In this document: piece after piece, positions 1-64,000 of the stretch
Numbering within the stretch: position 1 is the first letter of the stretch
How the letters are laid out: each line of letters opens with the position of its first letter
Notes under the pieces: generated by a model
Databases searched by the model: none
What the model was told of the DNA's origin: nothing
The model's input: only the letters and a program-made list of their open reading frames with translations
Assembly: GCF_013155125.1 (NCBI RefSeq)
Contig: NZ_CP053564.1
Span: 1,991,501-2,055,500, forward strand
Direction: 5' to 3'
Length of the DNA: 64,000 bases
Origin: Pseudonocardia broussonetiae
GTDB lineage: Bacteria > Actinomycetota > Actinomycetes > Mycobacteriales > Pseudonocardiaceae
Translations under genes and position numbers: made by a program

Positions 1-121
1 TGCGGTCGTAGAAGTTCAGCAGGTTGGCGAGCGCCAGGACCGCGACCGCGCGCCAGGCGTGGGGCGCCTGCCGCGACCGGTGCCTGTGCTCGTCGGCGGC
101 GACGACATCGGGTCCGGTCAT
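1..121 (-). CDS. MFS transporter, N-terminal fragment
   Basis: This is the first 40 codons of a minus-strand gene that runs off the left edge of the window. The ATG at 121 overlaps the stop of the upstream gene (ATGA), so the two are translationally coupled. After a short basic cytoplasmic leader comes a first membrane helix ending in LLNFYDR, the usual start of major facilitator superfamily carriers of organic acids. The probable role is uptake or efflux of the compound handled by the gene at 118-2040. Substrate cannot be read from this fragment. Confidence 0.75.
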   Translation of the reverse strand, partial: MTGPDVVAADEHRHRSRQAPHAWRAVAVLALANLLNFYDR

Positions 122-2040
122 GGCGTGCTCCCGGCAGGAGTGCGACGCGGTCCCGCCGCGACATCGCCCAGGTCGAGCACGAGCAGCGCGCGGTGCTGCG
201 GGCTGGCGACGTGCAGCCGACCGTCGTGCTCGGCGGCACCGGTGGCGGTGTGGAAGTCGGCCCGGTCGTCCTGGAGGTCGGCCTCGAGGCGGCCCTGTTC
301 GTCGAACGCCATCAGCCATGTGGTGGACGGCCCGTCGGGCAGCAGGGCGTCGGGCAGGCTCCAGAGGAGCTTGCGCACCCACGCCGGTGACGTTGCCAGC
401 TTCTCCAGCCCCGGGTTGCGGGACGTGGGGAAGGCGACCCAGAAGCGCCCGTCGGCGCCCCGGGAGATGTTGTCGGGGTAGCCGGGGAGGTTGTCGGCGA
501 TGACGGTGACCGCGCCGGTCCCCAGGTCGAGGCGGCTCAAGCGGGGGCCGTTGGTCTCGGCGAAGAGCAGCGCGGATCCGTCGGAGGTGAGGGCGACGCC
601 GTTGGCGAAGTGGAGGGCGTCGAGGACTACCTCCACGCGGCCGTCGGGATCGCGGCGCAGCAGGCGTCCCGAGGGGCGGTGCTCGAGGAGGGCCCCGAGG
701 TAGTGCTCGAAGTCGTAGCGCGACGAGGACTCGGTGAACCAGATCGTGCCGTCGGCGGCGGCAGTGGCGTTGGAGCAGAACCGCAGCGGCACGTCGTCGA
801 CCATGTCGACCAGCGTCTCGACGGCGCCCGTTGCGGGGTCGAGGCGGAGCAGGCCGCGGTGGGCGTCGCAGACCACGATCCGGCCGTCGGGCAGGACCTC
901 GAGTCCGAGCGGGCGGCCGCCGGTGTCGGCGATGGTCTCCTCGAGGCGGCGGTCGACGTCCAGGCGCAGGATGCGGCCGTCCTCCACGCCGCAGAGGACA
1001 CGGCCCTCGGCGTCGATGACGACGTCCTCGGCGCCGTTGCCGCTCAGCGGCACCAGTCGAGCCGGGGGGAAGGGCGTCGGGCTGGTCGTTTCCGCGGCGC
1101 GTGCCGGTGGCGTGGGAATGTCGGAGCGGCGAACCGGGTCGAGGCGCGGCTTGGGCTCACGCTGCTGCTGGGGCAAGGTCGGGCGTCCGTCGTAGGTGTA
1201 GGTGTAGGTGCGGGCGACCTCGTAGGCGTGGGCGGCGACGCAGTGCCGGCGGAGTGAGTCGGCGACCGCGTCCGATCCCGACGAGGCGAGGACCTCGAGG
1301 AGCGTCTCCCGGTCGGCGGCCCCGAGGACGACCATGCCGTGGAACTGGTGCTCGACGGGGTAGTCGTGGGCGACGCCGGGGGTGTCCCACAGCGCCTGCG
1401 CCCAGGGCATGAAGACCTGAGTGCGCAGCTCCAGAGTGCCGGGTGCTCTGTTCAGCGCCGGCCCGAGGACGTCGTGCACGAAGGACGCGAAGGCGGCCCT
1501 GGTGGTTCCCGTGCGGCGTCGCAGCAGTACGACCACCCGCGCCCGCACCGCCCGGTGGTCGCCGCTGCGGAACCAGCGACCTCCCCCCGGGGCGGTGAGG
1601 TGGGCGATCGTGCGGCCGAACACGTTGCGCTCGTCCTCGTGGACGCGGCGGTTGTGCTTCCCGCCGACGAGCGGCGACCACGGCCGCTGGAACGTCACCT
1701 CGGGCATCCCGTCGATGCGGCGCTCGTCGGGAATGTCCGTCTCGACCCGGTCGGTCGCGGGCCAGAGGCCCGGGCTGGCAGCGGCGAAGTGGTGCTGGCG
1801 GTACTCCCGGAACCCCGGACTCCGGGCGACCAACTGAGCGTGCGGACCTGCCCAGTAGGCCCGCGCCTGCTCGCGGTCCAGATCGTCGCGAACCCACAGG
1901 AGCACCGAGCACGCCGTCGTCCTGGTCGGCGTCGAGGGTTCTCCGGACCCCGGGACGACATCCGTGACGCGGAGGCCCGGCCCGAGGGGCCCGGACGGAG
2001 AGGAGGTGGAGCTGCGGGGTGGCATCGGCTCTCGCTTCAT
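118..2040 (-). CDS. EthD-domain / strictosidine synthase-like beta-propeller fusion protein
   Basis: A 640-residue protein. Residues about 40-290 hold two EthD-like (dimeric alpha-beta barrel) segments: one starts near CSVLLWVRDDLD with an AYWAGPHAQL motif, the second near VVVLLRRRTG. A proline-rich linker (about 290-325) leads to a C-terminal six-bladed propeller of the strictosidine synthase/SMP-30 type, with the typical stretches WFTESSSRYDFEHY and FANGVALTSDG. EthD domains are common in polyketide/aromatic catabolic proteins; strictosidine synthase-like propellers in bacteria are usually lactonases or esterases. The fusion is unusual, and the function is inferred only as possible lactone or ring-product handling. 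It is divergent from the TetR gene at 2173 and coupled to a downstream transporter. The start at 2040 is the first ATG; a second ATG lies five codons in. Confidence 0.7.
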   Translation of the reverse strand: MKREPMPPRSSTSSPSGPLGPGLRVTDVVPGSGEPSTPTRTTACSVLLWVRDDLDREQARAYWAGPHAQLVARSPGFREYRQHHFAAASPGLWPATDRVETDIPDERRIDGMPEVTFQRPWSPLVGGKHNRRVHEDERNVFGRTIAHLTAPGGGRWFRSGDHRAVRARVVVLLRRRTGTTRAAFASFVHDVLGPALNRAPGTLELRTQVFMPWAQALWDTPGVAHDYPVEHQFHGMVVLGAADRETLLEVLASSGSDAVADSLRRHCVAAHAYEVARTYTYTYDGRPTLPQQQREPKPRLDPVRRSDIPTPPARAAETTSPTPFPPARLVPLSGNGAEDVVIDAEGRVLCGVEDGRILRLDVDRRLEETIADTGGRPLGLEVLPDGRIVVCDAHRGLLRLDPATGAVETLVDMVDDVPLRFCSNATAAADGTIWFTESSSRYDFEHYLGALLEHRPSGRLLRRDPDGRVEVVLDALHFANGVALTSDGSALLFAETNGPRLSRLDLGTGAVTVIADNLPGYPDNISRGADGRFWVAFPTSRNPGLEKLATSPAWVRKLLWSLPDALLPDGPSTTWLMAFDEQGRLEADLQDDRADFHTATGAAEHDGRLHVASPQHRALLVLDLGDVAAGPRRTPAGSTP

Positions 2041-2122
2041 CGCGGGCGTACGGCGGACGGCGCGTGCGCTGCAGTCCGGTCACTCGCCGACGGCCGACCG
2101 GCCGCCCCCGACTCCAGCGATA

Positions 2123-2152
2123 TTACGAACTGTAACTTACGACCTGTAAGTT
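2123..2152. promoter_or_regulatory. Tandem operator for the TetR regulator
   Basis: The divergent intergenic region contains two near-identical 13-base sites, TTACGAACTGTAA (2123-2135) and TTACGACCTGTAA (2137-2149), with a period of 14. A perfect inverted repeat AACTTAC-N5-GTAAGTT spans 2134-2152. This AT-rich symmetric element in a GC-rich region, just upstream of a TetR gene, is the expected form of a TetR autoregulatory operator that also controls the gene at 118-2040. Binding is inferred. Confidence 0.7.
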
Positions 2153-2172
2153 GCCAAGGGTAGAATCCAGCC

Positions 2173-2853
2173 GTGCCCGCGAACGCCCTGCAGACCTCAC
2201 CCGGCTCGGCACCTCGGCGTCGCCTTCCTCGGGCAGCGCGCGAGCAGCAGTTGCTCGACGTGGCCGAGCAGCTGTTCATCGACAAGGGATACGACCGGAC
2301 GTCCATCGAGGACGTCGCGCGGGCCGCCGGGGTGAGCAGGCCGATCGTCTACCAGCACCACGGTTCGAAGGAGGGCCTCTACCTGGCCTGCGTCAAGCGC
2401 GCCCGGGACCTGTTCGCCGTCCGTCTGGCGGCAGCCCGGGAGGGCGTCGACGACCCCCGCGAGCAGGTGCGGATATCCGGTGAGGTGTTCTTCGCCGAGC
2501 TCGAGCGCGATCCCGACCGTTGGATCGTGCTGTTCGGCGGGGCGGCCGTCCCGATGATCGGGGAACTGGGACATCAGTTGACCGAGTTGCGCTTCCGCAC
2601 GGTCGACCACACCATCGCCCACCTGCACGATGCAGTGACGAGCGCTGGCTCTGCCGTCGACGAGGAACGCATCCACGCGTTCGCGCACGCGATCTCCGGT
2701 GTGGGAGAGCAGCTCGGCCGCTGGTGGATCGCCAACCCGCACATCCCCCGCGACCGCGTGGTGCAGCACTACACAGATTTCATCATCGGCGGGGCGCAAC
2801 TGCTCATAGGACCTGGTCTCGGCACTCGTTCTGGACCAGGCGGCGACGGTTGA
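2173..2853 (+). CDS. TetR-family transcriptional regulator
   Basis: The 226-residue protein has an N-terminal TetR helix-turn-helix: LDVAEQLFIDKGYDRTSIED followed by VARAAGVSRPIVYQHHGSKE at about residues 29-70. The rest is a helical ligand-binding domain. The start is GTG at 2173, 20 bases after the tandem operator. It most likely represses itself and the divergent fusion gene. The last 16 or so codons overlap the end of a transposase remnant on the opposite strand (2804 onward), so the original C-terminus may have been replaced when the element inserted. The core domains look intact. Confidence 0.85.
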   Translation: MPANALQTSPGSAPRRRLPRAAREQQLLDVAEQLFIDKGYDRTSIEDVARAAGVSRPIVYQHHGSKEGLYLACVKRARDLFAVRLAAAREGVDDPREQVRISGEVFFAELERDPDRWIVLFGGAAVPMIGELGHQLTELRFRTVDHTIAHLHDAVTSAGSAVDEERIHAFAHAISGVGEQLGRWWIANPHIPRDRVVQHYTDFIIGGAQLLIGPGLGTRSGPGGDG

Positions 2854-3170
2854 TCACGACCATGGTCAGGGTGAGCAGCGGGGCTGAGGTCCGTTCGGTG
2901 CGGTCGTAGCGCAGCCCGAGGCGCTCGAACCGCAGCACCCAGGAGATGGTGCGCTCGACGACCCAGCGCACGCGTCCGAGCTTGTTCCTGTCCTCGATCC
3001 CGCGCCGGGCGGTACGGATCTCGATGCCGCGTCGGTGCAGCTAGGTGCGGCAGCGACGGAAGTCGTAGCCCTTGTCGGCGTGCAGCTCCGCCGACCGACC
3101 GAGGCCTTCGGCCCGGTCGGCTCGACCCCCTCTTCGCCCGCACCGACATCGAGTCGATGCAGCCACGCGG
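2804..3170 (-). pseudogene. IS5-family transposase remnant
   Basis: Read on the minus strand, this stretch gives the C-terminal half of an IS5-type DDE transposase. IDSMSVRAKRG lies near 3140-3170, then ELHADKGYDFRRC, a TAG stop near 3041, then IRTARRGIEDRNKLGR, RWVVERTISWVLRFERLGLR and TMVVINRRRLVQNE, ending at TGA 2804-2806. The pieces lie in different frames (at least two shifts) with one internal stop, so it is dead. No N-terminal part or terminal inverted repeats were found. Its end overlaps the 3' end of the TetR gene, suggesting insertion into that gene's tail. Confidence 0.8.
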
Positions 3171-3272
3171 GCGGTCCACAGCTGCGCCTCGGACACTGCG
3201 CCACAGATGCTGCGGCCGGCGACCGGCTCGCTCGCCGCTCACCGTTGTCACCACCGGTTGGGTCGCGCGCAT

Positions 3273-3397
3273 GCCACGGGATGTGCCGCGAAAACCCTTG
3301 TCGCCGGAGTGCCCAGGGGCGTCCGGTGAGACTCGCACAGCGACAGTCGGCGCTGGTAGAAGCCTTGAGGGGCGTCGAACGGACGCCTTGTGAGCGG
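3273..3397. repeat. Dispersed repeat, copy 1 (left of vapBC)
   Basis: This 125-base segment begins with the 20 bases GCCACGGGATGTGCCGCGAA and ends with GGACGCCTTGTGAGCGG. The same start, and a near-identical end, recur in the same orientation at 4378-4499. The minus-strand translation of both copies shares LTRRPF, QG.Y and FAAHPVA, although neither is a convincing gene. The copies bracket the VapBC module. Apart from this repeat, I see no gene between 3171 and 3577. Confidence 0.65.
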
Positions 3398-3577
3398 GAA
3401 CGGTCGGGTCGAGCTGATCGACGGTCCGCGGCTTCGCTGGCTCGTCCAGGAGCATCTGAAGCGCGATGTGCTGGTCGCACCGCCCACCATGCGCGCTCGG
3501 ACGTGGAGCCCGCCGCCGGGGTGACCCGGCACGAGTTGCCGACAAGTCGCCGCAGCTTCCGGCGTGTCGCGGGCCGG

Positions 3578-4018
3578 CTACGGCAGCAAGTGGAACGCCT
3601 CGACGTGCCGCGGCCGGACCGCGGCGAAATGACGTCGATCGATCGTGAGGATCGTCGTGATGGAGCGTCGCTCGGCGATCGCGATGACGCTCGCGTCCGA
3701 CCCGCCGAGTGGGAAGTCCTCGTACTCCTCCACGAGCTGGGCCATGCGCTCGAAATCGTCCTCGACGAGATCGGCGACAACGAGATCGCGTGAGGCGAAC
3801 GACCGGAGGAAGGCGGCCTCAGCCGCGGCGCCGAAGCGGTAGCGCCCGATCATGTAACAGACCTCGGCAACGATCGTCGCCGGCACGAACAACGGACCAG
3901 GAAGGGTCTCCAGCAGGCGTGAGCACTCGTCGTGCCAGATGTCGGTGTCGTCGAAACCGGCGATCAGCGGACCGGAGTCGACGAGGATCTCACTCAGCGC
4001 GCCGGCCCATCCCGTCAC
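3578..4018 (-). CDS. vapC: VapC-type PIN-domain ribonuclease toxin
   Basis: The 146-residue protein has the PIN-domain fold and acidic metal-binding residues: D14 (ILVDSGPLIAG), E52 (IVAEVCYMIG), D108 (LGGSDASVIA) and D127 (TIDRRHF). VapC toxins are Mg-dependent RNases, usually cutting tRNA or rRNA, and are held inactive by the partner antitoxin. The gene overlaps the upstream antitoxin gene by 29 bases, the standard operon arrangement. The start is ATG at 4018; a start closer to ILVDSG is possible. The target RNA is unknown. Confidence 0.88.
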   Translation of the reverse strand: MTGWAGALSEILVDSGPLIAGFDDTDIWHDECSRLLETLPGPLFVPATIVAEVCYMIGRYRFGAAAEAAFLRSFASRDLVVADLVEDDFERMAQLVEEYEDFPLGGSDASVIAIAERRSITTILTIDRRHFAAVRPRHVEAFHLLP

Positions 4019-4241
4019 GGATGTCGTCCTTGGCCCGCTCGCTCAGGGTGTGCTCGCCGGTGCTGACGCTGCCGAGCCACCCCAGCCGCCGACGACGTGG
4101 CGCGGTCTGGCGCTCACCGTCGATCACCTCGAAGCGGACACGGTCACCCGCGTGCAGAGGCACGCCCAGGCGTTCGGCGACCTCGGCCAACTCCGGCGCT
4201 ACGACGAACTCGTGCGCGCCGTCCGAAGCGGACACGCTCAT
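3990..4241 (-). CDS. vapB: VapB-like antitoxin
   Basis: The 83-residue protein is encoded immediately upstream of and overlapping the PIN toxin. The ATG at 4241 is preceded by a good ribosome binding site (GGGAGGT on the minus strand). The first half (FVVAPELAEVAERLGVP, then AGDRVRFEVID) resembles the short DNA-binding beta element of AbrB-type antitoxins. The charged C-terminal tail (LGWLGSVSTGEHTLSERAKDD) is the type that binds and blocks the toxin. It probably also autorepresses the operon. Assignment rests largely on position and size. Confidence 0.75.
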   Translation of the reverse strand: MSVSASDGAHEFVVAPELAEVAERLGVPLHAGDRVRFEVIDGERQTAPRRRRLGWLGSVSTGEHTLSERAKDDIRDGMGRRAE

Positions 4242-4377
4242 GGTCGCCACCTCCCTCGTCGAGCCATCATCGCACCACCAGCGTCGTGGATGGGGCCGCC
4301 GGCGACGTGGACACGCGACACCGTCGTCAGGCAAGCTGGCCGTCACTCGCTGTGACCAAGGAGGGTACCCTCCGCGT

Positions 4378-4499
4378 GCCACGGGATGTGCCGCGAACTC
4401 GTGAGCATCCGGTCCTACCAACGGCACCCATGAGGCGAGCTCGCGCAGTTGGTGCCGGTAGATGCCCTGGTGGTCACAGAACGGGCGTCTTGTAAGCGG
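4378..4499. repeat. Dispersed repeat, copy 2 (right of vapBC)
   Basis: The second copy (122 bases) is in the same orientation as the one at 3273-3397. It opens with the identical GCCACGGGATGTGCCGCGAA and closes with GGGCGTCTTGTAAGCGG, with a diverged middle. Together the copies form direct repeats about 1.1 kb apart around vapBC. The gene-free stretch 4242-4734 holds only this repeat, upstream sequence of vapB, and the GntR promoter region. Confidence 0.65.
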
Positions 4500-4710
4500 T
4501 AGGTCGATCCCGACCCCCGGCTCCACGCCTCGACCTGCGCGCATCGGCGGAGCAAGATCCTCACGGTGATCATTTTCGGAGAGTTGTGGTGGTTGCTCAG
4601 GCGCTCGGGGCCACGGGTTCTCGCCTCAGAGTTCAGTCCGACCCCGCCGCGACTGTGCCGGCATGGCCGTGCCGTACGAACGGCTCGGTAGCGCAGCACT
4701 GCTTATCATT

Positions 4711-4720
4711 CTGGATCCAG
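4711..4720. promoter_or_regulatory. Putative GntR autoregulatory site
   Basis: The palindrome CTGGATCCAG lies just after a TATCAT -10-like hexamer (4704-4709) and just before the GntR gene start. The same GGATCC core occurs twice in front of the operon this regulator probably controls (5427-5432 and 5439-5444). Binding is inferred from this coincidence. Confidence 0.45.
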
Positions 4721-4734
4721 TGAAGGGTGGGCTT

Positions 4735-5388
4735 GTGGACGCGAACGCCGTGAACGAGGTGACCGCCGCGATCCGTCGCATGATCCTCGGTGGAGAACTG
4801 CTGCCGGGGCAGCAGATCCGCCAGGCTCAGATGGCGGCACGGCTGGGCGTCAGCCGGCTCCCGGTTCGCGAGGGCCTGCACCAGCTGATGTCGGACGGGT
4901 TGGTGAGCCATCAGCACAACGTGGGTTTCACCGTCTCTCGACTCAGTCGTGAGGAGTTCGATCAGATCTACCTCATGCGCGAGGTCCTGGAGGCTCAGGT
5001 GCTGCGCACCCTGCGGCCCGCCGAGCCTGCGCTCCTCGAGCGGCTCGTCGAGCTGAACAGCGCGATCGAGGCCGCGGGGCGTACGCAGGACCTCTCCGCC
5101 GCCCGCGCGCTCAACAAGGAGTTCCACTTCGCCATCTTCGGCCTGAGTCCGTTGGGGCTCGTGGTCGCCGAGATCGAGCGGATCTGGGCGTGGGCGATGC
5201 CCTATCAGACGGTCTCCCTGCACGACCACGGCGGCCGCGAGCGGATCCTCTCCGAGCACGCCGCGATCATCGAGGCGCTCCGGGTCGGCGACCACGAACG
5301 TCTCGTGACCGTCATGGACGACCACCGGCAGGGATCGGAGGTCCAGCTCGGGCTGCTGCAGGCCCGCGTGCAGGACCGTCCCGCCTGA
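4735..5388 (+). CDS. GntR-family regulator, FCD (FadR-like) subgroup
   Basis: The protein has an N-terminal winged helix (EVTAAIRRMILGGELLPGQQ, then MAARLGVSRLPVREGLHQL) and an all-helical FCD ligand domain with typical acid/His positions (LNKEFHFAIF, SEHAAIIEALRVGD). FCD regulators usually sense acidic or acyl-CoA-type metabolites. I prefer GTG 4735 because GAAGGG sits seven bases upstream; an in-frame ATG at 4663 would add 24 residues but has no ribosome site. It lies directly upstream of, and on the same strand as, the acyl-CoA catabolic operon at 5480-10326 and is its likely regulator. Confidence 0.85.
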   Translation: MDANAVNEVTAAIRRMILGGELLPGQQIRQAQMAARLGVSRLPVREGLHQLMSDGLVSHQHNVGFTVSRLSREEFDQIYLMREVLEAQVLRTLRPAEPALLERLVELNSAIEAAGRTQDLSAARALNKEFHFAIFGLSPLGLVVAEIERIWAWAMPYQTVSLHDHGGRERILSEHAAIIEALRVGDHERLVTVMDDHRQGSEVQLGLLQARVQDRPA

Positions 5389-5425
5389 TCCTGGTCGCCG
5401 TCGGAGAGCCAGCCGGGCCATCTGA

Positions 5426-5446
5426 CGGATCCGTTATGGGATCCAA
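5426..5446. promoter_or_regulatory. Paired GGATCC operator-like boxes before the acyl-CoA operon
   Basis: CGGATCCG (5426-5433) and TGGGATCCAA (5437-5446) place two GGATCC cores 12 bases apart, about one helical turn, some 35 bases upstream of the acyl-CoA dehydrogenase start. The core matches the palindrome before the gntR start at 4735. Probably a GntR binding region; not proven. Confidence 0.45.
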
Positions 5447-5479
5447 TACTGTAGCCTGGCTCCCGACGAAGGGATGGCG

Positions 5480-6616
5480 ATGACCACAACACTCGATCCG
5501 GCGGCCTCCGAGGCTGTTGCCGGCGCACGAGACCTGCGGAGCCAGGTGCGCGGGTTCCTGGCCGCCGAGCGCTCCGCGGGTTCGTTCGAGCCGCGGTGCG
5601 ACAGCTGGATGTCGGCGCCCGATCCAGCCTTCACCCGCAGGCTCGCCGCCCGCGGGTGGGTGGGGATGACGATCCCGCCGGAGTACGGCGGACATGGACG
5701 GACACCGCTCGAGCGCTTCGTCGTCGCCGAGGAGCTGCTGGCGGCGGGCGCGCCCGTCGCCGCGCACTGGATCGCCGACCGGCAGATGGCGCCGAGCATC
5801 CTGCGGCACGGCTCCGAGGAGCAGAAGCAGCGCTACCTGCCCGCGATCGCGCGGGGGGAGTGCTTCATCTCGATCGGCATGTCCGAGCCGGACTCCGGAT
5901 CGGACCTCGCGTCGGTCCGCACCAGAGCCCGCGAGGTCGATGACGGCTGGTCCCTGTCGGGCACCAAGGTCTGGACGACCGGGGCGCAGTTCGCCCACGC
6001 GGTCGTCCTGCTGGCCCGGACCGACCCGGGAGAACGGCACGAGGGGCTGTCCCAGTTCCTGGTGGATCTCCCGCACCCGAGGATCGCGGTTCGCCCGATC
6101 GCCTCCATCGACGGTGAGCACCACTTCAACGAAGTGGTGTTCGACGACGCAGTGGTCCCCGTGGGCAGCCTGTTGGGAGACCGTGGCCACGGGTGGCGCC
6201 AGGTGACCGCCGAGCTCGCGCAGGAACGGTCCGGGCCCGAGCGGTTGATGAGCACCGTCCCGCTCGCGGAAGCGTGGATCGACGGGACACGCCGTGGCGG
6301 GGTGGACCAGGTGGCGCGCCGGGAGATCGGGCGGATCACCGCGGCGGCGTGGTCGCTGCGTCAGATGTCGGTCGGGGTGGCTGCCACGCTGGCCCGGGGA
6401 TCCAGCCCGGACACCGAGGCGGCGATCGTCAAGGACCTCGGCTCGCAGTTCGAGCAGGACGTCGTGCAGGCCGCCCGGCGCACCGCGCCGGTCGGTGGGG
6501 CCGACTTCGCGCGGCTGCTCGCCGAGGGTGTCCTGCACGGTCCGGCGTTCACGCTGCGCGGGGGCTCGAACGAGATCCTGCGGTCCGTCGTCGCACGCGG
6601 GCTGGGGGCACGGTGA
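5480..6616 (+). CDS. Acyl-CoA dehydrogenase family protein (subunit 1)
   Basis: This 378-residue flavoprotein would oxidise an acyl-CoA to the 2,3-enoyl-CoA. It has an N-terminal helical domain, the mid-domain FAD signature ISIGMSEPDSGSDLASVRT, KVWTTGAQFAHA, and a C-terminal helical domain ending in GGSNEILRSVVARGLG. It is followed by a second, shorter acyl-CoA dehydrogenase whose GTG overlaps this stop. Paired FadE subunits forming heterotetramers are well known in actinobacterial steroid and branched-acid catabolism. GAAGGG at 5468-5473 fits the ATG at 5480 (six-base spacing) better than the adjacent in-frame ATG at 5474. Confidence 0.88.
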   Translation: MTTTLDPAASEAVAGARDLRSQVRGFLAAERSAGSFEPRCDSWMSAPDPAFTRRLAARGWVGMTIPPEYGGHGRTPLERFVVAEELLAAGAPVAAHWIADRQMAPSILRHGSEEQKQRYLPAIARGECFISIGMSEPDSGSDLASVRTRAREVDDGWSLSGTKVWTTGAQFAHAVVLLARTDPGERHEGLSQFLVDLPHPRIAVRPIASIDGEHHFNEVVFDDAVVPVGSLLGDRGHGWRQVTAELAQERSGPERLMSTVPLAEAWIDGTRRGGVDQVARREIGRITAAAWSLRQMSVGVAATLARGSSPDTEAAIVKDLGSQFEQDVVQAARRTAPVGGADFARLLAEGVLHGPAFTLRGGSNEILRSVVARGLGAR

Positions 6617-7626
6617 GCAAGGAGTTGCACGAGGACATCCGGGCCGCGGTGGGCGGCATGTGTGCCGACCCGGCGGCCGAGTTCGACGAGGCGCTCTGGG
6701 CCGGCCTGGCCGACAACGGGTTCACCCTGCTCGGCGTCCCCGAACAGGCCGGCGGAAGCGGTGGGGATCTCGACGATCTCGCGGTGGCTGTCGAGACCGC
6801 GGCGCGGTGCGCGGCACCCGTCCCCCTCGCCGACACCGCGTTCGTCGCGGGCTGGTTGCTGGCGGGCGCCGGGCTGGCGATCCCGGACCTCGGCCCGATG
6901 GCCGTCTCCGCGCAAGCCCTTCCGGCGGACGCCGACGGCACCGTCTCCGGGCAGGTCGAGGCCGCATGGGCCCGGCACGCCGGGCACGTCGTCGTCCCTG
7001 TCCTGAAGGCGGGGGAACTGCTCGTCGCGGCGTTCCCGCGTGCCGACCTCGCCCTCACCCAGGGCGCGAACCTCGCAGGCGAACCGCGCGACGTGCTGAC
7101 CCTCGACCGTTGCCCGCTCCCGTTGCTGACGGCGCCGGCTGCGGCGGGTGTCGACCCCACAGCCGTTCTGCGGCGAGGTGCGTTGGCCCGTTCCGTGCAG
7201 CTCGCGGGCGCCGCGGACTCCGTGCTGGCCCTGTCCCTGCGCTACGCGGGGGAACGGGTGCAGTTCGGCCGGCCGCTCAACCGGTTCCAGGCCGTGCAGC
7301 AGTCCCTCGCCACGCTCGCCGCGCACGCGACGATGATGCGCACCTCGGCGATGGCTGCCGTGCTGGCCGTCCAGGAGTGCGCCCCGGGTGCCGATCTCGC
7401 CATCGCCGCGGCGAAGGCGACCACCTCCGCCTCCGCGGCTGTCGTGGCCACCGTGGGCCACCAGGTGCACGGAGCCCTCGGTTTCTCCCGCGAGCACCGG
7501 CTGGGGGCGTCGACCACCCGCCTGTGGTCGTGGAGGGACGAGTTCGGTGACGAATCGTTCTGGCAGGACGTGCTCGCCGACCTCGTGCTCGCCGCGGACG
7601 CCTGGTGGCCCGCACTCACCCGCTGA
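6613..7626 (+). CDS. Acyl-CoA dehydrogenase family protein (subunit 2)
   Basis: A 337-residue, shorter and more divergent acyl-CoA dehydrogenase. Its N-terminal part (LADNGFTLLGVPEQAGGSGG) and C-terminal helical bundle (YAGERVQFGRPLNRFQAVQQ; QVHGALGFSREHRL) are clear, while the central beta domain is degenerate. This is typical of the second subunit of heterotetrameric FadE pairs. Its GTG overlaps the upstream stop (GTGA), supporting co-translation and complex formation. It probably shapes the substrate pocket and FAD site jointly with subunit 1. The substrate is unknown. Confidence 0.85.
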   Translation: MSKELHEDIRAAVGGMCADPAAEFDEALWAGLADNGFTLLGVPEQAGGSGGDLDDLAVAVETAARCAAPVPLADTAFVAGWLLAGAGLAIPDLGPMAVSAQALPADADGTVSGQVEAAWARHAGHVVVPVLKAGELLVAAFPRADLALTQGANLAGEPRDVLTLDRCPLPLLTAPAAAGVDPTAVLRRGALARSVQLAGAADSVLALSLRYAGERVQFGRPLNRFQAVQQSLATLAAHATMMRTSAMAAVLAVQECAPGADLAIAAAKATTSASAAVVATVGHQVHGALGFSREHRLGASTTRLWSWRDEFGDESFWQDVLADLVLAADAWWPALTR

Positions 7627-7646
7627 CCGAGTCCTGGAGGAACCAC

Positions 7647-8408
7647 ATGTCCGACACCCACCTGACGATCGAGGATCACGTCGCCGTCCTCGAGATCTGC
7701 CGCCCGCCCGCCAACTACTTCGACGAGGCGCTGATCGGCGAGCTCGTCGCCACCCTCGAACGGCTCGACGACGACGCCTCGTGCCGGGCCGTCGTGCTCT
7801 GCTCGGAGGGCAAGCACTTCTGCGCCGGAGCCGACTTCGGTGGCACGTTCGCCTCGGGGCGGGCCGAGACCGCGGCCCGGCTGTACCGCCGCGCCCTCGC
7901 TCTCTTCCGGACCCGGAAACCGATCATCGCCGCCGTCCAGGGCGCCGCGGTCGGCGGCGGTCTCGGACTGGCCTGCGTCGCGGACTTCCGAGTCGCGGAC
8001 GCCGACACCCGGTTCGTGGCGAACTTCGCCGGCCTCGGCTTCCACCAGGGTTTCGGGCTCAGCGTCACCCTCCCGGCCATCGTCGGACGTCAGCGCGCGG
8101 CGGACCTCCTCCTGCGCAGCGCGACGGTCCGGGGGAAGGAGGCCCACGCGATCGGCCTCGCCGACCGGCTGGCCGAACCCGGTGGGCAGCGGGGGACCGC
8201 CGTCGCGTGGGCGCGCGAGATCGCCGCGGCGGCGCCGCTCGCCGTCGCCTCGATCCGTGCGACGCTGCGGGCGGACCTCGCCGACCTCGTCCAGGCCGCC
8301 CTCGACCACGAGCTGGCCGAGCAGACGCGGCTGTGGGAGACCGCCGACAGCGTGGAGGGCATCGCCGCGAGCATCGAGCGACGCGCCCCGTCGTTCGCGG
8401 GCCGATGA
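7647..8408 (+). CDS. Enoyl-CoA hydratase/isomerase family protein
   Basis: A 253-residue crotonase-fold protein. The oxyanion-hole segments are visible: GKHFCAGADFGG at about residues 54-65 and AVQGAAVGGGLGLACVADFR at about 94-113. The usual catalytic Glu after the second segment is not evident at the standard place (FAGLGFHQGFG), so the reaction may be isomerisation, hydrolysis or retro-aldol rather than hydration. The ATG at 7647 has GGAGG six bases upstream. It would act on the enoyl-CoA produced by the preceding dehydrogenase pair. The next gene starts within its stop codon (ATGA). Confidence 0.85.
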   Translation: MSDTHLTIEDHVAVLEICRPPANYFDEALIGELVATLERLDDDASCRAVVLCSEGKHFCAGADFGGTFASGRAETAARLYRRALALFRTRKPIIAAVQGAAVGGGLGLACVADFRVADADTRFVANFAGLGFHQGFGLSVTLPAIVGRQRAADLLLRSATVRGKEAHAIGLADRLAEPGGQRGTAVAWAREIAAAAPLAVASIRATLRADLADLVQAALDHELAEQTRLWETADSVEGIAASIERRAPSFAGR

Positions 8409-9619
8409 GCGGCGCGCTCGCCGGGGTCCGCGTCGTCGACCTGACCACGGTGATCATGGGGCCGTACGCCACCGCGATCCTGGCCGACCTCGGCGCGGAC
8501 GTGATCAAGGTGGAGCCACCGACCGGGGACATGACGCGGGGGATCGGTGCTGCTCGGCACCTGGGCATGACCGCGATGACGCTGACCCTGCAGCGCAACA
8601 AGCGCAGCATCGCGTTGGACATCGCCTCCGCCGGAGGGGCCCCGGTGCTGCAGGACCTCCTGCGCGACGCGGACGTGCTGGTGACCAACCTGCGGCCGCG
8701 GTCGCGTGCCAAGCTCGGCCTCGCCCCGCAGGATCTCCTGGACGCGCATCCGGGGCTGATCGTGTGCACGGCGCAGGCCTACGGCTCCGCTACGGAACAG
8801 CGTGACGAGCCGGCCTACGACGACATCGTCCAGGCCGCCTCGGGCTTCGCCATGATCAGCGATCTGCTCGACGGGCGGCCCGCCTACACCCCGAACGTCG
8901 TGGCCGACAAGATCAGCGGACTGCACATCGTCATCGGGGTGCTCGCCGCACTGCAGCACCGCCGGCGCACCGGTCGCGGACAGCACGTCGACGTGCCCAT
9001 GGTCGACACGATGATCGCGTTCACCCTCGTCGAGCACCTCGCCGGGCACACGTTCGACCCGCCCGCGGGTCCCTTCGGTTGGCCGCGGGTGCTCGTTCCC
9101 GAGCGCAGACCGCACCGCACCGCGGACGGCTGGATCTGCCTGATGCCGTACTCGCGCCGCAACTGGGAGGACTTCTTCGCCCTCGGCGGGCGGCCGGAAC
9201 TGGCCGACGACCCGCGCTTCCGCACCGTCGACGACCGCCATCGCCACATGGGGGAGCTGCTCGGGTTCGTCGACGCCGTCACCCCGACCCGGACGACGGC
9301 GGACTGGCTGGGGATCTGCGCCGAGCGGGACATCCCGGCGGCGCCGCTGCGGGATCTCGCTGCGGCCCACCAGGATCCCTACGTCCTCGACCGTGGCCTG
9401 CTGGAACCTGCCCTGCATCCCACCGAAGGGCCGTACTTCGCCGCCCGCACCCCGGTGGACCTCAGCGACAGTCCCGTCGCGCAGACCAGGCCGGCGCCCC
9501 TGCTGGGAGAGCAGACAGCCGAGCTGCTGGCCGAGCTGGGGTACTCGCCGGAACGGATCGCGGCCCTGCTCGCCGACGGCACGGTCGGGGCTCCAGCACC
9601 GGATCGGAGGGCATCGTGA
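8405..9619 (+). CDS. Family III CoA transferase (CaiB/BaiF type)
   Basis: A 404-residue family III CoA-transferase. It starts with VVDLTTVIMGPYATAILADL and GADVIKVEPP. The Asp of YDDIVQAASG lies where the acyl-anhydride-forming catalytic Asp sits in formyl-CoA transferase, and RTGRGQHVDVPMVDTMIAF follows. It would move CoA from a donor thioester to the pathway's free acid, activating the substrate for the dehydrogenase and hydratase upstream. ATGA overlap with the hydratase and GTGA overlap with the next gene place it firmly in this operon. Donor and acceptor are unknown. Confidence 0.88.
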   Translation: MSGALAGVRVVDLTTVIMGPYATAILADLGADVIKVEPPTGDMTRGIGAARHLGMTAMTLTLQRNKRSIALDIASAGGAPVLQDLLRDADVLVTNLRPRSRAKLGLAPQDLLDAHPGLIVCTAQAYGSATEQRDEPAYDDIVQAASGFAMISDLLDGRPAYTPNVVADKISGLHIVIGVLAALQHRRRTGRGQHVDVPMVDTMIAFTLVEHLAGHTFDPPAGPFGWPRVLVPERRPHRTADGWICLMPYSRRNWEDFFALGGRPELADDPRFRTVDDRHRHMGELLGFVDAVTPTRTTADWLGICAERDIPAAPLRDLAAAHQDPYVLDRGLLEPALHPTEGPYFAARTPVDLSDSPVAQTRPAPLLGEQTAELLAELGYSPERIAALLADGTVGAPAPDRRAS

Positions 9620-10326
9620 CGACGTTCGTGCTGGTCCACGGCGCCTACCACGGCGGATGGTGCTGGCGTCGGGTCGCCGATCTGCTGAGGCGCCAGGGCC
9701 ACACGGTGTTCACCCCGACCCTGACCGGGCTGGGCGAGCGCGCTCACCTTCTCGGGCCGGAGGTCGGGCTCACCACGATGATCGACGACGTCGTCGCGGT
9801 GGTCGAGGCCGAGGAACTGACCGATGTCGTGCTCGTCGGGCACAGCTTCGGTGCCCTGCCCGTCCTCGGGGCGACCGGGCCACTCGCGCCCAGGCTGCGG
9901 CGACCGGTGATCCTGGACGGCATCGTGGTCGAGCCGGGGAGCCACGGGTTCGCGGGACTGTCCGCCGACCTGGTCGAAGCCAGACGAGAGGCGGCGCGGC
10001 GGCACCCCTCCGGGCTCGCGATCCCGCCCCCACCCGCGGAGTTCTTCGGCGTGATCGACCCTGCCGACCGGGCCTGGGTTGAGCGCAGGCTGACGGCCCA
10101 CCCGCTGCGCACCTACACCGACCCGATGCCCGACGGCCCGTGGACGGCGGGACTCCTCGTGACCTACCTGCGCTGCACCGACCCGGTGTTCCCCGGGGTC
10201 GCCGGCGTCACCGACGTGGTCCTCGGCCACGGCGGACGGGTGCTCGACCTCGCCGCCCCGCACGACGCCATGATCACCCATCCCGACCTGCTCGTCGCGG
10301 AGCTCGTGTCCCTCGCCGACGAATAG
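9616..10326 (+). CDS. Alpha/beta hydrolase
   Basis: A compact 236-residue alpha/beta hydrolase of the salicylate esterase/EstC type. The oxyanion region FVLVHGAYHGGWCW is near the start, the nucleophile is Ser in GHSFGALP (about residue 76), and a C-terminal His lies in APHDAMITHP. The fold and the TLTGLGERAHLL segment are typical of this group, which hydrolyses small carboxylic esters. It closes the GntR-controlled operon, with its GTG overlapping the CoA transferase stop. It may release the free acid that the CoA transferase activates (inference). Confidence 0.85.
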   Translation: MTTFVLVHGAYHGGWCWRRVADLLRRQGHTVFTPTLTGLGERAHLLGPEVGLTTMIDDVVAVVEAEELTDVVLVGHSFGALPVLGATGPLAPRLRRPVILDGIVVEPGSHGFAGLSADLVEARREAARRHPSGLAIPPPPAEFFGVIDPADRAWVERRLTAHPLRTYTDPMPDGPWTAGLLVTYLRCTDPVFPGVAGVTDVVLGHGGRVLDLAAPHDAMITHPDLLVAELVSLADE

Positions 10327-10376
10327 TCTGCGAGTCGTCCGGTCCGCTCCAGAGCCCAACGGAGGACGGCGCGACC

Positions 10377-12611
10377 ATGTCCCTGGCCCGATCCCCCTCC
10401 ACCTTCGTGGGCAGGCGCCACGAGCTCGAGGCGGCCCGCCGTGCCCTGGGGGAGTCCCGGCTGGTCACCTTGACCGGGCCCGGCGGTGTCGGCAAGACCA
10501 GGGTCGCGGTCGAGAGCGCCGAGCACGCCGGCCGCGCGTTCGCCGACGGGGTGTGGTTCGTGCCGCTCGCCGACGTGGACGCCGGGGCGGGCCTCGACAC
10601 CGTCGCAGCCGTGGTCCTGCGTGTGCTGACCAAGAGCGACCAGGCCTCGCGCGGGACGTGGGAGCGGCTCCTCGAGCTCGTCGCGGACCGCAGGCTGCTG
10701 TTGGTGGTCGACAACTGCGAGCACCTGCTCACCGTGACCGCTCAGCTGTGTTCGGACCTGCTGCGCGAGGCGCCGAACCTGCGGATCCTCGCGACCAGTC
10801 GCGAAGCCCTGCAAGTCGCAGGGGAGCAGGTGCTGCACGTCCCGCCGCTCAGCGTGCCCGACGTGCAGCGCGCCTACTCCCCCCGCGACCTCGAGACGTT
10901 CGACGCCGTCGTCCTGCTGCGCGACCGCGCCCGCCAGATCGATCCCGGCTTCGCGATCACCCCGGAGAACGCCGCGGCCGTCGGCCGGCTGTGCATCCAG
11001 CTGGACGGCCTCCCGCTCGCCATCGAGCTCGCCGCAACCCGGCTGCGCAGCCTCACCCCCGCGCAGATGGTCGAGAGGCTCGCGGACCGCTTCACGCTGC
11101 TCAGCGCGGGTGACCGCACCGCAGCACCCCGGCAGCGGTCGCTGCGTGCCGTGATCGACTGGAGCCACGATCTCTGCGCGCCCTCCACCCGCCTCCTCTG
11201 GAACCGGCTCGCGGTGTTCCCCGGCTCGTTCGACGTCGACGCAGCCGAGAAGGTCTGCGGCTTCGGCGCGCTCGACCGCGCGGAGGTCTTCGACGCCATC
11301 GACCGGCTCGTCTCGCAGTCCATCCTGCTCACGCAGCGAGACGTCGGGGTGATCCGTTACCGCCTGCTGGCCGCCGTCCGCGAGTACGCGCTGGAGAAGC
11401 TCACGGATTCAGGGGAGTACCCGGAGCTGCGGCGCAGGCACCGGGACTTCGTGCTGGCAGAGGCCGCCGAGGTCTTCCACGGCCGTGTGACGGCCTCTCA
11501 CACGTCCCATGCCGACGTCATCACCGCGCTGCACTGGTCGACCTCGACCCAGGGCGAGGCCAAGTCCGGTCTCGAGCTCGCGGTGCTGCTCGGCTGGCAC
11601 TGGGTGGCGGAGGGCCATCTCGACGAGGGCCGCCGATGGCTGGAGATCCTCCTCGAGGAAGGGGCCACCGACGCGGCCGAGCGCGCGAACGCCATCTGGG
11701 CCGTCATCTGGGTCGCCCTCATCCAGAACGACCGCGACGGGGCGTGGCGCCATCTCGAGGAGCTGGAGCGCCTTGCCGAGACCCTCGCCGGACCCCGCCC
11801 GCGCAACCACCTCGATCACTGGACCGGGCTCTACCACGCGTTCTCCGACGAGCCCGGCCGCGGCGTCGCATCGCTCGAGCGGGCGGTGCGCGGCCACGCA
11901 CAGGCCGACGACGGGGCCCACGAGTGCATCGCGCTGTTCCAGCTCGCGTTCGCGCTGCTGTGCGACGACCAGCTGACCCGCGCACTGGAGGTCGCCGAGC
12001 AGGCGCTGGAAGCGAGCACCGCCCTGCACCTGTGGCGCAGCCGGGACTGGGCACGGTGGATCGCCGGAGTGACCCGCTGGAGGCTCGGCGATCTCGACAC
12101 GGCCGAGCGGGACGTGCGGACGCTGCTCATCACCCAGCGCCGGTCGCGGGACTTCCTCTGCGCCGCGGCATCCACGGCCCTGCTGGGTTGGATCGCGGCC
12201 TCGCGCGGCGACGAGGCCCGGGCCGCCGAGCTGCAGGCCCTCTCCGACGCGGTGTTCGAGGACATCGGGACCTCGCTGGCGTTCTTCGGCCCGCGGATCG
12301 TCCGCTTCGCCGGGCACCGGGCGGACGACCGGACGGCGACGGACCGAGCAGCGAGGATCAGGGACGCCGACGAGCTCGTCGACCGCGCGCTGGGGCCGGC
12401 ATCCACGCCCACCCCCACGGCGGGACCACTCACCTCTCGCGAGGAGGAGGTCGCGCGGCTGATCGCCCAGGGCCTGTCCAACAAGGCGGTCGCGGAGCGG
12501 CTGGTGATCTCGCGGAGGACGGCCGAAGGGCACGTGGAGCGGATCATCCGGAAGCTCGGGGTGACCTCACGGGCGGGTGTCGCATCGTGGGTGGTGGGGC
12601 GGGACACGTAG
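10377..12611 (+). CDS. LuxR-family regulator with NB-ARC/AAA ATPase domain
   Basis: A 744-residue regulator. A P-loop ATPase (GPGGVGKT, residues 34-41; Walker B-like LLLVVDNCEH; LPLAIELAATRLRSL) is followed by a winged-helix region, TPR-like helices, and a C-terminal LuxR helix-turn-helix (LTSREEEVARLIAQGLSNKA, about 680-744). The architecture is that of the AfsR/SARP-related and LAL-like ATPase regulators that couple ligand or ATP state to transcription. It lies between the acyl-CoA operon and the BVMO-esterase gene on the same strand, 56 bases before the latter, which is its most likely target. GGAGG lies upstream of ATG 10377. Confidence 0.85.
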   Translation: MSLARSPSTFVGRRHELEAARRALGESRLVTLTGPGGVGKTRVAVESAEHAGRAFADGVWFVPLADVDAGAGLDTVAAVVLRVLTKSDQASRGTWERLLELVADRRLLLVVDNCEHLLTVTAQLCSDLLREAPNLRILATSREALQVAGEQVLHVPPLSVPDVQRAYSPRDLETFDAVVLLRDRARQIDPGFAITPENAAAVGRLCIQLDGLPLAIELAATRLRSLTPAQMVERLADRFTLLSAGDRTAAPRQRSLRAVIDWSHDLCAPSTRLLWNRLAVFPGSFDVDAAEKVCGFGALDRAEVFDAIDRLVSQSILLTQRDVGVIRYRLLAAVREYALEKLTDSGEYPELRRRHRDFVLAEAAEVFHGRVTASHTSHADVITALHWSTSTQGEAKSGLELAVLLGWHWVAEGHLDEGRRWLEILLEEGATDAAERANAIWAVIWVALIQNDRDGAWRHLEELERLAETLAGPRPRNHLDHWTGLYHAFSDEPGRGVASLERAVRGHAQADDGAHECIALFQLAFALLCDDQLTRALEVAEQALEASTALHLWRSRDWARWIAGVTRWRLGDLDTAERDVRTLLITQRRSRDFLCAAASTALLGWIAASRGDEARAAELQALSDAVFEDIGTSLAFFGPRIVRFAGHRADDRTATDRAARIRDADELVDRALGPASTPTPTAGPLTSREEEVARLIAQGLSNKAVAERLVISRRTAEGHVERIIRKLGVTSRAGVASWVVGRDT

Positions 12612-12667
12612 TCCTTGGGGTATTTCTCCCCGCGACGCCACCGGACCCCGGCCGTGACCATCGCCAC

Positions 12668-15277
12668 ATGACAGATCACGGCAGAGAAGCCCCGACGACC
12701 GACCTCGACCTGGCGATCATCGGCGCCGGCTTCTCCGGTCTCTACGCCATGCACAAGGCCCGCGACGTGATGGGCCTGAACGTGCAGGGCTTCGAGGCCG
12801 GAGGAGGCGTCGGCGGCACCTGGTACTGGAACCGCTACCCCGGTGCGCGCTGCGACATCGAGAGCATCTACTACTCCTACTCGTTCGACGACGAGATCGC
12901 GAAGAAGTGGCGCTGGTCGGAGAAGTTCGCCGGTCAGCCGGAGATCCTGGCCTACCTCGAGCACGTCGCCGACAAGCTCGACCTGCGCCGCGGCTTTGCC
13001 TTCGACACCCGCATCGTCAGCACGGTCTGGAACGAGGCAGCCGGTCACTGGACGCTGACCAGCGAAGACGGAGCATCGACCACCGCCCGCTTCGTCATCG
13101 CCGGCACCGGCCCGCTCTCAATCCCCAAGGAGAACGAGTTCCCGGGGCTGGCCCACTACACCGGCGAGGTCCACCGCACCGGCAAGTGGCCGCACGAGGG
13201 CGTCGACTTCGCCGGCAAGCGGGTCGCCGTCATCGGCACCGGGGCCACCGCGATCCAGGCCATCCCGCGGATCGCCGAGCAGGCCGGGACCCTCACCGTC
13301 TTCCAGCGCACCCCGAACTTCGCCGCGCCCCTGGACAACGGCCCGCTCGACCCCACCGAACTCGACGACGTCATCGCGAACTACGCGCAGGTCCGGGAGA
13401 ACTCCCGCAACCGGTTCATCGGCGCCGACTACCCGCTGCCGGAGCACCCGTCCGCCCTGGGCGTGTCGGACGACGAGCGCAAGCGCGTCTACGACAAGTA
13501 CTACGTCGGCGGCGGCTTCCGCATGATCACCTCGACCTTCGGCGACCTGATGTTCAGCGCGGAGGCGAACGAGACCGTCTCGGAGTACCTGCGTGAGCGG
13601 ATCCGCGAGCGGGTGAAGGACCCCAAGACCGCCGAGATCCTCAGCCCGCGCAACCACTTCTACGCCACGAAGCGCCCGCCGTTCGAGACCGGCTACTACG
13701 AGGCCTACAACCGCGAGAACGTCAGCCTCGTCGACCTCCGCGCCACCCCGATCGAGGACATCACCGAGCGCGGGATCCGGACGACCGACGCCGAGTACGA
13801 GTTCGACGTCCTCGTGCTCGCGACCGGCTTCGACGCCTTCACCGGGCCGCTGCTGCAGCTCGGGCTGGTCGGCCGGGACGGTGTCCGGCTCTCGGACTAC
13901 TGGGCCGACGGGCCGCACACCTACCTCGGCATCGCCATCACCGGATTCCCGAACCTGTTCATGCCGATGGGCCCGCAGAGCGTCTGCATCCACATCAACA
14001 ACCCCCCCGGCATCGAGGACCACGTCGACTTCGCGCTCCGCGCCATCGCGGCCGCGACCGAGCGCGGAACGACGGCCCTGGAGCCGACGATCGAGGCGAC
14101 CGACCAGTGGAACAGCTACATCTGGGGCATCGCGGACTCGACGCTGATGACGAAGGTCGAGTCCTGGTACATGGGCTCGAACGTGCCGGGCAAGCCGCGC
14201 GCCCCGCTGTTCTTCGCCGGCGGGGCGGTGCTCTACCGGGCCATCTTCGCGCAGGTCGAGGGCAACGGGTTCGCGGGCTTCGCCTTCGACGGCGCCGCTG
14301 AGGCGATCCCGACGCTGACGACGCTCGACCCGATGGCTGCGCACCTGCTCGGCGCGGTGCTCGCCCAGGACCAGCGACCGCTCGACGCCATCCCGCTGGA
14401 CGAGCAGCGGGTGGTCCTGGAGAACTTCGCCCAGCTCCAGCTGCCTCCGCGCAAGGACGTCGCGGTGCACCACACCACCTACCCGACCCCGGGAGGTGAG
14501 CGTCCGGTCCGGGTCTACGTGCCGGAGAACGCCGAGGGGCCGCTGCCCGTCCTGGTGTTCCTGCACCCCGGCGGGTGGTACGGCGGCAGTCCCGCCCTGT
14601 CCGAGGGGCCCTGCACGGGACTCGCCGAGGACCTCGGCGCGGTCGTCGTGTCCCCGGACTACCGACTCGCCCCGGAGAACCCGTTCCCCGCGGCGACGGA
14701 CGACAGCTACGCGGCCGTGACGTGGGCGGCGGCCGCGATCACCGAGTACGGCGGCGACCCGACCCGGATCGCGGTCCTCGGTGAGAGCGCCGGCGGCACG
14801 CTGGCGGCGGTGGCCGCACAGCGGGCGCGCGACGAGCACGGTCCTGAGCTGGTCGGGCAGGTCCTACTCTACCCGCCGATCGACCCCGACGAGCAGACCG
14901 GGTCGAAGGAGCGGTACCGCGAGGGGCCGATCCTCACGGCGGCCGCCGCACAGCAGTGCTGGGACCGCTACCTGCAGGCCGACACCGACCGCTCGTCGCC
15001 CCTGGCCGTGCCGAGCAGGGCCGAGTCACTCGCCGGGTTGGCGCCGGCCCTGGTGCTGACGGTCGAGCTCGACCCGAGCAGGGACGAGGCCGAGGCCTAC
15101 GGCCGCGCGCTCCAGGAGGCGGGCGTACCCACGGAGATCGTCCGGATCCCGGGCCTGATCCACGCCGCGCTGAACATGTCGGGCTTCGTCCCGCGGACCT
15201 CGGAGATCACGGACGCGATCGTGGCCTTCCTCGCCCCGCGGTTCGCGAGCACGTCGCGGGAGGCGGCGCGGGCCTGA
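12668..15277 (+). CDS. Baeyer-Villiger-type monooxygenase fused to an alpha/beta hydrolase (esterase)
   Basis: An 869-residue two-enzyme fusion. Residues 1 to about 545 form an FAD/NADPH class B flavoprotein: GAGFSG (19-24), GGTWYWNRYPGARCD, and a second Rossmann motif GTGATA. The BVMO fingerprint region reads YTGEVHRTGKWP (164-175), with Arg170 where the conserved His is normally found. Residues about 560-869 are an HSL/acetyl-hydrolase-type esterase with HPGG (oxyanion hole, about 632), GESAGG (nucleophile Ser, about 706), DPSRDEAEAY (Asp, about 800) and GLIHAAL (His, about 832). The expected chemistry is oxygen insertion into a ketone to give an ester or lactone, then hydrolysis by the attached esterase. 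Substrate unknown; neighbouring P450 and GMC genes suggest a terpenoid or alicyclic ketone. Confidence 0.88.
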   Translation: MTDHGREAPTTDLDLAIIGAGFSGLYAMHKARDVMGLNVQGFEAGGGVGGTWYWNRYPGARCDIESIYYSYSFDDEIAKKWRWSEKFAGQPEILAYLEHVADKLDLRRGFAFDTRIVSTVWNEAAGHWTLTSEDGASTTARFVIAGTGPLSIPKENEFPGLAHYTGEVHRTGKWPHEGVDFAGKRVAVIGTGATAIQAIPRIAEQAGTLTVFQRTPNFAAPLDNGPLDPTELDDVIANYAQVRENSRNRFIGADYPLPEHPSALGVSDDERKRVYDKYYVGGGFRMITSTFGDLMFSAEANETVSEYLRERIRERVKDPKTAEILSPRNHFYATKRPPFETGYYEAYNRENVSLVDLRATPIEDITERGIRTTDAEYEFDVLVLATGFDAFTGPLLQLGLVGRDGVRLSDYWADGPHTYLGIAITGFPNLFMPMGPQSVCIHINNPPGIEDHVDFALRAIAAATERGTTALEPTIEATDQWNSYIWGIADSTLMTKVESWYMGSNVPGKPRAPLFFAGGAVLYRAIFAQVEGNGFAGFAFDGAAEAIPTLTTLDPMAAHLLGAVLAQDQRPLDAIPLDEQRVVLENFAQLQLPPRKDVAVHHTTYPTPGGERPVRVYVPENAEGPLPVLVFLHPGGWYGGSPALSEGPCTGLAEDLGAVVVSPDYRLAPENPFPAATDDSYAAVTWAAAAITEYGGDPTRIAVLGESAGGTLAAVAAQRARDEHGPELVGQVLLYPPIDPDEQTGSKERYREGPILTAAAAQQCWDRYLQADTDRSSPLAVPSRAESLAGLAPALVLTVELDPSRDEAEAYGRALQEAGVPTEIVRIPGLIHAALNMSGFVPRTSEITDAIVAFLAPRFASTSREAARA

Positions 15278-15291
15278 CGGCGACCGGAACG

Positions 15292-15326
15292 GGAGCCGCC
15301 GAGCGTGCAGAACGCTCGGCGGCTCC
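15292..15326. terminator. Bidirectional hairpin terminator
   Basis: A perfect 15-base inverted repeat, GGAGCCGCCGAGCGT at 15292-15306 and its complement at 15312-15326, with a five-base loop GCAGA. It sits between two convergent genes. There is no clear T-run, as is common in actinomycetes. A shared transcription terminator is the best reading. Confidence 0.85.
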
Positions 15327-15407
15327 GCGTTCCGTTGCAACGGGGAAGCGACTCACCGTGCGGCAGGCCGGGGCCGGAACAGCGTCGTTCGCCTGGCGGC
15401 GCCGAGG

Positions 15408-16640
15408 TCACGCCGCCCCGCGGGTCGCCAGCTCGTGCTCCTTCAGGTCGAACCCGGCGGACCGGACCGCGGCCGGCCCCGGCAGCACCCCACCGGCGAG
15501 CAGCCGGCGCGCCGCCATGTGGTCGCGCGGGCGGTTCACCGACTCGACGGCGACGAGCCGGCCCCGGTGGAAGCGGCAGACCGAGAAGCCGTCGCCGTCC
15601 GGGTCGCCGACCACCACGCACTCGTCCCCGGGGAAGCCGAGGCCCACGGTCTGCACGCGGAGTCCGAGCTGGTGCGTCCAGAACCAGGGCGTCCTGTCGT
15701 ACGGCTCGCCGGGTCCGTGCGTGATCGAGGACGCGACGTGGCGGGCCTGGTCGATCGCGTTCTGGACGCACTCGATCCGCCGCGGGGCGCCGAGCTCGCG
15801 GTCCGGGCGCGCGACGCAGTCGCCCACGGCGACGATCTCGGGGACGGACGATCGCAGCCACGGGTCGACGAGCACGCCGTTGTCGACGGCCAGGCCGGCG
15901 GCCGCCGCGATGCCGCTGTTGGCGACCGCGCCCACCGCGACGACGACGAGGTCCGCCGGGAGCTCGGCACCGTCGGAGAGCACCACGCCGCGCACCCGCC
16001 CGTCCCGGCCGGTGAACGACGCGACCCCGACGCCCAGGCGCAGGACCGTGCCCGCGGCCTCGTGGGTCCGGCGCACCGCCGCGGAGACCGCCGGCGTCAC
16101 GGCCCGGGCGAGGAGCCGGTCCTGGGGCTCGACGACGGTGACCGGGAGCCCGCTACCGGCGCAGGCCGCGGCGATCTCGAGTCCCAGGAACCCGCCGCCC
16201 ACCACGACGACGTCGCGGGCCGTGCCCAGCCGCTCGCGCAGGGCGGCGGCGTCGGCCAGCGTGGCGGCCTGCGTGACCCCGTCCAGGTGGCCGCCGGGCA
16301 CCCGCAGCCGGCGCAGGGTCGACCCGAGCGCCAGGACGAGGTGCGTGTAGGCGAGCGCGCCGCCGTCGTGCAGCTCGACCCGGCGCCGCGCCGGGTGCAG
16401 CGCGACCGCGGCGGTGCCCAGCCGCAGGTCGATGTCCTGGTCGGCGAAGAACGACGCGCTGCGCAGCAGCTGCGGCTGCCCGGCTCCCGGTCCGAGGTAC
16501 TCCTTCGACAGCTGCGGTCGGTGGTAGGGGAGGTGCTCCTGGGCGTCGAGCAGGACCACCGGGCCGCGGTGCCCCTCGGACCGCAGCGAGGCGGCGACCT
16601 GCACCCCGCCGTGGCCGGCGCCGAGCACGACGACGGTCAC
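15408..16640 (-). CDS. FAD-dependent ferredoxin reductase
   Basis: A 410-residue NAD(P)H:ferredoxin reductase of the putidaredoxin/rubredoxin reductase type. The FAD-binding GAGHGGVQVAASLR is at the N-terminus, NAD-binding VVVGGGFLGLEIAAACAGSG is mid-chain, and FAD contact EIVAVGDCV is C-terminal. The GTG at 16640 overlaps the ferredoxin stop. It would pass electrons from NADH through the [2Fe-2S] ferredoxin to the P450 encoded just upstream, a complete three-component class I P450 system in one operon. Confidence 0.9.
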   Translation of the reverse strand: MTVVVLGAGHGGVQVAASLRSEGHRGPVVLLDAQEHLPYHRPQLSKEYLGPGAGQPQLLRSASFFADQDIDLRLGTAAVALHPARRRVELHDGGALAYTHLVLALGSTLRRLRVPGGHLDGVTQAATLADAAALRERLGTARDVVVVGGGFLGLEIAAACAGSGLPVTVVEPQDRLLARAVTPAVSAAVRRTHEAAGTVLRLGVGVASFTGRDGRVRGVVLSDGAELPADLVVVAVGAVANSGIAAAAGLAVDNGVLVDPWLRSSVPEIVAVGDCVARPDRELGAPRRIECVQNAIDQARHVASSITHGPGEPYDRTPWFWTHQLGLRVQTVGLGFPGDECVVVGDPDGDGFSVCRFHRGRLVAVESVNRPRDHMAARRLLAGGVLPGPAAVRSAGFDLKEHELATRGAA

Positions 16641-16954
16641 AGCTGCGTCTCCGGGAGGACGAAGGTCATCTCGCCCCAGTCGTCGACGACCTCGACCTGG
16701 CAGGACAGCCGGCTCGTCGGTCTGCGGGGTGCGGCGGTGGAGGTGAGCATCTCGTCCTCGATGTCCTTCACCGGGGGCAGCCGCTCGGGAGCGGCGGCGT
16801 ACACGTGGCAGGTGGCGCACATGGCGTTCCCACCGCACTCGGCGACGATCCCGGGCAGGTCCTCGGCCAGCGCGACCTGCATGACCGAGAGTCCGGCCTC
16901 GCCCTCGACGGTGCGGCGGGTCCCGTCGGGCAGCACGAAGATGAGGGAGGGCAT
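16637..16954 (-). CDS. [2Fe-2S] ferredoxin (adrenodoxin/putidaredoxin type)
   Basis: A 105-residue ferredoxin with the cluster ligands in CGGNAMCATC (C-x5-C-x2-C) and a fourth Cys in SRLSCQVEV. It lies four bases downstream of the P450 gene, with a GTGA overlap to its reductase. It is the expected electron carrier for this P450, and may also serve the second P450 at 27258, which has no ferredoxin of its own in the window. Confidence 0.92.
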   Translation of the reverse strand: MPSLIFVLPDGTRRTVEGEAGLSVMQVALAEDLPGIVAECGGNAMCATCHVYAAAPERLPPVKDIEDEMLTSTAAPRRPTSRLSCQVEVVDDWGEMTFVLPETQL

Positions 16955-16958
16955 GCGC

Positions 16959-18149
16959 TCAGGCCTCCCCGGCGGTCACGCGGAGCTGCTGCGGGGAGCG
17001 GAAGAGCCAGCCCGTCATCGACCAGTCCGCCAGGCTGAGGGCGGGCGCCACCGCGACCAGCTCCTCGAGGGCGATCCGGGCGAGCTCCCGGCCGAACACG
17101 TTCCCGGCGCAGAAGTGCCTGCCCCCGCCGAACGAGAGGTGCGTGGGGCCGGAGCGGTGCAGCCGGTAGCGCTTGCCGTCGTCGAACCGGCGTTCGTCGC
17201 GGTTCGCCGAGGCCACCACGCACCAGACGACCGACCCCGCCGGCAGCTCCTGGCCGTGCAGGGTGACGTCGCGGGTCGTCTCGCGGAAGACCGCCCCGAT
17301 CGGCGCGATCCAGCGGAGCCCCTCCGCGAGCGCGGTGGGGATGAGGCCCGGCTGTGCGACGACCTCGCCGTACGTCCCCTCCTGCAGCAGGCCGAGCACG
17401 GTCGTCGCCGCGGCGTGGCCCGGCTCCTGCATCCCGCCGGTGAGCTCGATCAGGAACGCGGAGTAGATGTCCTCCCGCGACCGCGTGCGCCCGGGCGGCA
17501 TCCCGGCGTGCAGCAGGTGCGACAGTCCCGAGTCGTCCGGGTCGGTCCCGAGCCGCGTCAGGATGGGTTCCAGGACGTCCTTGATCTCCGCGATGACCTC
17601 GTCGCTGCGGCGGAAGGGCTCCTCGAGGAAGGTGTAGTTGCCCGCTGCCCCGATGATGGTGTGGAACCAGCGGCGCAGCGTCTCCGACGGCACGTCACCG
17701 ATGCCCAGCATGGCGGCGAGGCCCGTCGTGCTGACCGGCTCGAGGTACTCGGCGACGAGGTCGTAGGAACCCCGGGCGGGCAGCTTCGCCGCCTCCGCCG
17801 CCGCGATCGGGCGGACGAGGTCCTCGATGTACCCCGCCACCGCGCTCCGCCGCAGCGGCGGGTCGACGGAGGCCCGGCGGTCCCGGTGGACCTCGCCGTC
17901 GGCGACGAGGATGTTCCCCGGCCCGAAGGTCCGTTCGAGCACCGGCTGCACGCTCGGTGCCCGACCGAGACCGGTGTCGGCGAGGAAGGCGCGCACGTCG
18001 TCGTAGGTCGTCAGCAGGTGGGCGTTCAGCGCAGGGACGAACACGCAGGGCGCCTCGGCCCGCATCCGTGCGTAGTGCGGGTACGGGTCGGCTTCGAGCG
18101 CGGCGACGTCGATCGCGTCGACCCAGAGGGTTCCCGACGGGGTGGCCAC
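16959..18149 (-). CDS. Cytochrome P450
   Basis: A 396-residue bacterial P450. The heme-binding motif FGGGRHFCAG is near the C-terminus, ExxR appears as EGLR, and the I-helix reads GGMQEPGHAA, so the usual acid-Thr pair is Glu-Pro. The start is GTG 18149 because GAGGAGG lies just upstream; an ATG 10 codons earlier lacks such a site. The following ferredoxin and reductase genes make a self-contained system. With the GMC oxidoreductase and aldehyde dehydrogenase nearby, it probably hydroxylates the pathway substrate to an alcohol. Substrate unknown. Confidence 0.9.
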   Translation of the reverse strand: MATPSGTLWVDAIDVAALEADPYPHYARMRAEAPCVFVPALNAHLLTTYDDVRAFLADTGLGRAPSVQPVLERTFGPGNILVADGEVHRDRRASVDPPLRRSAVAGYIEDLVRPIAAAEAAKLPARGSYDLVAEYLEPVSTTGLAAMLGIGDVPSETLRRWFHTIIGAAGNYTFLEEPFRRSDEVIAEIKDVLEPILTRLGTDPDDSGLSHLLHAGMPPGRTRSREDIYSAFLIELTGGMQEPGHAAATTVLGLLQEGTYGEVVAQPGLIPTALAEGLRWIAPIGAVFRETTRDVTLHGQELPAGSVVWCVVASANRDERRFDDGKRYRLHRSGPTHLSFGGGRHFCAGNVFGRELARIALEELVAVAPALSLADWSMTGWLFRSPQQLRVTAGEA

Positions 18150-18192
18150 TCGTCCTCCTCGACGATCGGTAAAAGACACGAATACTTCGATT

Positions 18193-18223
18193 GCTTCGGC
18201 GCATTCTGCGGACGCGCCGAAGC
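18193..18223. promoter_or_regulatory. Ten-base inverted repeat between GMC oxidoreductase and P450 genes
   Basis: GCTTCGGCGC (18193-18202) and GCGCCGAAGC (18214-18223) form a perfect stem with an 11-base loop, 44 bases before the P450 start in the direction of transcription. It could terminate the GMC transcript, attenuate the P450 operon, or be an operator. AT-rich sequence on the P450 side suggests a promoter there. Which role applies cannot be decided from sequence. Confidence 0.6.
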
Positions 18224-18280
18224 CGTGTCAAGGCCGGTCGCCACGAGGACGGTCCCGATGGGCGAGGACGGTGGCAGTGG

Positions 18281-19747
18281 CTAGCCGACCATCCGTTCGG
18301 CGAGCCGCCACCCGATCAGCTGGGCGCTCACGCTCGTCGCCACCGAGGGGATCCGGGGGATGACCGAGGCGTCGGCGACCCGCAGGTTCGCGAAGCCGCG
18401 GACGAGGAGGTCGCGGCCCACGACGGCGTCGGGGCCGTCGCCGAGGGCGCAGGTGCCCACGGGGTGCATGAACGAGCCGGTGAGCTGCGCGATCGCCCCG
18501 TCCAGGTCGGCGCCCTCGGCGAGCGGGGCGAGCTCGGTCAGGCCGAACGGCGCCAGAGCGGACCGTGTGGCGACCTCGCGGACGACCTCGACGCCCCGAC
18601 GAGCCGCGGCGAGGTCCCGATCGTCGGCCAGCAGCGCAGGGTCGATCAGCAGGGCGCCGTCGGGATCGTCGGGGTCGAGCCGGAGCGACCCGCGACTGTG
18701 CGGGCCGTAGAGCCCGATCAGGGCACTGGCTCCGTGCTCGACGTCGGGAGCACCGAACGGGATGTGGCCGAACGCGATCGCGAGGGCTCCCGGGCTCCGC
18801 GGGTCGTGGCGCAGGACCAGCTGGGACTCGAAGAACTGCGCGGTGGGCGGCTCGACCGGTTGCTCGCAGCGCCACACCACGGGAACCAGGGGATGGTCGT
18901 GCAGGTTCCTGCCGACGCCGCGGAGGTCGTGACGGAGGGGCACGCCCGCCGCGGCCAGCTCGGCACGGGGCCCGATGCCGGAGCGCAGGAGCAGACCGGG
19001 CGAGTCGATCGCGCCCGCGCACAGGATCACCTCGGCGCCGTCGACCGGCAGCTCGCTGTGCCCGCGATCCCCGGTGCGCAGCTGCAGGGCGTGGACCCGC
19101 CCGTCCTCGAACAGGATCCGCTCGACGGTCGAGTCGCTGCGGATCTCGAGGTTGGGGCGGGCCGTGATCGGGTCGAGGTAGGTGAGGGCCGCGTCCGCCC
19201 GGGAGCCCTCGTCGGTCAGCGCGAGATCCATCCACCCCACGCCGTCCTCGTCGGTGTCGTTGAGATCGGCTACGCGCTCGTGCCCGGCCTCGGTGCACGC
19301 CTCGACGAACGCGACGGACAACGGGTTGGGTTCCGGGACGGGGCGGTTCAACGCCGGCCCCGTCGCCCCCCGCCGCTGCCCGCCGTCGAGGGCGGCCAGC
19401 GCGCCGCGGAGCTGGTCCGCGGACCAGTCCGGGCCCCAGGCGTCGAGGTCGGCCGCCGGCGGGACGGCGTGGATCATCGCGTTGAGCATGGTGGTCCCGC
19501 CGAGCAGCCGCCCGCGCGGGTAGTCCAGGACGCGGCCACCGAGAGCGGCCTGCGGGGTGGTGCGGTAGCCGTAGTCGAAGGGGCCACCGAGGGTCTCGGG
19601 CCACCGCGCGGGGGTCGCGACGACGTCGGGGCGCAGCCGGGGACCGGCCTCGAGGACGAGCACGGACATGGTCGGATCGGCGGTGAGGCGGTGGGCCAGT
19701 GCCGCACCGGCGGCGCCGGAACCGACGACGATGACGTTCGGGCGCAA
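18281..19747 (-). CDS. GMC-family FAD-dependent alcohol oxidase/dehydrogenase
   Basis: A 488-residue GMC oxidoreductase. It has the N-terminal FAD motif VVGSGAAGAALAHRL, the first GMC signature near PRGRLLGGTTMLNAMIH, the second signature near CAGAIDSPGLLLRSGIG, the active-site His in FMHPVGTCALG, and the C-terminal VADASVIPRIPS. It is the choline/glucose-methanol-choline oxidoreductase type and oxidises primary or secondary alcohols. In this setting it would oxidise the P450-made alcohol to an aldehyde or ketone for the aldehyde dehydrogenase at 21252 or the BVMO at 12668. Confidence 0.88.
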   Translation of the reverse strand: MRPNVIVVGSGAAGAALAHRLTADPTMSVLVLEAGPRLRPDVVATPARWPETLGGPFDYGYRTTPQAALGGRVLDYPRGRLLGGTTMLNAMIHAVPPAADLDAWGPDWSADQLRGALAALDGGQRRGATGPALNRPVPEPNPLSVAFVEACTEAGHERVADLNDTDEDGVGWMDLALTDEGSRADAALTYLDPITARPNLEIRSDSTVERILFEDGRVHALQLRTGDRGHSELPVDGAEVILCAGAIDSPGLLLRSGIGPRAELAAAGVPLRHDLRGVGRNLHDHPLVPVVWRCEQPVEPPTAQFFESQLVLRHDPRSPGALAIAFGHIPFGAPDVEHGASALIGLYGPHSRGSLRLDPDDPDGALLIDPALLADDRDLAAARRGVEVVREVATRSALAPFGLTELAPLAEGADLDGAIAQLTGSFMHPVGTCALGDGPDAVVGRDLLVRGFANLRVADASVIPRIPSVATSVSAQLIGWRLAERMVG

Positions 19748-19782
19748 GGGGACTCCTCAGGGTCGAGCGGTGGGTGCCGGCT

Positions 19783-21129
19783 TCACGTCGAGGTGCACCG
19801 CCGGTGCTGGACCGACGGCGCTGCGTCGGGTCGGGTGGCCCGTACGGGCGCGGTCGTCGACGTCGGCACGGCGGCGATGACGAGCGCGCCGAGGACGGCG
19901 GGGGCGGCGAACGCGTAGAACAGGGTCGCCGTGGGGAGGTCGGCCGAGAGCAGGGCCGCGCCGTACAGCGGCCCGAGGATGCCGCCGAGCCGCCCCGCCG
20001 ACAGGGCGGTGCCGATCGCCGTGGCCCGGACCTGGACGGGGTAGTGGCTCGCGATGAAGACGTTGATCAGGATCTGCGTCCCCACCGTCCCGACCCCGGC
20101 GATGACCACGGCGGCGTAGAGGAGGGGCCCGGGCAGCGGCTGGCTGAGCACGGCGATGCTGAGCGCCGCGAGCAGGAACGAGCCGACGGTGGTCGGGCGC
20201 GAGCCGATCCGGTCGGCGATCCGACCGACGACGAGCGGGCCGAGAGCCGTGCCGACGTTGAGGACGATCAGGAACGTCAGGGCCGAGCCGAGCTCGTAAC
20301 CCGCCGAGCGCATCAGCTGTGGCAGCCAGGTGTAGAGGCCGAACACGACGAGCAGGGACACGAACGTCGCCAGGCAGAACAGTGCGGTGGTCCGGCGGTG
20401 GGTGCGGGAGAAGACCACGCGGAGCAGTCCGACGGTGCGCTCGACGGCGGTGGGCGCGTCCGCCTCCGGTGCGGCGAGCGCCGGATCGAGGCCCAGCCGG
20501 GACGCCCACCGCCGCGCGGTCGCGGTGTCACCGCGCCCGCGGAGGAACACCAGGGACTCCGGCAGGAACCGGACGATCACCGGCAGGGCGACGATCGCGG
20601 CGAGGCCGCCGATCAGGTAGACGACCCGGAAGCCGTACTGCGGCCCCAGCAGGCCGGTGACCGCGGCGGCCAGCCCGCCACCGGCGCCGACGCCCGCGAA
20701 GGCGACGGCGGTGTCGATGTTCTGCCTCCCGGGGGCGGAGTACTCGTACACCAGCGCGGCGATGGAGGGCAGCACCCCGCCCGCGCCGAGGCCGACCAGC
20801 AGCCGGCCGATCCCGAACAGCGGGATCCCGGGGGCCACCGCGCAGAGCACCATCGCCACCGAGAACACGGCGGTGCTGACCAGGATCAGGCGGCGGCGAC
20901 CCAGCCGGTCGGTCAGCAGTCCGACGACGACCGCACCGAGGAGCATGCCGACGGGCGTCAGGGCGCCCAGCAGCCCGGCCTGCGCGATGTCGACGCCCCA
21001 GGTCGCGTCGGCGAGCAGCAACGGCACGGAGGCGCCGAAGGCGATGACGTCGTACCCCTCGAAGGTCATGCAGAGCAGGCACAGCAGGAGCACGGAGCGC
21101 GGGGTCCGGTGGATCCGAGGTGCGGTCAC
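19783..21129 (-). CDS. MFS transporter, aromatic acid:proton symporter-like
   Basis: A 448-residue transporter with about 12 membrane helices. N-terminal CMTFEGYDVIAFGASVP and DRLGRRRL are typical of the AAHS (PcaK/MhpT/BenK) family of organic acid importers. It is divergently arranged from the aldehyde dehydrogenase at 21252, sharing a promoter region, and precedes the GMC gene by 35 bases on the same strand. It probably imports the substrate of the P450/GMC pathway. The polar C-terminal tail has no recognisable motif. Confidence 0.85.
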   Translation of the reverse strand: MTAPRIHRTPRSVLLLCLLCMTFEGYDVIAFGASVPLLLADATWGVDIAQAGLLGALTPVGMLLGAVVVGLLTDRLGRRRLILVSTAVFSVAMVLCAVAPGIPLFGIGRLLVGLGAGGVLPSIAALVYEYSAPGRQNIDTAVAFAGVGAGGGLAAAVTGLLGPQYGFRVVYLIGGLAAIVALPVIVRFLPESLVFLRGRGDTATARRWASRLGLDPALAAPEADAPTAVERTVGLLRVVFSRTHRRTTALFCLATFVSLLVVFGLYTWLPQLMRSAGYELGSALTFLIVLNVGTALGPLVVGRIADRIGSRPTTVGSFLLAALSIAVLSQPLPGPLLYAAVVIAGVGTVGTQILINVFIASHYPVQVRATAIGTALSAGRLGGILGPLYGAALLSADLPTATLFYAFAAPAVLGALVIAAVPTSTTAPVRATRPDAAPSVQHRRCTST

Positions 21130-21183
21130 GGCGTCGTGGCCTTCCGGGAGGAGCGGCGGAGGAGCCCGGAGCGAGCTCCACGC

Positions 21184-21227
21184 TTGACAGTCTTACGTCA
21201 ATGACGAATCTTAACCATAGACGTCAA
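21184..21227. promoter_or_regulatory. Promoter and operator-like repeats between MFS and aldehyde dehydrogenase genes
   Basis: TTGACA (21184-21189) is a consensus -35 reading toward the aldehyde dehydrogenase, with an AT-rich stretch near 21207-21217 as the -10 zone. Overlapping it is the inverted repeat CGTCA-A-TGACG (21196-21206), and ACGTCAA recurs at 21195-21201 and 21221-21227. The TetR regulator at 22740 is the natural candidate to bind here and control both divergent units. Confidence 0.6.
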
Positions 21228-21251
21228 ACCCTGCGACGACGAGGACTTCCC

Positions 21252-22715
21252 ATGACGACGATCGGTGCGAACCCCGCGGGAAACTGGATCGACGGGCGGT
21301 GGGACACGGACGGACCGGTCCACCGGTCGATCGACCCGTCGACCGGCGAGGTCGTCGGGACCTTCCACTCGGCAGGCCGCGCGCAGGCGGAGGCGGCGAT
21401 CGCCGCCGCGCGCACGGCCTTCGACAGCACCGGGTGGTCCCGGGCCGCCGCCCCCCGGGCCAGGGCGCTGCACGACCTCGCGGACGCCCTGGCCGCCCGG
21501 GCGGACGACCTGGCGGCGATGCTCTCGCGGGAGAACGGGAAGCTGCGGAACGAGACCGCGTGGGAGGTCGCCCTCGCCGTGGACTGGCTGCGCTACAGCG
21601 CCGCATCCGCGCTGACCCAGATCGCCGGACGGGCCGCCGAGCCCGTGCCGGGCACCTACTTCCACTCGGTGCCGGAGGCCGCCGGCGTCGCGGGGGTCAT
21701 CTCCCCGTGGAACTCGCCGATCGTGCTGACCGCTCGGGCGATCGGACCGGCGCTCGGCGCAGGCTGCACGGTGGTGGTCAAGCTCCCCGGCCAGACCGCA
21801 CTGACCAACGCCCTGCTCGGAGAGGTCGTCGAGGCCACCCCCTCGATCCCCGCCGGCGTGCTGAACCTGCTCACCGAGGCGGGCAACGAGGCCGCTCCGG
21901 CGCTCGTCTCCTCGCCTGCCGTGGACGTCCTGAGCTACACGGGCAGCACCGCCGTGGGACGCGTCATCGCCGCCGCCGCGGCACCGACGGTCAAGCGGCT
22001 CGGCCTCGAGCTCGGCGGCAAGACGCCGCTGATCGTCTTCGACGACGCGCCGATCGACGCCGTCCTGCCCGCCCTGGTCGGGGCGTGCACCGTGATGAAC
22101 GGGCAGTTCTGCGTGACCGGCTCCCGGGTGCTGGTGCACCGGGCGGTGGCCGACGAGGTGCGCACGAAGCTCTCCGCAGCCCTGGAGGCCGTCCGGGTGG
22201 GGCCCGCGGACGACCCGGCGAGCCAGCTCGGTCCGCTGATCGACACCGCGGCCGTCGACCGGGTGGACCGCCTGGTCGAGGAGGCGGGCGCCTACGGGAA
22301 GGTGCTCGTGCGCGGGGGCAGGCCCGTGGAACCCGAGCTCGCCGCCGGAGCCTTCTACCGGCCGAGCCTGGTCGAGATCGACGACCTGGACGTCCCGCTG
22401 GTGCAGGAGGAGGTCTTCGGTCCGGTCCAGACCTTCGAGGTGTTCGACGACGAGGCCGACGCGATCCGTCGCGCGAACGCGACCGAGTTCGGGCTGGGAG
22501 CCTCGGTCTTCACCGGGAGCGACCTGCGGGCACGCCGGGTCGGCCGGGAGATCCGGGCGGGCCTGGTCTGGATCAACACCTGGGGAGTCCTGACCGAGCA
22601 CTTCGAGGAGGCGGGGGTCAAGCAGAGCGGGTACGGCAAGCTCTGCGGGCCCGCCGCGATCGAGGAGTTCCAGAACCTGAAGGTGTACGCGACCGCGGCC
22701 CCGCCGGCCCAGTAG
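21252..22715 (+). CDS. Aldehyde dehydrogenase family protein
   Basis: A 487-residue NAD(P)-dependent aldehyde dehydrogenase. GVISPWNSPIVLTARAIGPA lines the coenzyme channel, Glu253 is the general base in LGLELGGKTP, and Cys287 is the nucleophile in NGQFCVTGSRV. Length and motifs are standard. It would oxidise an aldehyde made by the P450/GMC pair to a carboxylic acid. It is divergent from the MFS gene and followed closely by a TetR gene on the same strand. Confidence 0.9.
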   Translation: MTTIGANPAGNWIDGRWDTDGPVHRSIDPSTGEVVGTFHSAGRAQAEAAIAAARTAFDSTGWSRAAAPRARALHDLADALAARADDLAAMLSRENGKLRNETAWEVALAVDWLRYSAASALTQIAGRAAEPVPGTYFHSVPEAAGVAGVISPWNSPIVLTARAIGPALGAGCTVVVKLPGQTALTNALLGEVVEATPSIPAGVLNLLTEAGNEAAPALVSSPAVDVLSYTGSTAVGRVIAAAAAPTVKRLGLELGGKTPLIVFDDAPIDAVLPALVGACTVMNGQFCVTGSRVLVHRAVADEVRTKLSAALEAVRVGPADDPASQLGPLIDTAAVDRVDRLVEEAGAYGKVLVRGGRPVEPELAAGAFYRPSLVEIDDLDVPLVQEEVFGPVQTFEVFDDEADAIRRANATEFGLGASVFTGSDLRARRVGREIRAGLVWINTWGVLTEHFEEAGVKQSGYGKLCGPAAIEEFQNLKVYATAAPPAQ

Positions 22716-22739
22716 GGCGCCCTGCCTATCCTTGTCCAC

Positions 22740-23489
22740 ATGGCGCAACCGAAGAATCCCGAACGTTCGGGGAGGACGGGCGCGCCGACGCACCGGCGCG
22801 GGCTCGTGGAGAACGAGATCTACGAGCACGCCACCCGGCTGTTCGCCGAGAAGGGTTTCGCGAGCACCACGCTGCAGGACATCGCCGACGCGCTGGGGGT
22901 GACCCGACCCGCCGTCTACTACTACTTCAAGACGAAGGAGGAGATCCTCGCCCGGCTCGTCGGCGAGATCACCCAGGCCGCCGCGACGGACCTGGGTGAG
23001 ATGACCGGGCGCGCGGACGTCTCACCGACCGAGCGCCTGAAGGCCATCACCCGGTTGAACGTGACCCGGATCGGGGGCCAGGCGGCGCGGTTCCGGCTCC
23101 TGATCAAGTCCGAGTCCGAGCTGCCCGACGACATCGCCCATGCCCACCGGGAGGCGCGCCGCCAGGTGCTGGCGGCCTTCGTCCGGGTCGTGCGGGAGGG
23201 GGTCGAGAGGGGCGACTTCCGTCCGATCGACCCCCGGACGGGGGCACTCGGGGTGATCGGCCTCTGCAACTGGGTCGCGTGGTGGTACCAGGAGGGCGAC
23301 GACATCGAGGCGCTGGCCGACAACCTCGCGGAGATGGCGGTGTCCAGCCTGCGTCGCACCGACGAGCGGCTGCCGCCGGCGCGGGGGACCGACGGTGCCC
23401 TCGCGCTGCTGCGCGAGGACATCGACCACCTGGAACAGCTGCTCGCCGCCGAGCGGCGAGGTGCCCACGGCCCCGTCGATCCGGCCTGA
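22740..23489 (+). CDS. TetR-family transcriptional regulator
   Basis: A 249-residue TetR regulator with helix-turn-helix YEHATRLFAEKGFASTTLQD and IADALGVTRPAVYYYFKTKE (about residues 29-66), followed by a ligand domain similar in length to actinobacterial steroid/lipid regulators. It follows the aldehyde dehydrogenase gene by 24 bases. TATCCT at 22727-22732, eight bases before the ATG, suggests it also has its own leaderless promoter. It is the probable regulator of the divergent MFS-GMC and aldehyde dehydrogenase units. Confidence 0.85.
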   Translation: MAQPKNPERSGRTGAPTHRRGLVENEIYEHATRLFAEKGFASTTLQDIADALGVTRPAVYYYFKTKEEILARLVGEITQAAATDLGEMTGRADVSPTERLKAITRLNVTRIGGQAARFRLLIKSESELPDDIAHAHREARRQVLAAFVRVVREGVERGDFRPIDPRTGALGVIGLCNWVAWWYQEGDDIEALADNLAEMAVSSLRRTDERLPPARGTDGALALLREDIDHLEQLLAAERRGAHGPVDPA

Positions 23490-23509
23490 GCCCGTTCCGG
23501 GGAGCTGCC

Positions 23510-23673
23510 CCTCGGCGCGACGGCCGGGCGGCCCAGCGCGGCCGCGACCAGGTCCCAGGTGTGGGCGTTGAGCCCACCCCCGTGGACGAGGACGATCTCC
23601 GGTTCCCCGTTCCCGTACCGCAGGGCGCTGACCCGTCCGTGGACCGCCCAACCAGGTGGCGCAGCTCGGACAC
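23510..23673 (-). pseudogene. Truncated alpha/beta hydrolase remnant
   Basis: Minus-strand reading gives a hydrolase N-terminus: GTG at 23673 (SELRHL), then, after a one-base frame change, AVHGRVSALRYGNGEPEIVL followed by VHGGGLNAHTWDLVAAALG. The oxyanion-hole HGGG and NAHTWD are typical of alpha/beta hydrolases. The sequence stops at GRPAVA; the nucleophile region and everything after are missing. With the neighbouring racemase fragment it marks a site of deletion. Confidence 0.7.
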
Positions 23674-23684
23674 GGTGCTCCCCC

Positions 23685-23988
23685 TCAGACGGTGGCCGCG
23701 GCGCGGGAGCCGAGCAGGCTGCCCGCCCCGGGGAGGACGGGGGTGAGGCCGAGGGCGCGCAGCACGCTCGAGGCGCCTGCGGTCGCCGCGGACAGCACCG
23801 GGATCCCGAACTCCTCCTCGGCCGGGGCGATCAGGTCCGACGACGGCATCTGGACGCAGCAGGACAGCACCAGGGCGTCGACGTCGCGCAGGTCCAGGGA
23901 GCGAGCGGCCGCCATGACGTCACCGCCCGGGATGCAGCCGACCGCGGTGTTGTCGCCGACCCCCAGCGTGCGCCAGTCGCCTGGATTG
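23685..23988 (-). pseudogene. 5'-truncated Asp/Glu racemase-family gene (maleate isomerase / arylmalonate decarboxylase-like)
   Basis: The minus-strand frame encodes GDWRTLGVGDNTAVGCIPGG, then LDLRDVDALVLSCCVQMPSS, APAEEEFGIPVLSAATAG and LRALGL, the C-terminal half of an Asp/Glu racemase-superfamily enzyme, including the second catalytic Cys region. The reading frame meets a stop (TAA) just upstream and no start codon remains; about 130-150 N-terminal residues are missing. The break coincides with the promoter of the flavoprotein gene at 24049, pointing to a rearrangement here. Confidence 0.75.
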
Positions 23989-24016
23989 ACATGAACATAA
24001 GAGATTCTACATTATG
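23986..24016 (+). promoter_or_regulatory. Promoter of the flavoprotein/CoA-ligase operon
   Basis: TTGACA (23986-23991) and TACATT (24008-24013), spaced 16 bases, form a strong sigma-70-like promoter in an AT-rich island. CATAA (23996-24000) and TTATG (24012-24016) make a possible operator within it. GAAGGAGG at 24034-24041 then precedes the GTG at 24049. Confidence 0.65.
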
Positions 24017-24048
24017 GTAAGTAGCAGTCGAGCGAAGGAGGACCCGGG

Positions 24049-25542
24049 GTGAGCGAACGGCGAGTGGCCGTCATCGGGGGCGGTCCGGGCGGGCTCTACG
24101 CCGCTGCCCTGATCGGTCTCGCGTGCCCGGACCGGCAGGTCACGGTGTACGAGCACAACGCCGACGGGCAGACGTTCGGGTTCGGTGTCGGTCTGACGGC
24201 GAGCACGCTGGGCAGCCTGGACGCCGCGGACCCGGTGTCGGCGGCGGCGATCCGGCGGGCCGGGCATCCCGGGCGCGGGATGGACCTGCGAGTGGGTGAG
24301 GGGGTCGTCCTCGACGGCGCCGACAACATCGCCATCGGGCGCGCGACCCTGCTGTCGATCCTGCGTGAGCGCGCCCTCGCGCTCGGGGCCCGCATCGAGG
24401 ACGCCCACGTCGAGGCCTCGGACCTGGACGACGCGCTCGTGATCGCCGCCGACGGCGTGCGCAGCGCCACCCGCGAGAAGCTCTCGGCCGAGTTCGACGC
24501 CCGCGTCGAGGTGGACGACGCGCTGTACCTGTGGGCGGGAGCCGACTTCGCGCTCGACCGGGCGACCTTCCTGCCGGCGCGGACCCCGGACGGGGTGTTC
24601 GTCGTCCACGCCTACCCCTACAGCCCCGACCGGAGCACGTTCCTGATCGAGACCGACGACGGGACGTGGCGACGGGCCGGGCTCGACGTCACGGATGCCC
24701 GCACCCCCGAAGGGGCCTCCGACGAGGAGAGCCTCGACCGCCTCTCCGCGGTGTTCGGCGACATCCTCGGCGGGCGCAGGCTGCTCGGGAACCGCACCCG
24801 CTGGCAGCGCTTCGCCACCATCAGCTGCGGCCGCTGGTCGCACGGTGACGTGGTGCTGCTCGGGGACGCCGCGCACACCGCCCACTACTCCATCGGCTCG
24901 GGCACCAAGCTCGCCATGGAGGACGCGATCTCCCTGGCCGCGGCGCTGCGCGACACCTCGGACGATGCCGCAGCCGCGGCCCGCTACGAGCAGGAGCGCA
25001 GGCCACGGGTGGAGCGCTTCCAGCGCATCGCCGGGCACAGCCACGTCTGGTGGAAGGCCTTCCCCCGCCGCCTGGACCTGCCGGCGCCGATGCTCATGAC
25101 ATCGTTCATGACCCGGGCCGGGAACATCACCGCGGACGCCTTCGCCGCGGTCCACCCGGAGGTCGTCGCGGACGCGGTCGGGGTGCTCATCGGCACCCGC
25201 CCGACCGACGAGCAGGCGCGCGACCCGCACACGCTCGGCGAGCTGGTCCTGGCCGGCCGGACCGCGGAGCCGGGTCCGGACACCACCGTGCTCGCCACCG
25301 GACCCCTCGACGCCTGGGGACCGGCGGGTGACGCCGTGGTCGAGCAGGCGCGCGGGCGCACCGAGCTCTGGCTCGACGGCGAGGACGACGGGCGGGAGGC
25401 CGTCCTGGCCCGCTGCGCCCTGTCCGAACGGCTCCGGCTCGACCTCGGTGCCGTCGTCGGGATCGACGTCCCCCGAGCGGCGCGCGCCGACGCCGTCGGC
25501 GCGCTGCTCGCGGGCCGTGTCGACCGCGTCCGCTTCCGCTGA
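24049..25542 (+). CDS. FAD-dependent aromatic hydroxylase, salicylyl-CoA 5-hydroxylase-like
   Basis: A 497-residue flavoprotein monooxygenase: VIGGGPGGLYAAAL at the N-terminus, ADGVRSATREKL mid-chain, and VLLGDAAHTAHYSIGSGTK with LAMEDAISLAAAL. The HYSIGSGTK-LAMEDA stretch is characteristic of the salicylyl-CoA 5-hydroxylase and anthraniloyl-CoA monooxygenase N-domain group. The gene 25 bases downstream encodes a matching aryl-AMP/CoA ligase, as in the Streptomyces salicylate-to-gentisate (Sdg) route. I infer hydroxylation of an aryl-CoA, possibly salicylyl-CoA. The exact substrate is uncertain. Confidence 0.8.
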   Translation: MSERRVAVIGGGPGGLYAAALIGLACPDRQVTVYEHNADGQTFGFGVGLTASTLGSLDAADPVSAAAIRRAGHPGRGMDLRVGEGVVLDGADNIAIGRATLLSILRERALALGARIEDAHVEASDLDDALVIAADGVRSATREKLSAEFDARVEVDDALYLWAGADFALDRATFLPARTPDGVFVVHAYPYSPDRSTFLIETDDGTWRRAGLDVTDARTPEGASDEESLDRLSAVFGDILGGRRLLGNRTRWQRFATISCGRWSHGDVVLLGDAAHTAHYSIGSGTKLAMEDAISLAAALRDTSDDAAAAARYEQERRPRVERFQRIAGHSHVWWKAFPRRLDLPAPMLMTSFMTRAGNITADAFAAVHPEVVADAVGVLIGTRPTDEQARDPHTLGELVLAGRTAEPGPDTTVLATGPLDAWGPAGDAVVEQARGRTELWLDGEDDGREAVLARCALSERLRLDLGAVVGIDVPRAARADAVGALLAGRVDRVRFR

Positions 25543-25567
25543 CCCGCACCGATCCGAGGAGATCACC

Positions 25568-27229
25568 ATGGCTCGACACCCCGAGCTCGTCGACCGCTAC
25601 CGGCGCACCGGCGCCCGGCGCCCGGAGACCCTCGCGAACCTGTGGCAGCGCGTCGCCGACGCCCATCCGGAGCGGGAGGCCGTCGTGGCCCCCGACGGCC
25701 GGATGACCTACGCCGAGCTGGCGGTCGCGTCCGACCGGATCGCCGTGGGACTGCGCGAGTCGGGCCTGCTCCCCGGGGAGCGGGTGCTCGTGCAGAGCGG
25801 GAACTCCGTCGCCACGGCGATGGCGTGGTACGGCATGCTGAAAGCGGGTCTGGTGCCGGTCTGCACCCTGCCCGCGCACCGGCACCACGAGATCGAGGCG
25901 GTCGGCCGGAGGGCCGGCGCCGCCGCACACCTCGTCCAGGAGCAGCCCCGGTTCGACGTGCACGGGTTCGCCGCGGAGATGTCCGCGGCCGTCCCCAGTC
26001 TGCGGGTCACGCTGACGCTCGGCGCCGGAGCCGGGGCCGCGGGGATCCGGATCGAGGACCTCGCCGCGGCGGGGGACCCGCACACCGCCCGCGCCGGGGT
26101 GACGGAGGTCCAGGCCGGGCTGGACCCGGACGGCATCGCGGTCCTGCAGCTGTCCGGCGGGACCACCGGCACGCCGAAGCTGATCCCGCGTCGGCACCAC
26201 GAGTACTGGTACAACGCCGAGCGGTACGCCGCGGTACTGGGCTGGGACGCCCACGTCCGGGTCGCCCACCTGATGCCGATCGTGCACAACGCCGGGATCG
26301 TCTGCGGCCTGCACGCCCCGCACAGCGTCGGCGGCACGGCGGTCCTGCTGCCGCCGGACCCGGACGTCGTCCTGCCCGCCGTGGCGGCGGAACGGGTCAC
26401 CGACCTCATCGCGGGCACGCCGATGGCGGCGCTGGCCCGGTCGCTCGTCGGGCAGGGGCGACACCTCGAGCGCATCGTCATCGCCGGGTCCAAGCCGCCC
26501 GAGGGCATGTTCGAGCTGTTCGAGTCGGCGGGTGTCTGGGTGGGCCAGCTCTACGGCATGGCCGAGGGGTTCTTCACCGTCACCCCGCTCGACGCGCCCC
26601 GAGCGGTCCGACGCTGGTCGGTGGGCGTGCCGATCAGCGAGTCCGACGAGGCCGCGATCCTGGGGCCGGGCACCGAGACCGAGGTGCCGGACGGCGAGGT
26701 CGGCGAGATGTGCGTGCGGGGGCCCTACACCGTCACCGGGTACTTCGACGCGCGGCCCGGCGACGAGGCGGCGGAGACCACGGCGCACAACGCGAGGGCC
26801 TTCACCTCCGAGGGCTACTACCGCACCGGCGACCTCGGCATGGTGCGGATCGAGGACGGCCACCGGTGCTACTCCATCGAGGGCCGGATCAAGGACGTCA
26901 TCGACCGCGGCGGCGAGAAGATCAGCGTCGACGAGCTCGAGGCGCTGCTCGCGGGCCACCCGCGGATCGCGGAGGTCGCGGTCGTCGCCATGCCCGACCC
27001 GCGGTTGGGGGAACGGGGCTGCGCCTTCGTCGTCCCGCGTGCGGGGGAGATCCTCGCCCTGCCCGACGTCCAGGAGTACCTGGCCGGTCGCGGAGTCGCC
27101 AAGTTCAAGTGGCCGGAGCGGGTGGAGCTGGTCGACGCACTGCCGCGCACGGCCGTCGGGAAGATCGACAAGAACGCGATGCGCGCCGCCGTCGCGGGAC
27201 TGGTCGAGGCACAGGCGGCCGGGAGGTGA
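25568..27229 (+). CDS. Aryl-AMP/CoA ligase (salicylate- or dihydroxybenzoate-activating)
   Basis: A 553-residue ANL-superfamily enzyme. The P-loop QLSGGTTGTPKLIPR and the following HHEYWYNAE are closest to the 2,3-dihydroxybenzoate/salicylate-AMP ligases (EntE, SdgA). GQLYGMAEGF, YYRTGDLG and the C-terminal catalytic Lys in TAVGKIDKNAM are all present. It would adenylate an aromatic acid and load it on CoA for the upstream hydroxylase. GAGGAG precedes the ATG. It converges on the P450 gene at 27258. Confidence 0.85.
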   Translation: MARHPELVDRYRRTGARRPETLANLWQRVADAHPEREAVVAPDGRMTYAELAVASDRIAVGLRESGLLPGERVLVQSGNSVATAMAWYGMLKAGLVPVCTLPAHRHHEIEAVGRRAGAAAHLVQEQPRFDVHGFAAEMSAAVPSLRVTLTLGAGAGAAGIRIEDLAAAGDPHTARAGVTEVQAGLDPDGIAVLQLSGGTTGTPKLIPRRHHEYWYNAERYAAVLGWDAHVRVAHLMPIVHNAGIVCGLHAPHSVGGTAVLLPPDPDVVLPAVAAERVTDLIAGTPMAALARSLVGQGRHLERIVIAGSKPPEGMFELFESAGVWVGQLYGMAEGFFTVTPLDAPRAVRRWSVGVPISESDEAAILGPGTETEVPDGEVGEMCVRGPYTVTGYFDARPGDEAAETTAHNARAFTSEGYYRTGDLGMVRIEDGHRCYSIEGRIKDVIDRGGEKISVDELEALLAGHPRIAEVAVVAMPDPRLGERGCAFVVPRAGEILALPDVQEYLAGRGVAKFKWPERVELVDALPRTAVGKIDKNAMRAAVAGLVEAQAAGR

Positions 27230-27261
27230 CCGGTCCGCCGCCGCAGCGCGGTCCCGGTCAC
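27226..27261. terminator. Hairpin between convergent ligase and P450 genes
   Basis: GTGACCGG (27226-27233) and CCGGTCAC (27254-27261) form an eight-base stem with a GC-rich inner part that can pair further. It includes the stop codons of both convergent genes, so it probably serves as a bidirectional terminator. Confidence 0.6.
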
Positions 27262-28472
27262 GGGGTCGGCGCGGGCTCCGTCCGCGGGCGCGGTTCGACC
27301 GTGACGGGCAGTTCCTGCAGGCCGCGGAGCACCGGGTTGTAGTGCCGGACCGGCTCGCCCGCCGGTGCGAACCGGGCGACCCGCCCCGCGAGCGCCTGCA
27401 CGATCGCGCGCGCCTCCAGACGCGCGAGCCCCTGGCCCGCGCACCCGTGCACGCCGTTGCCGAAGGCCAGGTGGTCGAGGGCGCCGCGGTGCAGGTCGAA
27501 CCGGTCGGGGTCGGCGAACCGCCGCTCGTCGCGGTTGGCGGACCCGAAGTGCAGGCACACCCGGCTGTCGGCGGGGATCGTCGTCCCGTCGATCTCGACC
27601 TCGCACGTCGTCTCGCGGAAGAACGCCTGCACCGGTGCCTCGAGCCGGAGCGTCTCCTCGAACGCGGCCCTGCCGAGTCGGGGGTCCTCGCGGATCTCGT
27701 CCCAGACGTCCGGGCGCTCGGCGAAGATCCGCAGCATCGACCCGATCCCGTTGACCGTCGTGTCCATGCCGGCGACCAGGAAGGCGCGCATGAGCGGGAA
27801 CGCCTTGTCGGCCGGGATCCGGCCCTCGTCGACGGCGTCGAGCACGGCGGCTCCCCAGCTGCCCTCGCGGAGCCGGTCGCGGGTCCCCACCTGCGCGATC
27901 CACTCGAGGAACGAGAAGAGGAACGGCAGGCGCCCCTCCAGCTCCGGCGTGAGCGGCCCGAACGTGGCGAAGGCTGCGTCCGCTCCGGGGATCAGGTTCT
28001 CGCGCCCCTCCTGGGGGACCCCGATCAGGTCGGCCACGACCTCGACCGGGAACCGCTGCGCCAGCGCGGGGACGGCGTCGAACGTCCCGAGCGGCACGAC
28101 CGCGTCCACGAGCTCGACCGCCCGCTGCTCGATCGCGCCGCGCATCCTGTTGACCCCGCGCGGTCCGACCTGCTCCGACAGCACCGAGCGGAGCAGGTCG
28201 TGGTCGGGCGGGTCCGAGCTGAGGAGCCCGCCGAGCGAACCGGCGTTGAGCCGGGCCTCCAGCCCGGTCCCGCGGGCCGAGCTGAACGTCCGCCAGTCGC
28301 CCAGCGCGGCCCGGACGTCGGCGTGGCGGGACAGGAGGTAGTAGTCGTGCTCCCGCATGTGGACGGCGCCGCCGAGGTCGCGGAGCTCCCGCAGGACCGG
28401 GTACGGGTCCTCGAGGAGGTCGTGACCGAACAGGTCGACGTCCGAGGTGGGCTGGCTGCGTGTTCGACTCAT
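27258..28472 (-). CDS. Cytochrome P450 (CYP199-like)
   Basis: A 404-residue P450 with a canonical I-helix (AGMDTTVNGIGSML), ExxR (EETLR), and heme motif FGNGVHGCAG. The SSDPPDHDLLR and TFSSARGTGLE stretches resemble CYP199-type enzymes that hydroxylate or O-demethylate para-substituted benzoates. It ends the minus-strand aromatic operon, 43 bases after the hydrolase gene. No ferredoxin adjoins it; the pair at 16637/15408 could supply electrons. The substrate is inferred to be a benzoate-type acid, with modest confidence. Confidence 0.85.
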   Translation of the reverse strand: MSRTRSQPTSDVDLFGHDLLEDPYPVLRELRDLGGAVHMREHDYYLLSRHADVRAALGDWRTFSSARGTGLEARLNAGSLGGLLSSDPPDHDLLRSVLSEQVGPRGVNRMRGAIEQRAVELVDAVVPLGTFDAVPALAQRFPVEVVADLIGVPQEGRENLIPGADAAFATFGPLTPELEGRLPFLFSFLEWIAQVGTRDRLREGSWGAAVLDAVDEGRIPADKAFPLMRAFLVAGMDTTVNGIGSMLRIFAERPDVWDEIREDPRLGRAAFEETLRLEAPVQAFFRETTCEVEIDGTTIPADSRVCLHFGSANRDERRFADPDRFDLHRGALDHLAFGNGVHGCAGQGLARLEARAIVQALAGRVARFAPAGEPVRHYNPVLRGLQELPVTVEPRPRTEPAPTP

Positions 28473-28515
28473 CCCGGGTCTCCTGGTGGGCGGTGGTGGC
28501 AGGGTGGCCGGCGCC

Positions 28516-29451
28516 TCAGGAGAGCGTCGCCGCCCACTCCACGACGACCTTCGTGAACAGCTCGGGATCGAACTGGTGCATCATGTGCATCGCCGTCGGG
28601 TGGTCCTGGTAGTCGCACCGCTGGCCGGCCGCCTCGATGAGCTGCTTGGCGCGCATCGCCTGGGCGTCGGTCAGGGCCCCGAAGGCGACGTCGGTCGTCG
28701 GGACCACCGCGCGCATGTGGTGGGTGAGCAGCACCGGCGTCTTCGCCTGCGACAGCATGACGTCGTGGGGGCAGTTCAGCGCGACCGTCCCCTCGACGAA
28801 CGCGCGCGCCCACTCGGGGTCGTACTCCTTCATGTTCTGCGGCGGCTGCGCCGGGTCGGGCACCATGGCCTTCACCGCGTCCGCGATCGGGGAGTTCGCG
28901 CTCGCCTCCACGAAGCCGTGCCAGTCGCCGACCGACCACTGGTCGCCGAGGTACCGGTTCCACAGCTCGAACAGCGTGCCGGCCATGTGCTGGCGGATGC
29001 TGTGGCCGAACGCCGGGACCAGCTCGGAGGAGAAGAGCGGGGCGTCCTCGACGACGGCTCCGCGGATCTGGCCCGGCATGGCGTACGCCGACAGCCACGC
29101 CGCCATCACGCCGCCGGACGAGCAGCCGGAGACGATGGTCGGCCGGCCGATGGCGAGCGCGATGAACCGGACGAGATCGCTGCCGAAGTTGTCGAGGCTG
29201 TAGCGGCGCGGGGTCCACGAGCTGCGTCCCTGCCCCCGCATGTCGACGGCGAAGACGTGGAAGTGCTCGGCGAGCATCCCGATCGACGGTTCGTAGCTCC
29301 ACCACGAACCGGTCTGCTCCGGGACGAGCAGCAGCGCGGGGCTGTCGGGGGAGCCCGCCTCCGCGTAGTTCATGGTGATCTCGCCGAGGTCGACCTGCTT
29401 CTCGGCGAAGGCGTGCGGGACGAAGGTGTCGTCGGACGGGACGTGGGTCAT
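28516..29451 (-). CDS. Alpha/beta hydrolase
   Basis: A 311-residue alpha/beta hydrolase. VFAVDMRGQGRSSW follows the oxyanion region, the nucleophile Ser lies in SGCSSGGVMA, and the His lies near AMHMMHQFD. The usual HG dipeptide of the oxyanion hole is replaced by VPEQTGSWW. Such enzymes include lactonases and C-C hydrolases acting on meta-cleavage products. Its place in an operon with an extradiol dioxygenase makes ring-cleavage product hydrolysis a reasonable guess. The ATG at 29451 overlaps the stop of the upstream ligase gene. Confidence 0.8.
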   Translation of the reverse strand: MTHVPSDDTFVPHAFAEKQVDLGEITMNYAEAGSPDSPALLLVPEQTGSWWSYEPSIGMLAEHFHVFAVDMRGQGRSSWTPRRYSLDNFGSDLVRFIALAIGRPTIVSGCSSGGVMAAWLSAYAMPGQIRGAVVEDAPLFSSELVPAFGHSIRQHMAGTLFELWNRYLGDQWSVGDWHGFVEASANSPIADAVKAMVPDPAQPPQNMKEYDPEWARAFVEGTVALNCPHDVMLSQAKTPVLLTHHMRAVVPTTDVAFGALTDAQAMRAKQLIEAAGQRCDYQDHPTAMHMMHQFDPELFTKVVVEWAATLS

Positions 29452-31482
29452 CGTGCGTTCTCCTTTGAACGGTCTTCCGTGCGTCGTCGGTCGTCGGCCT
29501 CGGCCGCATCCCACCGCGCGGCGAGCCCGACGTACTCGGTGATCAGCTCGGGGCGGTCGACCGCGCCGTCGCTCATCACGTCCTCGGGGCGCGCGCCCTG
29601 CAGGATCCGCTTGATCGGCACCTCCAGCTTCTTCCCGGTCCTGGTGTGCGGGATGGCGGCCACGACGTGGAACTCGTCGGGCACGTGCCGCGGCGACCCC
29701 TCGGTGCGCAGCCTGTGCCGCAGGACGTCGATCGCCTGCTCGTCGAGGACCTGACCGGGGTGCGGCACCAGGAACATCGGCATCCGGTACGTCCCGTCGC
29801 CGCGCTCGACGCCGACGACCAGCGCCTCGGCCACCCCGCCCGGCCCCTCGACGATCTGGTACAGGTCGGCCGAGCCGATCCGCACGCCGTTGCGGTTGAG
29901 GGTCGCGTCGGAGCGCCCGTGCACGACGAACGAGCCGCGGGCGGTGTGGGTGGCCCAGTCGCCGTGGCGCCAGACCCCCGGGAAGGTGTCGAAGTAGGCG
30001 GCGCGGTACCGGGAGCCGTCGGGGTCGTCCCAGAAGGCGACCGGCATGCTCGGCATCGGGAGCGTGACGACCAGCTCGCCCACGGCGTCGCGCACGGGCC
30101 TGCCGCTCCCGTCGACGGCCGCCGCCGCCGTGCCCAGCACCGGGCCGGAGATCTCGCCGGGCACGACCGGGAGCGGCGGCGCGCCGCTGACGAACGCGGC
30201 GACGACGTCGGTGCCGCCGCTGCTCGAGATCACCGGCACGGACGGCGAGACGGCCTCGCGCACCCAGGCGTTCAGCCCGGCGGGTGCGGGCGCTCCGCTG
30301 ACCATGATCCGCGCGAGCCGCGGGAACCCGTGGCGCTCGCCCGGCCGCAGGCCCTGCGACGAGCAGGCCAGCAGGTGCCCGGGGCTGGTGCCGAACACGG
30401 TGACGCCCTCGTCGGCGACGATCTGCCACAGCCGGTCGGCCGTCGGGAAAGGTGGGGCTGCCCTCGTACGTCACGGCGGTGACGCCCGAGAGCAGGCTGG
30501 AGACGACGCTGTTCCACAGCATCCAGTTGGTCGTGGTGTACCAGAAGAAGGTGTCGCCCGGCCCCAGGTCGTTCTGCAGCGCGGTGGAGGCGAGGCTCAT
30601 CGCGACCACGCCGCCGTGGCCGTGCACGATCCCCTTCGGGACGCCGGTCGTGCCGGAGGAGAACAGGACCCACAGCGGGTGGTCGGCGGGCACCTGCTCG
30701 GTGACGAGCTCCGCCGTCGAGTCCGGGGAGCAGACGTCGCCCCAGCGCTCGTGGGGCACGGGGCCGAAGGCGCCCGGCCCGACGTCGAGCCCGGGCCGCG
30801 ACACGGTGACCACTGCGCGCACCCCGAGCTCCTCGACGAGCGCGGCGACCTCCGTGCGCCGGTCGTGCACCTTCCCGGCGAAGGCGTACGCGGTGGCGGC
30901 CACCAGCACGGCGGGCTCGAGCTGCCGCAGCCTGCCCGCCGCGGCCGGGACCCCGTAGTCCGGCGCGCATCCCGCCCAGACCGCCCCGAGCGCCGCCGTG
31001 GCGAGGAACGCGACGACGGACTCCTGCGCGTTGGGCAGGTAGCCGACGACCCGGTCGCCCTTCCGGACGCCGAGGCGCCGCAGCGCCGACGCGACGCCGG
31101 CCACGGCCGACCGCAGCTGCGACCAGCTCAGCTCGGTGCGTCCGCCGTCCTCGGCGATCGAGACGAGCGCGGCGCCGGGCCGGTCGGCGAACCGCAGCAC
31201 CTGGTCGACGTAGTTGAGGCGGGCGCCGTCGAACCACCGGGCTCCGGGCATCGTGCGGCGGTCGAGGACCGACCGGTACGGCACCGACGCGACGACGCCG
31301 AGCTGGTCCCAGACCTCCGCCCAGAACTGCTCCGGTTCGGTGACGGACCACTCGTGCAGCTGCCAGTAGTCGTCCAGGACGATGCCGTGCCGCCGGGCGG
31401 CCCGGGCGCCGAACTCCCCGATCCTCGTGCCGCGGGCCAACGGTGCCTCGGCGAGTCCCTCGGGTGCCACGGGTCCGCTCAT
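29448..31482 (-). pseudogene. Acetoacetate-CoA ligase-like gene interrupted by a frameshift
   Basis: The 5' part (ATG 31482) encodes a clear acetoacetyl-CoA synthetase start, including DDYWQLHEWSVTEPEQFWAE, LFSSGTTGVPKGIVHGHGG and TNWMLWN, up to SPTF. The 3' part continues in another frame from ADRLWQIVADEGVTVFGTS through WRHGDWA, GRSDATLNRNGVRIG and TRTGKKLEVPIKR to the stop at 29448. Removing one base from the GGGAAA run at 30445-30450 (plus strand) restores a single frame of about 677 codons with the usual motifs. It is either a real inactivating mutation or a sequencing error in a homopolymer. If intact it would activate acetoacetate or a similar beta-keto acid. Coupled by ATGA to both neighbours. 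Confidence 0.8.
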
Positions 31483-32417
31483 GACGAGTGCGCGCCCGCC
31501 ATCAGCGCGGCCAGGTCGTCCGGGCGCAGGAAGGACGCCGGCGGCGGCGGGCCCCACTCGTACAGCGCCCGCACCCCCTCCCACACCTCGGGCTTCCACA
31601 GGGCGTCGTCCACGATGCAGTCGATGTCGGAGCTGTACTCGGAGAAGTTGCCGGCCGGGTCCCTGAGGTACCAGAAGAAGTTCGAGCCGACGGCGTGGCG
31701 TCCGAGGCCCCAGACGTGGCGCGCGGGGTCGGCGGCGAGCATGGAACGGGCTCCGCGGCCGATCTCGTCGACGTCGTCGACCATCCACGACGTGTGGTGG
31801 AGGAACGACACCGGTGCCTTCTGCACGAGGAGGTTGTGGTGGTCGGTCGAGCACCGCAGGAACGCCGCGACGTCGGACACGCGATCACTAGTCCGGAACC
31901 CGATGCCCTCGACGAAGAACCGCTCGGTCGCGGCGTAGTCGGTCGTGCCCACGACGACGTGGCCCAGCTTGCGCGGCCTGACGGGCCCCTCGCGCAGGAC
32001 GGCCTCCGCACGCGCGTTCGTGCGCACGGGTCGCCCCGGCGCGTTGTAGTGCTGCGCCGGAGCGGGCGCGGACTCGATGCGGCCGGCGATCGAGACGTGG
32101 ACCACGACACCGGTCCCCGGGTCGACGGCGGAGATCCGTCCTCCGGTCCGTTCGAAGGCCACCCCGATCCGCCGCAGGTTGCCGGCGACCCGGTCCAGGT
32201 CGTCGGGGTCGTCGGCACCGACACCGAGGTCCAGGAGCCGTCGCACGTCCGTGCGCCGGAGCGCGAGCTGCTCGCCACCGTCCTGCGTGCCGAAGCGCGC
32301 CACCGGGTCGCCGGCGTCCGCCGCGATCCGCGTCAGCCCGAACTCGGAGTAGTACCGGGCCGTCGCTGCGACGTCGGGGACGCCGATGGTGATGCCGGTC
32401 AGTCGGTGCAGTGCCAT
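31479..32417 (-). CDS. VOC-family extradiol ring-cleavage dioxygenase
   Basis: A 312-residue two-module vicinal-oxygen-chelate protein. Module 1 (TGITIGVPDVAATARYYSEF) is structural. Module 2 carries the likely Fe(II) ligands: His in KLGHVVVGTTD, His in FLHHTSWMVDD and Glu in NFSEYSSDID. This layout matches catechol 2,3-dioxygenase and 2,3-dihydroxybiphenyl dioxygenase relatives, which cleave catechols next to the hydroxyls. It would make the ring-fission product handled by the FAH-family protein and hydrolase of the same operon. The ATG at 32417 follows an AGGACAGGG-type ribosome site. Confidence 0.85.
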   Translation of the reverse strand: MALHRLTGITIGVPDVAATARYYSEFGLTRIAADAGDPVARFGTQDGGEQLALRRTDVRRLLDLGVGADDPDDLDRVAGNLRRIGVAFERTGGRISAVDPGTGVVVHVSIAGRIESAPAPAQHYNAPGRPVRTNARAEAVLREGPVRPRKLGHVVVGTTDYAATERFFVEGIGFRTSDRVSDVAAFLRCSTDHHNLLVQKAPVSFLHHTSWMVDDVDEIGRGARSMLAADPARHVWGLGRHAVGSNFFWYLRDPAGNFSEYSSDIDCIVDDALWKPEVWEGVRALYEWGPPPPASFLRPDDLAALMAGAHSS

Positions 32418-32454
32418 GGCGGTCCCTGTCCTCGCTCGGTCGGTCGGTCGGGCT

Positions 32455-33312
32455 CTACGTGGCCTGCACGCACACCTGGCGCAGGCTGCCGATCCCACCG
32501 ATGGTGGTCTCGACGACGTCGCCCTCCGCGAGGAACCACGGCGGCTTCCGCGCTCCGCCGACCCCCGCCGGCGTGCCCGTGAAGATCACGTCGCCGGGGA
32601 ACAGCTCCAGCACCGACGACAGGTGCGCGACGAGCGCGGGCACGGAGAAGACCAGCTGCCCGGTCGAGCTCGACTGGACGGTCCGGCCGTTGACCGTGCA
32701 CGCGATCGGGATCCGGTCGCGGTCCGCGAGCTCGTCCGGGGTGACGAGCCAGGGACCCTGCGGGGCGAAGCCGGCGAAGGACTTGCCGAGCGAGAACTGC
32801 GGCGCCGGGCCGGCGAGCTGGACCGTCCGCTCGGAGAAGTCCTGTCCGACGGTCAGCCCGGCGACGTGCGACCACGCGTCCTCGATCGCGACGTCGCGGG
32901 CGGCCCTCCCGATCACGACGACGAGCTCCGCCTCCCAGTCGACGGTCTCCCCGGCCAGCACGAGGTCCCCCACCGGCCCGGCGAAGCTGCCGACGAACTT
33001 CGTGAAGACCGTCGGCGCCTCGGGGAGGGTGAGACCCGACTCGACGACGTGGTCCCGGTAGTTGAGCCCGATGGCGAACACCTGCCGCGGGGCGGGTGAC
33101 GGCGCATCGAGCTCGGCGAGCTCGACCCCGTCGCCGTGGGCCGGGTAGTCGACGTCGGCCGTCGCGTGCCAGCGGACCACCTCGTCCCAGGCGTCGAAGA
33201 CGTCCCGCGGGTCGGGGCCGAACCGTCCGCCGCTCGCCGTGGCGAGGTCGATCACCGCGGTGGCGTCGGGCGACACCAGAACCGCTCGTCCCGCTCTCGA
33301 ACCGACGCGCAT
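32455..33312 (-). CDS. Fumarylacetoacetate hydrolase (FAH)-family protein
   Basis: A 285-residue FAH-family protein. The FAIGLNYRDHVVESG start of the catalytic domain, the metal-binding acids in ETVDWEAELVVVIGR, TVGQDFSER and VIFTGTPAGVG are all present. The family hydrolyses or isomerises ring-cleavage products (fumarylpyruvate, 2-hydroxyhepta-2,4-dienedioate and similar). It is the first gene of the five-gene minus-strand operon, divergent from a GntR gene. The start at ATG 33312 is chosen because GAGAGGCAGG precedes it; an upstream in-frame ATG is less likely. Confidence 0.88.
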   Translation of the reverse strand: MRVGSRAGRAVLVSPDATAVIDLATASGGRFGPDPRDVFDAWDEVVRWHATADVDYPAHGDGVELAELDAPSPAPRQVFAIGLNYRDHVVESGLTLPEAPTVFTKFVGSFAGPVGDLVLAGETVDWEAELVVVIGRAARDVAIEDAWSHVAGLTVGQDFSERTVQLAGPAPQFSLGKSFAGFAPQGPWLVTPDELADRDRIPIACTVNGRTVQSSSTGQLVFSVPALVAHLSSVLELFPGDVIFTGTPAGVGGARKPPWFLAEGDVVETTIGGIGSLRQVCVQAT

Positions 33313-33377
33313 CCGTGCCTGCCTCTCGTCCGGTGTGGCGCCCACGCAACCACGGTGACGTTCGGCAAGTCAATGCT

Positions 33378-33425
33378 ATTTCGAAATTCGGTGAGCACGT
33401 CGGTCGGCGGCGATGTTTCGACATC
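33378..33425. promoter_or_regulatory. Twin palindromes in the GntR/FAH divergent promoter
   Basis: ATTTCGAAAT (33378-33387) and GATGTTTCGACATC (33412-33425) are both perfect palindromes or inverted repeats with the common core TTTCGA. Their centres are 36 bases apart. They lie between the FAH operon and the GntR gene and are good candidates for GntR operators controlling both directions. Confidence 0.6.
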
Positions 33426-33444
33426 ATCGACTACAGTGCGTCGC

Positions 33445-34128
33445 ATGGCACGGGCGAGCTCCGGCTCCGACACGAGGGCGGGCGCGGTGCTGCGCCGGTT
33501 GCGCGGGGACATCCTCAACGGACGCCTCGCGCCGGGGTCGAAGCTCGGTTTCGCCGAGCTGGGCGAGCGCTACGAGGTCAGCACCGGGGTGCTCCGCGAG
33601 GTGCTGCCCCGCCTGGTCGAGCAGGGTCTGGCGACCTCGGAGGCCCAGCTGGGCTTCCGCGTCGTCGACGTGTCGGTCGACAAGCTCATGCAGCTCACCG
33701 ACGCGCGGGTCGTGCTCGAGAGCATCGTGATCAGGGACGCGATCGCCACGGGCGACATCGCCTGGGAGTCCGAGGTCGTGGCGAGGCACCACACCCTGGA
33801 GCGGGTCGGGCGCACGGTCACCGGCGACGAGGTCTCCGACGCCTGGCACGCGGCGCACGAGGCCTTCCACCTCGCGATCCTCGCCGGCTGCGGCAACAGC
33901 TACCTCTACGGAGCCGCCGCGCGCCTGCGGTCGATCTCGGTGGTCTACCGGTGCTGGTCCACAGCGGAGCACCGTCGGACGCACCGTGACGTCGAGGGCG
34001 AGCACCGCGCGATCATGCAGGCCACGATCGGGCGTGACGCCGATCTGGCGGTCCGCCTCGGCGAGCGCCACATCCGCCTCACCACCGAGCTGCTGATCGC
34101 GTCCCGGCCGGCCGCTGCGCCGGTCTGA
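33445..34128 (+). CDS. GntR-family regulator, FCD subgroup
   Basis: A 227-residue regulator with winged helix (LRRLRGDILNGRLAPGSKL, LGERYEVSTGVLREVLPRL) and an FCD helical domain with metal/ligand residues in AHEAFHLAILAGC and EGEHRAIMQA. There is no clear ribosome site, and the transcript may be leaderless; GTG 33436 is an alternative start. It is divergent from the FAH/dioxygenase operon and probably represses it until an aromatic intermediate binds. Its 3' end overlaps the convergent IclR gene by 50 bases. Confidence 0.85.
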   Translation: MARASSGSDTRAGAVLRRLRGDILNGRLAPGSKLGFAELGERYEVSTGVLREVLPRLVEQGLATSEAQLGFRVVDVSVDKLMQLTDARVVLESIVIRDAIATGDIAWESEVVARHHTLERVGRTVTGDEVSDAWHAAHEAFHLAILAGCGNSYLYGAAARLRSISVVYRCWSTAEHRRTHRDVEGEHRAIMQATIGRDADLAVRLGERHIRLTTELLIASRPAAAPV

Positions 34129-34903
34129 CCGGGTCGCGCCCGCGCACCGCGCGGGCGATGGCGAGCGTCGCGGTGCGGATCGCGACCCGGTGGGCGATCT
34201 GCGTCCCGTCCGGACCGGGGGCCACCAGCGAGATCGCGCCGATCACCGTTCCCGCAGCGCCCGGGATCGGGGCGGCGACCGTGGAGATGACGTCCGGGCC
34301 ACCCGTCACGGGGTTGGAGGCGGTGAGGGCGCAGACACCTTCCCTGCGGACCATCGCCAGGAGGTCCCGCAGCCGGTCCGGTTCCGCGGCCCGGGCCAGG
34401 CACCCCTGCCGCACGTCGTCGGGCGCGCCGGAAAGCAGCGCGATCCCGATGCCGGTCTCGCCGAGGGGGATCCGGCCCCCGACCCGGTACTTGACCGGCG
34501 TCGCGTCCGCGGCGCTGAGCCGCTCGACCAGCACGCCCTCGTCGCCCTCCCGCACCGCCAGCAGGATGTGCTGGCGGGTGACGTGGTGCAGGTCCTCCAT
34601 CACCGGCAGCGCCGCGGCACGGAGCCCGTGCCCGCGGGGCGCCAACGAGGCGATCTCGAGCAGCCCGAGCCCGACGACGAACTCGCCGTCCTCGCGACGC
34701 TCGAGCGCCCCGACGTGCACGAGCTGGCCCGCGATCCGCAGCACCGTGCTCTTCGGCAGGCCGGAGCGCGCGGCGAGCGCCTGCAGCGAGAGGCTCTCAC
34801 CGGCGGCGGCGAAGGTCCGCAGCAACCGGAACGCCCGGTCGACGATCGGCTCGCCGACGGGCGGGCGCCCCGACGGTCGCGGAGCGCTCTCCGTGCCACT
34901 CAT
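34079..34903 (-). CDS. IclR-family transcriptional regulator
   Basis: A 274-residue IclR protein: winged helix (VDRAFRLLRTFAAAGESLSL, ARSGLPKSTVLRIAGQL), then a GAF-like effector domain (YRVGGRIPLGETGIGIALL; ISTVAAPIPGAAGTVIGAIS). IclR proteins commonly control aromatic catabolism (PobR, PcaU, HmgR). It is divergent from the flavoprotein hydroxylase at 34950, which is the likely target. The last 50 bases overlap the convergent GntR gene. Confidence 0.88.
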   Translation of the reverse strand: MSGTESAPRPSGRPPVGEPIVDRAFRLLRTFAAAGESLSLQALAARSGLPKSTVLRIAGQLVHVGALERREDGEFVVGLGLLEIASLAPRGHGLRAAALPVMEDLHHVTRQHILLAVREGDEGVLVERLSAADATPVKYRVGGRIPLGETGIGIALLSGAPDDVRQGCLARAAEPDRLRDLLAMVRREGVCALTASNPVTGGPDVISTVAAPIPGAAGTVIGAISLVAPGPDGTQIAHRVAIRTATLAIARAVRGRDPVRPAQRPAGTRSAARW

Positions 34904-34949
34904 CGGAATCTCCCGCGCGGGTGAGCCATGGCGCGCCGATCCTACGCAG

Positions 34950-36521
34950 GTGCCCGACTCGCCGAGCCCGACCTCGAACGCCCCGGTCCTGATCGCCGGA
35001 GGCGGCCCCGCCGGGCTCGCCACGGCCGCGGAGCTGGCGCACCACGGCATCCGCTCGGTCCTGGTCGAGCCGCGCGCAGCCGTCTCCCACTCGCGGCCGC
35101 GCGCCAAGACGACGAGCGCCCGCACCATGGAGATCCTCCGCCGGTGGGGGGTCGCGGACACCCTGCGCGAGCGGGCGCCGCTCACGCCGGCGTGGTCCCG
35201 GACGGTGGTGTTCTGCGAGACCCTCGACGGCGAGGTCGTCACCCGCTTCGACGACGTCTTCGGGCTGCGCGCCGAGCCGGGCGACCTCGTCGCCGAAGGG
35301 GGACAGCAGGTGGCGCAGCCCGTCGTCGAGGAGGTGCTGCGCGAGCACCTGCTCTCGACCGGGCTCGTCGACCTGCGGCTCGGCGAGCGGGTCACGGCGC
35401 TGCGCGCGACCGGCGACGCGGTCACCTGCGAGATCGAGCGCGCGGACGGATCGACCTACCGGGCCGGGGCGTCGTACGTCGTCGGCTGCGACGGCGCGAA
35501 GGGCGTCACGCGCGACGCCATCGGCGCCACGCTGGTGGGGTCGTCGGCGACCCGCTCGAACCTGAACACCGTCTTCCGCGCTCCCGGGCTGCGCCCCGCG
35601 ATGGGCGACGCCGTCCACTACTGGGTGATCGGCCCGGAGGTGAAGGCGACCATGGGCCGGCTCGACCTCGAGGGGACCTGGTGGGCGGGGCTCGGCGGGG
35701 TCGACGCCACGTGCACCCCGGAGCGCGCGGTGGAGCTGATCTCCGCCCTGACCGGGCAGCCGGGAACCGACATCGAGCTCCTCGCCACCGACCCCTGGGT
35801 CCCGCGGGCGCTGATCGCGGACCGGTGGGCCGCCGGCCGTGTCTTCCTCGCGGGCGAGAGCGCGCACGTGAACCCGCCGTTCGGGGGCCACGGCTTCAAC
35901 ACCTGTGTCGGCGACGCGGTCAACATCGGCTGGAAGCTCGCCGCCGTCCTGCACGGCTGGGCCGATCCCGGACTCCTCGACTCCTACGAGGTCGAGCGGC
36001 GGGACGTCGCGCAGCGCACGATCGACTCCGCGGTGCGCAACATGGCGTCGTCCGGCGCCGGGATCGCACGGACCGCCGAGCGCATCCAGGAGACCAAGTT
36101 CGAGGAGTTCCACTCGCTGGGCCTGGTGCTCGGCTACACCTACCACGGCTCGCCCGCGGTCGTCGGCGCCGGCGACGCCCCGCCGGTCGACGTGGTGACC
36201 TACACCCCGTCGACGACGCCCGGCTCCCGCCTGCCGCACACCTGGATCGGACCGGGCCACTCGCTCTTCGACGACCTCGGCCGCGGGTTCACGCTCCTCT
36301 GCCCGCCGGGAGCCGACCCCGCCGACGCCACGACGTTCGCGGCCGGGGCAGCGGTGCTGCGCGTCCCGCTCACCGTGCTGCCCGCCCCCACCGCGCTGGC
36401 GCACGAGCCGTACCTCCTGGTCCGCCCCGACCAGCACATCGCCTGGCGCGGCGAGCAGCCGGACGCCTCCGTGCTCACGCGCGTGCTCGGCCGGCCCCCG
36501 GCCACCGCGCAGAGGAGCTGA
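34950..36521 (+). CDS. FAD-dependent aromatic hydroxylase (PHBH-fold, MhpA-like)
   Basis: A 523-residue class A flavoprotein monooxygenase: LIAGGGPAGLATAAELAHHG at the N-terminus, VVGCDGAKGVTRDAIGA mid-chain, and FLAGESAHVNPPFGGHGFNT, followed by a thioredoxin-like C-terminal domain. In the second FAD motif Glu replaces the usual Asp (GE instead of GD). The length and C-domain match phenol/3-(3-hydroxyphenyl)propionate hydroxylases. It could make the catechol cleaved by the VOC dioxygenase. The start at GTG 34950 lacks a strong ribosome site and is tentative. Confidence 0.85.
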   Translation: MPDSPSPTSNAPVLIAGGGPAGLATAAELAHHGIRSVLVEPRAAVSHSRPRAKTTSARTMEILRRWGVADTLRERAPLTPAWSRTVVFCETLDGEVVTRFDDVFGLRAEPGDLVAEGGQQVAQPVVEEVLREHLLSTGLVDLRLGERVTALRATGDAVTCEIERADGSTYRAGASYVVGCDGAKGVTRDAIGATLVGSSATRSNLNTVFRAPGLRPAMGDAVHYWVIGPEVKATMGRLDLEGTWWAGLGGVDATCTPERAVELISALTGQPGTDIELLATDPWVPRALIADRWAAGRVFLAGESAHVNPPFGGHGFNTCVGDAVNIGWKLAAVLHGWADPGLLDSYEVERRDVAQRTIDSAVRNMASSGAGIARTAERIQETKFEEFHSLGLVLGYTYHGSPAVVGAGDAPPVDVVTYTPSTTPGSRLPHTWIGPGHSLFDDLGRGFTLLCPPGADPADATTFAAGAAVLRVPLTVLPAPTALAHEPYLLVRPDQHIAWRGEQPDASVLTRVLGRPPATAQRS

Positions 36522-36532
36522 TCCCGTGTCCG

Positions 36533-37675
36533 TCAGGAGACGCCGCGGAAGAAGGTGCGGATGTCCTCCGCGAGCAGCTCCGGCACCTCCATCGCGGGGA
36601 AGTGGCCGCCCTCGGTGAACTCGCTCCAGTGGTCGGCCGCCTTCCCCGGGTCCATCGCGCGGCGCAGGAGCGGATGGGCGTCGAACACGGCGTACCCGTA
36701 CGGCACGCCGGACGGCATGAGGATGTCGAGCCCGGAGTGCTCGGACTCGTAGTAGAACTGCGCGCTCGACGCCCCGCTGCGGGTGAACCAGTACAGGCTG
36801 ATGGTGGTGAGCAGCTGGTCGCGGTCGACCGACTCGTCCGGCGTCCGGTGGTCCCCGGCGGCCCTGCTCCGGAACTTCTCGGCGATCCACGCGAGCAGGC
36901 CGACCGGCGAGTCGGTGAGCGCCGGGCCGATGGTGTCGGGACGGTGGTTCTGCACCTCGAGGTACCCGCGGTCGGCCGCGTCCTCGGCGCGCACCGCCTC
37001 GATCCGGGCGATCTCGTCGTCGGACAGGCCGGCCGGGTACGGGAACTTGTCCCCGACCAGCCCGAGCCACCGGGGGTCGGCGCCGAGGTGCGCGCCGATG
37101 ACGCGCTCCGGGTGCAGCGCGGCGAGGCGGCCGGTGGTACCCGCACCGGCGTCGGTGCCGTGGGCCGCGAACCTCTCGTAGCCCAGCCTCGTCATGATCT
37201 CGGCGCAGGCGTCGGTCGTCCGCGCCAGCTCCCAGCCGGTCCCCGACAGCGGGGTGGAGAACCCGAAACCGGGCGGCGACGGGATGACCACGTGGAACGC
37301 GTCGGTCAGCAGCGGGACGAGCCGCTGGTACTCGACGAACGAGCCCGGCCAGCCGTGGTTCAGGACCAGCGGGGTGGCCTGCGGGTCGGCCGACCGCACG
37401 TGGACGACGTGGAAGGTCTGGCCGTCGACGACCGTCGTGAGCTGCTCGTACGCGTTGAGCTCCGCCTCCTGCGCCCGCCAGTCGAACCCGTCGCGCCAGT
37501 ACGCGGCGAGCTCCTGGAGGTACGCCTGCGGGATGCCGCGGCTGAAGTCGGTGCGGTCGTCGCGGCCCGGCACGGGGAACGGCCAGCGCGTGTGCGCCAG
37601 CCGGTCGCGCAGGTCGTCGACGTCGGCCTGCGGGACGTCGATGCGGAACGGCGTGAGTGCGGTGTCCTCGGTCAT
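36533..37675 (-). CDS. Epoxide hydrolase (EHN-domain alpha/beta hydrolase)
   Basis: A 380-residue epoxide hydrolase with the N-terminal EHN domain (FRIDVPQADVDDLRDRLAHT), oxyanion motif HGWPGSF, nucleophile Asp in AAHGTDAGAG, ring-opening Tyr candidates near SGVPYGYAVF, and His in EGGHFPAME. It adds water to an epoxide to give a diol; the fold is the microsomal epoxide hydrolase type. It is convergent with the hydroxylase gene and divergent from the WYL regulator. Confidence 0.88.
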   Translation of the reverse strand: MTEDTALTPFRIDVPQADVDDLRDRLAHTRWPFPVPGRDDRTDFSRGIPQAYLQELAAYWRDGFDWRAQEAELNAYEQLTTVVDGQTFHVVHVRSADPQATPLVLNHGWPGSFVEYQRLVPLLTDAFHVVIPSPPGFGFSTPLSGTGWELARTTDACAEIMTRLGYERFAAHGTDAGAGTTGRLAALHPERVIGAHLGADPRWLGLVGDKFPYPAGLSDDEIARIEAVRAEDAADRGYLEVQNHRPDTIGPALTDSPVGLLAWIAEKFRSRAAGDHRTPDESVDRDQLLTTISLYWFTRSGASSAQFYYESEHSGLDILMPSGVPYGYAVFDAHPLLRRAMDPGKAADHWSEFTEGGHFPAMEVPELLAEDIRTFFRGVS

Positions 37676-37737
37676 GACGACGACGGTGTCAGGAGATGCG
37701 GCAGAGAAGCTTCCGCAATGGCTGGGAGGATCGGGCC

Positions 37738-38754
37738 GTGCTGGAGACCTCCGCCCGCCTGCTCGAACTGCTGTCGCTGCTCCAGCTCCGGCGCGACCGG
37801 ACGAGCTCCGAGCTCGCCGATCGGCTCGGCGTGAGCACGAGGACCGTGCGCGCCGACGTCGCCAGGCTGCGGTCGCTCGGCTATCCCGTGGACGCGCGTC
37901 CCGGCGCCGCGGGCGGGTACCGGCTGGCCGCCGGGACGGCCATGCCGCCGCTCCTGCTCGACGACGACGAGGCCGTCGCCGTCGCCGTCGGACTGGGTGC
38001 GGTCGCGACGCAGAGGCTCGGGGTCGAGGAGACCTCGCTGACCGCGCTCGCGAAGCTGGAGCAGGTGCTGCCCGCGCGCCTGCGCCGGCGCGTCGAGGCG
38101 GTGCGCGGATCGACGAGCGTCGTCCCCGGGGTCGAGCGGCCGCTCGACCTCTCGGTCCTGGGTGCGGTCGCCGCCGCGGTCCGCGGCCACGAGCGGCTCC
38201 GGTTCGGGTACACGAAGTCCGGGGGCGGCGACGGGGCCCGCCACGTCGAACCGCAGCGGCTGGTGTGCTGGGGGCGGCTCTGGTACCTGCTCGCGTGGGA
38301 CCTCGACCGTGACGACTGGCGGGTCTTCCGCGTCGACCGCATGGTCCCGCACGCACCGACGGGCGCGCGGTTCGCGCCGCGCGCGTTCCCGGAGGACGCC
38401 GTCGTCGCGTACGTCGTCGGACGCGTCAGCACGGCGGCGTGGACGTACCGCGCCCGGGTGCTCGTGCACGCCCCCGCCGCCGAGGTCGCCGCGACGATCC
38501 CCGCCGTGGTCGACGTCGAGGTGGTCGACGCGTCCACCTGCCGTGTCGAGCTGGGTGCCGGCGACCCGGATCGGCTCGCGCTGGTGCTGGCGCAGCTCGG
38601 CGTCGACGTCGAGGTGGTCGACGGGGACGAGCTCGCGGCGGCGTTCGACCGCCTCGCGACGAGGTTCCGCCGCGCGGCGGGTGGCACGACCGCGACCCGT
38701 GCGAGCGGGTCCTCCGCAGCGCACGGGTCGGGGGGACGGCACGGGTCTCGGTGA
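37738..38754 (+). CDS. HTH/WYL-domain transcriptional regulator
   Basis: A 338-residue DeoR-like winged helix plus WYL-domain regulator. The N-terminus reads TSARLLELLSLLQLRRDRTS, ELADRLGVSTRTVRADVARL; the WYL region has RLVCWGRLWYLLAWDLDRDD. WYL domains bind nucleic acid or small ligands. GGGAGGA seven bases upstream makes GTG 37738 the likely start; ATG 37696 is directly next to its AGGAG and is unlikely. It is divergent from the epoxide hydrolase, a plausible target. Confidence 0.85.
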   Translation: MLETSARLLELLSLLQLRRDRTSSELADRLGVSTRTVRADVARLRSLGYPVDARPGAAGGYRLAAGTAMPPLLLDDDEAVAVAVGLGAVATQRLGVEETSLTALAKLEQVLPARLRRRVEAVRGSTSVVPGVERPLDLSVLGAVAAAVRGHERLRFGYTKSGGGDGARHVEPQRLVCWGRLWYLLAWDLDRDDWRVFRVDRMVPHAPTGARFAPRAFPEDAVVAYVVGRVSTAAWTYRARVLVHAPAAEVAATIPAVVDVEVVDASTCRVELGAGDPDRLALVLAQLGVDVEVVDGDELAAAFDRLATRFRRAAGGTTATRASGSSAAHGSGGRHGSR

Positions 38755-38770
38755 GGGGCCGCACGACGCC

Positions 38771-39361
38771 CTACCGCGGCGACTCCTCCACGGCTCGTGC
38801 GGGCGTGCGTCCGGCCTGAGCCGACGGGCTCCGCGGGCCGGCGAGGGCGCCGAAGCCCACGGCCAGCAGGACCCAGACGACCACCCCGAGTGCCGGGATG
38901 TTGCCGATGTTCGCGATCGGGAACGCCAGGCCGCCGAGACCGATCAGGGCCACCACCCAGCGCGGCGCGACCCGGCGCAGCGCGACCGCGCACAGCAGCA
39001 GCACAAGCGGGAACGCGAGCCCGAGGGGCTTGATCAGGACGGCCGCGCCGCCCTGGTCGACCAGGGACACGTCGCCGAGCCCGACGTGGATCGCGTCGAA
39101 GCCGTAGGCGACGTTGCCGGCGACCCCGATCGAGCCGACGACCAGCAGCACCGCGGCGATGCCGTCGGACGCCCAGGTCGCGACCCGCACGACGACGAGG
39201 GTGAAGGCGAGCGCGCCGAGCACGTGGAAGACCGCGCCGGCGGGGTCGGACTCCCATCCGCCCAGCGCGTACAGGACGGCGGAGACCAGGGAGAGTGCGG
39301 GCGCGACGACGAGCGAGGCGGTCAGCAGCCGGTCGACGTGCGAGCCGGGGACGGTGTTCAC
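38771..39361 (-). CDS. Predicted membrane protein (DUF-type, about six helices)
   Basis: A 196-residue hydrophobic protein with about six membrane helices (ASLVVAPALSLVSAVLYALG, VFHVLGALAFTLVVVRVATW, GIAAVLLVVGSIGVAGNVAYG, LGLAFPLVLLLCAVAL, WVVALIGLGGLAFPIANIG, VVWVLLAVGFGALAG) and a polar C-terminal tail. No family was recognised. GTG 39361 is preceded by GGAGGT. It is divergent from the histidine kinase gene. Confidence 0.7.
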   Translation of the reverse strand: MNTVPGSHVDRLLTASLVVAPALSLVSAVLYALGGWESDPAGAVFHVLGALAFTLVVVRVATWASDGIAAVLLVVGSIGVAGNVAYGFDAIHVGLGDVSLVDQGGAAVLIKPLGLAFPLVLLLCAVALRRVAPRWVVALIGLGGLAFPIANIGNIPALGVVVWVLLAVGFGALAGPRSPSAQAGRTPARAVEESPR

Positions 39362-39497
39362 GGTGGACCTCCAGGGGTGGGGCGGATCGGTACGGCCACG
39401 GTGGCCCCCGCGCGCCGGGGCCACATCCGAGCCGACCCGGCGGGATCGCAGGGTTGTCCCGGTTCCGCCGGCTGCGCGCGCGGTGCACCATGCGGCC

Positions 39498-41444
39498 ATG
39501 CCCCGGATCCCCGCGCACGTCTCGGGGCCGGCGATCGGCGCCGGCGTCACCGTGCTGGTGGCGGGCGGGTCCGCGCTCGGGTTCCAGCTCGGCAACCTGC
39601 ACAACGGACTGCTCGCCGTCGCCTTCACCGCGGTCGGGCTCTACGTGGTCCGGCAGCGGCCCGGCAACCGCGAGGCCTGGCTGTTCGTCGCCACCGGGGT
39701 CGTCCACGCGGCGATGTACGCGGCCCGGCAGTACGGCCTCCACGTGCCCGCCCTGCCCGGCGCGGGATGGATCGGCTGGCTCGGTGTGTGGCCGCTGCCG
39801 CTGGTCCTCGTGCTGGCCGCGGTCACGCTGATGAGCTTCCCGACCGGGCGGCTGCCCTCGCCCGGCTGGCGTCCGGTCGTCGGGGCGCTGGCCGTGCTGG
39901 GGGTCGGGCTGTCGGCGGTGTCGGCGCTGTGGCCGGTCGAGTACGAGCGGGTGCCGCTGGCCGCGCCGCACCCGCTGGACCTCCCGGGCGCCGCGACCGC
40001 CGCCGCGGTCCACGGGTGGGCGGCGGCGATCGGCTACCCGGCGTTCCAGGCGGTCTGGGTGGTGTGCGTGGTCGTCCGGCTGGTCCGCGCGCGCGGCGAC
40101 GAGGTGCGGCAGCTGCGGTGGTTCGTCTACGCCGTCGCGGCGACGGCGGCGGTCATGGTCGTCGGCCTGGTCGGGTGGGGGACGCCGGTGCCCGGCCTGC
40201 TGGCGGTGCCGCTGGTGCCCGTGGCCGCGGGCGCCGCCATCCTGAAGTACCGCCTCTACGACATCGACCCGGTGATCGTCACGACCCTGGTGTGGGGCGC
40301 GATGGCGGCGGTCGTGACGCTCGGGTACGCCGTCGTGGTGGTCGGGGTCGGCAGCCTGGTCGGCGGCTCGGGCACCCTGCTGGCGCTGCTCGCCACGGCG
40401 CTCGTCGCGGTGGCGTTCGAGCCGCTGCGCCTGCGGGCCCAGCGGCTGGCCGACCGCATCGTCTACGGCAGCCGCGCCACCCCCTACGAGGCCCTGTCGC
40501 GGCTGTCCGCCCAGCTGACCGGGCCGTCGAGCGGCCTGTTCGACGGGCTGTGCGCCACGGTCGCCGAGGGCACGGGCGCCCGGCGGGTCGTGCTGTGGAC
40601 GGGTGCCGACGACGAGCTCCGCGCGGCGTCGGTGTGGCCGGCGGACGCCCCCGTCCCGGACGACGTGCGCACCCTCGACGAGCTGACGGTCGGCGGGCCC
40701 GCGGTGCCGGTGGCGCACGGCGGCCGGACGGTCGGGGCGCTCGCCGTGACGACGGGGGCGCGGGGCTCGCTGACGAGCGGTGAGCGCAGGCTGCTCACCG
40801 ACCTGGCCGCCCAGGCCGGGCTGGTGCTGGAGCTGCGCGCGAGCGCCCAGCGGCTGGTCGCGGCCGGGGACGAGGCCCGGCGCCGGATGGAGCGCGACCT
40901 GCACGACGGGGCGCAGCAGCGGCTGGTCACGGTCGCGCTGGAGCTGGGCGGGCTCGTGCAGGCCGCGGAGGGCGTCGCCGCCGCGCTGGCCGAGCGGGCC
41001 GAGGCGGCGCGCCAGCAGCTGCTGACCGCGACCGCCGAGCTGCGCGAGACCGCGCGCGGGCTGCACCCGGCGGTGCTCACCCAGGACGGGCTCGAGGCCG
41101 CGCTCGGGTACCTGGCCGACCGGTCCGCCGTCCCGGTGCGGCTGCGCGTCGCCGTCGACCGGCGGCTGGCGCCCGCGGTGGAGGCGACGGCGTACTTCGT
41201 CGTCAGCGAGGGCCTCACGAACGCGGCCCGCCACGCCGGGGCGCGGATCACGACCGTCACCGCGGAGCTGACGGCCGACGGGCTGCAGCTGGAGGTCGGC
41301 GACGACGGGACGGGCGGGGCCCGGGCGCGGCCGGGGTCGGGCCTGGAGGGGCTCGCCGACCGCCTCGCCGCGCTCGACGCCCGGCTGGTCGTCGACACCG
41401 GGCCCACCGGCACCCGGCTGCGGACGGTGATCCCGTGCGGGTGA
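39498..41444 (+). CDS. Membrane histidine kinase, HisKA_3 (NarL-partner) type
   Basis: A 648-residue sensor kinase. About seven N-terminal membrane helices (residues 1-290) precede a GAF-like domain (about 320-440), a dimerisation/phosphoacceptor helix with His469 in RRMERDLHDGAQQRLV, and an HATPase_c domain (SEGLTNAARHAGARIT N-box; GDDGTGGARARPGSGLEGL G-box). It phosphorylates the response regulator encoded immediately downstream and overlapping. The sensed signal is unknown. Confidence 0.88.
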   Translation: MPRIPAHVSGPAIGAGVTVLVAGGSALGFQLGNLHNGLLAVAFTAVGLYVVRQRPGNREAWLFVATGVVHAAMYAARQYGLHVPALPGAGWIGWLGVWPLPLVLVLAAVTLMSFPTGRLPSPGWRPVVGALAVLGVGLSAVSALWPVEYERVPLAAPHPLDLPGAATAAAVHGWAAAIGYPAFQAVWVVCVVVRLVRARGDEVRQLRWFVYAVAATAAVMVVGLVGWGTPVPGLLAVPLVPVAAGAAILKYRLYDIDPVIVTTLVWGAMAAVVTLGYAVVVVGVGSLVGGSGTLLALLATALVAVAFEPLRLRAQRLADRIVYGSRATPYEALSRLSAQLTGPSSGLFDGLCATVAEGTGARRVVLWTGADDELRAASVWPADAPVPDDVRTLDELTVGGPAVPVAHGGRTVGALAVTTGARGSLTSGERRLLTDLAAQAGLVLELRASAQRLVAAGDEARRRMERDLHDGAQQRLVTVALELGGLVQAAEGVAAALAERAEAARQQLLTATAELRETARGLHPAVLTQDGLEAALGYLADRSAVPVRLRVAVDRRLAPAVEATAYFVVSEGLTNAARHAGARITTVTAELTADGLQLEVGDDGTGGARARPGSGLEGLADRLAALDARLVVDTGPTGTRLRTVIPCG

Positions 41445-42079
41445 TGCTCGCCGACGACGCCGTCCTGTTCCGCGAGGGGCTGGCCCGCATCCTCACCGAG
41501 ATCGGCTTCGAGGTGACCGGCCGCACCGGCGACGGCGACGGCCTCGTCGACCTGGTGCGCCGCGACCCGCCCGACGTCGCGCTGCTCGACCTGCGGATGC
41601 CGCCGGGCTTCGCCGACGAGGGCATCGAGGCCGCGACGGCCATCCGGGCCGCGGCGCCCTCGGTCGGGCTGATGCTGCTGTCGCAGTACGTGGAGGTGCA
41701 CCACGCGCTGCGGCTCATGACCGGGTTCGACGGCGGGGTCGGCTACCTGCTCAAGGACCGCGTCTCCGACCTGCAGGTCTTCGGCGCCGACCTGCGCAAG
41801 GTCGCCGGCGGCGGCACGGTGATCGACCCCGAGCTCGTCACGCGGCTCGTCGCCCGGCGCCGTGAGGACGACCCGCTGGGCGCGCTCACCGACCGGGAAC
41901 GGGCCGTGCTCGGCCTGATGGCGCGCGGGCACTCCAACTCCGCCATCTCCGCCGACCTGCACCTCGCCGTCAAGACCGTCGAGGCGCACGTGACGTCGAT
42001 CTTCACGAAGCTCGGCCTGGCGCCGGGCGACCGCGAGCACCGGCGGGTGCTGGCGGTCCTGCGCTTCCTGCGCGCGTAG
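41435..42079 (+). CDS. NarL/FixJ-family response regulator
   Basis: A 214-residue response regulator with a receiver domain (acid pair D7-D8, phosphoacceptor D52 in VALLDLRMP, Lys in YLLKDRVS) and a LuxR-type DNA-binding domain (LTDRERAVLGLMARGHSNSA). It overlaps the kinase gene by 10 bases; GTG 41441 is an alternative start but would cut into the first receiver strand. Targets are unknown. Confidence 0.88.
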   Translation: MRVMLADDAVLFREGLARILTEIGFEVTGRTGDGDGLVDLVRRDPPDVALLDLRMPPGFADEGIEAATAIRAAAPSVGLMLLSQYVEVHHALRLMTGFDGGVGYLLKDRVSDLQVFGADLRKVAGGGTVIDPELVTRLVARRREDDPLGALTDRERAVLGLMARGHSNSAISADLHLAVKTVEAHVTSIFTKLGLAPGDREHRRVLAVLRFLRA

Positions 42080-42190
42080 GCCGTCGACGGTCCGGCGACG
42101 ACCGGACGTGCTTGATCGAGCGGTGCACCTCTGTCACATTTGTTCAAACCACCGGTGGGAGAAGATCGTGTCGGACACCGCGCTGCGCTC

Positions 42191-42229
42191 CGTTGTGGAA
42201 TCGACAACGGGGGGACCGGTGGACCGGTC
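42191..42229. promoter_or_regulatory. PucR-type operator and adjacent palindrome before the acyl-CoA ligase
   Basis: CGTTGTGGAATCGACAACG (42191-42209) is an inverted repeat whose layout recurs at 45207-45225 before the MHS transporter. Right after it lies GACCGGT-GG-ACCGGTC (42214-42229), a perfect 7-base-arm palindrome. Both are in the 268-base region before the ligase, which otherwise holds no gene. The PucR regulator encoded between the two sites is the natural binding protein for the first motif. Confidence 0.6.
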
Positions 42230-42347
42230 GATCGGCCAGGCCCGGCCGGGCGGTCCGTCCCTACGGTCGACGCGCACGCGGCGCGCGCCCCTCCCCGCTG
42301 GACGGACCCGCGGCCGGTGCCCATCGGCGTCCACCCGGGAAGGCAGC

Positions 42348-43976
42348 ATGTCGCACCTGCAGCAGTCGACGATCTGGGACGAGCCGGTCATCTGGGACCG
42401 GCTGGAGGCCCTGGCGCGCGAGGCGCCGGACCGGGACTCCATCACCTTCGGCTCCGCTCCCGCGCTGTCGCGGCGCGCGGTGCTCGACGCGGCGACGGCG
42501 GCGGCCTGCGGGCTGGCGCGCCGTGGTGTCGGACCGGGCGACCGCGTGGCGGTCATGGTCGGCAACCTGCCCGAGTACGTCTCGACGTGGCTGGCCTGCC
42601 TGCGCCTCGGCGCCACGCTCGTGCCGCTCAACACCGGCATGCGCGGGGACATCCTGCGGCACATGCTCGCGACCTGCGACCCGGGCGTGGTCGTCGTCGA
42701 GGCCCCGCTGCGGGCCCAGCTGTACCCGGAGCTCGCGGCGACCTGCCCGGCGGCCCGGCGCGTGGTGGTCGGAGCGGGGCCGGTCGACGCGGCGGAGACG
42801 ACGTGGGCGGACGTCCTGGAGGACGGCGCCGTCCCGGCGCACCGGGGCGAGCCGGACGCGGTCGCGGTCGTCCTGTTCACCTCGGGGACGACCGGGCGGT
42901 CGAAGGGCGTCGAGTGGACGGTGCACACCGCACTGGGCCTGGCGAAGGGCGCCCACGCGGTGACCCGGTACGAGGAGAGCGACACCGGCTACGTGACGCT
43001 GCCGCTGTTCCACGCCAACGGGCTGTTCGTCAGCCTGCTGCCGGCACTGCTGGTGGGTGCCCACAGCGTCGTCGACGAGCGGTTCAGCGCCCGGACGTTC
43101 TGGCCGCGGGTGCGCGAGGTGCGGGCCACCGTCACCAGCCTGCTCGGCATCATGGCGCCGCTGCTGATGTCCGCGGAGCCGTCCCCCGGTGACCGTAACC
43201 ACGTCCTGCGGCGCGCCCTCGTGGTGCCCGCGCCGGTGCGGCGCGCGGAGTTCGAGGCCCGGTTCGGCACGACCGTCCAGACCTTCTACGCGCTCAGCGA
43301 CGTCGGCATGCCCCTGGGCGTGCTGTCCGGCGATGCCTTCCCCGACGGGGCGTGCGGGCGGGAGCTGCCCGACTGGGAGTGCCGCCTGGTCGACCGGCAC
43401 GACCGGCCGGTCGGTCCCGGGGAGGTCGGCGAGCTGGTGGTCCGGCCCCGCTCGCCGTGGATCGCGGCGAGCGGCTACCGCGGCGACCCGGCCGCGACCG
43501 TCGCGGCCTGGCGGAACCTGTGGTTCCACACGGGCGACCTGATGACCCGGGACGACGACGGCTGGTTCCACTTCCGCGACCGGAGCAAGGACGCCATCCG
43601 GCGGTCGGGGGAGAACGTGTCGTCCTTCGAGGTGGAGTCGGTGATCGAGACCCACTCCGGGGTCGCCGAGTCGGCCGTCTTCGCGGTGGCCTCCGACCTC
43701 GCCGAGGACGAGGTGATGGCCGTGGTCGTCCCCGGCCGGCCCGGTCTCACGGCCGACGACGTCGCCGCGCACTGCCGGCGGCGCCTGCCCCACTTCGCCG
43801 TGCCCCGGTACGTGGAGCTGGTGGCGGAGCTGCCGAGGACGGCGTCGCAGAAGATCCGCAAGGCGGACCTGCGGCGCCGGGGGATCACCGCGCTGACCGT
43901 GGACGTCGGGCGCACCACGCGCCGCGGTGACGTCGTGGGCGCACGCCCGGCCGGGACGAGGGAGAGGGACTCATGA
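42348..43976 (+). CDS. Acyl-CoA ligase (AMP-forming, CaiC-like)
   Basis: A 542-residue ANL-family ligase: P-loop LFTSGTTGRSKGVEW, YALSDVGMPLG (A5-like), WFHTGDLM, FRDRSKDAIRRSGENVSSFE, and the catalytic Lys in RTASQKIRKADL. It resembles crotonobetaine/carnitine-CoA and other acid-CoA ligases. ATGA overlap with the PucR regulator and the downstream MHS transporter suggest an uptake-and-activation unit for one organic acid. Confidence 0.88.
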   Translation: MSHLQQSTIWDEPVIWDRLEALAREAPDRDSITFGSAPALSRRAVLDAATAAACGLARRGVGPGDRVAVMVGNLPEYVSTWLACLRLGATLVPLNTGMRGDILRHMLATCDPGVVVVEAPLRAQLYPELAATCPAARRVVVGAGPVDAAETTWADVLEDGAVPAHRGEPDAVAVVLFTSGTTGRSKGVEWTVHTALGLAKGAHAVTRYEESDTGYVTLPLFHANGLFVSLLPALLVGAHSVVDERFSARTFWPRVREVRATVTSLLGIMAPLLMSAEPSPGDRNHVLRRALVVPAPVRRAEFEARFGTTVQTFYALSDVGMPLGVLSGDAFPDGACGRELPDWECRLVDRHDRPVGPGEVGELVVRPRSPWIAASGYRGDPAATVAAWRNLWFHTGDLMTRDDDGWFHFRDRSKDAIRRSGENVSSFEVESVIETHSGVAESAVFAVASDLAEDEVMAVVVPGRPGLTADDVAAHCRRRLPHFAVPRYVELVAELPRTASQKIRKADLRRRGITALTVDVGRTTRRGDVVGARPAGTRERDS

Positions 43977-45214
43977 CCGACACGCACCCCGCCACCGACG
44001 ACGCGGCCGGCCCTGTGGACGGGGGCGGGGTGTCCGCGCTCGGCGACGCGGGCCTGCTGCTCGCCGAGCACGCCGAGGAGTTCGTCGGCCGGCAGGTGAC
44101 GGCCCTGCACGAGCGGTTCAGCGTGTACCGGCCCGGGACCCGCATCGTGCCGGAGTCGTGCCTGACCTCCTCGGCGCGGCGCAACGTCCGGCGGGCCGCC
44201 ACGACGCTGCGGGAGGGCCGGGCGCCCACCCCGGACGAGGTCGACGAGGCCTGGGTGGGGCGCGAGCGGGCCGAGCAGGGGATGGTCGCCGGCGACATGA
44301 TGGACGGCTACCGCCTGGCCCACCGCGTCATCCGCGACGGGTTCATCGAGCTGTGCCGCGCGGAGGGCGTCGCGACGCCGACCGTGCTGGAGGCGGCGTG
44401 CCTGCTGTGGGAGACCGCCGACGCGGGGGCGTCGCAGGTCTTCCACGTCCGGCGCGACTTCGAGCTCGCGCGGGTCCGGCTGGAGCAGGAGCGGGCGGCG
44501 GAGTTCCTGCTCGGGCTGCTGCGCGGCACGACCGACCCGGAGCACCACCGGGAGCTGGTCTCGGCGTTCGGCCTGGTGCCCGAGCAGGAGTACCTCGCGG
44601 TCTGCGCCCTGCCCACGGGCGGGACGTCCGCCGAGGCGCTCCGGCTGCAGATCCTGTCGTCGAGCCGGCGCCACGGCCGCCCCGGCCTGGCGGTGGTCGA
44701 CGGCGAGGAGGTCGTCGGGATCGTGCCGCGCCCGCCCGTGCTGGAGGACCTGCCCGCCGTCGTGGGCCTCGGCAGGCGGGCGCCGATGGCGGGCATCGCG
44801 GCGTCGTTCCAGGTGGCGCGGCGGGTCCGCCGCGCGGCGGGGCGCTTCGGGTCGGTCGGGGTGTTCACGCCCGACGACCTCGGGCTGCGCGTCGCGATCG
44901 TCGAGGAGAACGGCCTCGGCGCCATGCTCGTGGAGCGGTACTTCGGCCCGCTGCGGGCCGGTGGGCACGTGGGCAGCCAGCTGGAGGAGACCGTCCGCGC
45001 CTACCTGGACCACGGGCGCAACTCGGTGCGGACGGCCCGGGTCCTCGGCGTGCACCCCAACACGCTGCGCTACCGGCTCCGCCGGTTCGAGGAGGTCGTC
45101 GCCGCGGACCTGGAGAACCCCCGCTGCCTGGCCGAGCTGTGGTGGGCCTGCGAGGTGGCGCGCCTGGTGCCCGACGACGGGGACGCCGCCGACGGCTCCG
45201 ACCGGCCGTTGTGA
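43973..45214 (+). CDS. PucR-family transcriptional regulator
   Basis: A 413-residue regulator with an N-terminal helical sensory region (RsbRD-like), a central GGDEF-like degenerate domain, and the PucR C-terminal helix-turn-helix ARVLGVHPNTLRYRLRRFEE. PucR/CdaR proteins usually activate purine, sugar-acid or aromatic uptake genes. Its ATG overlaps the ligase stop, and its own stop lies inside the operator-like repeat that precedes the transporter. Confidence 0.82.
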   Translation: MTDTHPATDDAAGPVDGGGVSALGDAGLLLAEHAEEFVGRQVTALHERFSVYRPGTRIVPESCLTSSARRNVRRAATTLREGRAPTPDEVDEAWVGRERAEQGMVAGDMMDGYRLAHRVIRDGFIELCRAEGVATPTVLEAACLLWETADAGASQVFHVRRDFELARVRLEQERAAEFLLGLLRGTTDPEHHRELVSAFGLVPEQEYLAVCALPTGGTSAEALRLQILSSSRRHGRPGLAVVDGEEVVGIVPRPPVLEDLPAVVGLGRRAPMAGIAASFQVARRVRRAAGRFGSVGVFTPDDLGLRVAIVEENGLGAMLVERYFGPLRAGGHVGSQLEETVRAYLDHGRNSVRTARVLGVHPNTLRYRLRRFEEVVAADLENPRCLAELWWACEVARLVPDDGDAADGSDRPL

Positions 45215-45225
45215 AGTGCACAAGC
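45207..45225. promoter_or_regulatory. PucR-type operator before the MHS transporter
   Basis: CGTTGTGAAGTGCACAAGC shares TTGTG-N5-ACAA geometry, and about 13 of 19 bases, with the site at 42191-42209. It straddles the stop codon of the PucR gene, about 90 bases before the transporter start. Regulator binding is inferred. Confidence 0.55.
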
Positions 45226-45314
45226 ACCTCGCGCGCCGCTCGGCGTCGACGACAACGCCCCGGGCGCACGCACTGCCTACGTTCCCGGCATCGCCTAGGA
45301 AAGCCGAGGACGCC

Positions 45315-46637
45315 ATGGCTGTCACACCCCCCGCGGACCCGACGAACGCCCCGGTCGCAGCGCAGGACGCGCGCCAGATGCGGCGCATCGGGCTGTCGGT
45401 GCTGATCGGCACCACCATCGAGTGGTACGACTTCCTGCTCTACGGCGCGGCCGCGGCCCTGATCTTCGGACCGCTGTACTTCCCGTCCGACAGCGCGGTC
45501 GCCGGCACCCTGCTGGCCTTCAGCACCTTCGCGGTGGGCTTCGCCGCGCGGCCCGTCGGGGGAGTGGTGCTCGGCCACTTCGGCGACCGGATCGGGCGCA
45601 AGCGGATGCTGGTGCTCTCGCTGACGCTGATGGGCGTGGCGACCTTCCTCATCGGCCTGCTGCCCACCTACGAGACGATCGGCGTCGCCGCCCCGATCCT
45701 GCTGGTCGCCCTGCGGATCCTGCAGGGCTTCGGCGTCGGCGGGGAGTGGGGCGGGGCGGTGCTGACCGCGGTCGAGCACGCCCGGCCCGGTCGGCAGGGG
45801 TTCTTCGGGAGCCTGCCGCAGGCGGGTGCGCCCGCGGGGCTGCTGCTCTCGACGCTGGCCTTCCTCGCGGTCTCGCAGCTGCCGGAGGACGTGTTCCTCG
45901 GCTGGGGCTGGCGGATCCCGTTCCTGCTCAGCGCCATGCTCGTCGGCGTCGGCCTGTACGTGCGGGCCAGCATCGCCGAGACCCCCGCGTTCCGGGAGGT
46001 CGCGTCCACCGACGGGCCGGAGCGCCTGCCGATCCTGACCGCGCTGCGCAGCTACCCGCGGCAGATCGTCCTCGCGACCCTGGCCATCGTGAGCAGCGGC
46101 GCCTACTTCTACGTCGTCAACACCTACGCCCTCGCCTACGCGACGGCCTCGGGGAACTTCACCCGGCCGCAGATCCTGGGTGCGGTGCTGGCCTCGGCCG
46201 CGCTGTGCTTCGTGGCGATCCCGTGGTGCGGCCACCTGAGCGAGCGGTTCGGGCGGCGCACGATGATCAGCGCCGGGCTGGTGGCCATGGCCCTGTGGAT
46301 CTTCCCGCTGCTGGCCGCGATCGACTCGGGGAGCCTGCTCCTGGTCGTGCTCGCCTACCTGGTGAGCGCCCTGTGCTACGCGCTGTCCTACGGCTCGTTC
46401 GCCACGTTCATCGCCGAGCTCTTCGACGCCCGGGTGCGCTACAGCGCGGCGTCGATCAGCTTCCAGCTCGGCGTGCTCCTCGGCGGGGCGCTGGCGCCGA
46501 TCGTCGCCACGGCGCTGGTGGCCCGGACCGGCGGGGCGTGGTCGGTCGCCGTCTACGTCGCGGTGCTCTCCGCGGTCTCCCTGGGGGCCGTGCTGCTGGT
46601 GCGGCGCTCCGACGTGGTCGCCTTGATCCGCCGGTAG
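45315..46637 (+). CDS. MHS-family MFS transporter (metabolite:proton symporter)
   Basis: A 440-residue carrier with about 12 membrane helices and the MHS hallmarks GTTIEWYDFLLYG at the first helix, GHFGDRIGRKRML after the second, and GFGVGGEWGGAVL. Relatives (ShiA, ProP, KgtP) import organic acids or betaines. It probably brings in the substrate of the acyl-CoA ligase at 42348. A GAGGA site precedes ATG 45315. Confidence 0.88.
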   Translation: MAVTPPADPTNAPVAAQDARQMRRIGLSVLIGTTIEWYDFLLYGAAAALIFGPLYFPSDSAVAGTLLAFSTFAVGFAARPVGGVVLGHFGDRIGRKRMLVLSLTLMGVATFLIGLLPTYETIGVAAPILLVALRILQGFGVGGEWGGAVLTAVEHARPGRQGFFGSLPQAGAPAGLLLSTLAFLAVSQLPEDVFLGWGWRIPFLLSAMLVGVGLYVRASIAETPAFREVASTDGPERLPILTALRSYPRQIVLATLAIVSSGAYFYVVNTYALAYATASGNFTRPQILGAVLASAALCFVAIPWCGHLSERFGRRTMISAGLVAMALWIFPLLAAIDSGSLLLVVLAYLVSALCYALSYGSFATFIAELFDARVRYSAASISFQLGVLLGGALAPIVATALVARTGGAWSVAVYVAVLSAVSLGAVLLVRRSDVVALIRR

Positions 46638-46645
46638 GGCGACCC

Positions 46646-47071
46646 TCAGAGGTACTCGGCCCCCGTGTGGTGACCGGGGGCCGGGTCGGCGAACGGGGCG
46701 AAGCGGAACCGCACGCGCCCCGCCCCGGCGACGAGGCCCCCGCCGCCGGGCTCCTGGTCGGCGGTGTCGGTGCGGTGGGTGGTGATCACGCCGGCCGCGG
46801 AGACCGCGTCGAGCTGCGCGAGCAGCCGGGCCAGGGCGGCGGGGGCGTCGCCGGGGTCGTCGGAGGTCTGGACCAGCGTGCGGTGCAGGACGGTGGCGGT
46901 CCAGCCCTCGCGGCTGCCGCTGCCGATCGAGGCCGACAGCACCACGTCGAGCAGCCAGCGCGACGGCTTGCCGGCCACCGCCGGGGTCCGGTGCGCGTCG
47001 ATGCCGACCACCTGGTCGGCCCGCACCAGCCCGTCGCCCTGGGTCTGCACCCACACGTTCGTCAAGCTCAC
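46646..47071 (-). CDS. Hypothetical protein
   Basis: A 141-residue protein of unknown function, convergent with the MHS transporter. Its N-terminal part (VRADQVVGIDAHRTPAVAG, WLLDVVLSAS) looks like a compact alpha/beta domain. A Gly-rich segment leads to a short C-terminal beta-like tail. No catalytic or binding motif is evident. Codon use fits the neighbours, and the frame is open from an ATG. Confidence 0.6.
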   Translation of the reverse strand: MSLTNVWVQTQGDGLVRADQVVGIDAHRTPAVAGKPSRWLLDVVLSASIGSGSREGWTATVLHRTLVQTSDDPGDAPAALARLLAQLDAVSAAGVITTHRTDTADQEPGGGGLVAGAGRVRFRFAPFADPAPGHHTGAEYL

Positions 47072-47123
47072 CGTCGCCTCCCACGTCCGGAACCACTACC
47101 GCTGGATACCCGAAGAATACCTC

Positions 47124-47152
47124 TTGCACCAGAGCAAATCTGCAGCTATCGT
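47124..47152 (+). promoter_or_regulatory. Promoter of the Hsp20 gene
   Basis: TTGCAC (47124-47129) and TATCGT (47147-47152) are spaced exactly 17 bases in an AT-rich island. TTGC and GCAA arms flank the first element and could bind a heat-shock repressor. No HspR HAIR box (CTTGAGT-N7-ACTCAAG) or CIRCE element was found. Confidence 0.55.
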
Positions 47153-47233
47153 TACAAGTATCTGGAGCCGACCCACCACCTCCAGGTCTGCTCCGGAGCA
47201 TCGCGCCCCAGTCGTCGATGAGGGAAGGAGTGG

Positions 47234-47674
47234 ATGGCGATGCTGATGCGCACCGACCCGTTCCGCGAGCTGGACCGGCTCTCCCACCAGGTGTTCGGAC
47301 CCGGCACCTGGTCCCGGCCCGCCGCGATGCCGATGGACGCCTACCGCGCCGGCGACCAGTTCGTGGTCGCGTTCGACCTGCCCGGGGTGTCGCCCGAGGC
47401 GATCGAGCTCGACGTCGAGCGGAACGTGCTGACCGTGAAGGCCGAGCGACGGCCCGAGGCGACCGGAGAGCACGTCGAGATGCAGGTGGCCGAGCGTCCG
47501 CACGGGGTGTACTCCCGGCAGCTGTTCCTGGGCGACACCCTCGACACCGACCACGTGCACGCCTCCTACGAGGCGGGCGTGCTGACCCTGCGGATCCCGA
47601 TCGCCGAGAAGGCGAAGCCCCGCCGGATCAGCATCGCCGGCGCGGAGAACGAGCAGCGGGAGATCAACGCCTGA
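47234..47674 (+). CDS. hsp20: Hsp20/alpha-crystallin small heat-shock protein
   Basis: A 146-residue chaperone. The short N-terminus MRTDPFRELDRLSHQVFG is followed by the alpha-crystallin domain (PMDAYRAGDQFVVAFDLPGV; NVLTVKAERRPE; SYEAGVLTLRIPIAEKAKPR). It binds unfolding proteins without ATP. GGAAGGAG precedes two in-frame ATGs (47234 and 47240); the second has better spacing. A dedicated upstream promoter suggests stress control. Confidence 0.9.
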   Translation: MAMLMRTDPFRELDRLSHQVFGPGTWSRPAAMPMDAYRAGDQFVVAFDLPGVSPEAIELDVERNVLTVKAERRPEATGEHVEMQVAERPHGVYSRQLFLGDTLDTDHVHASYEAGVLTLRIPIAEKAKPRRISIAGAENEQREINA

Positions 47675-47724
47675 CGGAGGCGGCGACACCAGACGGAGTC
47701 AGCGACACCAGCGAGGGCAGTGAC

Positions 47725-48088
47725 GTGAGCGGAGACGTGAGCGAGCGCGAGGGAGGCGCCGCGGCGTTCGGCGACGTCGTCTGCGCCGACGACGACCTCC
47801 TGCGCACCGAGTTCGACGCGATCGTCGCGGCCAACTTCCCGGACCGGGCCGCCGCCCGCCCGGACCGGCGCACCCCTGCTACGCCGGTCCTGGTCGGGAC
47901 GGCCCGGCTCCCGGAGCGGGACGACGGGTACCGGCCGCCGCAGCCACCCGTCCCGCCCGGCCCCACCGGCGTGCCGCTGCGCCGCCAGGCCCGGCAGCGG
48001 GGGCCACCGACCGCGACGACCGACACGACCGGGAACGCCCCGCCGACGACCACCCGCTCGCCGGCGGGGCCTACCCCTGTCCGCGACC
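47725..48088 (+). CDS. Probable small conserved actinobacterial protein, 3' end uncertain
   Basis: From GTG 47725 a frame reads VCADDDLLRTEFDAIVAANF, then a proline/arginine-rich tail ending near RRQARQRGPP. The acidic LLRTEFDAIVAANF start and the basic ARQR-PP end resemble a small family I recall in actinomycetes near hypothetical genes. The frame has no stop after the expected end and runs on into the antisense-like frame of the next gene; a TAG at about 48086-48088 in another frame suggests a frameshift or lost stop. It may be a degraded gene. The end given is nominal. Confidence 0.4.
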
Positions 48089-48100
48089 TAGGGTCGGTGC

Positions 48101-49066
48101 ATGAGCAACGACGCCCAGACCCTCGGCACCCAGACCCTCGGCACCCAGACCCTCGGCACCCAGACCCTCGGCACCCAGACCCTCGGCACCCAGACCCTCA
48201 CCGTGCCGCACCTCGGCACCTCCACCGTCGGCTACCGGTTCGGGAAGCCCTACGACCCCGCCCTGCCGACGCTCGTGCTCGTCAACTCCTTCAGCACCTC
48301 GGTCGACCTCTACCGCCCGCAGTTCGCCGACCAGGAGCTCGGCGGGGCCGCGAACCTGCTCGCGATCGAGCTGTACGGCCACGGCCTGACGCGCGCCACC
48401 TGGGAGCACTTCACCTACTGGGACAGCGCCGTCGCGAACCTGCAGGTGCTGCGCGAGCTGGGCATCGAGCAGGCGTTCGTGCTCGGCACGTCGCAGGGCG
48501 GGTGGGTCGCCGCCCGGATGGCGCTGCTCGCGCCCGGCGTGGTCCGGGGGATCGTCCCGCTCGGCACGTCGATGGACCACGAGAGCCAGCGCAGCCGCGA
48601 GCTGGGCTGCTGGGACGGCATCGAGTTCTGCACCCCGTCGATCGACGCGCTCGCCGAGCCCGTCGGCGACGACTGGGTGGTCGCCGAGGAGTTCGTCGAC
48701 GCCGTGCTCGGCGCGGGCCTGGGCGCCGACGTCGCCGACGACGAGCGCGCGTTCTGGTACGCGGCGCACCAGCGCCACTACGCGGGCGACGACGGACGCC
48801 GACGGCTGCGGACCGCCACGATCAACCTCCGCGACCGCGACGGCCTGCACGCCCGCCTCGGCGACGTCCGCTGCCCGGTGCTGTGGCTGCAGGGCACGGC
48901 CGACGAGGTCTACTCGGTGGCCAACGCCGAGGAGGAGATCCGGATGTTCACCGGCTCCGCGGACGCCGAGCTGCGGGTCGTCGACGGCGGGCAGCACTTC
49001 ATGAGCGCCTCGCACCCGGCCGTGGTGAACGCGGCGGCGGCGGAGTTCGTGCGCCGCTTCGCCTGA
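48101..49066 (+). CDS. Alpha/beta hydrolase with N-terminal pentapeptide repeat
   Basis: A 321-residue hydrolase. The first 33 residues are a QTLGT pentapeptide repeated about 5.6 times. The enzyme follows: VGYRFGKPYDPALPTLVLVN, IELYGHGLTR, nucleophile Ser in LGTSQGGWVA, and His in GGQHFMSASHP, as in 3-oxoadipate enol-lactonase-like proteins. The repeat is encoded by a 15-bp minisatellite that preserves frame. Start ATG 48101 is the only one before the repeat. Substrate unknown. Confidence 0.85.
   Translation: MSNDAQTLGTQTLGTQTLGTQTLGTQTLGTQTLTVPHLGTSTVGYRFGKPYDPALPTLVLVNSFSTSVDLYRPQFADQELGGAANLLAIELYGHGLTRATWEHFTYWDSAVANLQVLRELGIEQAFVLGTSQGGWVAARMALLAPGVVRGIVPLGTSMDHESQRSRELGCWDGIEFCTPSIDALAEPVGDDWVVAEEFVDAVLGAGLGADVADDERAFWYAAHQRHYAGDDGRRRLRTATINLRDRDGLHARLGDVRCPVLWLQGTADEVYSVANAEEEIRMFTGSADAELRVVDGGQHFMSASHPAVVNAAAAEFVRRFA
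48116..48199 (+). repeat. 15-bp coding minisatellite
   Basis: About 5.6 tandem copies of a unit CAGACCCTCGGCACC, seemingly identical copy to copy, encode QTLGT repeats at the N-terminus of the hydrolase. Because the unit is a multiple of three, copy-number change would lengthen or shorten the protein without a frameshift. The high identity suggests recent expansion. Confidence 0.9.
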
Positions 49067-49068
49067 CG

Positions 49069-49086
49069 GCTCGGCCTCAGCCGAGC
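49069..49086. terminator. Hairpin between convergent hydrolase and ArsC-family genes
   Basis: GCTCGGC (49069-49075) and GCCGAGC (49080-49086), loop CTCA. It lies between the hydrolase stop and the convergent ArsC gene end, overlapping the latter. Probable bidirectional terminator. Confidence 0.6.
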
Positions 49087-49427
49087 AGGTCGAGCACCCG
49101 CTCGGGCGGCCGGGCCACCACGGCCCGGTCGCCCAGCACGACGATGGGCCGCTCGAGCAGCGCGGGCTCGGCCACCAGCGCGTCGAGCAGCGCGTCGCGG
49201 TCGGCCGAGGCCAGTCCGAGCTCGCGGTAGCGCGCCTCGCCCGTGCGGGTGATCGCGCGCGGGTCGTCGGTGCCGAGCTTGCGCAGCACGTCCTCCAGCG
49301 CGGCGCGGTCCGGCCCGTCGTCGAGGTAGCGGACCAGCGTCGGCTCGATGCCGCGCTCGGTGAGCAGGGCGACCGCGCCGCGGCTCTTCGAGCAGCGGGG
49401 GTTGTGCCAGACCGTCGGTGTCTCCAC
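49077..49427 (-). CDS. arsC: ArsC/Spx-family arsenate reductase-like protein
   Basis: A 116-residue thioredoxin-fold protein with Cys12 in HNPRCSKSRG (CX3R) and the typical TRTGEARYRELGL and RPIVV segments of glutaredoxin-coupled ArsC. It would reduce arsenate to arsenite, or act on another oxidised substrate. No arsenite exporter or ArsR is adjacent, so a specific arsenic role is uncertain. Confidence 0.85.
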   Translation of the reverse strand: METPTVWHNPRCSKSRGAVALLTERGIEPTLVRYLDDGPDRAALEDVLRKLGTDDPRAITRTGEARYRELGLASADRDALLDALVAEPALLERPIVVLGDRAVVARPPERVLDLLG

Positions 49428-49538
49428 GGCGTCGAGCGTAGCCAGGCCGGGTGTCGCCTCCCGACGTAGCGGCGACGCCGCCGGCCGCGCTCCCCGGCGA
49501 CAGCGCCGGACCGCGTCGACGTCCTACCCTCGTCCCTC

Positions 49539-50675
49539 GTGCAGGACACGGCCCCCACCCGCTCCGACGCCCTGCTGGCCGTCGCGGTGACGAGCCTGGT
49601 CGCGGCGGCCGTGGTGGCGGAGGGGGGCCCGCCCGCGCGGGTCGCGCTGGCCGGCGCCTTCGCCGTCGGGTTCGGCGCGCTCCTGCTGGGCGGGCGCCGC
49701 CGCCCGGTGGCGGTGCTCGTGGCGACGGCGGCCGGGATGGTCGCCTACTACTGGCTGGACCTGCCGCCGATCGGGCTGGCCGCGCCGGTGGCGGCCGCCC
49801 TGTACCTCGCGGCCGAGCGGGGGCGGGTGCGCGCGGCGGCGGGCGTCGCCGCCGCGCTGCTCGCGGTGTCGGTGGCCGCGCGGCTCGCCGAGGGCGACGA
49901 CCCCGGCTTCGTGCTCGGCCTGCAGCTCGGGTCGGAGGCCGTGACCGTGGTGGCCGTGATCGCGCTCGGCGACGCCGTGCGCAGCCGCCGGTCCCTGCGG
50001 GCGGAGCTGCGGCGCCAGGCGGACGCGGCCGCGGAGGAGCGGCGGCGGGAGGCGGCGCGGCAGGTCGACGCCGAGCGCGTCCGGGTCGCGCGGGAGCTGC
50101 ACGACACCCTGGGCCACGCCGTGTCGGTGATCGCGCTGCAGTCCGCCGTGGCGCAGGAGGCGATCGACGACGGCGCGACGGACGCCGCGCGCGGTGCCGT
50201 CACCACGATCCGGGAGGTGACCGGGGGCGTGATGACGGAGCTGCGCGCCACCCTCGGGACGCTCCGCGCCGGGTCCGGGACGCGGGAGCCCGCGCCGGGC
50301 CTCGACCGCCTCGGCGCGCTCGCCGAGGGCGTGACCCGCAGCGGCCTGCCGGTGGAGCTGCGGGTGAGCGGCGCGACCGCGGGCGTGCCGGCGGTCGTCG
50401 GCACCACCGCCTACCGGATCGTGCAGGAGGCGCTGACCAACGCGCTGCGGCACGCCGGGGCGCACCGCGTCACCGTCGTCGTCGACGCGTCGCCTGCCGG
50501 GCTGGTGGTGGAGGTCGTCGACGACGGGCGCGGCGGGCCCGTCACCGAGCGCGGCCACGGCCTGCACGGCATGGCCGAGCGGGTGGCGCTGCTCGGCGGC
50601 ACCCTCGTCGCCGGCGACGCCCCGGGTGGCGGCTTCCGCGTGCACGCCTCGCTGCCGTCCGGAGGGGCCCGGTGA
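49539..50675 (+). CDS. Membrane histidine kinase, DesK-like
   Basis: A 378-residue kinase. About five N-terminal membrane helices (residues 10-140) precede a coiled region rich in Arg/Ala, His188 in RVARELHDTLGHAVSVIALQ, and an HATPase_c domain (IVQEALTNALRHAG; VDDGRGGPV; HGLHGMAERV). The start is GTG 49539. It is coupled by GTGA to the next response regulator gene. Confidence 0.88.
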   Translation: MQDTAPTRSDALLAVAVTSLVAAAVVAEGGPPARVALAGAFAVGFGALLLGGRRRPVAVLVATAAGMVAYYWLDLPPIGLAAPVAAALYLAAERGRVRAAAGVAAALLAVSVAARLAEGDDPGFVLGLQLGSEAVTVVAVIALGDAVRSRRSLRAELRRQADAAAEERRREAARQVDAERVRVARELHDTLGHAVSVIALQSAVAQEAIDDGATDAARGAVTTIREVTGGVMTELRATLGTLRAGSGTREPAPGLDRLGALAEGVTRSGLPVELRVSGATAGVPAVVGTTAYRIVQEALTNALRHAGAHRVTVVVDASPAGLVVEVVDDGRGGPVTERGHGLHGMAERVALLGGTLVAGDAPGGGFRVHASLPSGGAR

Positions 50676-51340
50676 CCGCGCTGCGCGTGGTGCTGGTCGA
50701 CGACCAGCACCTCGTCCGGGCCGGGCTGCGGGCGCTGCTCGAGCGCGCGCCCGACATCACGGTCGTGGGGGAGGCCGGCGACGGCGCGATGGGCGTCGCC
50801 GTGGTGCGCGCCGAGCGCCCCGACGTCGTGCTGATGGACGTGCGGATGCCCGGCACCGACGGCCTCACCGCCACGCGGCGGATCCTGGCCGACCCCGCGC
50901 TGGCCGCCGTCCGCGTGGTCGTGCTGACGACCTTCGACGACGACGAGCACCTCTTCGAGGCCATCCGCGCCGGGGCGGCGGGCTTCCTGCTCAAGGACAC
51001 CGCCCCCGACGCCCTGCGCGACGCGGTGCGCACCGTGGCCGGCGGCGACGCGCTGCTCTCCCCGGCCGTCACCCGCCGCGTGCTCGCCGCAGCCGCGCGG
51101 TCACCCGTCGCGCGGCCCGAACGGCTCGCCGGGCTCACCGCGCGCGAGCGGGAGGTCCTCGCCCACGTCGGGGCCGGCCGGTCGAACGCCGAGATCGGCG
51201 CGGTGCTGCACCTGAGCCCCGACACCGCCCGCACCTACGTCAGCCGCCTGCTCACCAAGCTCGCCGCGCGCGACCGCTCCCAGCTCGTGGTCATCGCCTA
51301 CGAGAGCGGGCTGGTGCGGCCGGGCGAGAACGACGGCTGA
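50672..51340 (+). CDS. NarL/FixJ-family response regulator
   Basis: A 222-residue regulator with receiver domain (acid pair D10-D11, phosphoacceptor D56 in VVLMDVRMPG, Lys in FLLKDTAP) and LuxR helix-turn-helix (LTAREREVLAHVGAGRSNAE). It overlaps the kinase by four bases and forms a classical two-component pair. Regulon unknown. Confidence 0.88.
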   Translation: MTALRVVLVDDQHLVRAGLRALLERAPDITVVGEAGDGAMGVAVVRAERPDVVLMDVRMPGTDGLTATRRILADPALAAVRVVVLTTFDDDEHLFEAIRAGAAGFLLKDTAPDALRDAVRTVAGGDALLSPAVTRRVLAAAARSPVARPERLAGLTAREREVLAHVGAGRSNAEIGAVLHLSPDTARTYVSRLLTKLAARDRSQLVVIAYESGLVRPGENDG

Positions 51341-51348
51341 CGGGAGTC

Positions 51349-51861
51349 CTACGAGGACCGCGTCCGGTCGTGCAGCCAGGCCAGCGCCCGCCACACCGGC
51401 CGCTGCACCACGTCCGGCACGCCGTGCAGGGAGAACGACAGGTCGTGCCGCACGTTGACGGCCGCGAGCCCGCCGAGCGGCGGGACGCGCCCGGCCCGGG
51501 CCAGCACCCGGAACTGCTCCTCGAGCGGGCCGGCCGGCGTCTCGCGCATACGGATCCGGGCGGGCTCGTCGAAGGGGTTGGCGAACGCGTGGGTCACGGT
51601 GGGCGGGACGGTCGCCGACTCGCCCGCGGACAGCACGACCGTGTCCGAGCCGACCACGACGCGCAGCCGCCCCTCCACGACGGTGAACGTCTCTGCCTCG
51701 AACCGGTGGCGGTGCCGCGGAGGGCCCGCGAGGCCGGGCGGCAGCAGGGCGTCGATCTCGAAGACGCCGCCGTCGCCGTCGCGACCGGAGACGAGGACGG
51801 TGATCGTCTCGCCCGTCGGCATGCGCAGCACGCGGTCGGGACCGGGGGGCGGGATGCTCAT
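51349..51861 (-). CDS. Cupin-domain protein
   Basis: A 170-residue protein with a single cupin barrel: PPRHRHRFEAETFTVVEGRL (metal-binding His/Glu set) and the second motif SATVPPTVTHAFANP. Cupins of this size are often isomerases, dioxygenases or sensors; none can be specified. It overlaps the phosphotransferase gene upstream by four bases. The C-terminal helix has WRALAWLHDR. Confidence 0.78.
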   Translation of the reverse strand: MSIPPPGPDRVLRMPTGETITVLVSGRDGDGGVFEIDALLPPGLAGPPRHRHRFEAETFTVVEGRLRVVVGSDTVVLSAGESATVPPTVTHAFANPFDEPARIRMRETPAGPLEEQFRVLARAGRVPPLGGLAAVNVRHDLSFSLHGVPDVVQRPVWRALAWLHDRTRSS

Positions 51862-52673
51862 CGTCGGACTCCTCCGAGGTCGGGGAACAACCAGGTCAGA
51901 CCGCGTTCGGCGGCCCGGGAGTACTCCTCCCGGCCGGTGTCGCGCCCGTGGGCGAGGTCCTCCAGCGCCGCGCACCGCGCGAAGAACGCGGTGCGGTGCC
52001 GGAGCTCCGGACCGTCCTCGCCGTAGGCGTCGAGCACCGCGTCGAGGAACGCCGGGCCGAAGTCCCGGAGCAGCCGGGCGAGGTCCAGGGCGGGATCGGT
52101 GACGGCGGCGTCGGACCAGTCGATGATCCCGGTCAGCCGGCCGCCGTCCTCCAGCAGGTGCTCCGCCCCGAGGTCGGCGTGCGCCGGCACCAGCCGGTCG
52201 GCGGGCCGGGGCACGTCGGCGCGGACGGCCCGCAGCAGGTGGTCGGGTCCGGTGAGCCCGTCGAGCCACTCGTGGGGGTCGGCCGGGTCGACGGGGAGCA
52301 GGTCCCCGACCTCGCCGCGGCCGATGTCGTGCAGCGCGCGCAGGTCCCGTCCGAGGCGCGTCGCGGCGTCGGCGGGCGGGGTCCGGCCCAGCAGCGGCCG
52401 GCCCGGCAGGAAGCGGTGGGCGATGACGCCCCGCGCCGGGTCGGCGAACCGCGGCTCGGGCACCGGGACCGCGAGGCGGCCCGCGACCAGCCGCAACAGC
52501 GCTGCCTCCCGCACCACCGCGGCGCGGGCGTCCGGCGCCGCGACGCGCACGACCAGGTCCCCGACCCGGAACGCGCGGTGGTCCAGCCCGCCCCCGAGGT
52601 CGGCCCACTCCTCCCCGCCGTGGCCGGGCGCGTGCTCGGCCACCGCGGCCGCGGCCCGCGCCCGGGCGCTCAC
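51858..52673 (-). CDS. Aminoglycoside phosphotransferase-family kinase
   Basis: A 271-residue protein-kinase-like fold. The nucleotide loop is near DLGGGLDHRAFRVGD, the catalytic loop is PAHADLGAEHLLEDG (HxD present; the later Asn is replaced by His, a variant seen in the family), and the metal-binding IIDWSDAAVTDPALDLA follows. It phosphorylates a small molecule; antibiotic resistance is possible but unproven. It forms a tight GTGA/ATGA-coupled operon with membrane proteins upstream and a cupin downstream. Confidence 0.82.
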   Translation of the reverse strand: MSARARAAAAVAEHAPGHGGEEWADLGGGLDHRAFRVGDLVVRVAAPDARAAVVREAALLRLVAGRLAVPVPEPRFADPARGVIAHRFLPGRPLLGRTPPADAATRLGRDLRALHDIGRGEVGDLLPVDPADPHEWLDGLTGPDHLLRAVRADVPRPADRLVPAHADLGAEHLLEDGGRLTGIIDWSDAAVTDPALDLARLLRDFGPAFLDAVLDAYGEDGPELRHRTAFFARCAALEDLAHGRDTGREEYSRAAERGLTWLFPDLGGVRR

Positions 52674-53128
52674 GCCCGCCCTCCCGTCCCGGAGCGGTCC
52701 TCCCCGGCGACCCGGCGCAGCAGCAGCGCCACGGCGCCGGCGACGACGCCGACCAGCGTGCCGGTCACGAGGCTCGACACCACCGCGGCGGCGCGCAGGA
52801 GCACCTCCGCGACAGCGGGACCGGTCCCGGCGAGCGCCCCGCCGAGCGGCGGGGTGCGTCCGCCGAGGGCGGCGTCCCACAGCAGCTGGTGGCCGGCCGC
52901 GAGGAGCACGCCGTAGAGCGCGCCGACCACCACGACCGTCGCGAACGGGCGCGGAGGCCGCCACCACAGCACCGCCGCCACCCAGCACGCCGGCGGGACG
53001 ACGACGAGCAGCCCGGTGAGGAGGGTCCCCTCCTCGACCACGCCGAGGTCGTGCAGCACGACCCGCGGGGCGGCCAGGGCGGCCAGCCCGACGAGCGCGG
53101 GCCAGGAGAAGCCGAGGCGCGCGGTCAC
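52670..53128 (-). CDS. Predicted membrane protein
   Basis: A 152-residue protein with about four membrane helices (WPALVGLAALAAPRVVLH; LLTGLLVVVPPACWVAAVLW; FATVVVVGALYGVLLAAG; AAVVSSLVTGTLVGVVAGAV). It is coupled by GTGA to its upstream neighbour and to the phosphotransferase gene downstream. No family recognised. Confidence 0.68.
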   Translation of the reverse strand: MTARLGFSWPALVGLAALAAPRVVLHDLGVVEEGTLLTGLLVVVPPACWVAAVLWWRPPRPFATVVVVGALYGVLLAAGHQLLWDAALGGRTPPLGGALAGTGPAVAEVLLRAAAVVSSLVTGTLVGVVAGAVALLLRRVAGEDRSGTGGRA

Positions 53129-53655
53129 CGGCCGACCCCCACCGGCGTGACGGCCGCCGGCACCGCGGTGGCGCGGACGCGGCGCAGGAGCGCGACGAAC
53201 GCCAGCACCGCGGTCACCCCGCCCCCGGCCAGGCGGACCCGGTGGCCGGCGACGAACTCCCCGGCCACCTGGCGCAGGTGCTCGGGGGTGTGGGTGCCCA
53301 CGGGGTCGACGAACATGATCTCGTTGCGGGGCCAGAAGAACAGCACGGAGAACAGGAACTCGCAGGCGACGAACACCGCCACCGCGGCGGCGACCCACCA
53401 CCGCAGGCCGGGGTCGCGCCAGGTCAGGGCGACCGCGGCCAGGCCGGTCACGACCACCGAGGCGCCCAGCGGCGGGAAGTAGTCGCCCGGCCCGCCCGCC
53501 ACGAGGAACTCGCGGGCCCGCTCCAGCGACGCCGGGGCGTCGCCGAAGATGTTCGGGTAGAGCATCACGGTCTCGGCGGCCACGCCGCCGAAGGACAGCA
53601 TCGCCGTCCACACGAGGGCGACGAGCACGATCGTGGTGGGTGTCGGGCGGGACAT
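53125..53655 (-). CDS. Predicted membrane protein (DUF1772-like)
   Basis: A 176-residue protein with about four membrane helices and a central FFWPRNEIMFVDP stretch followed by a basic segment, reminiscent of the DUF1772/anthrone-oxygenase-like membrane family. First gene of the four-gene minus-strand operon ending at 51349. Function unknown; the family resemblance is tentative. Confidence 0.65.
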   Translation of the reverse strand: MSRPTPTTIVLVALVWTAMLSFGGVAAETVMLYPNIFGDAPASLERAREFLVAGGPGDYFPPLGASVVVTGLAAVALTWRDPGLRWWVAAAVAVFVACEFLFSVLFFWPRNEIMFVDPVGTHTPEHLRQVAGEFVAGHRVRLAGGGVTAVLAFVALLRRVRATAVPAAVTPVGVGR

Positions 53656-53717
53656 CGGTGCGGACCTCCGTCGTCGGCGTGCGGCGTCCCGGGGTGGGAC
53701 GCCGTCGCCGAACGACG

Positions 53718-54371
53718 CTAGGGACGTCCACGCGCCCGGTCTGCCGAGCGCGGGCGCGACCCGGGGTCGCTCCTCGACGTACCGCCCGCCCCGCCGGACC
53801 GCTCCGCCGCGCGACTCCCGCGCCCGCCCGTCAGCTCCCAGCTCGCGACGACCTCGTGGCGGGCGGTGCCGCCCGGCCCGGCGCCGAGGTCGCTGCGGAC
53901 CATGTGCAGCGCCGACGCCGTCCACGGACGGCCGGCGAAGCCCGCCAGCGCCTCGGCGAAGGGCCGCAGGTCCGGCGCGGGCGGGCGGACCCGGGCCAGC
54001 GTGAGGTGCGGGCGGTACGGCCGGTCCTCCACGGGCAGGCCGGTGCGGCGCGCGGCCGCGCGGACGGAGCCGGCGAGCAGGCGCAGCGCCGGGCGGTCGC
54101 CGTCGACGCGGGTCCACAGGACCCGGTCGCCGAACCGGCCGCCGCCGGCCAGGGCCAGCTCGACGGGCGGGTGGCGGCGCGCCGCGCGGGCCAGCCGCTC
54201 GACGAGCCGGTCGCACGTCGGCTCGTCGACCTCGCCGAGGAACGCCAGCGTCAGGTGCCACTGCGCGGGCGGGGTCCACCGCAGCCGCGGCTCGTCGGGG
54301 AGCGCGCGGACGGCGTCGGCGAGCTCGTCGAGCGCGGACGGCGGGGGCAGCAGCGCCACGAAGGACCGCAC
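53718..54371 (-). CDS. thpR: RNA 2',3'-cyclic phosphodiesterase (2H phosphoesterase)
   Basis: A 217-residue 2H-superfamily protein with both catalytic HxTx motifs, HLTL at residue 39 and HLTL at 122. The family (ThpR/LigT) opens 2',3'-cyclic phosphates or ligates 2'-5' RNA. A disordered Arg/Gly/Ser tail of about 35 residues follows the domain. It lies next to an EVE-like small gene. Confidence 0.88.
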   Translation of the reverse strand: MRSFVALLPPPSALDELADAVRALPDEPRLRWTPPAQWHLTLAFLGEVDEPTCDRLVERLARAARRHPPVELALAGGGRFGDRVLWTRVDGDRPALRLLAGSVRAAARRTGLPVEDRPYRPHLTLARVRPPAPDLRPFAEALAGFAGRPWTASALHMVRSDLGAGPGGTARHEVVASWELTGGRGSRAAERSGGAGGTSRSDPGSRPRSADRARGRP

Positions 54372-54374
54372 GGC

Positions 54375-54767
54375 CTACCCCGGCGGGGGCAGCGGCGGCA
54401 GCAGGTCCCGCAGGCGCCGCGCGGCGGGTGCGGGCAGGGTGCGCCGGCCCTGGATGTGGACGAACACCGGCCGCAGGTGCTCGTCGGCGAGCAGGTCGGC
54501 CCGCGGCACGAACGGGTCCAGCAGGTGCAGGACGCCCCGGCCGGTCCAGGCGCGGCCGTCGCCGGGCTCGGCGTCGGTGAGGAAGTCCAGGACGCCGGCG
54601 ATGCCGCGGTCGGCGCCCGCGCGGTAGACGACCGCCCGCGTCCCGGCGGTGGTGGAGCGCAGGCAGCACACCGACGGCCGGTGGACGGGGCCGTCGGCGG
54701 CGGGGAAACCGTCCGGCCGCCACACCAGCACGCAGCTCGGGTCGGGGATCGGGTCGCGGGCACCCAC
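54375..54767 (-). CDS. Hypothetical protein, possibly EVE/PUA-like
   Basis: A 130-residue protein. CVLVWRPDGFP and AVVYRAGADRGIAGVLDFL resemble the small EVE (PUA-like) nucleic-acid-binding domain. A short Pro-rich tail follows. The start is GTG 54767. It lies just upstream of, and on the same strand as, thpR, with a three-base gap. The EVE assignment is tentative. Confidence 0.55.
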   Translation of the reverse strand: MGARDPIPDPSCVLVWRPDGFPAADGPVHRPSVCCLRSTTAGTRAVVYRAGADRGIAGVLDFLTDAEPGDGRAWTGRGVLHLLDPFVPRADLLADEHLRPVFVHIQGRRTLPAPAARRLRDLLPPLPPPG

Positions 54768-54834
54768 GCCGCCACGGTATCGGTCCCGGGGACCGGGAGT
54801 GGCGCGACGACCCCGTCGACGGCAGGCTGTGCGG

Positions 54835-57324
54835 GTGGACGACGAGCTCACCGAGCTGCGGAGGCAGCTGGAGCTCCTCCGGCTCCTCACCGACGCGACG
54901 GCCGCCCTGTCGGGCGCCGCGACACCGCTGCAGGTCGCGGAGGTCGCCGTCGAGCAGTACGAGCGGCTGCTGGGCACGTCCTCGGTCGCGGTGTTCGAGC
55001 TGCGCGGCCGCGACAGCCTCGACGCCATGACGCTCGGCGGCTGGGCCCAGGGCGCCCGGGACGCGTGGACGACGATGCCGCTCGACGCCCCGGCACCGGT
55101 CGCGGAGGCCGCGCGCACCCGCACCCCGGTGTGGACGGAGAGCGCGGCCGCGTGGCGGGAGCGCTACCCGCACCTCGTCGAGATGCTCGACGGCTACGGC
55201 TACCGCGGGGTGTTCGGGCTGCCGCTGCTCGCGGGCGACGAGCTGGTGGGCGCGCTCGGCGTCGGCCTCACCGAGGACCGCACGCTCGACGCCGCCGAGC
55301 GGGAGGCCGTCACGGCCCTGGGCGCGCAGTGCGCGCAGGCGGTGCAGCGGGCCCGGCTGCTGCAGGTCGAGAGCGAGGCCCGGCGCACCGCGGAGCGGTT
55401 CAGCGCGATGGTCGCGGCGCTGTCCCGGTCGCGCACGCCCGACGAGGTGGTGGCCGCGATCGGGGAGGCGGCGGCGTCGCTGGGGGCGTCGGCGTCGGTC
55501 GTCGCGGTCCGGACGGGGGACCGCCTCGACCTGTCCGGCTCGGCCGGCCCGGCGCCCGGGCCGCTGCCGCTGGACGCGGCGCACCCGCTGTCCTACGCGG
55601 TCCGCACCGAGGAGCCGGTGTGGCTGGCCCGGCGCTCGGAGCTGGCGTGGCGCGACCGCAGCTTCGCCGCGTCCCCCGGCGCCCCGGAGGTCGACGTCGC
55701 GGTGCCGATGTTCCTCGACGACGGCGCCACCGGCGCGATCGGGATGGTCTTCGAGGGGGCGCCGCCGCACTTCTCGCGGGAGGAGCGCCGGGCGATCCGC
55801 ACGCTGGCGGCGCAGTGCGCGCAGGCGCTCGACCGCGCGCGCCTGCAGCAGGTCGAGCACGACATCGCCGAGGCGCTGCAGCGGAGCCTGCTCCCCGTCG
55901 GGCTGCCCGAGCTCGCGGAGCTGGCCTTCGCCGCCCGCTACCTCCCCGGCACCGAGGGCGTGCAGGCCGGCGGCGACTGGTACGAGGTCGTCGAGCTCGA
56001 CGACGGCCGCGTCGCGATGGTCGTCGGGGACGTGGTCGGCAAGGGCGCCGAGGCGGCCGCGCTGATGGGGCAGCTGCGCACCGCGCTCTCCGCCGCCCTG
56101 CTGCGCGGCGACTCCCCGTCGCAGGCGCTGCACCAGCTCGACGCCTTCTCGGCCCGCGTCCCCGCCGCCCGCGCCTCGACCGCGGCCTGCGTGCTCGTCG
56201 ACCGGGCGACCGGGGCGCTGACGTGGGCGAGCGCCGGGCACCCGGCGCCGCTGGTGGTGGCGCCCGACGGGGCCCGGCTGCTCGAGGGCCGGTCCGGGTC
56301 CGTGCTGGGGGTGGGCACGGCCGCGCCCGAGCCGTTCCCCGAGCACCGGTTCGAACTGCCGGTCGGTGCGGTGGTCGCCCTCTACACCGACGGGCTCGTC
56401 GAGCGCCGTGACGAGGACCTCGACGCCGGGCTGGCGCGGCTGGTCGAGGCCGGGGGCCGGTCGGGCGACCGGCCGCTGGACCAGGTCGTCGACGGCCTGC
56501 TCGACGACCTGCTGGGCACGACCGGGCCGGCCGACGACGTCGCCGTGGTGCTGTGCCGGCGGACCCCGGCGCCGTGGTCGCTGCGCATGCCCGCCGTGGC
56601 GGAGGAGCTGGGCGCGCTGCGCCGGGAGGTGGAGCGCTGGGGGAGCGCCTGCGGCCTGCACGACGAGCAGCTCTACGACCTGCAGATCGCGCTCGGCGAG
56701 GCCGTCGCCAACGGCGTCGAGCACGCCTACCCGGGGGGCCCGGGCGAGGTCGCGGTCGCCCTCGCCCGCCGCGGCGACGGCTCGGTCGCCGTGGAGGTCG
56801 GCGACTCCGGCACCTGGCGGCCCCCGCCGACCGACCCGGGCCACCGGGGCCGGGGCCTCGCGGTCATCCACGCGCTGGCCCGGGACGTGGAGGTGGCCCC
56901 GGGCGGGGGCGGCACCCGCGTGTCCTTCCGGGTGCCCCCGACGCCCGACGCGCCGCCGGCGCGGACCTGGACGGGGCAGCGGACATGGACGGGGCAGCGG
57001 CCGTCCCGGCAGGACGCGCGGATGGAGGTCCGCGCCGACGCGACCGGGCCGTGCGTGGTGGTGACCGGGGACCTCGACCTGCTCGGCGCCACCGCGCTGC
57101 GCGACGGGCTGCGGGCGGTCGTCGACGCCGCGGACCCCGGCTCGCACCTGGTCGTCGACCTCGACGGCGCCGGCTACGTCGCCAGCGCGGGCGTCGCGCT
57201 GCTGCTCGACACCGTCGAGCGCGCGCGGGACCGCGGCCTCACCGCCCGGGTGGCGATGCGCCCGGGCGGGGCGCTCGCCCGGATCCTCGCGGTGTCGGGG
57301 GCCGGCGACCTCGGCGCCGGGTGA
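54835..57324 (+). CDS. GAF-GAF-SpoIIE phosphatase-HATPase-STAS regulatory protein
   Basis: An 829-residue multidomain switch protein: two GAF domains (about 20-170 and 190-345), a PP2C-type SpoIIE phosphatase (about 355-560; metal-binding Asp residues in GGDWYEVVE, GDVVGKGAE, YTDGLVERRD, DDVAVV), an RsbW-like HATPase domain (about 575-700; GEAVANGVEHAYPGGPGE, GRGLAVIHALA), an 18-bp-repeat linker, and a STAS anti-anti-sigma domain (about 725-829; VVVTGDLDLLGATALRDGL; SAGVALLLDTVERAR). It thus joins sensor, phosphatase, kinase and antagonist modules of partner switching. GTG 54835 is chosen for spacing; GTG 54829 is possible. Confidence 0.88.
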   Translation: MDDELTELRRQLELLRLLTDATAALSGAATPLQVAEVAVEQYERLLGTSSVAVFELRGRDSLDAMTLGGWAQGARDAWTTMPLDAPAPVAEAARTRTPVWTESAAAWRERYPHLVEMLDGYGYRGVFGLPLLAGDELVGALGVGLTEDRTLDAAEREAVTALGAQCAQAVQRARLLQVESEARRTAERFSAMVAALSRSRTPDEVVAAIGEAAASLGASASVVAVRTGDRLDLSGSAGPAPGPLPLDAAHPLSYAVRTEEPVWLARRSELAWRDRSFAASPGAPEVDVAVPMFLDDGATGAIGMVFEGAPPHFSREERRAIRTLAAQCAQALDRARLQQVEHDIAEALQRSLLPVGLPELAELAFAARYLPGTEGVQAGGDWYEVVELDDGRVAMVVGDVVGKGAEAAALMGQLRTALSAALLRGDSPSQALHQLDAFSARVPAARASTAACVLVDRATGALTWASAGHPAPLVVAPDGARLLEGRSGSVLGVGTAAPEPFPEHRFELPVGAVVALYTDGLVERRDEDLDAGLARLVEAGGRSGDRPLDQVVDGLLDDLLGTTGPADDVAVVLCRRTPAPWSLRMPAVAEELGALRREVERWGSACGLHDEQLYDLQIALGEAVANGVEHAYPGGPGEVAVALARRGDGSVAVEVGDSGTWRPPPTDPGHRGRGLAVIHALARDVEVAPGGGGTRVSFRVPPTPDAPPARTWTGQRTWTGQRPSRQDARMEVRADATGPCVVVTGDLDLLGATALRDGLRAVVDAADPGSHLVVDLDGAGYVASAGVALLLDTVERARDRGLTARVAMRPGGALARILAVSGAGDLGAG
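56961..57000 (+). repeat. 18-bp tandem repeat in HATPase-STAS linker
   Basis: Two copies plus a partial of an 18-base unit (GCGGACNTGGACGGGGCA), differing at one base, encode RTWTGQ repeats between the kinase-like and STAS domains. Its length is a multiple of three, so the linker can vary without a frameshift. Confidence 0.8.
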
Positions 57325-57328
57325 CGGC

Positions 57329-58192
57329 TCAGCCGAGCACCTCGTCCAGCCGCGCGGCGAACTCCGCGGGCTTGCCGGCGTAGCCGAACTCGCCGCCGAG
57401 GAACCCGCCGTGGTGGCTGGGGAACACCACCGGCTCCTGACCGAGCATCGCGGCGACGCCGCGGGCGGTGCGGGCGGTGAAGGTGTCGCCGGTCTCCTCA
57501 CCGACCGCGAGCACGATGCGGGTCGGCGAGGCCCGGAGCGCGTCGACGTCGGGGCGGAAGTCGGAGACGGCGAGCGAGCGGTCCGACAGGAGCGGGTCGT
57601 CGCGGGAGCCGTCGTCCTCGCTCGGCATGCCGAAGGCGGCGGGGTCCGGGGCGGGCTGCGCGAAGTACTCGTCGGTGTACTCGCCCGGCCACGACGTCAT
57701 CGCGATGAACGCGGCCATGCCCGCGCCGGAGCCCTTGGCCCGGTAGGCCTCCATGAACCCGGCCTGGGCGCGCCGCGCGGCGTCGGCGTCGGGGAGCGCG
57801 GCGATGACCGGCGGCTCGTGCGCGACGAAGGTCCGCACGTCGCCGGGGTGCGCGGCGACCAGGGCGAGCCCGGCGACGGCACCGCCGCTGCTGCCGAACA
57901 GGTCGACGGGCCCGGTGCCGAGCGCCTCGATCAGCGCGTGGACGTCGCCCGCCTGCACCTCGGGCACCATCTCGACGCGTCCGTCCTTGCGCACGCTGCG
58001 GCCCAGGCCCCGCGGGTCGTAGGCGACGACGGTGCGGCCGGGCAGGTGCGAGGCGAGCGTCGCGAAGCCGGTGGCGTCCATCGGCTGGCCGATCGCGAGC
58101 AGGACGGGCCGCCCGTCGGCGGTGGGGAGGGGGCCGTGGACGTCGTAGGCGAGGTCGACCTCGGGGGTCTGCAGGACGTGTGTCGTCGTCAT
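57329..58192 (-). CDS. Alpha/beta hydrolase
   Basis: A 287-residue alpha/beta hydrolase with VVAYDPRGLGRSVRKDG, nucleophile Ser in DLFGSSGGAVAG, and His in PSHHGGFLGG. The usual HG of the oxyanion hole is IGQPMDATGF. Start ATG 58192. It is divergent from the nitrilase-like gene, and only a weak ribosome site is visible. Function unknown. Confidence 0.82.
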   Translation of the reverse strand: MTTTHVLQTPEVDLAYDVHGPLPTADGRPVLLAIGQPMDATGFATLASHLPGRTVVAYDPRGLGRSVRKDGRVEMVPEVQAGDVHALIEALGTGPVDLFGSSGGAVAGLALVAAHPGDVRTFVAHEPPVIAALPDADAARRAQAGFMEAYRAKGSGAGMAAFIAMTSWPGEYTDEYFAQPAPDPAAFGMPSEDDGSRDDPLLSDRSLAVSDFRPDVDALRASPTRIVLAVGEETGDTFTARTARGVAAMLGQEPVVFPSHHGGFLGGEFGYAGKPAEFAARLDEVLG

Positions 58193-58253
58193 GCCCTGTG
58201 GACGTCCGGCGGGGCCGGAACTCATCGCGCGAACTGCCGCGCCGAGGATCCAC

Positions 58254-58278
58254 TATCGGTGAGATCGTCTCCTATGAT
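58254..58278 (+). promoter_or_regulatory. Putative leaderless promoter of the nitrilase-like/lar operon
   Basis: TATCGG (58254-58259), the short palindrome GAGATCGTCTC (58261-58271) and a good -10 hexamer TATGAT (58273-58278) lie directly before ATG 58285, so transcription probably starts at or near the ATG. A related arrangement with TATCGGAT and a -10 placed seven bases before a GTG occurs at 62648-62687. Confidence 0.55.
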
Positions 58279-58284
58279 GGATCG

Positions 58285-59088
58285 ATGCCCCGGCTGGCCG
58301 CGGCCGCGGCGGCCTTCGGGCCCGATCTCGAGTTCGACCTCCGCCGCGTCGGCACGCTCATCGAGCACGCCCGCCGGGACGGCGCCGACCTGCTCGTGCT
58401 GCCCGCCGGCGCGCTCGGCGGGCACGTCCCCGGCGCCGGCGACCCGTCGATCGTGCTCGACCTCGACGACCCGGTCCTGGAGCGGGTGGCGCGCCTGGCC
58501 GGGCCCCTGGTGGTCTGCGTCGGGTTCCGGCAGCGCACCGGCGGGGGCTGCCACAACGCCGCCGTGTGCCTGCACGGCGACGGGGTGCTCGGCACGCACC
58601 ACAAGGTGCACCTGCCGCCCGGCGAGGCGGCCGTCTACGCGCCGGGCTGCTCCTTCGACGCGTTCGACACGCCCGTCGGCCGGATCGGCATGCTGATCGA
58701 CTACGACAAGACGTTCCCGGAGTCGGCGCGCTCGCTCGCCCTCGACGGCGCGCAGGTCCTGGCCTGCCTGTCGGCCTGGCCGACCAGCACCACCCACCGC
58801 GCCCCCCGCATGAACGACGACCGCCAGTCGCGCCTGTTCGACCTCTACGACCGCGCCCGCGCCGCGGAGAACCAGGTCGTCCTCGTCTCCTCCAACCAGA
58901 CCGGCAGCCACGGCGGCACGCGCTTCCTCGGCCAGGCGAAGGTGGTCGGCCCGGACGGCGACGTCCTGGCCCGCACCTGGGGCAAGGCCGGGATCGCGAC
59001 GGCCGACGTCGACGTGCCCGACCGCGTCCGCGAGGTGCGCCGGGTGCTGCACCACCTCGTCGAACGACGGCCGGAGACCTACCGGTGA
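58285..59088 (+). CDS. Nitrilase-superfamily protein lacking catalytic Glu and Cys
   Basis: A 267-residue carbon-nitrogen hydrolase-fold protein. The fold markers are there: LLVLPAGAL, HHKVHLPPGE and IGMLIDYDKTFPESARSL. But the catalytic Glu position is Ala41 (LPAG), the catalytic Cys position is Asp139 (IDYD instead of ICYD), and only Lys107 of the E-K-C triad remains. It is therefore unlikely to be a normal amidase. It is the first gene of a run with larE, larB and larC, so a structural or cofactor-related role is possible but unproven. Confidence 0.75.
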   Translation: MPRLAAAAAAFGPDLEFDLRRVGTLIEHARRDGADLLVLPAGALGGHVPGAGDPSIVLDLDDPVLERVARLAGPLVVCVGFRQRTGGGCHNAAVCLHGDGVLGTHHKVHLPPGEAAVYAPGCSFDAFDTPVGRIGMLIDYDKTFPESARSLALDGAQVLACLSAWPTSTTHRAPRMNDDRQSRLFDLYDRARAAENQVVLVSSNQTGSHGGTRFLGQAKVVGPDGDVLARTWGKAGIATADVDVPDRVREVRRVLHHLVERRPETYR

Positions 59089-59138
59089 CCCGACCTATGC
59101 TCGGGTCGTCCGGCCCCGCCCCGCGTGAAGGGAACCCG

Positions 59139-59984
59139 ATGCCGCGCACCGCCCCGCCCGCCGACGTCGACCGCCGGGCCGACGACCTGCGCGCCCGGCT
59201 CGCCGAGGAGTCCGGCGTCGTCGTCGCCTACTCCGGCGGGGCCGACTCGGCGCTGCTCGCCGCCCTCGCGCACGAGGTGCTGGGCGCGCGCGCCCTGGCC
59301 GTCACGGCGGTGTCGCCGAGCCTGCCCGAGTCGGAGCGGCGCCGGGCCGCGGCGTTCGCGGCCGACCGCGGGTTCGCCCACGTCGAGGTGCGCACGCACG
59401 AGTTCTCCGACCCCCGCTACGTCGCCAACGCGGGCGACCGCTGCTACCACTGCAAGAGCGCCCTGTTCGACGCCGTGGCGCCGCTCGCGGCCTTCGCGGG
59501 CTCGGTCGTGGCGCTCGGCACGAACCTCGACGACCTCGGCGACCACCGGCCGGGCCAGCGCGCGGCCGCCGAGCGCGGCGCGATCGCGCCGATGGTCGAC
59601 GTCGGGCTGACGAAGGCGGAGGTGCGGGCGATCAGCCGCCGGCTCGGGCTCGACACCGCCGACAAGCCCGCCGCGGCCTGCCTGTCGTCGCGGGTCGCGT
59701 ACGGCGACCCCGTCACCGCCGACGTGCTCGCGCGCGTCGAGCGGGCGGAGGACGCGCTGGCCGCGCTCGGGTTCGCGCAGTGCCGCGTCCGCGCCCACGC
59801 CGCCGGGACCGTCGGCCGGGTCGAGGTGCCGGCCGCGGAGCTCGGGCGGGCGCTGGACCTGCGGTCGGAGGTCGTCGCCGCGGTCCGGGGTGCCGGGTTC
59901 GCGTTCTGCGCGCTCGATCTCGACGGGTTCCGCAGCGGGGGCATGAACGTCCTGCTCGGGGTGCCGACCGTCGGCGCGCGATGA
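59139..59984 (+). CDS. larE: LarE, sulfur transferase for nickel-pincer nucleotide synthesis
   Basis: A 281-residue PP-loop enzyme: YSGGADSALL (residues 31-40) binds ATP, followed by GTNLDDLGDHRPGQRAAAE and KPAAACLSSRVAYGD. LarE adenylates and thiolates the pyridinium dicarboxylate intermediate to make the pincer thiocarboxylates. Visible cysteines are C102 and C105 (RCYHCK) and C181 (AACLSSR); C181 corresponds to the sacrificial Cys176 of Lactiplantibacillus. GAAGGGA precedes ATG 59139. ATGA coupling to larB. Confidence 0.92.
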   Translation: MPRTAPPADVDRRADDLRARLAEESGVVVAYSGGADSALLAALAHEVLGARALAVTAVSPSLPESERRRAAAFAADRGFAHVEVRTHEFSDPRYVANAGDRCYHCKSALFDAVAPLAAFAGSVVALGTNLDDLGDHRPGQRAAAERGAIAPMVDVGLTKAEVRAISRRLGLDTADKPAAACLSSRVAYGDPVTADVLARVERAEDALAALGFAQCRVRAHAAGTVGRVEVPAAELGRALDLRSEVVAAVRGAGFAFCALDLDGFRSGGMNVLLGVPTVGAR

Positions 59985-60679
59985 CGGGCGGGCCCTCCGA
60001 CCCCGGCTTCACGGACCTGGGCTTCGCCCGCCCCGACACCGACCGCGAGGCCCGCTCCGGCCTGCCCGAGGTCGTCTACGGGCCGGGCAAGGCGCCCGGG
60101 CAGGTCGCCGCCGTGGTCACGACGCTGCTCGCGGCCAACTCCGGCCCCGTCCTCGTGACGCGCGTCGGGCCCGACACCGCGCGCGAGGTGCTGGCCGCCG
60201 TGCCCGGCGGGCACCACGACCCCGACGCCCGGCTGCTGGTCTGGCGGCCCGCCGCGCCGCTCGGGTTCCGGCTCGCCGTCGTCTCCGCCGGCACCTCCGA
60301 CGGGCCGGTGGCCGCCGAGGCCGCGGCGGTCGCGACGGCCGTCGGGCTGACGGTCGACGCCGTCGCCGACGTCGGGGTCGCCGGGCTGCACCGGCTCCTG
60401 GCCGTGCGCGAGCGCATCGAGTCCGCGCACGCCGTCGTCTGCATCGCCGGGATGGAGGGGGCGCTGCCCAGCGTCGTCGCCGGGCTGGTGAGCCGCCCGG
60501 TCGTCGCCGTGCCGACCTCGGTCGGCTACGGCGCCGCGCTGGAGGGCGTGACGGCGCTGCTGGCCATGCTCACGTCGTGCGCGGCCGGCGTGACGGTCGT
60601 GAACATCGACTCCGGCTTCGGCGCCGCGATGGCCGCCCACCGGCTCGCCGCGGCCGTCTCCCGGGGGACCGACCGGTGA
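59981..60679 (+). CDS. larB: LarB, NaAD carboxylase for nickel-pincer nucleotide synthesis
   Basis: A 232-residue protein with the PurE-like/NCAIR mutase core (LAVVSAGTSDGPVAAEAAAV; DVGVAGLHRL; IAGMEGALPSVVAGL). The Cys at position 200 (MLTSCAAGVTVVNID) corresponds to the conserved cysteine that covalently assists catalysis in characterised LarB. It carboxylates and hydrolyses nicotinic acid adenine dinucleotide, the first step of the pincer cofactor route. GTGA coupling to larC. Confidence 0.92.
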   Translation: MTGGPSDPGFTDLGFARPDTDREARSGLPEVVYGPGKAPGQVAAVVTTLLAANSGPVLVTRVGPDTAREVLAAVPGGHHDPDARLLVWRPAAPLGFRLAVVSAGTSDGPVAAEAAAVATAVGLTVDAVADVGVAGLHRLLAVRERIESAHAVVCIAGMEGALPSVVAGLVSRPVVAVPTSVGYGAALEGVTALLAMLTSCAAGVTVVNIDSGFGAAMAAHRLAAAVSRGTDR

Positions 60680-61827
60680 TCGTCTGGCTCAACCCCGTCG
60701 GCGGCGTCTCGGGCGACATGCTGCTCGGCGCGCTGATCGGCCTGGGCGCTCCCGTCGACGGCGTGCGCGAGGCGGTCGCCTCCACCGGGCTGACGGGCTG
60801 GGACCTCGAGGTCACCGAGGTCCGGCGCGGGGCGCTGCGGGCCACCCGCGCGACCGTCCGGGTCGAGGCGCAGCCGCCCGAGCGGCGGGCGGCCGACCTG
60901 CTCGACATCGTCGCGCGGGCCCGGCCCGCGGGGGTCGCCGAGACGGCGGGGCGGGCCCTCACCGCGATCGCGGAGGTCGAGTCGCGGCTGCACGGCGTGC
61001 CGGTCGACCAGGTGCACCTGCACGAGATCGGGGGCGTCGACACCGTCGTCGACGCGGTCGGGGTGGCGGCCGCGCTCGCCCTGCTCGACGTCGACGCCGT
61101 GCACTGCGGCCCGCTCCCGATGGGCACCGGGACGGTGCGGACGGCGCACGGCGTCATCCCGCTGCCCGCCCCGGCCACCGCGGCGCTCGTGGCCGCCGCG
61201 GGCGCGCCCGTCACCGCGGGCGGCGACCGCGAGACCGTGACGCCGACCGGGATGGCGCTGCTCCTGGCCCTGGGCACGCGGTTCGGGCCGGTGCCGGACA
61301 TGACCGTGTCGGCTGTCGGCTACGGCGCCGGGGGCCGCGACGACCCCGGCCGCGCCAACGTCGTGCAGGCGCTGCTCGGCACGGCCCCCGACCCCGGGGC
61401 GGCCGGGGAGGTCATGCCGATGACGCTCCTGGAGACCACCGTCGACGACGTGCCGGGCGAGGTGCTCGGCCACGTGCTCGACCGCGCCCTCGCCGCCGGC
61501 GCCGCCGACGCGTGGATCACGCCCGTGACGATGAAGAAGTCGCGGCCCGGTCACACCGTCCACCTGCTCGTCGCGCCGGAGCGGGCCGCGGCGTGCGAGA
61601 CGCTGCTGCTGCGCGAGACCGGCAGCCTCGGGGTCCGCCGGCGCACCGTCGACCGGCGCGCGCTGCCCCGGCGGACGAGCACCGTCGACGTCGGCGGGCA
61701 CGCCGTGCGCGTCAAGCACGGCCCGTGGGGGGCCAAGCCCGAGCACGACGACCTCGTCGCGGCGGCCGCCGCGCTGGACCTCCCGCTGCGCGAGGTCGCC
61801 GCGCGGGCGGCGCGCGCCCTCACGTGA
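60676..61827 (+). CDS. larC: LarC, nickel insertase for nickel-pincer nucleotide
   Basis: A 383-residue LarC with the DUF111 start WLNPVGGVSGDMLLGALIGL, VHLHEIGGVDTVVDAVG, and the C-terminal TTVDDVPGEVLGHVLDRAL with TPVTMKKSRPGHTVHLLV. LarC inserts Ni in a CTP-dependent reaction to complete the cofactor. It is a single uninterrupted frame here; in Lactiplantibacillus the product needs a programmed frameshift. The 3' end overlaps the convergent OsmC gene by eight bases. Confidence 0.92.
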   Translation: MIVWLNPVGGVSGDMLLGALIGLGAPVDGVREAVASTGLTGWDLEVTEVRRGALRATRATVRVEAQPPERRAADLLDIVARARPAGVAETAGRALTAIAEVESRLHGVPVDQVHLHEIGGVDTVVDAVGVAAALALLDVDAVHCGPLPMGTGTVRTAHGVIPLPAPATAALVAAAGAPVTAGGDRETVTPTGMALLLALGTRFGPVPDMTVSAVGYGAGGRDDPGRANVVQALLGTAPDPGAAGEVMPMTLLETTVDDVPGEVLGHVLDRALAAGAADAWITPVTMKKSRPGHTVHLLVAPERAAACETLLLRETGSLGVRRRTVDRRALPRRTSTVDVGGHAVRVKHGPWGAKPEHDDLVAAAAALDLPLREVAARAARALT

Positions 61828-62218
61828 CGCTGAACGTGATCTCGGGCGGCTCGGCCAGGGTGCGCGTGACGTAGCAGACCCGCTTCGCGGCCTCGACGAG
61901 CTTCTCCAGGTCGGGGCCCGCGGGGGAGTCGGCGTGCACCTCGATCCGGAACGCGCGGAAGCGCGGCCCGTCGTAGGTGCCGGTGACGTCGACGGCCAGG
62001 CCCTCGAGCTCGACCTTCCGCTTCGCGGCGGTCCAGGCCACCGCGATCGTGAAGCAGGAGGCGATCGAGGCCAGCAGCAGCTCGGTCGGCTGGGGCCCGG
62101 AACCGGCGCCCCCGACCGACTCCGGCTCGTCGGAGACGACCTCGAAGCCGCCCGCGTCGACCTCGGCCCGCAGCCCGCCCGCCCAGCGCGCCGAGACGCT
62201 CCGCTCGGTCGCGCTCAC
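61820..62218 (-). CDS. OsmC-family peroxiredoxin-like protein
   Basis: A 132-residue OsmC/Ohr-type protein with redox-active Cys55 (SIASCFTIAV) and Cys115 (KRVCYVTRTL) and a central GPQPTELLLASIA. It likely reduces peroxides with thiols. The start is GTG 62218. It is convergent with larC and overlaps it by eight bases, so its link with the nickel genes may only be positional. Confidence 0.85.
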   Translation of the reverse strand: MSATERSVSARWAGGLRAEVDAGGFEVVSDEPESVGGAGSGPQPTELLLASIASCFTIAVAWTAAKRKVELEGLAVDVTGTYDGPRFRAFRIEVHADSPAGPDLEKLVEAAKRVCYVTRTLAEPPEITFSVT

Positions 62219-62295
62219 GCCCGCGCCCCCCGTGCAACACCGGTGCAACCGGGGCGGTCCAGAGTGCTGCGCATCACACGAGCCGGGAGTCGCTG

Positions 62296-62640
62296 ATGAC
62301 CGCAGTAGCCCACGCCCCGCTCCGGCTGGTCACCTGCCGGGACGCCTGTCCGGCCGGACCGCGCCGGGCCCACCACGACCGCCTGCTGACCGTCGACACC
62401 GACACCGACGCGCTGCTGGAGCTCATGGAGCTCGCCGTGACCTGGCACGAGCTCGATCATCCCCGCGAGCGCCTGGTACCGCCCGTGGAGTGGTCGACGT
62501 TCGCCGAGCGGCACCACTGGGTCTGCCCGGAGCGGGCCGGGCAGGCGTTCCTGCTGGCGGTGGACGTCGTCGACCGCGGCGCTCCGCGACGGCGCGCACC
62601 GCGGGGCCGGACGACGATGCTGGACCTGGTCACGGGCTGA
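62296..62640 (+). CDS. Hypothetical protein
   Basis: A 114-residue protein with Cys/His near the start (LVTCRDACPAGPRRAHH) and near the end (HHWVCPERAGQ), and an acidic middle (VDTDTDALLELMELAVTWHE). The Cys-x3-Cys and His residues could bind a metal, but no known motif is recognised. ATG 62296. It lies between the OsmC gene and the ComA-like gene. Confidence 0.55.
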   Translation: MTAVAHAPLRLVTCRDACPAGPRRAHHDRLLTVDTDTDALLELMELAVTWHELDHPRERLVPPVEWSTFAERHHWVCPERAGQAFLLAVDVVDRGAPRRRAPRGRTTMLDLVTG

Positions 62641-62647
62641 CGTCACG

Positions 62648-62687
62648 TATCGGATAGTAGAAGTCCGTTCCTTATCGGATCTAGGGT
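62648..62687 (+). promoter_or_regulatory. Putative leaderless promoter with TATCGGAT repeats before the ComA-like gene
   Basis: TATCGGATA (62648-62656) and TATCGGAT (62673-62680) are direct repeats 25 bases apart, followed by TAGGGT (62682-62687) as -10, ending six bases before GTG 62694. This spacing suggests a leaderless transcript, and TATCGG recurs before the nitrilase-like gene at 58254. A common regulator for both units is inferred. Confidence 0.5.
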
Positions 62688-62693
62688 GGGTTC

Positions 62694-63479
62694 GTGTCCG
62701 ACACCGACTTCCTCGACCTCCCGACGCGGTCGGCCCGTCCGCGCGGCACCGGTCTCACGCACGTGCTCGACGGGGGCGCCGGCCCGTCCGCGGTGGACGA
62801 CGTGCTCGCCGGGGCGGGCGCGCTGATCGACATCTGGAAGATCGGCTGGGGCACCGCGTACGTCGACGCGGCCCTTCCCCGCAAGGTCGCGGCGCTGACC
62901 GCCGCCGGGGTCGACCTGTGCCTGGGCGGCACGCTGCTCGAGATCGCCTGGGCGCAGGGACGCGCCGCGGAGTGCCTGGCCTGGGCGCGCGACCGCGGCT
63001 TCGCCCGCGTCGAGGTCTCCCGCGGCACCGTGTCCATGTCGCTGCCGGAGAAGGCCGCGCTGATCGCGCGGGCGGCGCGCGACTTCTCGGTGCTCGCCGA
63101 GGTCGGGTCGAAGGCCCCGGGCGAGCTGCACGCCGCGCGGACGTGGCCGGCCGAGTGCCGCTCCGACCTCGACGCCGGCGCGACGCTCGTCGTCACCGAG
63201 GGCCGGCAGAGCGGCACCGTCGGCACGTTCGACGACCAGGGGCGCGTGCGCCCGGACGTCGTCGAGGCCGTGGCGTCCGCGGTGGGCGTCGAGCGGGTGG
63301 TGTTCGAGGCGCCGCGGGCGAGCCAGCAGGCGTGGTTCATCCGCCGGTTCGGGGCCGAGGTGAACCTCGGCAACATCACCCCGGGCGACGTCCTGTCGGT
63401 CGAGACGCTGCGGCTCGGGCTCCGGTCCGACACCGCGTCGCCGGCGGTGCGGGGCGCGGCGGGCGCGGAACCCGCGTGA
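62694..63479 (+). CDS. Phosphosulfolactate synthase-family protein (ComA-like)
   Basis: A 261-residue TIM-barrel protein matching the ComA family along its length: RPRGTGLTHVLDGG, LIDIWKIGWGTAYVD, GTLLEIAWAQG, RVEVSRGTVSMSL, LAEVGSKAPGEL, VVTEGRQSGTVGTF, RVVFEAPRASQQAWFIRRFG and VNLGNITPGDVLSVETLRLG. ComA condenses phosphoenolpyruvate and sulfite to (R)-phosphosulfolactate in coenzyme M synthesis; actinobacterial homologues lie outside methanogens and their role is less clear. The substrate here is not proven. The next gene overlaps its stop (GTGA). Confidence 0.85.
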   Translation: MSDTDFLDLPTRSARPRGTGLTHVLDGGAGPSAVDDVLAGAGALIDIWKIGWGTAYVDAALPRKVAALTAAGVDLCLGGTLLEIAWAQGRAAECLAWARDRGFARVEVSRGTVSMSLPEKAALIARAARDFSVLAEVGSKAPGELHAARTWPAECRSDLDAGATLVVTEGRQSGTVGTFDDQGRVRPDVVEAVASAVGVERVVFEAPRASQQAWFIRRFGAEVNLGNITPGDVLSVETLRLGLRSDTASPAVRGAAGAEPA

Positions 63480-64000
63480 CGGCGGCCGCGCCGGCGGGCC
63501 CCAACTTCGTCCCGCTGCGCTACCGCGGGGTCGCCGTGTCGACGGTCCCGCGCGAGGTCGCGCTGGACGCGGAGTCCCTGCGCGCGCACTTCCTGGGCCG
63601 CGACGCCTACCGCCGTACGCGGTTCGTCGTCGCCCGCCACGACCCGGCCGTGCCCGGCCCGACCGCCGTGCTGCAGGTCGAGCGGGCGTCGCCGGAGCCG
63701 CTGTTCGCGCCGGTCGTGGACGTGCGGCTGCTCGCCGGGCCCGACGAGTGCGCCTACGTCGTCGATCCCGACGTCGACACCGGCATCCCCACCGCGCTGG
63801 CCGCCGCGGCCCGCGAGCACGCGCCCGGCGCGCGCGTCGTGGTGGTGGAGGGGCGCTACGCCCACGTCAACTTCATCCTGGAGCCCGCCGCGCTGCGGGT
63901 CGTGGTGCGCGACGTCGTGCCGCCGGAGCCGGGCAAGCTCGCCGACCAGGCCGCGCGCGTCGTCGCGGTGCTGGAGGACCTGGCGCCCGTGGAGCTCGTC
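63476..64000 (+). CDS. Unrecognised conserved-looking protein, partial at window edge
   Basis: At least 175 residues, cut by the right edge. The GTG at 63476 overlaps the ComA-like stop, so the two are co-translated. The sequence looks like an alpha/beta protein: FVPLRYRGVAVSTV, RTRFVVARHDPAVPGPTAVL, LFAPVVDVRLLAGPDECAYV, VVVVEGRYAHVNFILEPAAL, then VVPPEPGKLADQAARVV. No family is identified with confidence; it does not resemble LarA. Its tight coupling makes it a likely partner in the ComA-like reaction or the next step. Confidence 0.6.
   Translation, partial: MTAAAPAGPNFVPLRYRGVAVSTVPREVALDAESLRAHFLGRDAYRRTRFVVARHDPAVPGPTAVLQVERASPEPLFAPVVDVRLLAGPDECAYVVDPDVDTGIPTALAAAAREHAPGARVVVVEGRYAHVNFILEPAALRVVVRDVVPPEPGKLADQAARVVAVLEDLAPVELV

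Follow-up and report, generated by a model that had tools for sequence, protein, structure and literature searches.

The DNA analysed here (the window, 64,000 nucleotides long) comes from Pseudonocardia broussonetiae, a soil actinobacterium. Its right end holds a lar-ComA stretch, which forms the leftmost part of a ~28-kb island spanning 58.2 to 86.1 kb in window coordinates and continuing 22 kb past the window. The genes named in a sequence-only reading of this stretch (nitrilase-fold, larE, larB, larC, OsmC, hypothetical, ComA-like, and a gene coupled to the latter) are all present. A palindromic operator-like site on the reverse strand (58247..58262, 12.4 bits with a position weight matrix, PWM, and fitting the genome-scan pattern described below) lies upstream of nit-larEBC. 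The first gene (58285..59088, forward strand, PF00795 108 bits) encodes a nitrilase-fold (CN_hydrolase) protein displaying Asp and Ala at what we take to be the catalytic Cys and Glu positions, as judged against a Nit6803 nitrilase, and is likely a pseudoenzyme. This protein is 73% identical to the CN-hydrolase paralogue of the genome's canonical MSMEG_056x cluster; in L003, a relative, no such gene was detected ahead of larE. Downstream of the lar genes, an OsmC-family gene (61820..62218, or to 62248, reverse strand; PF02566 77 bits, cut-off 27.5) is retained between lar and xcb in relatives. It is followed by h114 (62296..62640, forward strand), coding for a small conserved protein with invariant residues C14, C18, and H27 in a 19-sequence alignment. 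No Pfam or NCBIfam family matches h114, and its predicted model is helical (mean pLDDT 79), without a PDB match at E <= 0.001.

The three lar genes, all on the forward strand, overlap at their starts and stops: larE, the sulfur insertase (59139..59984), larB (59981..60679), and larC (60676..61827), whose single frame covers both the LarC1 and the LarC2 domain. LarE, LarB, and both LarC domains exceed the curated NCBIfam cut-offs (TIGR00268 301/150, NF033503 255/175, TIGR00299 168/90, and NF052512 125/50 bits, respectively), and LarB aligns to the LarB structure 7mj0. LarE possesses the SGGxDS motif (SGGADS at 32) and a CxxC-C motif (CYHC at 102, ACLSSR at 180; Cys 102, 105, and 181), which marks the [4Fe-4S]-type LarE according to PMC9283937. 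The window larC is the sole LarC match in the genome, and together the three proteins are predicted to form a nickel-pincer nucleotide (NPN) synthesis set.

To our knowledge, no enzyme type other than LarA is known to use this nucleotide. In the P. broussonetiae genome, neither the LarA family PF09861 nor the LarA_C model PF21113 has a match, the divergent LarA-like protein c42 retrieves nothing at E <= 1, and a profile of 11 LarA sequences yields a single match at E = 0.4. The c42 gene adjoins larEBC in genomes G165 and G151, and also occurs in G156. The larEBC genes might nevertheless serve a LarA-superfamily enzyme too divergent for these searches, their adjacency to xcb being incidental. 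The LarA-like protein of the G165 and G151 lar operons scores 20.9 bits, short of the Pfam cut-off of 23.3, so that the family model does miss members, and 10 of the 25 LarC-bearing island-type genomes hold a LarA-like gene, a count that speaks against a non-LarA user. However, the divergent type, the LarA_C model, and the 11-sequence profile all fail in P. broussonetiae, and its lar promoter bears the island operator, whereas the L121 and L122 lar operons, which include a LarA-like gene, lack it. We consider this alternative unlikely.

The coenzyme M (CoM) biosynthesis genes follow. A second operator-like site (62648..62663, forward strand, 25.1 bits, a PWM training site) lies in the promoter of xcbB (62694..63479, forward strand), which encodes a phosphosulfolactate synthase of the ComA family (PF02679 259 bits). 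The coupling of the next gene to it, noted earlier, is confirmed, but this gene is not unrecognised: it is xcbA (DUF7714; 63476..64402, forward strand, the window ending at 64000), well above its NCBIfam cut-off (NF052538 327 bits, cut-off 150). The pair heads a complete CoM operon, xcbBADEC, continued past the window by xcbD (64387-65724), xcbE (65721-66683), and xcbC (66680-68191), whose products score below their model cut-offs (552/600, 207/450, and 426/575 bits), as does XcbB with the archaeal ComA model (224/280 bits). The top match of each protein is its own Xcb model (ComA for the synthase), and identities reach 44-50% with Nocardioides JS614 and 37-44% with Xanthobacter Py2 (50% and 37% for XcbB). 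The sequence-only reading had proposed a LarA-like racemase acting on a sulfolactate-type acid made by ComA. A ComA-family gene does adjoin larEBC; however, ComA performs the first step encoded by a complete CoM operon, so that its product most likely goes into CoM, and the genome searches returned no LarA-like gene. A LarA-like enzyme acting on sulfolactate is therefore extremely improbable, and the partner pathway looks like CoM and nitrile/carbamoyl chemistry rather than sulfolactate racemisation.

No orthologue of EaCoMT, a known CoM user, was found in one search of the P. broussonetiae genome; homologues align solely in pieces, at 31-46% identity. XecA and the JS614 EaCoMT are 50% identical, and three epoxide-type CoM loci of the same family carry an EaCoMT 83-84% identical to that of JS614. 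According to a 2024 paper (PMC11507031), CoM biosynthesis genes had been detected in no organisms other than methanogens and aerobic alkene-utilising bacteria. Island-type xcb loci occur in Actinomycetota and Methylocystis with no EaCoMT nearby, suggesting another function for CoM.

Besides larEBC and xcbBADEC, the island is predicted to encode a CoA-disulfide-reductase-like flavoprotein (FADox), a Co-type nitrile hydratase, FdrA/AllG, a carbamate kinase, an XRE-cupin regulator, and MSMEG_0565/0567/0568/0572 (sll078x; Nit1C-like) paralogues. The nitrile hydratase is complete with beta subunit and accessory protein; its alpha subunit harbors a CTLCSC motif, which we take to be of the cobalt type, and its closest structures are cobalt enzymes. 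AllG scores far above its cut-off (PF06545 223 bits, cut-off 27), FdrA just under (412 bits, cut-off 433), and the carbamate kinase above one cut-off (275/266 bits) and just under another (352/358 bits). AllH (PF11392, 68 and 69 bits, cut-off 25) is found in the G157 and G135 islands, and none was recognised by eye among the P. broussonetiae island genes. The MSMEG_0572 protein, the GNAT (MSMEG_0567), the GT (MSMEG_0565), and the radical-SAM protein (MSMEG_0568) all exceed their cut-offs (237/110, 109/68, 357/260, and 383/304 bits), and an sll0787 AIRS-like gene is the best match to its family at a score below cut-off (239/321).

Two candidates for the NPN user were rejected. The island gene x209 (71154-71783) seemed to be absent where lar is absent, but a six-frame search detects it in G148, which lacks lar, as well as in G121 and Methylocystis, which rules out lar-tracking; no PDB entry matches the model of its P. 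oceani orthologue (mean pLDDT 91) at E <= 0.001. The Sll0783/MSMEG_0572 cluster is not a general user either: MSMEG_0572 occurs in 36 of the 150 family genomes, of which 13 have LarC (27 of the 150 have it in all). None of the island genes was seen to follow the presence of lar, a point against the reading preferred below.

The palindromic sites tie the lar genes to the rest of the island. With a PWM trained solely on the xcbB and FADox promoters, 8 of 18 linked loci have a site of at least 10 bits upstream of lar, compared with none of five unlinked lar loci (the best, P. thermophila L123, reaches 5.4 bits and is not counted) and 2 of 238 upstream regions outside the island, one being the same lar promoter. 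For comparison, 720 Markov resamples drawn from the larE upstream regions gave a 99th percentile of 10.0 bits and a top score of 17.9. The ten linked loci under 10 bits, which weigh against the preferred reading, include all three second-architecture islands (L016, L128, and L129). A pattern scan of the P. broussonetiae genome returned six sites, all in the island, and zero with the reversed control; as the pattern was written from those six sites, their recovery is circular and the absence of others alone is informative. Three other genomes show some matches outside recognised island genes (G154:C28, G157:C6 and C31, and G164:C1). It is thus fairly supported that lar, xcb, and the flavoprotein share regulation via the operator-like palindrome, to which the XRE-cupin protein may bind, and the island is probably one regulon.

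The linkage of lar to the ComA gene is not a local accident, and no standard lactate racemase follows. The larE and larB genes with all or part of larC lie upstream of xcb in 15 of 25 XcbA loci, and the linkage is also seen in G122 and G135. LarC is present in 23 of 26 XcbA genomes, compared with 27 of the 150 family genomes. In the family sample, it is found in 6 of 7 island-type CoM genomes and in 21 of 143 others (1 of the 4 that have XcbA and 20 of the 139 that lack it; Fisher p = 1.3e-4, a statistic that ignores phylogeny). Recurrence and this association make it well supported that the lar-xcb linkage exceeds chance. Two observations count against a functional tie: the island-type genome G148 has no LarC, and neither have three xcbA-bearing MAGs labelled Bifidobacterium breve.

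The linkage might also result from hitchhiking, lar having arrived next to xcb in a Pseudonocardia ancestor and been kept by descent, with a use of NPN unrelated to CoM. Most linked LarCs fall into a single clade, which comprises 16 of 39 tree rows, 13 of them linked to xcb, so that many loci are not independent, and lar and xcb lie apart in G151, G154, G165, and others. However, the larC genes of linked loci trace back to two LarC lineages at the least, and apparently to three. In G135, the same slot is taken by an unrelated lar cassette, whose larE/B/C are 50/48/42% identical to those of the window, compared with 70% for XcbD and 59% for XcbB, and whose LarC groups with those of a LarA-bearing genus (100/99). 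A further larC, next to osmC in G167, is placed apart again in the tree on a long branch, G167 being among those for which the program warned of long branches joining. Recruitment of lar beside xcb thus appears to have happened repeatedly; moreover, adjacency is kept at about 65-70% protein identity, and the operator recurs at the 8 linked loci. Hitchhiking is, in our estimation, quite improbable.

Less probable still, the three Lar proteins could have been repurposed, making another metallated or thiolated pyridinium or transferring sulfur for the CoM pathway, rather than supplying NPN to a racemase-like enzyme. No LarA was found in the genome, four relatives encode the two halves of LarC at separate loci, and LarE of the CxxC-C type, according to PMC9283937, keeps its own cysteines and needs sulfur from elsewhere. 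Against this, each of the three proteins scores above equivalog cut-offs and can be aligned along known NPN enzymes, and three of the four epoxide-type xcb genomes in the sample are devoid of LarC, indicating that xcb does not need lar.

The evidence favours the other option raised by the sequence-only reading, a cofactor user not yet described. The reading that we prefer, with a probability modestly above even, is that larEBC provide NPN for an enzyme other than LarA in a CoM-dependent nitrile/carbamoyl pathway not yet described, encoded in the same island and probable regulon. The protein receiving NPN would belong to this pathway or regulon without being a LarA, and for the step requiring the nucleotide, a natural guess is hydride or C-C chemistry with a small acid as substrate. 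In the least certain part of the scheme, CoM may serve as the thiol carrier of a cyano group. For example, CoM disulfide and cyanide could give CoM-SCN, which the nitrile hydratase would convert to an S-carbamoyl thioester. FdrA/AllG might phosphorolyse the latter to carbamoyl phosphate, from which carbamate kinase would yield ATP, NH3, and CO2, with the flavoprotein handling CoM disulfide. The wider proposal of a CoM-thiol-linked route from nitrile or cyanide nitrogen to carbamoyl phosphate, including the first non-LarA NPN user, is tentative; if true, it would be a third biological role of CoM, after methanogenesis and epoxide carboxylation. Here, position, co-occurrence, and a shared operator connect an orphan lar set with a short list of genes in culturable Pseudonocardia such as P. 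oceani and P. spinosispora, which have the linked genes, so that genetics and pull-down would offer a way to look for the NPN user.

Several known systems resemble this island in part. With the lactate racemase operon larABCDE, it has larE, larB, and larC in common, in a genome without detected LarA. With xcb of Xanthobacter Py2 and Nocardioides JS614, it shares all five genes, and with the latter the B-A-D-E-C order, but it shows no EaCoMT-KPCC-dehydrogenase module and instead has nitrile hydratase, AllG/FdrA/carbamate kinase, and sll078x-like genes. The Nit1C (MSMEG_0565-0572, sll0783-0787) clusters share MSMEG_0572, the MSMEG_0567 GNAT, the sll0787 AIRS-like gene, the MSMEG_0565 GT, and the MSMEG_0568 radical SAM; however, the island holds a second, divergent set tied to xcb, the canonical cluster lying at C1:4.82 Mb, and no catalytic Nit6803-type nitrilase was recognised among the island genes called, a nitrile hydratase being present. 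The plasmid island of Methylocystis iwaonis (NZ_AP027143) has in common xcbBADEC with OsmC annotated beside it, AIRS, radical SAM, GNAT, GT, MSMEG_0572, and DUF1116. Unlike the P. broussonetiae island, it has a Nit6803 nitrilase, and no lar or nitrile hydratase is annotated within the 28.9 kb viewed, the lack of lar counting against our preferred reading; no Methylocystis appears among the plasmid LarC matches listed (30 of 96; 7 without organism name). Orphan larBCE sets are already known, and a link of lar genes to CoM, or of CoM to nitrile gene clusters, was not found in the open-licence PMC papers searched. According to PMC11796402, larBCE without larA occur in about 15% of the genomes analysed, many of them cyanobacterial (e.g., Synechocystis PCC 6803), their user being unidentified. 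The P. broussonetiae set likewise comprises larB, larC, and larE without larA, but it is linked to, and apparently co-regulated with, a specific pathway island.

The window (G000:C1:1991501-2055500; G, C and L numbers denote genomes, contigs and relatives' loci) lies in a genome of 7.29 Mb and 4 contigs, and was examined together with 24.5 kb past its end and a further stretch beyond. The closest named relative found is Pseudonocardia oceani (XcbA identity 96%). A nitrilase-fold pseudoenzyme is followed in the window by larE, larB, larC, OsmC (-), h114 (small, unknown), a ComA-like gene and a gene crossing the window end; LarE, LarB and both LarC domains exceed the cut-off in family searches. 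The ComA-like gene, xcbB (62694-63479), opens a five-gene set for coenzyme M (CoM) synthesis. It is followed by xcbA (DUF7714, 63476-64402), which exceeds the NCBIfam cut-off, and by xcbD (64387-65724), xcbE (65721-66683) and xcbC (66680-68191), whose top matches are the Xcb models, below their high cut-offs. The gene order is that of Nocardioides JS614, with protein identities of 44-50%, against 37-44% to Xanthobacter Py2. A DUF7714 match is also found in the control genome Methanosarcina acetivorans.

The remainder of this ~28 kb island comprises an XRE-cupin regulator (68229-68840, -), a CoA-disulfide-reductase-like flavoprotein with a single Cys (68936-70291), a small protein (70297-70557), an MSMEG_0572 family protein (70601-71086), x209 (71154-71783), an MSMEG_0567-type GNAT (71780-72283) and a large gene, regulator-like by eye (72.3-75.5 kb, -). 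Carbamate kinase (75614-76594), FdrA (76591-78126), an MSMEG_0565 glycosyltransferase (end at 79286), nitrile hydratase accessory, alpha (CTLCSC) and beta genes (79294-80953, -), AllG (81007-82413, -), an MSMEG_0568 radical-SAM gene (82543-83667) and an sll0787-like protein (85087-86082, -) follow. G000 also harbors the canonical MSMEG_056x cluster (C1:4.82 Mb), which makes the island's set a divergent second copy. The pseudo-nitrilase (58285-59088), located between an operator and larE, shares 73% identity with the CN-hydrolase of that canonical cluster, in which the catalytic Cys is absent too. No pseudo-nitrilase was found at the equivalent place in P. oceani.

PF09861 and PF21113 searches of G000 gave no match to LarA, the known racemase type using the nickel-pincer nucleotide (NPN). 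Since a LarA-like protein adjoining the lar genes in two relatives scores under the Pfam cut-off, it was itself used as query, together with an 11-row LarA profile: the former found nothing in G000, and the best match of the latter has an E of 0.4. This divergent protein (L121:6155-7459, L122, L136), whose gene in two genomes shares an operon with larEBC and with genes resembling sugar-acid catabolism by eye, possibly represents a new LarA subfamily. EaCoMT of JS614, the known CoM user of epoxide metabolism, matches G000 only in pieces (31-46%), in two genes. Among control genomes, LarC without a PF09861 match is observed in Corynebacterium glutamicum, Synechococcus elongatus, Haloferax volcanii and Methanocaldococcus jannaschii.

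XcbA occurs in 11 of 150 family genomes, at loci of two kinds. Four are of the epoxide kind: G036, G080 and G102 possess an EaCoMT at 83-84% to that of JS614, and the G071 locus has an EaCoMT-like gene (33%) and, nearby, a set of dehydrogenase and flavoprotein genes. The seven island-kind genomes (G000, G122, G135, G037, G002, G121, G148) have AllG, MSMEG_0572 and the flavoprotein, and six have nitrile hydratase, none being seen within the stretches examined of G148. LarC is present in 6/7 island-kind genomes, 1/4 epoxide-type (G102) and 20/139 without XcbA; in G102, larC is close to a contig end, and other genomes of its genus carry larA ~4 kb from larC. The difference (6/7 vs 21/143, the latter taking in two weak partial matches, G104 and G022) gives a Fisher p of 1.3e-4, ignoring phylogeny. 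LarC without any PF09861 match is found in 4/7 vs 1/143 (p = 8.5e-6, G104 and G022 left out, again ignoring phylogeny). An island-type locus also resides on a plasmid of the alphaproteobacterium Methylocystis iwaonis.

A scan reaching only close XcbA relatives returned 25 loci, 15 of which carry larE, larB and all or part of larC upstream of xcb. This set is absent from that position in six other Pseudonocardia-type loci (one has larC only) and in L022, L023 and L024; L025 begins within xcbA, its upstream side being outside view. LarC is found in 23 of 26 XcbA genomes, the exceptions being three MAGs labelled Bifidobacterium breve. Their xcb contigs (L022, L023, L025), two with an adjoining sll0787-like gene, are probably misbinned. 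LarA-like genes above the cut-off occur in 8/26 XcbA genomes and the divergent type in three, one overlapping. Removing the three MAGs and adding G122, G135 and G148 yields 26 island-type genomes, a count that includes L005 and L006, whose stretches showed neither the flavoprotein nor MSMEG_0572, and L013, whose stretch showed no MSMEG_0572. LarC is present in 25 of them, 15 of these 25 showing no LarA-like gene; larC at least adjoins xcb in 14/15 of the latter vs 5/10 with such a gene (tally). In G122, the lar genes precede xcbB and xcbC, with xcbA, D and E on another contig. Four genomes, those of P. dioxanivorans, P. sulfidoxydans and two relatives, encode the LarC1 and LarC2 parts of larC separately, at loci distant from each other (L013, L014, L026, L027, L101-L108; >1 Mb apart in P. 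dioxanivorans), and of the two parts LarC2 alone remains adjoining xcb. P. dioxanivorans also has a second partial island at 6.64-6.65 Mb (L191:1529-15857), which holds separate copies of the xcbB, flavoprotein and MSMEG_0572 genes and a nitrile hydratase alpha match of just 43 residues.

A 39-row LarC tree, built after the removal of three duplicate genomes, places the majority of linked LarCs in one clade along with G154, G151 and G165 (95/88). LarC of G135, in the same slot, groups with LarCs of a genus having LarA in the genomes of 4/5 rows (100/99), and that of G167, adjoining osmC, lies elsewhere on a long branch, its placement unsure per the program. G135 and the window share 50/48/42% identity for larE/B/C, 70% for XcbD and 59% for XcbB. 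These placements and identities indicate that at least two LarC lineages, and apparently three, came to adjoin the same genes.

An EM motif trained on xcbB and flavoprotein promoters alone (22 loci) is TTTCCGATAGTAGAcG, which nearly equals the palindrome TCTACTATAGTAGA; six training xcbB regions have no site. Operators of >=10 bits lie upstream of larE (of the pseudo-nitrilase in the window) in 8/18 linked and 0/5 unlinked loci; when the sequences preceding larE were Markov-resampled 720 times, the 99th percentile was 10.0 bits and the maximum 17.9. Such scores are reached in 2/238 non-island upstream regions, one being the same lar promoter from the other side. In G000, sites outside the training set also precede AllG/radical SAM, carbamate kinase and the sll0787-like gene. 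A consensus pattern built on the six G000 sites has no further match in the 7.29 Mb; its reversed control gives 0 matches there and 0-4 per genome in six others scanned. In these six, the pattern matches lar promoters in G152, G156 and G164, and some of its matches fall outside recognised island genes (G154:C28, G157:C6 and C31, G164:C1).

Position, co-occurrence, repeated recruitment and shared operator together point to a likely requirement of the CoM island for NPN. No island gene tracking lar presence was found; x209 was tried as such and rejected. On chemical grounds, the gene set could support a cyano-CoM route, which would start with disulfide cyanolysis, proceed through nitrile hydration and carbamoyl phosphorolysis, and end with carbamate kinase. 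The G157 and G135 islands contain AllH (PF11392; L194:8366-9052, L160:8555-9382), completing an AllFGH-like set there. In the known oxamate carbamoyltransferase, AllH forms the third subunit, and its presence fits a carbamoyl transfer step.

The open-licence literature searched yielded neither an NPN-CoM link nor CoM synthesis combined with nitrile enzymes. Orphan larBCE is already established (PMC11796402), and according to a 2024 paper (PMC11507031) methanogens and aerobic alkene utilisers were the sole organisms known to carry CoM genes.
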